In this document: positions 1-23,073 of the stretch, in pieces
Layout of the letters: the number at the start of each line of letters is the position of its first letter
Numbering within the stretch: position 1 is the first letter of the stretch
Origin: a virus
Virus record (IMG/VR): IMGVR_UViG_3300030085_000524
Span: 8,927 to 31,999 of that record
DNA: 23,073 nt
Direction: 5' to 3' (one strand)
Made by a program: the position numbers and the translations under genes
The notes under the pieces: generated by a model
What the model was told of the DNA's origin: nothing
Databases searched by the model: none
What the model saw: only the letters and a program-made list of their open reading frames with translations

Positions 1-9
1 TTTTGGCAT
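1..9 (-). CDS. start of a further gene, cut by the window edge
   Basis: Two bases after the TAG stop of the 154-aa gene the minus strand reads ATG CCA AAA (Met-Pro-Lys) and then runs off the window. The 2-nt spacing matches the close packing of the genes before it, so this is probably the first codons of the next gene. Nothing can be said about function from three codons, and the call rests on position alone. Confidence 0.4.
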
Positions 10-11
10 CT

Positions 12-476
12 CTAATTCTTTTTAAATTTTAAATAATCTAGTTCATCTAACTCCTTCAGTTTACCTTTGTTACCTTTTACTCCTCGTGTAGCATCAAATC
101 TGTAAACTGTTTTGTTCTTTACTTTACACTTACCTTTACGCCAGTAGTACTTAAGATACTCGCTGTCTGTATAGTATATGTGCCATTTGACACCGTCTCC
201 AGTGTCCTTGTTGTAAAGCTCACTACCATTTTCTAATAGCTCAGCTTTATATTTATTTGATTCACCCCAATCTATACCAGGGTTTCTTGGATCTCTCTCC
301 ATTCTTACGACGGAAAGAGTTGATAGGTTATACCCCATATTAAACTCTTTACCGTCTAGAATGTAATCTATAATCATCATATTAAACTCACTACATATAT
401 CAACAAATGTTTGTTTAGATATACTACTATCAGCCTCTGTATAATTATTATATATGTGAGAGATAGTGTGCTGCAT
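12..476 (-). CDS. possible IHF/HU-like virion or DNA-binding protein
   Basis: This 154-residue protein has no signal peptide or membrane segment. The N-terminal half (residues 20-60) looks helical and ends in GKEFNMGYNLSTLSVVRMER, a helix-then-strand pattern. The C-terminal half is rich in Lys and aromatics (WHIYYTDSEYLKYYWRKGKC, then Arg/Lys-rich to the end). The pattern recalls the IHF-like proteins encoded near the capsid and neck genes of crAss-like phages, but that is from memory and not an alignment. The ATG overlaps the TAA of the preceding basic protein (TAATG at 476-478), so the two are probably translationally coupled. Another small structural protein is equally possible. Confidence 0.4.
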   Translation of the reverse strand: MQHTISHIYNNYTEADSSISKQTFVDICSEFNMMIIDYILDGKEFNMGYNLSTLSVVRMERDPRNPGIDWGESNKYKAELLENGSELYNKDTGDGVKWHIYYTDSEYLKYYWRKGKCKVKNKTVYRFDATRGVKGNKGKLKELDELDYLKFKKN

Positions 477-1123
477 TATAAGATGCTATCTTTGTCTAAA
501 TCAAATGTACCTCTTTCAATAAATCCACCGCTTTGGTACATTTTCTTCATACCTCCGCCCATCATTTTCTTCATACCGCCCTTTTTCATCAATAGAGTTC
601 TATCAGCTTGATTAATTTTCTTAGTAGCTTTTCTAGTTTTTCTAGCAGCTTTCTTTAGCTTACCTTGAGCTTCAGCTTGCTTACCAGCTAATAGCTTTCT
701 TTCAGCAGCACTCATTTTTCTGTTTGCTTTTCTAACAGCTCTTCTATTTGAACGTTCAGATCTTCTTTCAGCACGTCTGTCTAGTCTTTCTTCTCTCTCT
801 TGACCTCTCTGCTCTTTTCTAGCCATTCTCATGCCTTTACGCATTTCTTTCTGCTCTGCTTTAAGCTTTTTCATTTCAGGAGTACCACCCAACTTCATCT
901 TGCCTTTACCGTCAGCTGCATAGAAAGGAACCATTTTACCAGTCTTAGGATCTTTTACCATCTTAAGCCCGCCGTCCTTCATCTTCTTTTTAGGAAGATC
1001 CATATCTTTAGGTTTTTCTATAAATGGTCCGCCTTGCCCTCCTCTCTGCATCTTTTTCTTTTTGCCACCGTACATCATCATCTTTTTCTTAGATCCTCCG
1101 TACATCATTTTCTTTTTATTCAT
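476..1123 (-). CDS. highly basic Lys/Arg/Met-rich protein
   Basis: I do not recognise a domain in this 215-residue protein. By count it has 47 Lys, 21 Arg and 23 Met, so Lys plus Arg make nearly a third of it and Met over a tenth. The N-terminus repeats a short unit (KKKMMYGG, KKKMMMYGG, KKKKMQRGG). Similar GG-K-M pieces return near the C-terminus (MKKGGMKKMMGGGMKKMYQSGG split by basic stretches). The middle (about 85-170) is a charged Ala/Arg/Lys/Glu helix. The last 15 residues turn acidic. Such composition suits binding of nucleic acid or acidic virion surfaces, for instance an internal DNA-condensing protein, but no function is shown. It lies between an adaptor-like and a possible IHF-like gene. 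Confidence 0.75.
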   Translation of the reverse strand: MNKKKMMYGGSKKKMMMYGGKKKKMQRGGQGGPFIEKPKDMDLPKKKMKDGGLKMVKDPKTGKMVPFYAADGKGKMKLGGTPEMKKLKAEQKEMRKGMRMARKEQRGQEREERLDRRAERRSERSNRRAVRKANRKMSAAERKLLAGKQAEAQGKLKKAARKTRKATKKINQADRTLLMKKGGMKKMMGGGMKKMYQSGGFIERGTFDLDKDSIL

Positions 1124-1147
1124 TTTTAAAAATATTTATAATTATAA

Positions 1148-1831
1148 TTATTGTTTTGGTGCAGGTCTGCCCTGATCCTGCAACGTATCGTTAGTAGTAT
1201 CATTTACTGACGACGAGAGCATCATAAGTTCACCACTCATAATACCTTGTGTAATTGTCTGTAGCATATCCATAGGAATAGGAAACTCACTATTATCATC
1301 ATAACAGTCAGAGCCATCACAATCAAACATGGCAACGTCTTCAGGATCTTCAAAGACCCCTCTTACATTTATATACTTCAAACCATCTGCGTTATATACA
1401 TACAAATAGTCTTCAATCATATAAGCTTTCATTTTATTTTTAGTATACTTTTCAAAAGGTAACCATTGCACCGTATGGGATTCTACTAGTGGTATATTCC
1501 CTTTACCATCAATAGCACCTACATAAGTAACCGCATCCTTAAAATTAAATCTAACAGTTCTTGGTATTTTCTTTACTGTTCTATATACTGCACACTCTGT
1601 AGGGAGATTGCAACATTTAGAAGCATCTACTTTTTGTAGCTCTAAGCAGCCTAAATCCTGTTCTAGGTGTCTAGTGACCATGCCGTTTCTAGCAAAGTCT
1701 CTACGTATAAGCATAGCTCTGTAGTACTTTACGTTAAACTTAATCTGTCCTGTAGATATATAATCATTATTACTAGATCTACCTCCTCTAACTAAGTTTA
1801 AAATATTATATGCAATCTCATTTAATGTCAT
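1148..1831 (-). CDS. probable tail adaptor / ring (neck) protein
   Basis: This 227-residue soluble protein starts MTLNEIAYNILNLVRGGR, a helical opening typical of phage head-tail adaptor or ring proteins. Next come a stretch naming the first residues of a monomer (YYRAMLIRRD), a Cys-containing segment (KVDASKCC, ECAVYRTV), and then alternating beta-strands (YVGAIDG, YMIEDYLYVYN, YINVRGVFEDPED). A helical C-terminus (PIPMDMLQTITQGIMSGELM) and a polar tail follow. This helix-sheet-helix order matches tail stabilisation/adaptor proteins of podoviruses, including crAss-like ones, as I remember them. The start is 3 nt after the phosphoesterase-side boundary and has an AT-rich leader. Another structural role cannot be excluded. 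Confidence 0.5.
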   Translation of the reverse strand: MTLNEIAYNILNLVRGGRSSNNDYISTGQIKFNVKYYRAMLIRRDFARNGMVTRHLEQDLGCLELQKVDASKCCNLPTECAVYRTVKKIPRTVRFNFKDAVTYVGAIDGKGNIPLVESHTVQWLPFEKYTKNKMKAYMIEDYLYVYNADGLKYINVRGVFEDPEDVAMFDCDGSDCYDDNSEFPIPMDMLQTITQGIMSGELMMLSSSVNDTTNDTLQDQGRPAPKQ

Positions 1832-1834
1832 TTG

Positions 1835-2965
1835 TTATATGTTAGTTTGTAAATATCCTTCATATCCACGCGCTTTACTCCATATATGTGCTTGTCCTGT
1901 TCTTTTGGCTTCATATCCCATCATCTTATGCCACGCATCATTACCGCATATAGACGGGATAAACCTTACTTTTACTCCACGGTATTCATTAACCTGCTCC
2001 TTATGCTTATGCCCACAGTGTACTTCTCTAAACTTAGATTGAGCAAACAGCATAGGCTGTTCAGTTGCCATTATTAGCGGCATCTCAGCTGGTTTCTCTT
2101 TGTCTCCGTGTGTAAACATAATTAAGTTAACTCCGTATTTATAATATTTTCTAGAATCAAAGTTGTTATCAACCTCAACTCTTTCATCATTTTTAAAGAA
2201 TGCTCTTAGGTATTCACCCGCATAGAACATTCTTTCATAGTCATGGTTACCTTGTACAACAACCACATCTACTGGTGCAGACTTAGCTAGGTAATGTATT
2301 GCTCTTACCATAAGATTGCAATACCCTACGAATGTTTCTTGCCATTCTGCTGAATCCTGCTGAGGTGTACCTTTAGTGGTAGCACGGGAATAACCCTCAG
2401 AGTTCATACCGTCATTACCTATTGGTAAGAGAATTCTTTCTATATCTAGGCCTTCAGCCTTAGATAGCAAATCCTTTACAGTATTCATATACTCTTCCTC
2501 AGCTTCGTCAAGTGTCTGTCCAGTATACTTACCATAGTGAATATCTGGTAAGGAAATTTCATATACTACTGGGTCTTGGGCGGTGTTGTAATCCTTTTCA
2601 ACCTTTGGGCTGTAAGACTCTAGAAACGCAACCATCTCTTCCTTTGCTTTCTTCATTAGATCGTCTTCTCCTTTTACTACAACAGAGAATCTATGATCCC
2701 CTTGCATATTTTGCCAAAACTTAACAGACTTGACATCTGTTTCTTCTATTTCATTATCTTTTAAGAACTGTTTGAACTCACTTATCTCTGAAGTACTTAC
2801 GTTATCCAAATCAAAGTCAGATCCTTTTGCGTCTATTCTTGCTTCTGTTAATGCATGTCTGCAAGTTTCTACGCTACAATTTAGCTTCTCTGATAATCTA
2901 GCTGCACCTTCCTTAAGGTAGCCAGGCTTCTCTTTTAGAAAAGCTTTAATTTCATCTTTAGTCAT
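1835..2965 (-). CDS. calcineurin-like metallophosphoesterase with HTH-like N-terminus
   Basis: This 376-residue protein carries the metal-binding motifs of the metallophosphoesterase superfamily in order. They are D141-x-H143 (LPDIHYGK), GND at 183-185, GNHD at 239-242 (VVQGNHDYE), H286 in FTHGDK, and GHKH at 318-321. These motifs bind two metal ions and hydrolyse phosphomono- or diesters. Residues 12-45 (EGAARLSEKLNCSVETCRHA) look like a helix-turn-helix, so nucleic acid may be the target. Residues 50-130 are a charged linker region. The domain order is complete and all metal ligands appear present, so activity is expected. The substrate is unknown. An enzyme between holin and neck genes is unexpected; a role in DNA processing or host nucleotide metabolism late in infection is only inferred. 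Confidence 0.85.
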   Translation of the reverse strand: MTKDEIKAFLKEKPGYLKEGAARLSEKLNCSVETCRHALTEARIDAKGSDFDLDNVSTSEISEFKQFLKDNEIEETDVKSVKFWQNMQGDHRFSVVVKGEDDLMKKAKEEMVAFLESYSPKVEKDYNTAQDPVVYEISLPDIHYGKYTGQTLDEAEEEYMNTVKDLLSKAEGLDIERILLPIGNDGMNSEGYSRATTKGTPQQDSAEWQETFVGYCNLMVRAIHYLAKSAPVDVVVVQGNHDYERMFYAGEYLRAFFKNDERVEVDNNFDSRKYYKYGVNLIMFTHGDKEKPAEMPLIMATEQPMLFAQSKFREVHCGHKHKEQVNEYRGVKVRFIPSICGNDAWHKMMGYEAKRTGQAHIWSKARGYEGYLQTNI

Positions 2966-2981
2966 TATATTGGTCTATTGG

Positions 2982-3401
2982 TTATTTTTTATCTGTATCA
3001 TTTTTCTTGGAACTACCACCAAAAAAGAAATCAACAATTGTGTTAACTTTTGCACTCATTGCTCCAAAGATAGTTGAAATAAAACTAATTTCAAACTCAC
3101 CTAAGTCAATGTCTCCCAGCACAAAGTGGTTAAACATCACAAAGCTTATACCAAAGTATGCAACAGTGAACAAAGTTGCTAACACCTTTTGGATGATAGC
3201 ATCGTCTTTATACATCTCTCTTGCAGACTTGCGATCTTCTACTTCTTTAGCAAAAGCTTCTTTCTCTGCATCTAACAATACTTTACGTAATTGTAACTTT
3301 GCTTCTTCTCTTTCTTTATCAGTAGTAATTACTTTGTCTAATATACCTTCTGCATTATCTACTACTTTTCCTAATATTCCTCCTAATAAATTCTGTATCA
3401 T
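2982..3401 (-). CDS. holin of the 3TM (GTA_holin_3TM) superfamily
   Basis: This 139-residue membrane protein would form the inner-membrane lesion that times lysis. An N-terminal amphipathic segment (NLLGGILGKVVDNAEGILDK) is followed by a charged helix with SAREM and KDDAIIQKVLATLF. Then come two clear membrane spans at about 72-94 and 103-125, a DFFFGGSSKK turn, and a Lys-rich cytoplasmic tail. This order and the FFGGSSKK ending are characteristic of the 3TM holin family. It starts 1 nt after the stop of the 144-aa gene. The candidate endolysin (DUF5675-like, 4896-5363) is separated from it by two genes. Confidence 0.8.
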   Translation of the reverse strand: MIQNLLGGILGKVVDNAEGILDKVITTDKEREEAKLQLRKVLLDAEKEAFAKEVEDRKSAREMYKDDAIIQKVLATLFTVAYFGISFVMFNHFVLGDIDLGEFEISFISTIFGAMSAKVNTIVDFFFGGSSKKNDTDKK

Positions 3402-3402
3402 A

Positions 3403-3837
3403 TTAATATTGATTTACTGTTCTTGTTGTGCCTCTACGGTTAGTTTGTTTTTTATGATTCTCATAGTCTACTGTAACATCTACATTTTGTGTAGACTTTA
3501 TTACAAAATTAAATCTACTACTATGTGTGCATGGATGGTCTGTAAATAATGATAGTGTAGTTCCTACAGGGATGGTAACACTTTTTATTTTATAATATAT
3601 AAACTGAGCATTCTTATCTAAATAATCACCATACGCATCTACATTACCTGATTCTGTATCACCGTGTATTTTTATTGTTTCACTAATATTAAAAGTTTCT
3701 ATATAAACATCCACAACAGAGTCAGAAGAATCTACATTTGCTATATCACACTTATGTATAGTAGTTAACCCATCATCAGTTCTTCCAATAATAATTTGTG
3801 GATCTGTAACTGTTATATTGCTGTAAATGTACTGCAT
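3403..3837 (-). CDS. small beta-rich protein, probably a virion component
   Basis: This 144-residue protein is unrecognised. It has no signal peptide or membrane segment. The sequence is alternating polar and hydrophobic, which suggests a beta-sandwich (YSNITVTDPQIIIG, VVDVYIETFNI, FIYYKIKSVTIPVGTTLSLF, FNFVIKSTQNVDVTVDYE). A basic tail (KKQTNRRGTTRTVNQY) follows. Small sandwich proteins of this size beside a tail fibre gene are usually virion decoration or fibre-associated proteins. It sits 3 nt from the 351-aa fibre gene and 1 nt from the holin. Confidence 0.6.
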   Translation of the reverse strand: MQYIYSNITVTDPQIIIGRTDDGLTTIHKCDIANVDSSDSVVDVYIETFNISETIKIHGDTESGNVDAYGDYLDKNAQFIYYKIKSVTIPVGTTLSLFTDHPCTHSSRFNFVIKSTQNVDVTVDYENHKKQTNRRGTTRTVNQY

Positions 3838-3840
3838 TGG

Positions 3841-4896
3841 TTAAGGAATTAAAGTTTTAATAACAACAGTCATTGATATTTGAATAGTATCACCTGTGCT
3901 GCCGTCACCTCTTATAGCTGGATAAATCATATCACCAGCGCTTAATGTAAAATCTCTACTTAAATCTTCTACCTTAGCAGCAACATTATTAAAAGTTCCG
4001 CCATCTTTGTCAGCTGCAGCGTAAGCTCTTAATGTTGCGTTTATAGAATTTGTAGTGCCCCAATCAGGAACACCCACGAACAAACCAGCTGCAAACTGTC
4101 TATCACCGTTAGCATTTCTACCAGCTCCGTATATTCCTACTAACTTACCAGCGTAAGGTACCCTAACACCGGCATGTTGATATTGCTTTGCTACAGATAT
4201 AGTAGTACTACCAACTGTTGTTGCACTTTCATTAGCGTCTATAGTCCAAGTATGGTTTGATATACCGTTACCACCAGGAAACTCCCAATCGCCATTAGCT
4301 TGAACCGTAGAGTTACCTAAGAAAGATATGTATTGATAATGGTATCTAGCATCAACGTGGGACTTTAAACCTGCCGGCGTTACTGCTCTAGCCGTATCAG
4401 TTCCTGTATCAGCTTCTCCAGTTGTTGCTAACTCAACAATACCTTTGTTAGAGTCACTAGCGTCTTCACCTGATATAGTCAACTGTATATCATTAGCTCC
4501 TAAAGTAGAAGAAGCTAAATCTATACCTTCGCCATCAACAAAGTGTATAGTAGCACTACCTGAAGATACAGTTCTAGTGTTTGAGCTTTCGGATATAGCC
4601 ACAGAAGTTACATCACCTGTATTAGATGTAAATCCAGAGTCATTATTTAGGTCGCTTATATTTACGCTGCCCAAACTGTTTTGTCCTGTGCCGCCATTGG
4701 CAACAGGTAGTATACCAGTTACATCACTAGTCAAGTCTGTTGTGCCGCCACCTACAGTATTCTTTACTATCTTGTTATTTGAGTCTAGGCCTAAGTTACC
4801 ACCACTAGCAATAGTACCGGTGCTTACATCTTCTAAGTAAACATCGCTTCTAAATCTAGCAATCAAATCTTGTATGTATTGGCCTATAAACTTCAT
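3841..4896 (-). CDS. tail fibre protein
   Basis: This 351-residue protein has a conserved-looking tail-fibre opening (MKFIGQYIQDLIARFRSDVY), which would be the virion attachment end. The shaft contains GNLGLDSNNKIVKN and VANGGTGQNSLG, a GGTG element recurring in phage fibres and also present in the 507-aa protein here. Residues 145-180 (KGIVELATTGEAD, ARAVTPAGLKSHV) are the usual fibre linker before the tip. Residues 183-351 form a beta-rich C-terminal domain, presumably the receptor-binding tip. The ATG overlaps the TAA of the DUF5675-like gene (TAATG). Confidence 0.8.
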   Translation of the reverse strand: MKFIGQYIQDLIARFRSDVYLEDVSTGTIASGGNLGLDSNNKIVKNTVGGGTTDLTSDVTGILPVANGGTGQNSLGSVNISDLNNDSGFTSNTGDVTSVAISESSNTRTVSSGSATIHFVDGEGIDLASSTLGANDIQLTISGEDASDSNKGIVELATTGEADTGTDTARAVTPAGLKSHVDARYHYQYISFLGNSTVQANGDWEFPGGNGISNHTWTIDANESATTVGSTTISVAKQYQHAGVRVPYAGKLVGIYGAGRNANGDRQFAAGLFVGVPDWGTTNSINATLRAYAAADKDGGTFNNVAAKVEDLSRDFTLSAGDMIYPAIRGDGSTGDTIQISMTVVIKTLIP

Positions 4897-5363
4897 TAAT
4901 CAAAATCTATATATTCTATTGTAACCTCTTGTCCTTCAGCTATCGCTTTTGCAATACTAGGATAAATCCTTTTATACGCATTAACACTCTTTCCAACAAA
5001 ACCATCAGGTAGTAGCTGGTTATTCTCCTGCGCATCACCCACAATAAGACAACCTGCAGTGTGCTCATCAGTGTTCCCAGTATGGATAAGAATATACTCA
5101 AAGTTAGGAACATCAGTGATATGAAGCATACCACGGTGTAAGCCAGGATATTTTTTAGTGTAACGTTCATGGAATCCTCCTTCTTTTCTTAGTTCTATTT
5201 TATACGTGCCAGCAGGTACTCTAGTTTCACCCTTGACTTTTAAAGCTCTACGCTCGTCTTCAAGTGTGTAACATAAAAATCTATTTCCCATAGCAGTCTC
5301 TTCAAACAATAGTCCTGAAGTTGAGTCTGACTCTGAGCTAAATCTTAATACTTTTAGTTTCAT
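4896..5363 (-). CDS. DUF5675-like protein, candidate peptidoglycan-active lysis enzyme
   Basis: This 155-residue protein has no signal peptide. The core (LEDERRALKVKGETRVPAGT, then YPGLHRGMLHI, then LIHTGNTDEHTAGCLIVG) matches the DUF5675 pattern as I know it. The conserved polar residues are H94, H101 and C105 in HTGNxxEHTAGC. A His plus a following Gly-Cys recall the active site of L,D-transpeptidase-fold enzymes, so action on peptidoglycan is plausible, although no biochemistry is known to me. It starts within the stop of the T9SS-cargo gene (ATGA overlap at 5360-5363) and is followed by a fibre gene and the holin. No other endolysin candidate was seen, making this the best one. Confidence 0.7.
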   Translation of the reverse strand: MKLKVLRFSSESDSTSGLLFEETAMGNRFLCYTLEDERRALKVKGETRVPAGTYKIELRKEGGFHERYTKKYPGLHRGMLHITDVPNFEYILIHTGNTDEHTAGCLIVGDAQENNQLLPDGFVGKSVNAYKRIYPSIAKAIAEGQEVTIEYIDFD

Positions 5364-7603
5364 TGTACAATTATTATTGTTGTAAAGCTTACTTTATCTT
5401 TAGTAACTTTTAAGTAGTTTATACCTTTATCTAGTTTTATTCTTTTGGTATCCTTATAGAAAACATGATCTTTACCTAAGTTGTCTATTACTAATACATC
5501 TACCTTTTCTCTAAAGTTTATGTAGTCTCTTGTTGGATTAGGATATGGTATCAGCGCTGACCTTTCATACATTGCTATATCTGTAGGACCAGACCATCCA
5601 TCTTCACAGTATGCATATAATGCATCACATGTTCCATCCCAGGTATCATCGCAACAATATGGATCTACCTGTATCACCCATTCAAAACACTCATTAGGAA
5701 TGTAATATATATCCCCAACGTTGCAACCAGCACTATAATAACACGAACTGTCTGCCACGTTAGCAAGCGGATTGTAATTAACAGCGGTCGCATCAGTGCA
5801 ACCAGGCAAAGGATAAATACAGCTACCATTATCAGTATTTGCATTATCATCATAATTAAGTGCTGTGCTGTCTGTGCATCCATAGTAGTAAGGTATACAA
5901 TTTCCATTATCAGTATTACATGTATCACAATAGTTCCACATTGTAGGATCTATACATCCAAATATAACTGGTATGCATGATCCATCATCTGTGTTAGCTG
6001 TTGGACTGTAGTTAAAGGCTGCGCCATCAGTACAACCTTCAACTACGGGTGTGCACGACCCATCATCCGTATTTGCCAAAGCGTTGTAATTAAAAGCCGT
6101 ACTATCTGTACAGCCTAATACAACGTCTATACATGTACCATTATCAGCATTTGCTAATGGGTTATAATTTATTGCGTCTATATCCATACAGCCGTATACA
6201 AATGGTGTGCATGAACCATTATCAGTATTAGCTAGTGGATTATAGTTAAACATAGTGTCATCAGTACATCCGTACACAAACGGTATACAACTTCCGTTGT
6301 CTGTGTTAGCATTTATATTGTAGTTAAACATACTAGCATCCGTACAGCCATATATGTAAGGTATACAAGTATCAGATGCTGTAGCTAATGGATCATAGTT
6401 AAACATTGTTGGGTCCATGCACCCATATACATAAGGTATGCAAGATCCAACTAGTTCTACATTTGCTAAAGGATCATAGTTATATGCAGTACTGTCCATA
6501 CATCCCAATACAACTAATGTAGCACAACTACCGTCGTCATAATCATAAGAGGCATCATATTCTAAATATATAGGATTAGTACACCCTGGGTTATAGTAAC
6601 AGCTTCCATCATCTGTGTTTACTGCATCATTGTAGTTTACAGCTAAACTATCTATACATCCATATGTTCTTTCTATACATGTATTACCACAATAAGGTTG
6701 TCCTGTAATAGGAAAAAATGGTGGTATAGGATTAACAAAACCGCCCTCTATATCTATTGCGTAATAATCTTCAGAATACAAACTATAACCACATTGTACT
6801 GCGGTAAAGTCTGACTGCTGCGTTATTTCAAATATTGCTCTAACAGGATAACCTGCTGCTAAATTTATAAAGAACGTTGTATCAAAACCATCTACTAAAG
6901 TATAAGTTCCAATGTCTTGATAGTTGAATGGTGGTATTAAACTAGTTGCTTGCGCTAACTTTAAACTAGATCCAGCCCAACCATTACCAGCTAAATCCGT
7001 TAATTCTAACTCATGCATACAGCTATCTATATTTATATCTGTATTAGCTGAGTCTATATAATTATATGCTAATGAGTCTGTACATCCGTATACTTTTGGC
7101 GTAAAACACATACCTGTATCTGCTGTAGCAGCTAAGTCAAACTCTACATAGCTACTATCCATACAACCAAATACTGGTGGGGGCGGAGGACACCCAGACG
7201 TATATATCACATCCCATATTTGAAAACCAAAGTCCGCCATAGGAAGCTCCCATAATGTATCTCCACATTGTTCTATATACACAGAACCATCATTACCACC
7301 CCATAAACTACCTGCTATACCATCACCATAGCTGTCATTAAGCACAAAATAAAAACTATCTACGGGTAAACATATACCTGCATACTGTGGTTCATAGTCT
7401 ATTATATTAGTATATGGGCCACCTTCTAAAAGCGTGTCACCAAAGAAAGTCATTATATACCAAGATGTTTCCTGTGGATACTGATCAGGATTTATAGTAA
7501 CATTTAAACTCCATGTACCTGGAGGGCACTGTCCAAATGCAGTAGCCACAGTAAATACCGTGACCATAATTAGTGTGTATATTATTTTTGTAAAATTATT
7601 CAT
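5360..7603 (-). CDS. secreted GCTD-repeat protein with T9SS C-terminal sorting domain
   Basis: This 747-residue protein begins with a signal peptide (hydrophobic 7-22, likely cut after G24, ATAFG-QC). Residues 26-138 form a Cys-bounded beta domain containing FVLNDSYGDGI, a motif common in T9SS-exported Bacteroidota proteins. A PPPPPVFGC junction leads into fourteen repeats (146-621). Each has the form GCxDxxAxNYN then xxAxTDNGSC, joined by short linkers such as IPYVY. A second beta domain (LTDLAGNGWAGSSLKL) interrupts the array after repeat 2. A Cys-rich block with a W/D pattern follows. Residues 687-747 form a type A T9SS sorting domain: YPNPTRDYINF, VLVIDNLGK, LDKGINYLKV, TTIIIVQ. The predicted route is Sec, then T9SS, to the host cell surface or medium. 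A surface adhesin or exclusion factor is inferred. It overlaps both neighbours. Confidence 0.85.
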   Translation of the reverse strand: MNNFTKIIYTLIMVTVFTVATAFGQCPPGTWSLNVTINPDQYPQETSWYIMTFFGDTLLEGGPYTNIIDYEPQYAGICLPVDSFYFVLNDSYGDGIAGSLWGGNDGSVYIEQCGDTLWELPMADFGFQIWDVIYTSGCPPPPPVFGCMDSSYVEFDLAATADTGMCFTPKVYGCTDSLAYNYIDSANTDINIDSCMHELELTDLAGNGWAGSSLKLAQATSLIPPFNYQDIGTYTLVDGFDTTFFINLAAGYPVRAIFEITQQSDFTAVQCGYSLYSEDYYAIDIEGGFVNPIPPFFPITGQPYCGNTCIERTYGCIDSLAVNYNDAVNTDDGSCYYNPGCTNPIYLEYDASYDYDDGSCATLVVLGCMDSTAYNYDPLANVELVGSCIPYVYGCMDPTMFNYDPLATASDTCIPYIYGCTDASMFNYNINANTDNGSCIPFVYGCTDDTMFNYNPLANTDNGSCTPFVYGCMDIDAINYNPLANADNGTCIDVVLGCTDSTAFNYNALANTDDGSCTPVVEGCTDGAAFNYSPTANTDDGSCIPVIFGCIDPTMWNYCDTCNTDNGNCIPYYYGCTDSTALNYDDNANTDNGSCIYPLPGCTDATAVNYNPLANVADSSCYYSAGCNVGDIYYIPNECFEWVIQVDPYCCDDTWDGTCDALYAYCEDGWSGPTDIAMYERSALIPYPNPTRDYINFREKVDVLVIDNLGKDHVFYKDTKRIKLDKGINYLKVTKDKVSFTTIIIVQ
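5741..7168 (-). repeat. array of fourteen GCTD-type protein repeats
   Basis: The 747-aa gene holds fourteen degenerate units, each starting GCxD and ending xxxC about 20-24 residues later. Twelve follow one another at a spacing of about 25-26 codons; the first two are set apart by a beta domain. Conserved positions are the two Cys, the first Asp, the N(Y/F)N core and a final D(D/N)G(S/T)C. Weaker units include residues 146-165 and the ASYDYDDGSC unit. The paired Cys suggest one disulphide per unit, and the Asp/Asn pattern may bind calcium. DNA identity between units is low, so they are old or under protein-level selection. Confidence 0.85.
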
Positions 7604-8328
7604 TATAAACTATTTCTATCTTTTATGTCTGCTTCTATTAAAGCTATATCTGAATCGCTTACCAGTTCGTTGAAAATAACTACTTCAAAAAATTTAGCGC
7701 CAATTGCTGAAGCACTACTTGTTGATCCCAGTCTAAGTATTCTAAATGTTCCAGAGTTTGAAGCTGGAAAACCACCGCCTAAAGAAGTATCGTCTTCAAA
7801 AAAGTCGACGTTATTACTACCATCTCTAGATATTCTAAATAAAGCTTTACTAGCGCTAGGAGCTGTGCTTGCTGTTATTATACTACTGGTACCATCGAAA
7901 ATAAACCTAAACTTAGCATCAACATTACCATGAGCAAATCTAAAAAAATTGCTTCCTGAACTAGCGCTACCTTGAAATATTGATTCTGCATTTAAGTCAT
8001 CATCTACGTCTACTACTACAAATATTGTAAATGCTCCTGTAAGAACTATTTCAGAATTAAAGTTTGCTTCTGGATATGTACTACCATCTACTTGTTTTAA
8101 ATGTAATGCTCCTCCGGTAAATTCTACTCTATCGTTGGTACCAGAGCTAGCATCGTCTATAGGATTACCTTGACCACTACTATCAGCCCATATAATTCTA
8201 TCACCATCGTCTGATTGGCCTGTGTTAAACTTCAACCAAGTCTGTATACCAGATACATTTGCTATGCTAAATTCTGACAAAGGTCTGTTGCCACTAGATG
8301 ATGCTATATTTGATAATCCTAATCTCAT
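7603..8328 (-). CDS. LamG / concanavalin A-like lectin-fold protein
   Basis: This 241-residue protein has no signal peptide. After a short polar N-terminus, residues 25-238 read as one jelly-roll domain. The order of elements is IQTWLKFNTG, DRIIWADSSGQGNP, VEFTGGALHL, FTIFVVVDVDDD, SIFQGSASSGSNFFRFA, LFRISRDGSN, FRILRLGS, then FFEVVIFNELVSDSDIALIE. The last stretch is the diagnostic end of LamG/ConA-like domains found by eye (fold knowledge, not a search). The domain usually binds glycans, so a fibre tip or accessory adhesin is likely. It lies between an exported thioredoxin-like protein and the T9SS cargo, with TAATG overlaps on both sides, so it may serve the same step as either. Confidence 0.7.
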   Translation of the reverse strand: MRLGLSNIASSSGNRPLSEFSIANVSGIQTWLKFNTGQSDDGDRIIWADSSGQGNPIDDASSGTNDRVEFTGGALHLKQVDGSTYPEANFNSEIVLTGAFTIFVVVDVDDDLNAESIFQGSASSGSNFFRFAHGNVDAKFRFIFDGTSSIITASTAPSASKALFRISRDGSNNVDFFEDDTSLGGGFPASNSGTFRILRLGSTSSASAIGAKFFEVVIFNELVSDSDIALIEADIKDRNSL

Positions 8329-8684
8329 TAAAATTTATTCATTATAAGTTCGTCAATATATGACTGTATCTCTTTTCTTGTAGCTTGTAAAGTAAAACTC
8401 AAATCAGCTTGAAATCTTTTTACTTCTTCGCCTTCATCAAATATTATAATTGTTGGTACAACTGCTATTTGATATTTTTTCTGCATATCGTTTCCGTCTA
8501 TCATATGTGATTCTTTATCGCAATCTCCTAATTTATCAAACCACTCTACTCCATTTTGCTCATTCCAACTAGCATTAAAGTGCATCGCAGTCACCTGAGC
8601 TGAGCACGTAACACAAGCCAGCAACGATGCTAATACAAACAAGTATATCAAAAATATTTTCCATATTCCTTTTAAGTGTTTCAT
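8328..8684 (-). CDS. exported thioredoxin-fold protein lacking the CxxC active site
   Basis: This 118-residue protein has a hydrophobic N-terminal export signal (9-27). Cleavage may occur near SAQ at 28-30, or LLAC at 21-24 may be a weak lipobox. The rest aligns by eye with thioredoxin. HFNASWNEQN (35-44) sits where FWAxWCxxC should be, and VVPTIIIFDEGEEVKRF contains the cis-proline P77, the beta-hairpin and a final helix (QATRKEIQSYIDELI). The CxxC position is N-E-Q-N (41-44), so the redox centre is missing. Only C55 remains in the mature part. It therefore probably binds or scaffolds a partner in the periplasm instead of doing disulphide exchange. It overlaps its neighbours by one base on each side. 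Confidence 0.7.
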   Translation of the reverse strand: MKHLKGIWKIFLIYLFVLASLLACVTCSAQVTAMHFNASWNEQNGVEWFDKLGDCDKESHMIDGNDMQKKYQIAVVPTIIIFDEGEEVKRFQADLSFTLQATRKEIQSYIDELIMNKF

Positions 8685-8959
8685 TATCTTAAATTATCAA
8701 TCTTATCTTCCATTCTGATCATACGCTCTTCAAGCTTCTTAACATCATCACGAGTCTCCATGATTGTATTTCTAATGTTTACATCTTTCATGTCAAACTC
8801 CATTTTTGATACTTCTGGAGCTGGTAACTCTTTTGCTTCTGATATATCTGCCTGTAGTGTAAACCACATACCAACAAGAGTAAAAATAAGTGCTGCAATA
8901 CCTGCTAATGTTTTTATACTTATTTTAAAGCTAGTGTCTTCGTTTAATTCCTTTGCCAT
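8684..8959 (-). CDS. single-span membrane protein with C-terminal coiled coil
   Basis: I place the start at the ATG at 8959 (MAKELNEDTSFKISIKTL), giving 91 residues. The upstream extension would need a TTG at 9007 and would overlap a short ORF in another frame. One membrane span (LAGIAALIFTLVGMWFTLQ, about 19-37) is followed by an acidic segment (EAKELPAPEV) and a charged heptad helix to the C-terminus (ETRDDVKKLEERMIRMEDKI). A small N-in protein with a periplasmic coiled coil would suit an inner-membrane spanin subunit or a lysis regulator. No partner outer-membrane spanin is evident. Membrane-anchored hypothetical proteins of this form are common in marine phages. The ATG lies 1 nt after the upstream micropeptide stop. 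Confidence 0.75.
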   Translation of the reverse strand: MAKELNEDTSFKISIKTLAGIAALIFTLVGMWFTLQADISEAKELPAPEVSKMEFDMKDVNIRNTIMETRDDVKKLEERMIRMEDKIDNLR

Positions 8960-8960
8960 T

Positions 8961-9047
8961 TTATTTTTTACATTTTGCAGAACAGTATCCGTAGCATACT
9001 TTTCCAAAAGTTAAAAATTTAATTATATTACATAGTGTCTTTTTCAT
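8961..9047 (-). CDS. 28-aa Cys-rich micropeptide
   Basis: This short ORF starts ATG at 9047, 2 nt after the TAG of the outer-membrane protein gene, and ends TAA 1 nt before the ATG of the 91-aa membrane protein. The exact fit in an operon with no spare space argues that it is translated. The 28 residues start MKKTLCNIIKFLTFGKVC and end with Cys at 22 and 26 and two Lys. The four Cys are at 6, 18, 22 and 26. It is basic and amphipathic. Its Cys could bind metal or form disulphides, or Cys6 could be modified. No function can be assigned, and a mere leader is the alternative. Confidence 0.6.
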   Translation of the reverse strand: MKKTLCNIIKFLTFGKVCYGYCSAKCKK

Positions 9048-9049
9048 AT

Positions 9050-10084
9050 CTAAAATATTATATAGTTTATACCTAATTTAAAATCGTACCATTCTTTGTT
9101 CCAGTATTTATTGTACTTACCTTCAACAAAGCATCCTAAATTCTTAGTGGCCTTTAGTCCAAATATCAGTCCTCCTGAGTAATCATACCACTGCTCACCA
9201 TCATTAAAGTTATGATATGAGTATTGTCCGCCATTATCATAGTGATAAGGCATTAGGTTACCCCAAGAATGTAACCAAAAGTTTTTCTTATAGTAGTAGT
9301 AATCAAATCCTAATACCAATGAGTACTGCCACTGATTAGCTAATTCATTCCTTTTCTTTTCTACATACTCTTCTAGAACTTGTGGTATAACCACCTCGTT
9401 CCAAACTTCTGCACTAGTAGCAACAACATTCCCATCAGGGTCGCTATACTCAGATTCAAATACGTCAATACTATACCCCTGCTCAATAGCTAACTGAGTA
9501 TAATGTAAATTACCAGATTGTATTGTCCACTCTTCTAGCGGATCAAAACCATAAGGCTCTGCTAATCTTTGAACAGCGCCGATATTAAATGATAACTTTT
9601 TGTTACCATTCAACCTTAAACGTTGTGAGCTTTCAAAGTACTCTATGTCTGCAAAACCGTCTTTAATGTATTCTATCTTAGCTAACCATTTAGATCTTAC
9701 ATATCTTACAAAATGATGCTGGTCTAAATACTCTACCCCCTCTTGTCTCTTGTAGTTTACTTGAAACAAATACTCAAAAGGATTTCTACCTACATTAGCA
9801 GCATCTGAAAATGAAGACTCTGTACCATCTTTAAATGGTGATGTGCCCTCATACTGAAACCTTTGTATCTTTCGTATGCCCATAGCTAATGAGTAATCAT
9901 ACGGTGTAAATACAGTATCATATACAAGCGTACTACCGTCTACAGAATAAACTTCTCTGTCAGATAAAGATGTACCACCATTTGCTGCTATGTAAAATGT
10001 AGAAAACTTTATAGCCTTCTTAAACTGTGCAGTTGCAGATAGTGATGCAAAAAGAAATACTAGTATAAGTACTCTCAACTTCAT
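9050..10084 (-). CDS. predicted outer-membrane beta-barrel protein
   Basis: This 344-residue protein has a clear signal peptide (hydrophobic 3-15, cut after A19 in SLSATA-Q, a Bacteroidota style). The mature part is rich in aromatic residues with alternating hydrophobic/polar strands, for example WQYSLVLGFDYYYYKKNFWL, WYDYSGGLIFGLKATKN, LGCFVEGKYNKYWNK, ending FKLGINYIIF. A terminal Phe after an amphipathic strand is the usual barrel insertion signal. Longer polar stretches between strands (EYSDPDGNVVATSAEV) look like loops. Phage-encoded barrels such as Lom occur in enterobacterial phages, where they change the host surface. A similar role in exclusion or adhesion is inferred. It is followed after 2 nt by the micropeptide. 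Confidence 0.75.
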   Translation of the reverse strand: MKLRVLILVFLFASLSATAQFKKAIKFSTFYIAANGGTSLSDREVYSVDGSTLVYDTVFTPYDYSLAMGIRKIQRFQYEGTSPFKDGTESSFSDAANVGRNPFEYLFQVNYKRQEGVEYLDQHHFVRYVRSKWLAKIEYIKDGFADIEYFESSQRLRLNGNKKLSFNIGAVQRLAEPYGFDPLEEWTIQSGNLHYTQLAIEQGYSIDVFESEYSDPDGNVVATSAEVWNEVVIPQVLEEYVEKKRNELANQWQYSLVLGFDYYYYKKNFWLHSWGNLMPYHYDNGGQYSYHNFNDGEQWYDYSGGLIFGLKATKNLGCFVEGKYNKYWNKEWYDFKLGINYIIF

Positions 10085-10087
10085 GTA

Positions 10088-10453
10088 TTACGATTTACTA
10101 AATTGTGCGTATTCAAGTACACAAGCAGCAGTATATGCCTCTGCTTTAACAGTTAAGCCACTGTACATAGGAACAAATGCAAACTCTCCTACATCTAATC
10201 TTATAACTGCAGCATCTCCAAGTTTAATCTGTAAAAAGGAAGCAGCGTTGCTAGATGAAATGTTCTTTATATAAAGGTAAGAAAAAGCACTGTTCGTAGC
10301 TAATACATCTTGCGCAGACCCAGTTGCTATAGACTTTCTTGAAATATTTACAGTTGGTTCTGTAACTACGTCACTGTGAGTTACTGTAAGATTTAAAGGA
10401 TCGCTAGTAGCAGTGTTACTAGTCATTGTCAATTTTGTTATTAATGTCGCCAT
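10088..10453 (-). CDS. small beta-rich virion protein
   Basis: This 121-residue protein is unrecognised. It has no export signal and is rich in Thr/Ser/Ala with alternating strands (LITKLTMTSNTATSDPLNL, YLYIKNISSSNAASFLQIKL, FAFVPMYSGLTVKAEAYT). The YIKN...Ix(L)GD pattern recalls small virion sandwich proteins that coat fibres or capsids. It is preceded by an AT-rich leader (AATAAAAATG-like) without a Shine-Dalgarno site and lies in the fibre block, 24 nt after the 98-aa gene. A capsid decoration or fibre-adaptor role is likely but undecided. Confidence 0.6.
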   Translation of the reverse strand: MATLITKLTMTSNTATSDPLNLTVTHSDVVTEPTVNISRKSIATGSAQDVLATNSAFSYLYIKNISSSNAASFLQIKLGDAAVIRLDVGEFAFVPMYSGLTVKAEAYTAACVLEYAQFSKS

Positions 10454-10478
10454 TTTTATTTTATGTTAATAATTAATA

Positions 10479-10775
10479 TTATGAAGGTGTTACACCTGTT
10501 CTTGCATATGCTAAAACCTTACCACTATCCAATTCAATAGAAGTAAAATTTCCATATATAGTCATACCTTTTGGTATTGTAATTGTCGCAGCCGCGTCTG
10601 TAATATTTGTTGTACACTCTGAAGTATCTATAACAGAGTCTTCTAGTGCAGCTATTGCAAAGTATGGTCCAGTATGCTCATCAGTGTCGTCAATCATATG
10701 CACAACGCCTGGAGACATAGTTTCGTTTAAATTTTTTACTAAGCTTAATAATAAGCTTTCTGATACTGTTGACAT
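10479..10775 (-). CDS. small virion protein
   Basis: This 98-residue protein is unrecognised by domain. A helical N-terminus (SESLLLSLVKNLNETM) is followed by a polar stretch and strands, ending GMTIYGNFTSIELDSGKVLA. That ending is a motif I associate with small structural proteins of marine phages (recall, not a search). It contains one Cys and no membrane span. The ATG overlaps the TAA of the coiled-coil gene (TAATG at 10773-10777), so the two are probably made together. Confidence 0.6.
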   Translation of the reverse strand: MSTVSESLLLSLVKNLNETMSPGVVHMIDDTDEHTGPYFAIAALEDSVIDTSECTTNITDAAATITIPKGMTIYGNFTSIELDSGKVLAYARTGVTPS

Positions 10776-11176
10776 TATTCTATAATTTTATCTATGTTAA
10801 TAATCTGTTCTCCAGTAATATCTGTTGGTAAACAGTCTTCTGGTATACCGTGCAACTCAATTTCAGTCTCTTCTAATAATAGTTTATCTATCTCCTCTAG
10901 CTGTACTTTACGAGCATCAACTAGTTCTTTGTTTTCTTCTTCTAACTTAGTAATTGCTTCATCGTCTTTGTTGTTCATAAGAACCTGTACCTTTTGAGAT
11001 AACTCTATAAACTCATTTGTAGGTTTACTAGCCTCTTCAAGATCCTTAAGTTCTTCTTGTATAGTTCTAATATTTTTAGATACTAGCAATCCAAACTTAA
11101 CTCCTTTTAACGATTGTACCGCTGTTAGTCCGTTGAACAATTCAACAAACTCACCATTTTTCATTTTTACTTTCAT
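10775..11176 (-). CDS. coiled-coil protein, DUF1617-like; possible fibre assembly factor
   Basis: This 133-residue protein opens MKVKMKNGEFVELFNGLTAV, which resembles the DUF1617 phage family in size and start. It continues with a long charged helix (about 30-110, including RTIQEELKDLEEASK and EENKELVDARKVQLEEIDKL) and a compact tail (EDCLPTDITGEQIINIDKII). It has no Thr/Gly-rich fibre composition, unlike its neighbours, so it is more likely a chaperone or assembly protein than a virion part. Another possibility is a tape or head-tail helper. It lies between the 507-aa fibre and the 98-aa protein. Confidence 0.55.
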   Translation of the reverse strand: MKVKMKNGEFVELFNGLTAVQSLKGVKFGLLVSKNIRTIQEELKDLEEASKPTNEFIELSQKVQVLMNNKDDEAITKLEEENKELVDARKVQLEEIDKLLLEETEIELHGIPEDCLPTDITGEQIINIDKIIE

Positions 11177-11203
11177 TTTGTCTATATAATTAATTGGTTA
11201 TTA

Positions 11204-12727
11204 TTAGGCGATTCTGTACATAGTAACTGCACTAGCGCCTGTTCTTCTTATTCTAAATCTACCAACACCTGCATATCCTGCATCGTCAGCATCATCTTGT
11301 GATTTTACTTTCATGTTACCTACAAGTGTTACACCAGTTCCTCCAGTAAGAGTAATATCAGATGTACCGTCTGTAGCTAAACTAATTAAACTAAAGTCAA
11401 AGCTATCATTATCTGCTGTTAAAGACAGTCCTGATATTAAGTTAGATGCTGTATCTGTAGCTTTACTTCTATCAGCTGTAGGTGTACATTTTACTATTCC
11501 TGTTAAAATGTTAGCTGCAGATATTGCTGTAGTACCATCATCTGTAGTAGCTTCAGCTCCTTGGTATTGTATAAATGCTGCCGTACTAGATGCTCTTGCA
11601 TAAATAGGTTTAGCAGATACAAATAAATTACCTTCCTCTATTGTAACATCTTGTGAGCTATCTACAGTTACTGCTGTAGTTATTACTCCTCCAGCTGTAT
11701 AGGTTTTTAATAATACACTACCAGGTGTTCCTGATGCAGAATCTCCTGCAACTGCTTGTACATCTCCTCCAGCTCCACTTCCTGTTCCTGCTCCTGCAAA
11801 TAATGAAAGACCTCCACCAGCCTTGTCTCCGCCGCCTGCAGTACCTGCATAAATCTGTAATTTAGCACCATTAGTTCCTGATGCTGATGTTGTAGTTTTA
11901 ATATCATAACTAGCTTGATATGCACCAGAGTTACCTATTGTAATAGCTGTAGTAGTTGTACCTTGTATATTTAGCTGACCTGTAGCATCTGCTGTTGTTA
12001 GTGTAGATCCTGAGTCATTAAGTATTGTCTTACCGTTAGTATGTACGTATATACCTCTATCAGATCCATCATCACTGATATAGTTAGTATTCAAGTCAAT
12101 GTTATAACTACCTGTGTCTAGGTTAGCTGCTAAACTTGATAAACTAGCTGCAAGTGTAATTGTACCTGCACCATTGGTAACAGTCATATTAGAACCAGCT
12201 GTAAGTGTTGCTACTGATGGGTAACCATTAGTTGCGTTACCTATTAACAGTTGTCCGTCTGTAGACATTGCTGTTGTAGCTGCAATAACATCGTCTGCGC
12301 TAGCATATAATAGCTGCCCTTTAGATATTGTAGATAGTCCAGTACCACCATTAGTAACTCCACAGGTACCAGTAGCAGTTCCTGTAAAATCTATACTAGT
12401 CAAAAATCCTGATGTTGTATTATTACATAAACTAAGATCTATGCCGGCTTCTAGCACTGTTAGCACTATGTTGTCTGAAGTAGTTGCTACTGTCAATAAA
12501 TCTGTATCTCCAGACTTAATACCTTTAAAAACTATTTGATTTTTATTTGTTAGTGTAGCACTAGTATATATAGTCTCTGAACTTGATCCTGCCGTAGATA
12601 TTGCTGGGAATAAAGACTGTAATTGAAATTTTCTAGCAGCTCGCGTACTAGAGTTAGCTACTAATAAAAAATCATTAGTATCTACGCTGGTTTTTGCAAG
12701 TGTGCTTAGTGAGGTTATTTCTGCCAT
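11204..12727 (-). CDS. tail fibre / appendage protein
   Basis: This 507-residue protein is Thr/Ser/Gly/Ala-rich with little charge, which is typical of trimeric beta-fibres. It starts MAEITSLSTLAKTSVDTNDF, a common fibre N-terminus. Residues 125-190 hold the fibre repeat VTNGGTGLSTISKGQLLYA, then DGQLLIGNATNGYPSV and TLTAGSNMTVTNGAGTITL. A glycine-rich segment (about 290-335, AGGGDKAGGGLSLFAGAGTG) follows. Residues 440-507 form a compact beta-rich end (TLTGGTGVTLVGNMKVK, GRFRIRRTGASAVTMYRIA). It shares the GGTG element with the 351-aa fibre. It probably forms a shaft or side fibre next to the 1491-aa adhesin. Confidence 0.75.
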   Translation of the reverse strand: MAEITSLSTLAKTSVDTNDFLLVANSSTRAARKFQLQSLFPAISTAGSSSETIYTSATLTNKNQIVFKGIKSGDTDLLTVATTSDNIVLTVLEAGIDLSLCNNTTSGFLTSIDFTGTATGTCGVTNGGTGLSTISKGQLLYASADDVIAATTAMSTDGQLLIGNATNGYPSVATLTAGSNMTVTNGAGTITLAASLSSLAANLDTGSYNIDLNTNYISDDGSDRGIYVHTNGKTILNDSGSTLTTADATGQLNIQGTTTTAITIGNSGAYQASYDIKTTTSASGTNGAKLQIYAGTAGGGDKAGGGLSLFAGAGTGSGAGGDVQAVAGDSASGTPGSVLLKTYTAGGVITTAVTVDSSQDVTIEEGNLFVSAKPIYARASSTAAFIQYQGAEATTDDGTTAISAANILTGIVKCTPTADRSKATDTASNLISGLSLTADNDSFDFSLISLATDGTSDITLTGGTGVTLVGNMKVKSQDDADDAGYAGVGRFRIRRTGASAVTMYRIA

Positions 12728-12750
12728 TTTATATTATTATTATATTGTTA

Positions 12751-15700
12751 TTAATTACCAGGACCTGTTAATCCTACATTAGTGTTTGTATTAACAATTG
12801 CTGATCCATTAACAGTAATTTGTGTTCCTCCAACATTAAACGTGTTAACTACCGTTGTTTCTTCTCTATCTAATTCTCTGTATGCAGGTATTCCACAATC
12901 TTTACAGTACTCTCTTGCAAATTTAATAAATTCTGGTAAATATGTTTCGCTTTCTGTGTGCGTGAAGGTAACGCATCTTTTCCAACCACTAAATGGGCTA
13001 TTTGAAAATGGATCTACATCTAGTCCCGAAGTAGATACTGCTACAAATATAACCCCTGGTAAATTATTAGGGTTAGGAGTATAGGCTCTTTTTACAATTG
13101 TGCCAAGAGTATATGTGCTTGCATTGGCCGGACTCCAAAATAATGAACCATTGTCTAGCCATGATTGTTGGCAATCCACCTTAGCCTCTCCTATATCAGG
13201 AGTTTGTGCATCTGTACAGTTATATATACATGGTAATCCTTTACGATTCATTAGATCGTTTATGATTATCATCTTCATAGTCTCCATATTAGAACAACTA
13301 TTTCCTAATCCTGTAATATGTTTTGTGTAAAATCTATGTCCTGACCTAGCTATACATTCTTCATTATATGCTAAAAGCCTATCTATGTTTGCAGGTATAC
13401 ATGCTGGTATTATAGTTTCTACAGATTCACAATCTTCTATACATCCTACAAAATCATACTCACAAGAGCCATCGTCAAAAGTAGCTGATGGAGTATAGTT
13501 TAGAGCATTTGGATCCATACAGCCTCCTACTGGATTTGGAGGACAGCATGTAGGATCAAATGTACCATCTGGACAAAGACATCCTGTTGGAGGCGGTGGC
13601 GGGGGAGTGTAAGTACATGACCCGTCGTCTACAGTAGCTAAAGGGTTGTAGTTGTTAGCGTTTGGATCAGTGCATCCTTGAACAACAGTAGGTGTGCAAG
13701 ATTTTAAACCAACAGGTATTTGGGTACTTATCATAGCACATGCGTTTGATGCCATACCTCCTCCCGGAGTGTCCATTCCTGGATATGCTAAATTACCGTT
13801 ACCATCTATATATCCATCTGCATAAAAACTTATATATATCTGATAGTTGCCACTAAAAAGTCCTGTTATTGAAGTTTGTTGTGTAGGGTTATTTTGAACC
13901 ACGCTATTTGCAGTAGTTAATTCACCAGACTGTGGACCTGGAATAGGGCCGCTGTTAATATCAAAATAACCACTGTTGTAGCTAGTGTACACTATATCTA
14001 AATCTGTGTTCCAATAATGAATAGTATATAGTATTCCGTTTGGATTTGCTGTTGGAAACAAAGCTACAACTGATTGAGGCAGTTGTACTGTAATCTGCCC
14101 AGTCTCTATATCATCACACAATCCTGTAGTAGCATTTAAAATAGAATCTGAATCGTATGATACTACTGGTCCTGAAGTGAGTATTGAGTTAGTTAGATTA
14201 GTACAGTCTGTATTAGTCTGTAATCCTCCACAGCCAGCATCTTGACACAATGCCTGTGTAGCATACCCAAAACTACTATTTGGATCAAATATACAAGAAG
14301 CTGTAGTTTGATCGCATACCCAAGTTCCAGTAGGAGCAGGGTATTGACAAGTCCCATCATCAATTGTTGCAGAAGGGTTAAAGTTAATTGCTAAAGGATC
14401 TGTACATCCTGCTACAGGAGGTGGTGGTGGATACTGACAAGAGCCGTCATCAACTGTAGCTAGGGAATTATAGTTAGAAGCAGCAGGATCAGTACAACCT
14501 AAAATAGGCGATGGCGTTCCAATGCAACAAGCTTCCATTAAATTTAATTCAGCTGTAGTAAAGGTATGTGTTTGACTGTATGTGTGCTCCCAAACTCCGA
14601 ATGTTCCAAAGTTATATGAGTAAGTTAAAGATACTGGAGGATTTGTAATCTGACAACTAGAGTAAAAAGGAAGACTCAGATCAAAGGTGTAACCAGGAAA
14701 CTGTGAATCTAACCAAGGAGGTCCCCCATATGCATCTTGATGTGCTGGTGTAAAAAACTCATGCATCAACTGCTGTCCACTTCCTGGAGGTGCTCCAAAT
14801 GATATAGGATTAATAGATAAAGTAGTACCATCAGCGAAGGTAATAAAAATATCCATTTCAATGTAGCTAAGACCAGAAGGGAAGTTGTTATTACCTGCAG
14901 GTCCTGGATTTGTGCCGCCCCCACTAAGCTGAAAGGTAGTAAAATCTTGACCACCGTTCAGTAGTACAAAATTATTCACTCCAGGAGCTGGAGTATAGTT
15001 TGTTCTACCGTAAAGGTAAAAGTTACTTGGAAGATAATTTATAAGAGCAGTCTCACCATTAAGTGCATTTTGTACTAAAAAGTTTCCATTAGAATCGTAT
15101 AAAGCTGGATTGTCAGAAGCTTCAAAACAAAATATTTCACTAAATATATAAAAGTTTGCTATGTCAAGAACGCTATGGATAGCAGGATCTACAAAAGTTC
15201 CCGCAGCCGGACCTTGAGTAATAGTAAACCCATTGTTTACTGCATCTATTAAACCCGGGTTGTCACCAAGTAAAGGTGAGCCCATACTAATAATAGGAAC
15301 TCCGTTGTTTTGACAGTTAACAATTATTGGAAAATCTATAGCCCCATCACAATTATTTGATGGAGGAAACATACAACTGCCATCATCAAAAGTTGCACTT
15401 GGATTAAAGTTTGTAGCTGTTCCATCAGTACATCCACCTTGGCCTACATCATAAGTACCAAATACTTCATAACACTGTTCTACCTCATCGTCTCCATCTT
15501 GTGTGCCATCATTATCATAAACTACAGCAATTGCATATGTTCCTGCAGCAAGTCCTGTAAAAGTGTTAGATCCCCCAGTTGTTGATGCCGTAGTTACTAG
15601 CGTAGAATTAGCTGCTAATAAAGTTAAACCATTTTGTCCGTTATTTACAGCGTTAGCTACTCCTGCAAAGCTAAATCCTGGATCAAGTAAAAATAATCTA

Positions 15701-17226
15701 TAATCTATAGGAGATGCTTGATTACTGCTTGTAAATTGAGCAGAAGGATCAAAATTCAAAGGAGTTGGGGGAGGTAGTACTGAATATGTAGATGCAAAAT
15801 TAATTCCTGGGAATACTATAGCTCCATCAGATAAAGATGTTCCTGAAGGGTTACTAGTAGCAGCCTGCTGTGTTGTTCCTAATATTTCTTCAACCCATGG
15901 ACCTAATGTTATCGGATTAGTAGCATCTGAAAATAATTTACCAGTTACCTCATCACAAAATACACAAGCTTTATCACTGTGGGTATCTGCACTGCTATCA
16001 TAGTTAATAGCACTAGCAGTATCTTTACAACCAAAATCACCATCTGGATTTGTATCAGGGTCTGATGGAATTGTAATAGGAAATCTTGCACTACAAGATG
16101 TGCCAGAAACATTAGAATCTGATACACTTAGCTCATAGGTACCAGGTAATAAATTAGATACAGTAAATGTACTAGTTGTTATACCTGTAGTAGTTTGAAG
16201 GTTTCCTGAATTAAATACTAAACTTGGATTTTCTAAAGAAATATCATCTATTTGGACTGTAAAGTTTGGTGTACCATTTGTAACAGTAACATCAATAGAA
16301 CCATTTGCTGTATCTATAGATGCATTAACAACATTGCTAGTGACTACGGAATAATCATCACATCCCTCTATATACGTACAACACGATCCTGATACGGCAG
16401 TGCTTGAATTTATAATAGTAGAAGTTAGAGCAGTACCATCACAGTCGTTTGCATGTGCAACTCCAGAATCTGTACATGGATAGTTTTCACCAACACATCC
16501 TTTTAAATAATAGTTTGTAGCTGCAGGATCTAAACAAACTTCTATTACACTAGAAGTAGACTCTAACGAAACAGAAAATAATCCACCAGTAACCACTGGT
16601 CCTGATAAATTTATATCAGGAGATGCAGTAATTCCTAAAGAGGTATTATCATCAGAACGCCCTCGAAACTTACCTAGGTCAGAACTAAGAGAACCCTTAT
16701 TAGTATATTTAATATTATTTAAAAAGCTATTCTGTAAAGAAGTAGAAGCTATATACGGAGATGATCCGTCAGATACGTAGTAAAAATCTTTAGTGCTACT
16801 TGTGTCTAAATGTGGGTTTTTAGATTCTGGAAATACTACTAACTGTTTGTAGGAAGTTCCCTCAGCATAATATAAAGCATCGCTTATGTCATACCCATCT
16901 TCACCTTGAGTTGCATCAAATCTAAAAGTTCTAGTAAGTGAATCAAAAGGAACTGTTAATTGATTAGCTGTTGGAACATCTGCAATAGTCGCAGATTGAG
17001 TTAGGCCTGACTCAAAATTTAAAGTCACTGCGCCTGATCCAGTGTATTCTATAATTATTTCTGAGTGTCCTTCTTTAGAGATTCTTCTGCTCTCACTTGA
17101 AACTCTAACACCAGATCCTGATGTAATACTATTTATTTTATCAGTTGCATGAGATATAAATATTGCATAATTTACACCTGCAGAATCCTTAAGATACTTT
17201 ACTGAATAAAAAGTCTGTCTAGCCAT
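12751..17226 (-). CDS. giant mosaic tail adhesin with GCTD repeats and SprB-like domain
   Basis: This 1491-residue protein is the largest in the window and has no signal peptide, so it is probably a virion protein. Residues 1-110 look like an attachment domain (MARQTFYSVKYLKDSAGVNY). Residues about 298-384 resemble SprB repeats of gliding Flavobacteria (NGSIDVTVTNGTPNFTVQI, LLPGTYELSVSDS). Six GCTD units start at 399, 598, 910, 940, 1184 and 1235, each with GCxDxxAxNYN and DDGSC and mostly 21 residues long. Pro tracts (PPPPPVAG, PPPPPPTG) link some of them. Residues 965-1000 carry a different Cys motif (WVCDQTTASC, LCQDAGCGG). The C-terminal 250 residues are Cys-rich and end in a fibre-like tail. 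Adhesion to host glycans or surface proteins is inferred. It begins 2 nt after the Cys-rich 166-aa gene. Confidence 0.75.
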   Translation of the reverse strand: MARQTFYSVKYLKDSAGVNYAIFISHATDKINSITSGSGVRVSSESRRISKEGHSEIIIEYTGSGAVTLNFESGLTQSATIADVPTANQLTVPFDSLTRTFRFDATQGEDGYDISDALYYAEGTSYKQLVVFPESKNPHLDTSSTKDFYYVSDGSSPYIASTSLQNSFLNNIKYTNKGSLSSDLGKFRGRSDDNTSLGITASPDINLSGPVVTGGLFSVSLESTSSVIEVCLDPAATNYYLKGCVGENYPCTDSGVAHANDCDGTALTSTIINSSTAVSGSCCTYIEGCDDYSVVTSNVVNASIDTANGSIDVTVTNGTPNFTVQIDDISLENPSLVFNSGNLQTTTGITTSTFTVSNLLPGTYELSVSDSNVSGTSCSARFPITIPSDPDTNPDGDFGCKDTASAINYDSSADTHSDKACVFCDEVTGKLFSDATNPITLGPWVEEILGTTQQAATSNPSGTSLSDGAIVFPGINFASTYSVLPPPTPLNFDPSAQFTSSNQASPIDYRLFLLDPGFSFAGVANAVNNGQNGLTLLAANSTLVTTASTTGGSNTFTGLAAGTYAIAVVYDNDGTQDGDDEVEQCYEVFGTYDVGQGGCTDGTATNFNPSATFDDGSCMFPPSNNCDGAIDFPIIVNCQNNGVPIISMGSPLLGDNPGLIDAVNNGFTITQGPAAGTFVDPAIHSVLDIANFYIFSEIFCFEASDNPALYDSNGNFLVQNALNGETALINYLPSNFYLYGRTNYTPAPGVNNFVLLNGGQDFTTFQLSGGGTNPGPAGNNNFPSGLSYIEMDIFITFADGTTLSINPISFGAPPGSGQQLMHEFFTPAHQDAYGGPPWLDSQFPGYTFDLSLPFYSSCQITNPPVSLTYSYNFGTFGVWEHTYSQTHTFTTAELNLMEACCIGTPSPILGCTDPAASNYNSLATVDDGSCQYPPPPPVAGCTDPLAINFNPSATIDDGTCQYPAPTGTWVCDQTTASCIFDPNSSFGYATQALCQDAGCGGLQTNTDCTNLTNSILTSGPVVSYDSDSILNATTGLCDDIETGQITVQLPQSVVALFPTANPNGILYTIHYWNTDLDIVYTSYNSGYFDINSGPIPGPQSGELTTANSVVQNNPTQQTSITGLFSGNYQIYISFYADGYIDGNGNLAYPGMDTPGGGMASNACAMISTQIPVGLKSCTPTVVQGCTDPNANNYNPLATVDDGSCTYTPPPPPPTGCLCPDGTFDPTCCPPNPVGGCMDPNALNYTPSATFDDGSCEYDFVGCIEDCESVETIIPACIPANIDRLLAYNEECIARSGHRFYTKHITGLGNSCSNMETMKMIIINDLMNRKGLPCIYNCTDAQTPDIGEAKVDCQQSWLDNGSLFWSPANASTYTLGTIVKRAYTPNPNNLPGVIFVAVSTSGLDVDPFSNSPFSGWKRCVTFTHTESETYLPEFIKFAREYCKDCGIPAYRELDREETTVVNTFNVGGTQITVNGSAIVNTNTNVGLTGPGN
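13462..13677 (-). repeat. two GCTD-type repeats (units 5 and 6) of the 1491-aa adhesin
   Basis: Two 63-bp units (13615-13677 and 13462-13524) each encode a 21-residue GCTD repeat (GCTDPNANNYN and GCMDPNALNYT openings, both ending DDGSC). The sequence between them encodes a proline tract and a Cys-rich stretch (CLCPDGTFDPTCCPP). The units are more alike in protein than in DNA. Confidence 0.8.
14347..14499 (-). repeat. two GCTD-type repeats (units 3 and 4) of the 1491-aa adhesin
   Basis: Units at 14437-14499 and 14347-14409 each encode 21 residues (GCTDPAASNYN and GCTDPLAINFN openings). They are joined by QYPPPPPVA, a linker almost the same as the one before the first repeat of the secreted 747-aa protein. 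Units 1 (15964-16032, 23 residues) and 2 (15373-15435, 21 residues) lie singly upstream in the same gene. Confidence 0.8.
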
Positions 17227-17228
17227 AA

Positions 17229-17729
17229 TTAACAGTTACAACCGCAGTGGCCCGCACACATATCTTGTGCAGTTGCGTATTTTTCTTTAGCATTGTCTAT
17301 GATAGCTGTTGCACTATCATTATCACCAGCAGTGTCGGCTGTAGCAAGTTCTGCCTCTGCTGTCTTTAATATTAAAAATATTTTTTGTGCTTCAACAAAG
17401 TGTTCTGAACACTTGTTACAATCACAGTCGCAGTCTAATAATTCGTTTATTTTGTGTGCTAAACAACATAATACATCGCATGAAAATATAGATGCTGCTG
17501 TAGTATGCAAAACACCATCTATAAAATGTTTAATCACAATTACACCATCACCGCCTCCAATATCATCAGAAGTAACAATTCTTGTATTAGTAGTAGTTGA
17601 GTTAAACGAATAACTAAAGCTCCCATTAGGACCTTCTACCTCTATTTCATTTACTCCAGGAGTGTTACCACTGTTTGCTGTAATTATAAGCTTATTGCAA
17701 TCTGCGGTTGCTTGTATTGTTAATGCCAT
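17229..17729 (-). CDS. Cys-rich protein, probable adhesin partner or virion component
   Basis: This 166-residue protein is unrecognised. Residues 1-80 form a beta-sandwich-like domain (LTIQATADCNKLIITANSGN, then GSFSYSFNSTTTN). Then comes a Cys cluster (SCDVLCCLAHKINELLDCDC, then CNKCSEHF), a helix (about 112-150), and a Cys tail (MCAGHCGCNC). There are twelve Cys in all. The clusters suggest metal binding or multiple disulphides. The beta opening resembles small virion proteins. It is the first gene after the strong terminator and lies 2 nt before the 1491-aa adhesin, which is also Cys-rich, so a structural partnership is plausible. It has no export signal. Confidence 0.7.
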   Translation of the reverse strand: MALTIQATADCNKLIITANSGNTPGVNEIEVEGPNGSFSYSFNSTTTNTRIVTSDDIGGGDGVIVIKHFIDGVLHTTAASIFSCDVLCCLAHKINELLDCDCDCNKCSEHFVEAQKIFLILKTAEAELATADTAGDNDSATAIIDNAKEKYATAQDMCAGHCGCNC

Positions 17730-17746
17730 GTTGTTTAAATTTTTGT

Positions 17747-17786
17747 AAAAAAGACCTATAGGGGGACTGTGCCCCCTATGAGTCTT
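17747..17786 (-). terminator. intrinsic terminator between head genes and fibre genes
   Basis: On the minus strand an 8-bp perfect stem (ATAGGGGG pairing with CCCCCTAT, 6-nt loop) extends through a 2x2 mismatch into a further 5-bp stem (AAGAC with GTCTT). It is followed at once by a run of six T. A GC-rich stem in an AT-rich gap with a U-tract on the correct strand is a classical rho-independent terminator. It follows the 125-aa gene and precedes the Cys-rich gene, which would then depend on read-through or on another promoter. Confidence 0.75.
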
Positions 17787-17801
17787 AAATTAAATATCTA
17801 G

Positions 17802-18179
17802 TTACGCAGATACAGGCGCGAAATAATACTCAACGTATACATCAACTACACCAGCAGTTAAAGTCGCTGTTGCAATTGTAAATTGAATACCTGTTGAAGA
17901 TGTAGTCTTGTCTGTAACAGCGTGTTCTGTTACGTCCTCATCATCAAAAGCTCCGTTATCAAATGCTGTTGCAGCTTTTAAAGTAACTCCTCCCGTAGAA
18001 AGAGCTAAAGTTGCTGAACCACCACTTGTCATTGCTGTAGTAACTACAGAGTAACATCTAACAATAACTGCATTATCAGGGATAATTGCAGAGTTAGATG
18101 GTACAATAGTACTTATAGCACCGCCATCAACTGAAAAGTCGTATCTAGCGTGTGCTGTCATTAATTTAGGATGTGCCAT
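17802..18179 (-). CDS. small beta-rich virion protein, possibly capsid-associated
   Basis: This 125-residue protein is unrecognised by domain. It begins MAHPKLMTAHARYDFSVDGG and contains alternating strands (AIIPDNAVIVRCYSVVTTAM, then GSATLALSTGGVTLKAAT). It ends VVDVYVEYYFAPVSA. There is no signal peptide or membrane segment. The composition and size fit capsid decoration or small head proteins that follow the major capsid gene in many phages. It is the last gene before the terminator, and its leader is A/T-rich with no Shine-Dalgarno site. High expression is likely from the position. Confidence 0.65.
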   Translation of the reverse strand: MAHPKLMTAHARYDFSVDGGAISTIVPSNSAIIPDNAVIVRCYSVVTTAMTSGGSATLALSTGGVTLKAATAFDNGAFDDEDVTEHAVTDKTTSSTGIQFTIATATLTAGVVDVYVEYYFAPVSA

Positions 18180-18206
18180 TTTTATTTGTTTTTAAAAGTT
18201 AATAAA

Positions 18207-19139
18207 TTATAATATTACTGGAGCAAATCCTACAGAACCAGTATAACCATTCAATTGGTTCTCAAATATTACACCGTCCGCATCACCTGCAGCAAATGCA
18301 ATATAGATTTCAATTAAATTATCTACACCATGAATCTGAGAGCTTGAGCTTCCATCTTTAGTAGATACAATGTGATACATATCATATGTAGTACCAGTTA
18401 CAGCGCTTTGAGCTGGAGTATTAGGTAATTCTACTCTGTTGTAAAAACCATAGTTTATACCTCTTAAATCCTCTTCCATTTGCTTAACGTAAAATCCGTC
18501 ACCTACACCTCTGTCTCCAGCAGTTTGATAAGTTACAGTATCTGTTGTTCCGTTAGATCCTGGAACTGTTTCAAATACTATATCAATATGCACTAACTCA
18601 TCTGCTACAGATCCGTCAGCTTTAACTTCACCTTTTTTGAAACCAGTAAAATCAATACTAGTACCATTATTAGTAATACTATTTATATAGTGAGGTAAAT
18701 TAGCATTTATAGCTGTTGTAAAAGCTGTACACTGAGTAGTTGGGGTTGCACCCGCAGCTACTTCAATCTCAAAAGAGTCAAACTCAAATGGTGCTTCACC
18801 ATTAGTTAAATTAATTAACTTAATTGTATGCTGCCCTGCTGCTGTAGCATTAGTAGCTAACTCGATTCTAGCTACTTCTGCAGTTTGAGCTGCGCCAGAT
18901 CTTCCACTCACTACTTGTAGGTCACGTCCGTAAACCCAAGGAGATACAATATTTACATCAATGCCTGAAGGTCCACCTTGTACAAATCTAATTTGATCAG
19001 AATCTGCAACAGTGTCACCGATAGCTAATGAAGTTGGTCCGTCAGAAGATAACTTTTGAATATCAATAGCTCCGTCAGCTAAGAGACCGTTAGTATACGC
19101 TACCGTAGTACCGTCTCCAATTAACAATTGTCTTGCCAT
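18207..19139 (-). CDS. virion structural protein
   Basis: This 310-residue protein has no known domain that I recognise. It starts MARQLLIGDGTTVAYTNGLL and is Gly/Thr/Ala-rich. Strands such as IDVNIVSPWVYGRDLQVVSG and HTIKLINLTNGEAPFEFDSF alternate with helical parts (TQCTAFTTAINANLPHYINS). It ends with GYTGSVGFAPVIL. The near-absence of charge clusters and of membrane segments points to a virion protein, perhaps a second capsid-layer or head-fibre protein given its place after the adaptor gene. A GC-rich hairpin (19155-19169) lies in its 5' leader. Confidence 0.6.
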   Translation of the reverse strand: MARQLLIGDGTTVAYTNGLLADGAIDIQKLSSDGPTSLAIGDTVADSDQIRFVQGGPSGIDVNIVSPWVYGRDLQVVSGRSGAAQTAEVARIELATNATAAGQHTIKLINLTNGEAPFEFDSFEIEVAAGATPTTQCTAFTTAINANLPHYINSITNNGTSIDFTGFKKGEVKADGSVADELVHIDIVFETVPGSNGTTDTVTYQTAGDRGVGDGFYVKQMEEDLRGINYGFYNRVELPNTPAQSAVTGTTYDMYHIVSTKDGSSSSQIHGVDNLIEIYIAFAAGDADGVIFENQLNGYTGSVGFAPVIL

Positions 19140-19154
19140 TTTTTTAAAATTTAT

Positions 19155-19169
19155 GCGGCACTATGCCGC
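19155..19169 (-). other. GC-rich hairpin between the ring gene and the 310-aa gene
   Basis: GCGGCA pairs with TGCCGC across a 3-nt loop. The surrounding gap is nearly all A/T. On the minus strand it is followed by ATAAATTTTAAAAAA, not by a clean U-run, so it is a weak terminator at best. It could instead stabilise or process the transcript. Confidence 0.4.
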
Positions 19170-19178
19170 TATTAATAA

Positions 19179-20357
19179 TTATTCATTCTTTGTCACTTCT
19201 CCAATCGCTGTTTTATATCGCGGGTCAGAGATAGCTTCTAAAATACTACTTACTGTCATAGACACAATCTCTTGATGAGTATGCTCTGGCAGCTCGCAGT
19301 CAATCCCCAAAGATAAGGATATTTCTTGCGGCTTTCTTATGTACGTTATTTTCAAGGCATCTATTATAAATATATCACTAGTATATATGTCTATAGACCT
19401 ACCTCTCATAGTTGTTAGTGGAGAGGTGTGCTTTGTTGTATTAAACGGGTCACTTAAAAGCGTAAATATGTCGTCTTGTTGAGAGAATCTATTGCCTTCT
19501 TTTATTATAGAAGAAAACTCTGTTGGCTCTCTTTTTTCAGAATATGTTGTATCCATTAACAATCCTGGTTGAGGAGCAGGTGGCTGAATTGGTGTTCCAG
19601 CAGGTTGATTATATACCTGCCCAACTGCATGGGTAACATCTCCTAAAGATGCATCATAGTTAAACCACGGATATAAGTCAGTGTCTACAACTACAATAAA
19701 TTCCCCAGGATGATTTAATGTTTCATACTCTTCCCAGTATATTTCAAAGCCTGGACCTGGGTTGTCCAGTATGTCTTGTATAACTGTTTGTATGTTTGCT
19801 GGATAAGAAGTAGGCAGCCATCCTGAAGCAAGTAGCTGTGCACTAGCATTCCATATTACTGCAGATAAAGGATTTGCTCCTGTTAAATCTGCATCCATAG
19901 TTATTCCTTGAATAAATGCTGTAGAATTACCAGTCGCATTATTCAATACAAAGTTATTTAAGTCTAGTGTAAAATAAGATATTGACGGCGCATTTATTAA
20001 TGAGAAAGTCATCGTCTTACAATTATTGATATACAATCTAGACATTTGATTTACTAGATACATATAATCTGTTGGAAGCTTAAATGTATCAACAAATATA
20101 TTTGTTTTCAATTGCTCCTTAAAAGATACAGGAGCTTCGTACTCACGCACGAGTGTACGTAAGTCGTCAATTCTTTTTTGTGATTCTTCAAAACCTTTTC
20201 TGTAAATGTTATTTCTACCATACTTAGTATTGATGAATCTAAACATGTTTTTGTTTAATTCAATATCTATCTCTTCAGATAGCAAACTGTCAGCTTGGAG
20301 TGAATTAATCTTATCCACTCCTTGCTGTACAGCTATATGCATTTCAGTTACATTCAT
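19179..20357 (-). CDS. probable ring / tail-tubular adaptor protein
   Basis: This 392-residue protein begins MHIAVQQGVDKINS after five residues, followed by a helical segment with EEIDIELNKNMFRFINTKYG. That is the opening I know from head-tail ring proteins of crAss-like and related podoviruses. A central insertion (about 125-270) has strands and Pro-rich linkers (PAPQPGLLMDTTYS). The end (IFIIDALKITYIRKPQEISL, then CELPEHTHQEIVSMTVSSIL) is also typical, a strand plus helix that packs into the ring. It would join portal and tail. The ATG overlaps the TAA of the 269-aa gene. The assignment is by recall of family pattern. Confidence 0.55.
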   Translation of the reverse strand: MNVTEMHIAVQQGVDKINSLQADSLLSEEIDIELNKNMFRFINTKYGRNNIYRKGFEESQKRIDDLRTLVREYEAPVSFKEQLKTNIFVDTFKLPTDYMYLVNQMSRLYINNCKTMTFSLINAPSISYFTLDLNNFVLNNATGNSTAFIQGITMDADLTGANPLSAVIWNASAQLLASGWLPTSYPANIQTVIQDILDNPGPGFEIYWEEYETLNHPGEFIVVVDTDLYPWFNYDASLGDVTHAVGQVYNQPAGTPIQPPAPQPGLLMDTTYSEKREPTEFSSIIKEGNRFSQQDDIFTLLSDPFNTTKHTSPLTTMRGRSIDIYTSDIFIIDALKITYIRKPQEISLSLGIDCELPEHTHQEIVSMTVSSILEAISDPRYKTAIGEVTKNE

Positions 20358-21166
20358 TAAGATGCTAATGTTTTAAGTTTTGCTCTTAAAGTAGTTAATT
20401 TTCCTGAGTTCTTTTTGTCATTCAGGTGTATAACAGTGTCATCTAATGTTTCTCCTAATACCTCATCAATAAAGATAACTTGGTTACCTATCTTTCTTAG
20501 TACTCCTGCAGATACCATTGTCTCGATCTCTGCTTTTAGTTCTAAGTGTTTATCTTGAGATACTTTGATAAACTTCTTAGGTTCTTTCTCCTTAATATCA
20601 TAGAGTAAGTTTTCTACTTGTTCTCTAGTCAATGTCTTAGGATCAATGTTTCCTAATAATCTGAACACTCTTCTCATTTGATTTTCATCATTAGATACTT
20701 TGATAAATGCTTTGTCAGCATCTTTCTTAATCTGAATATCATTGTTACGTTGAAGATCCTTCTTAGCTAAATCTTGAATATAGAAACGTTTTTGTGAACT
20801 TGCGTTCATTTCTTTTTCTGATAAAGCTACATGTGGGTGTCTCAATGCAAAATTATATTTGATAAAATCAGTAATATCAATAGGTTCACCGTCTTCAGTT
20901 TTACCTACTTCTAGTTCTACACCTTCAAAGCCTACTGGGATTGTAAATTCAGCCCAGAATGTTTTGGTGTGTTTAGGCCACTCCATGTGTGAAGGGTCTA
21001 CATCTAACATACCAGCTAAATATTTCTTTTCATCTTCTGGATCAAAAGCTTTTAGTGGTTGTCTGTTTACATATACGCTACTTAGTTTTCTAACAGCGCT
21101 TGCGTTAATTTCTTTGGGTAAGTGATTATTAATCTGCTTAGCCCTTAAATAAACTTTCTTGCTCAT
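20357..21166 (-). CDS. structural or assembly protein following the capsid gene
   Basis: This 269-residue protein is not a known domain to me. It is charged and mixed helical, opening MSKKVYLRAKQINNHLPKE. Short strands with FWAEFTIPVGFEGVELEVG lie at about 90-110. Residues 145-240 are helical and Lys-rich (EQVENLLYDIKEKEPKKFIK). The final part ends with Lys/Leu. It has no membrane span and is unlike the Gly/Thr-rich fibre genes. Position between capsid and adaptor genes suggests a head-completion or connector role; crAss-like genomes place a conserved virion protein of unknown fold here. A promoter-like site and a hairpin precede it. Confidence 0.55.
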   Translation of the reverse strand: MSKKVYLRAKQINNHLPKEINASAVRKLSSVYVNRQPLKAFDPEDEKKYLAGMLDVDPSHMEWPKHTKTFWAEFTIPVGFEGVELEVGKTEDGEPIDITDFIKYNFALRHPHVALSEKEMNASSQKRFYIQDLAKKDLQRNNDIQIKKDADKAFIKVSNDENQMRRVFRLLGNIDPKTLTREQVENLLYDIKEKEPKKFIKVSQDKHLELKAEIETMVSAGVLRKIGNQVIFIDEVLGETLDDTVIHLNDKKNSGKLTTLRAKLKTLAS

Positions 21167-21236
21167 AATATAGTACTTTTAAAGTTTTAATAGTGGATGT
21201 AAAGTATAACTCCCCAATATCTTAAAGTAAGGAAGC

Positions 21237-21253
21237 GGGGGCACTAAGCCCCC
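21237..21253 (-). terminator. GC-rich hairpin after the capsid gene, weak terminator or leader element
   Basis: GGGGGC pairs with GCCCCC over a 5-nt loop, 50 nt past the capsid gene stop. On the minus strand the stem is followed by GCTTCCTTACTTTAA, which is pyrimidine-rich but without a true U-run. It may attenuate transcription after the capsid gene, or protect the capsid mRNA 3' end. It could also sit in the 5' leader of the next transcript if the promoter-like site just upstream is real. Confidence 0.45.
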
Positions 21254-21270
21254 ACGACCTCAACCAAAAA

Positions 21271-21301
21271 CCAATATATAGACTTGCGAATGCACGCCAA
21301 A
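21271..21301 (-). promoter_or_regulatory. possible Bacteroidota-type promoter
   Basis: On the minus strand TTTG (21301-21298) is followed after 19 nt by TATATTGG (21278-21271). This differs by one base from the Bacteroidota -7 consensus TAnnTTTG, and the spacing suits the -33/-7 pair. It overlaps the end of the capsid gene and could give separate transcription of the genes downstream. In AT-rich DNA such matches arise by chance, so the call is weak. Confidence 0.25.
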
Positions 21302-21302
21302 T

Positions 21303-22751
21303 TTAAGAAGCGATACAAGTGATGTCTAGCGAAGTATCAAATCTACGTAAGCAGATACCTGCAGTCTTCAACATGTGTACGCTTGCACCGTCAACGTCTG
21401 ATGCTCTTGTATCAGTAGCCGCGAATCCTCGTGGAACTACAGAACCAGCAACACACCAACGCATCATCTCACGACCTTTCTTAGAGATCATAGTAAGATT
21501 AGCTTGTCCGTCGTAGTTAGACTGGTCAACAAATACCATACGGTAAGACTCTAATGAGTAACCAGTAACTGGGTGCTTTTCACGAGCTTGTGCAACAGGA
21601 CCATGATCAAATAATGGAATCTTAACCACATTGATCACATGACCATCCACGTGCTCGTAAGTAGTGAAGTAACCAGTCAATCCTAAGTTACGTCCGCTAC
21701 CTGTGATGAATCTGTTCTCACCACCTACTTTGAAAGTATTAGATGAGAAGTGATTTTTAAGAGCTTCATCAAACTCTCGTGCTCCACCAGTACCAGTAAA
21801 TAATGTTACTTGCTTCTGGTTAGCATCTGTCATTTGGTAGAATAAATCACCAATGATGTTCTTCAACTTAGTTTCAGTCATAGTTGAATAAGTATCAGTG
21901 TTTACGATTTGCTCGAATAAACCTGGACCTACAATTACAGGCTGTCCATTCTCATCTTTCATAAACGTGTTACCGTTTGAATCATAAGTTTTTTGTCCAT
22001 ACCAGTAGTACATTTCACACTCTTCTTTGAAGTCAAGCATGTGGTTGTACTCTTCATAATCCATCCAAAGGTTAGTAGAACCACCACCTTTAGTTGGTAA
22101 AGTAAAGTTCGCTACGTAATCTTTAGCATGTCCTGACATGTGGTAAGATTTACGAACTGTAGTAATTTTGTTACGAACTTTTCCTGGAGCTTGCCAGTTA
22201 GAAGCGTTACCTCTTGAGAAGTCAACACCTACTGGTGCATACAATTGAGCCCAAAGATCACCTGCAGTAAAACCTGAAGTTAATACTGTAGCTGCTGCTG
22301 GGTTTACTAATTGTAATGTATACTCCCATCCTGAACCTGCCGCATAAGGTGTAGGTTCTTTCATGATACGAGCTAGTTCACCTTTGTTGTTTACTAACAC
22401 GTATGGAAATACGAATCGTTTGTCAGGGAAAACCAATGTAAAAGTTGATCCTCCTTGTCCTAAGTTTGCTCCTGCATTAGTCACAGCCACTGGACGCGTT
22501 CTCAATTTGTGAGTAGCCACACGATATTCGTACTCTAAACGGTCAATTGATTGAACATTTCCAGCTCCTTCAGTTAAGAAAGATAGTGGAAAACGCTTAT
22601 CATCTTTACCCGCTAGGTGCGTAATAATCGGAGATAGTTCAGTTGGCTTAGACAGTAATGCATTAGCTAGACTGTTCATGTCTGTCATTTGCGAATCATT
22701 ATAAAACGTCTTGTGTACGCTAATGTTCGTTCCGGTCATTTGTCCTGCCAT
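21303..22751 (-). CDS. probable major capsid protein
   Basis: This 482-residue protein has no signal peptide or membrane span. It is a single globular domain with length and position right for an HK97-fold major capsid protein. It contains TELSPIITHLAGKDDKRFPL near the N-terminus. Strand-rich stretches follow (VFPDKRFVFPYVLVNNKGEL), and a late segment reads YRMVFVDQSNYDGQANLTMI. The N-terminal PTELSP element and GRNLGLTGYFTTYEHVDGH recall capsid proteins of crAss-like and Cellulophaga podoviruses, from memory only. The gene looks more G/C-rich and regular in codon use than its neighbours, as expected of the most expressed gene. It is followed by a hairpin and possible promoter, and preceded by the C-terminus of what may be a scaffold or portal. 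Confidence 0.7.
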   Translation of the reverse strand: MAGQMTGTNISVHKTFYNDSQMTDMNSLANALLSKPTELSPIITHLAGKDDKRFPLSFLTEGAGNVQSIDRLEYEYRVATHKLRTRPVAVTNAGANLGQGGSTFTLVFPDKRFVFPYVLVNNKGELARIMKEPTPYAAGSGWEYTLQLVNPAAATVLTSGFTAGDLWAQLYAPVGVDFSRGNASNWQAPGKVRNKITTVRKSYHMSGHAKDYVANFTLPTKGGGSTNLWMDYEEYNHMLDFKEECEMYYWYGQKTYDSNGNTFMKDENGQPVIVGPGLFEQIVNTDTYSTMTETKLKNIIGDLFYQMTDANQKQVTLFTGTGGAREFDEALKNHFSSNTFKVGGENRFITGSGRNLGLTGYFTTYEHVDGHVINVVKIPLFDHGPVAQAREKHPVTGYSLESYRMVFVDQSNYDGQANLTMISKKGREMMRWCVAGSVVPRGFAATDTRASDVDGASVHMLKTAGICLRRFDTSLDITCIAS

Positions 22752-22797
22752 TATTATCTAATTTATAAAGTTAAGTTTTGCATTTTAAAATTGCCAT

Positions 22798-23073
22798 TTA
22801 TATGTTAAGATCTAAATCATCCAAGTCTACTTGCTTACTCTTACGTCTTTGACGTCCTCGTGCACTTTTAACTCTTTCTTCATTTCTGGATATTCTATCT
22901 CGTAATGATTTAGCATTTGATGTTCTAGCTTTTGTTTCTACCAATTTTGATAAATCAAAACCTTTGAACATTAAATAATCAATCGCGAGTTTAGTCTCCA
23001 TCTCTGCTTCAGAATGATCTAAGTCTCGTTGTGTGCGACCATCATTAGTCACAGGGTTTGAGATATAATCAAA
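22798..23073 (-). CDS. C-terminal part of a gene running off the window (scaffold- or portal-like position)
   Basis: The reading frame is open to the window edge: in frame before the GTG at 23052 stand Phe-Asp-Tyr-Ile-Ser-Asn-Pro. The GTG has no supporting leader, so the gene most likely starts outside. The 91 visible residues are charged and helical (HSEAEMETKLAIDYLMFKGF, then SRNEERVKSARGRQRRKSKQ) and end in an acidic DLDDLDLNI. Phage scaffold proteins often end in charged helices, and the place just before the capsid gene fits. A portal C-terminus or protease is possible too. Function is not shown by what is visible. Confidence 0.7.
   Translation of the reverse strand, partial: FDYISNPVTNDGRTQRDLDHSEAEMETKLAIDYLMFKGFDLSKLVETKARTSNAKSLRDRISRNEERVKSARGRQRRKSKQVDLDDLDLNI

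Follow-up and report, generated by a model that had tools for sequence, protein, structure and literature searches.

What a phage would do with an outer-membrane protein of its own is the question raised by an open reading frame at positions 9050–10084 (minus strand) of the window, i.e., the whole stretch of 23,073 nucleotides analysed here, which covers bases 8927–31999 of the 31,999-base virus record IMGVR_UViG_3300030085_000524. A first-pass annotation, which omitted the strand, described the product as an outer-membrane barrel encoded by the phage, with a signal peptide of the Bacteroidota type, that might block receptors or alter the host surface during infection. The description of the protein has stood, whereas the proposed role is somewhat disfavoured by the conserved turns of the barrel, its obligate partner genes and the lysis genes nearby.

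The barrel gene and its predicted fold

The record comes from a marine crAss-like phage, of which it is a fragment, since the major capsid protein has its match in the crAss-like capsid family phrog_11589 (1.7e-86 in a profile search) and is about 30% identical, over 93%, to cr6_1, cr10_1 and other crAss-like records; the host is presumably a member of Bacteroidota. In a related record (G036, the source of locus L057) the capsid match is split (C1:15999-17326) and one piece contains an in-frame TAG, possibly reflecting the stop-codon recoding known in some crAss-like phages, or else a frameshift. The barrel gene lies in the structural and lysis region, in keeping with the late region named in the first pass: the capsid gene is upstream in the direction of transcription, and downstream are genes for a DUF5675 (phrog_1501) protein (4896–5363, minus strand), which is likely lysis-associated, and for a holin-like protein (2982–3401, minus strand). 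The DUF5675 protein weakly resembles the Tlde1 L,D-transpeptidase-like domain (E 0.0074) and is a candidate for an unusual endolysin of this phage group. Judged by eye, another late-region product, a 376-aa protein encoded at 1835–2965, resembles a calcineurin-type metallophosphatase; its NCBIfam match is only weak. No integrase was apparent in the ORF list of the 32-kb record, which is only part of a larger genome; tRNA genes were not found, and a promoter and terminator scan gave no clear excess over shuffled sequences.

The ORF is complete, with its ATG at 10084 and its stop codon ending at 9050, and encodes 344 residues, the predicted mature chain starting at Gln20. The Sec signal peptide (residues 1–19, MKLRVLILVFLFASLSATA; 10028–10084, minus strand), predicted to be cut before Q20 and retained in all three clades of relatives (A, B, and C), is the one recognized in the first pass by its ATA-Q ending. 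The C-terminal phenylalanine singled out there is also present: the chain ends in GINYIIF, an aromatic/hydrophobic insertion signal. Of 111 clade-A proteins, 95 end in Phe; the final residue is L or R in most clade-B proteins and L in clade C. Purifying selection on the gene is strong, with pairwise dN/dS of 0.057–0.082 against four relatives that are approximately 84–89% identical; this, together with the length and ends kept throughout the family, argues against a chance ORF. As a separate observation, 36 of the 111 clade-A barrels (L010, L013, L015, L023, L052, and others) have a lipobox-like start, SC-x-x-PKKCC-SQ, in place of the ordinary signal peptide. The same start occurs on one protein of the clade-A accessory family described below (again L052), so that signal peptides look exchangeable as cassettes.

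AlphaFold2 models built from 45 clade-A sequences (pLDDT 71.7) and, for the mature chain, from 102 sequences of all clades (pLDDT 81.1, pTM 0.76) both contain 12 long strands. A Foldseek search of the PDB placed the 12-strand porin NanC on top (E 2.9e-06, probability 1.00), followed by BamA of F. johnsoniae and E. coli, invasin, FapF, COG4313, and further membrane barrels. Essentially all of the 50 PDB matches listed are transmembrane beta-barrels, and no virion fibre is among them. The best match among viral models, BFVD A0A516LKJ4 (342 aa, TM 0.70, E 4e-25, 24% identity), extends over the whole length and is probably a true homologue; it is followed by phage DUF481 and OMP entries. The full-length fold matches suggest that the barrel is closed. 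Modelling had been expected to return a barrel rather than another fold or a known fibre domain, and this is what emerged. The aromatic alternation offered as support in the first pass is a weak argument by itself: a crude dyad-repeat count in the single sequence was 50 against a shuffle mean of 39 (p = 0.19), and it was dropped as proof. The assignment is instead based on the models, the Foldseek matches, and the conservation of lumen-facing positions, and an outer-membrane location is likely.

Given the usual topology of such barrels, both termini are predicted to be periplasmic. Long predicted extracellular loops are L1 (residues 37–63), L4 (176–250), and L5 (282–300); the 75-residue L4 (9335–9559, minus strand) has a conserved YGxxPxE entry and a 23-residue helix. 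On the opposite side, a 30-residue turn (residues 73–102; 9779–9868, minus strand), predicted to be periplasmic from the model and the usual topology, is unusually long and has low pLDDT, and holds R75, F76, Y78, E79, G87, and E89, conserved across clades. Residues common to the three clades include K26, T29, R71, R75, Y78, E79, G87, E89, E104, K136, R155, R173, Y178, H272, H281, D301, E321, W328, and N340, several of which sit in the predicted periplasmic turn. In nearly all strands, conservation is higher at lumen-facing than at lipid-facing positions (e.g., entropy of 0.12 vs. 0.91 in strand 10). Mean entropy is 0.75 over the strand positions as a whole. The short turns predicted to be extracellular are near-invariant (L2 0.40, L3 0.04, L6 0.31); the longer loops (L5 0.89, L4 1.04, L1 1.31) are about as variable as lipid-facing positions, and none is hypervariable.

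A viral family with fixed partner genes

A profile-guided scan of IMG/VR confirmed at least 592 relatives, which make up clade A; clade B comprises at least 276 viral contigs and clade C 26. The latter two, reached through a distant match in a metagenome-assembled genome (MAG) and through a locus brought in by a partner gene, are approximately 30–35% identical to the window protein and to each other. Searches with the barrel in Pfam, PHROGs, NCBIfam, PADLOC, and PDB sequences returned nothing above noise (for Pfam, among 45 family members; for NCBIfam, with the window protein). Isolate phages (INPHARED) gave no tblastn match to five family members from the three clades, and likewise none to the tm protein described below. 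Among about 690 Bacteroidota genomes (396 from across the phylum and 298 from the order of one carrier MAG), the sole match was that already known MAG; a cellular origin of the barrel was set aside on this ground, and the family is, as far as sampled, a virus family. Two contigs with the module or its barrel (L085, L086) are binned into Nitrosopelagicus and Maricaulis MAGs, unlikely hosts, and are probably mis-binned phage contigs. At locus L317 (7941–9131) the barrel gene is in two pieces (206- and 158-bit halves), being either a broken copy or an assembly error.

The first-pass annotation treated the gene singly and missed that the barrel is one gene of a conserved module of three or four genes. 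Directly downstream of it in the window are tm and trx. The former (8684–8959, minus strand), whose homologues share its ATG start, encodes a short cytoplasmic N-terminus, one transmembrane helix, and a coiled-coil-like periplasmic tail, judged by eye from its heptad-like pattern; in this predicted orientation it resembles a type II inner-membrane protein with a periplasmic coiled coil. The latter (8328–8684, minus strand) encodes a signal sequence and a thioredoxin fold that lacks CXXC and keeps the VVPT cis-Pro loop, recognized by profile (best PDB match E 1.1e-07). The next gene (7603–8328, minus strand; 241 aa, phrog_4390), LamG-like by eye, is an insertion outside the conserved core.

We detected tm in 189 of the 204 non-redundant loci and trx in 190; the members of the triad share a strand throughout (204 of 204). 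When the count is limited to loci whose barrel is flanked by five or more genes on both sides, both partners lie within five genes of it in 98 of 98 cases (49/49, 35/35, and 14/14 in clades A, B, and C). The order varies: the pair may precede the barrel (tm-trx-barrel), follow it (barrel-tm-trx), or stand on both of its sides, yet the three genes stay together. A changing order combined with constant togetherness argues for functional linkage over inheritance of one arrangement. In some clade-B loci (L299-L302, L289, L290, L313, L326), two tm-trx pairs flank a single barrel gene, one on each side. Pairwise distances of barrel and trx correlate at 0.62 in clade A and 0.56 in clade B, compared with 0.49/0.54 and 0.29/0.17 for the barrel and the lysis genes; this is no more than a modest hint of co-variation. 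Within the 32-kb record, trx alone has a lipobox candidate; in the trx family the motif is limited to a minority of members and is not conserved. No description of the triad was found in the literature searched, which covered few subscription journals; the module appears to have been unnamed until now, and no profile library searched contains the barrel family.

The fourth gene is specific to clade A. In the window it occupies 5360–7603 (minus strand) and encodes 747 residues with a signal peptide, GCTDxxAxNYxxxANTDDGSC repeats, and a C-terminal YPNP region resembling the sorting domain of type A cargo of the type IX secretion system (T9SS). TIGR04183 is matched by 14 of 17 members (best 1.7e-14), the window copy falling below the cut-off (E 0.0095), and export to the cell surface is predicted. 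The gene stands beside the triad in 45 of the 49 clade-A loci and is absent from all 35 of clade B and all 14 of clade C. An earlier example of T9SS cargo encoded by a phage is that of Cryophage (PMC7468147), likewise with a type A sorting domain for export by a Bacteroidota host. The Cryophage cargo consists of variable enzymes, whereas clade A has one repeat protein, tied to the barrel module in about 90% of loci. The repeat, in the form GCTDxxAxNYxxxA(N/T)xDDGSC, recurs in a 1491-aa protein (12751–17226), probably structural, as though a single repeat served at the cell surface as well as in the virion.

Lysis context and the proposed envelope bridge

An endolysin-type gene, i.e., an M15 peptidase (phrog_894, lysis) or a DUF5675 protein with a presumed lysis role, is present in 126 loci. 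In 67% of these it is at most two genes away from the module, compared with 19% for other genes. The module thus shares with spanins the position beside endolysin and holin genes. Of the 35 clade-B loci, 29 have a holin-like gene nearby. Clade-A loci often have the lysis gene at a distance of several genes from the module.

We propose that the barrel forms the outer-membrane part of an envelope-spanning module that the phage encodes and expresses late. The host BAM machinery would insert it into the outer membrane; the conserved periplasmic turn 73–102 would bind trx as a putative docking site, and trx would link onward to the coiled coil of the inner-membrane protein tm. At the end of infection such a bridge would breach or destabilize the outer membrane, the job of an o-spanin/i-spanin pair. 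The first steps, i.e., localization of the barrel to the outer membrane and its membership in the module, are likely, and we hold them with considerable confidence. That the module serves to breach the outer membrane in the manner of an o-spanin is plausible but tentative, although we prefer it to any other single reading. A more doubtful extension is that the barrel, trx as a periplasmic adaptor, and the inner-membrane coiled-coil protein tm form a trans-envelope bridge that would be a categorically new kind of phage envelope machine, taking the place of spanins across a large group of phages of marine Bacteroidota, with the outer-membrane protein as the o-spanin.

The breaching role is suggested by the barrel fold, the obligate linkage of the three genes, their portability and divergence, the lysis context, and the lack of any other lipoprotein candidate in the 32-kb record. 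A survey of spanins lists Bacteroidota phages with none and states that an outer-membrane protein could act as the o-spanin (PMC6139136). Besides the distance of the lysis gene in clade A and the modest co-variation with trx, three points weigh on the other side. Firstly, the coiled-coil tail of tm, about 50 residues, is short for a classical i-spanin. Secondly, conservation of the lumen-facing positions suits a channel or a binding site at least equally well. Thirdly, the record is a fragment and unimolecular spanins have been reported in Bacteroidetes phages (PMC12596118), so that a canonical spanin may be encoded elsewhere in the genome. The two-component spanin Rz/Rz1 of phage lambda resembles the module in combining an inner-membrane protein bearing a periplasmic coiled coil with an outer-membrane component, in side-by-side genes near the holin and endolysin, and in a bridging topology, which for the module is a predicted one. 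The outer-membrane component of Rz/Rz1, however, is a small lipoprotein, whereas that of the module is a barrel, accompanied by an additional thioredoxin-fold protein. As the small outer-membrane lipoprotein that marks spanins is replaced by a barrel, we do not file the module as a spanin and consider it only possibly spanin-like in action.

Alternative roles of the barrel

Phage-encoded outer-membrane barrels as such are already known, coliphage Lom and the PA-2 porin Lc among them, and coliphage outer-membrane proteins are known to block receptors. Superinfection exclusion or surface remodelling, in which the barrel, together with the exported partner in clade A, would alter the infected surface so that other phages cannot adsorb, has this precedent in its favour, as well as the predicted surface export of the clade-A partner. 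Still, we regard it as rather unlikely. The near-invariant short extracellular turns, longer loops that are not hypervariable, and conserved lumen-facing residues argue against a fast-evolving receptor mask, although the loop criterion is a soft one; a position near the lysis genes is late for exclusion; a simple surface block needs no obligate inner-membrane and periplasmic partners; and clades B and C manage without the exported protein. The known phage-made barrels of host outer membranes, which besides Lom and Lc include cyanophage DUF680-type barrels and the OMP of Aeromonas phage phiAS5, are single genes. Some are weak fold matches of the window barrel, which has fixed partners and no sequence relation to them. 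For phage T9SS cargo, superinfection-related roles were proposed by the authors of the Cryophage study (PMC7468147).

Also unlikely, though with structural arguments of its own, is a substrate-specific channel through which a particular, perhaps anionic, solute or polymer would cross the outer membrane to the benefit of the infection, with the partners gating it or passing it on. The lumen-facing positions are the most conserved and include the invariant charged residues R71, K136, R155, R173, and E321, and the solved structures closest in fold are specific 12-strand channels, NanC and FapF among them. On the other hand, no link to uptake or metabolic genes is apparent in about 200 neighbourhoods, and the late, lysis-side position does not suit such a function. 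The likeness to NanC/KdgM channels lies in the 12-strand fold with both termini periplasmic. The identity to NanC is 8%, and the barrel has no profile match in the PDB; NanC (204 residues) is too small for both the 75-residue helix-bearing loop and the 30-residue predicted periplasmic turn; and the barrel, unlike NanC, is phage-encoded with two fixed partner genes.

It is improbable that the barrel acts as an export or anchoring partner of the clade-A repeat protein, as PorP/SprF does for gliding adhesins. The gene of that protein, with its type A-like sorting domain, adjoins the triad in 45/49 clade-A loci, but the triad is complete without it in 35/35 clade-B and 14/14 clade-C loci, and the barrel has no match to the PorP/SprF family profile (Pfam, 45 members; NCBIfam, window protein). 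A barrel mainly serving this cargo was therefore set aside. An outer-membrane enzyme barrel acting at lysis as a lipase, LPS deacylase, or protease seems no less improbable. Many polar residues are invariant, including H272, H281, D301, and E321, but no conserved serine is shared by the three clades, making an OmpLA- or PagL-like serine/histidine site unlikely, and no such enzyme barrel is among the 50 fold matches listed; a serine-hydrolase barrel was accordingly dropped. Lastly, a virion component, e.g., a tail or decoration protein, is hardly credible: small virion-like and fibre-like genes do flank the barrel, but the signal peptide is present in every clade and the fold matches are membrane barrels, not virion proteins.

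The proposed role in breaching would bear on a step of phage biology that is largely unworked, namely, outer-membrane passage by Bacteroidota phages, which are among the commonest in the sea and gut. The module provides a concrete candidate for an o-spanin stand-in, carried by nearly nine hundred viral contigs, if not more. Even if the barrel should prove to be a channel or an exclusion factor, it represents a large, unannotated, and highly conserved viral family with fixed partners.
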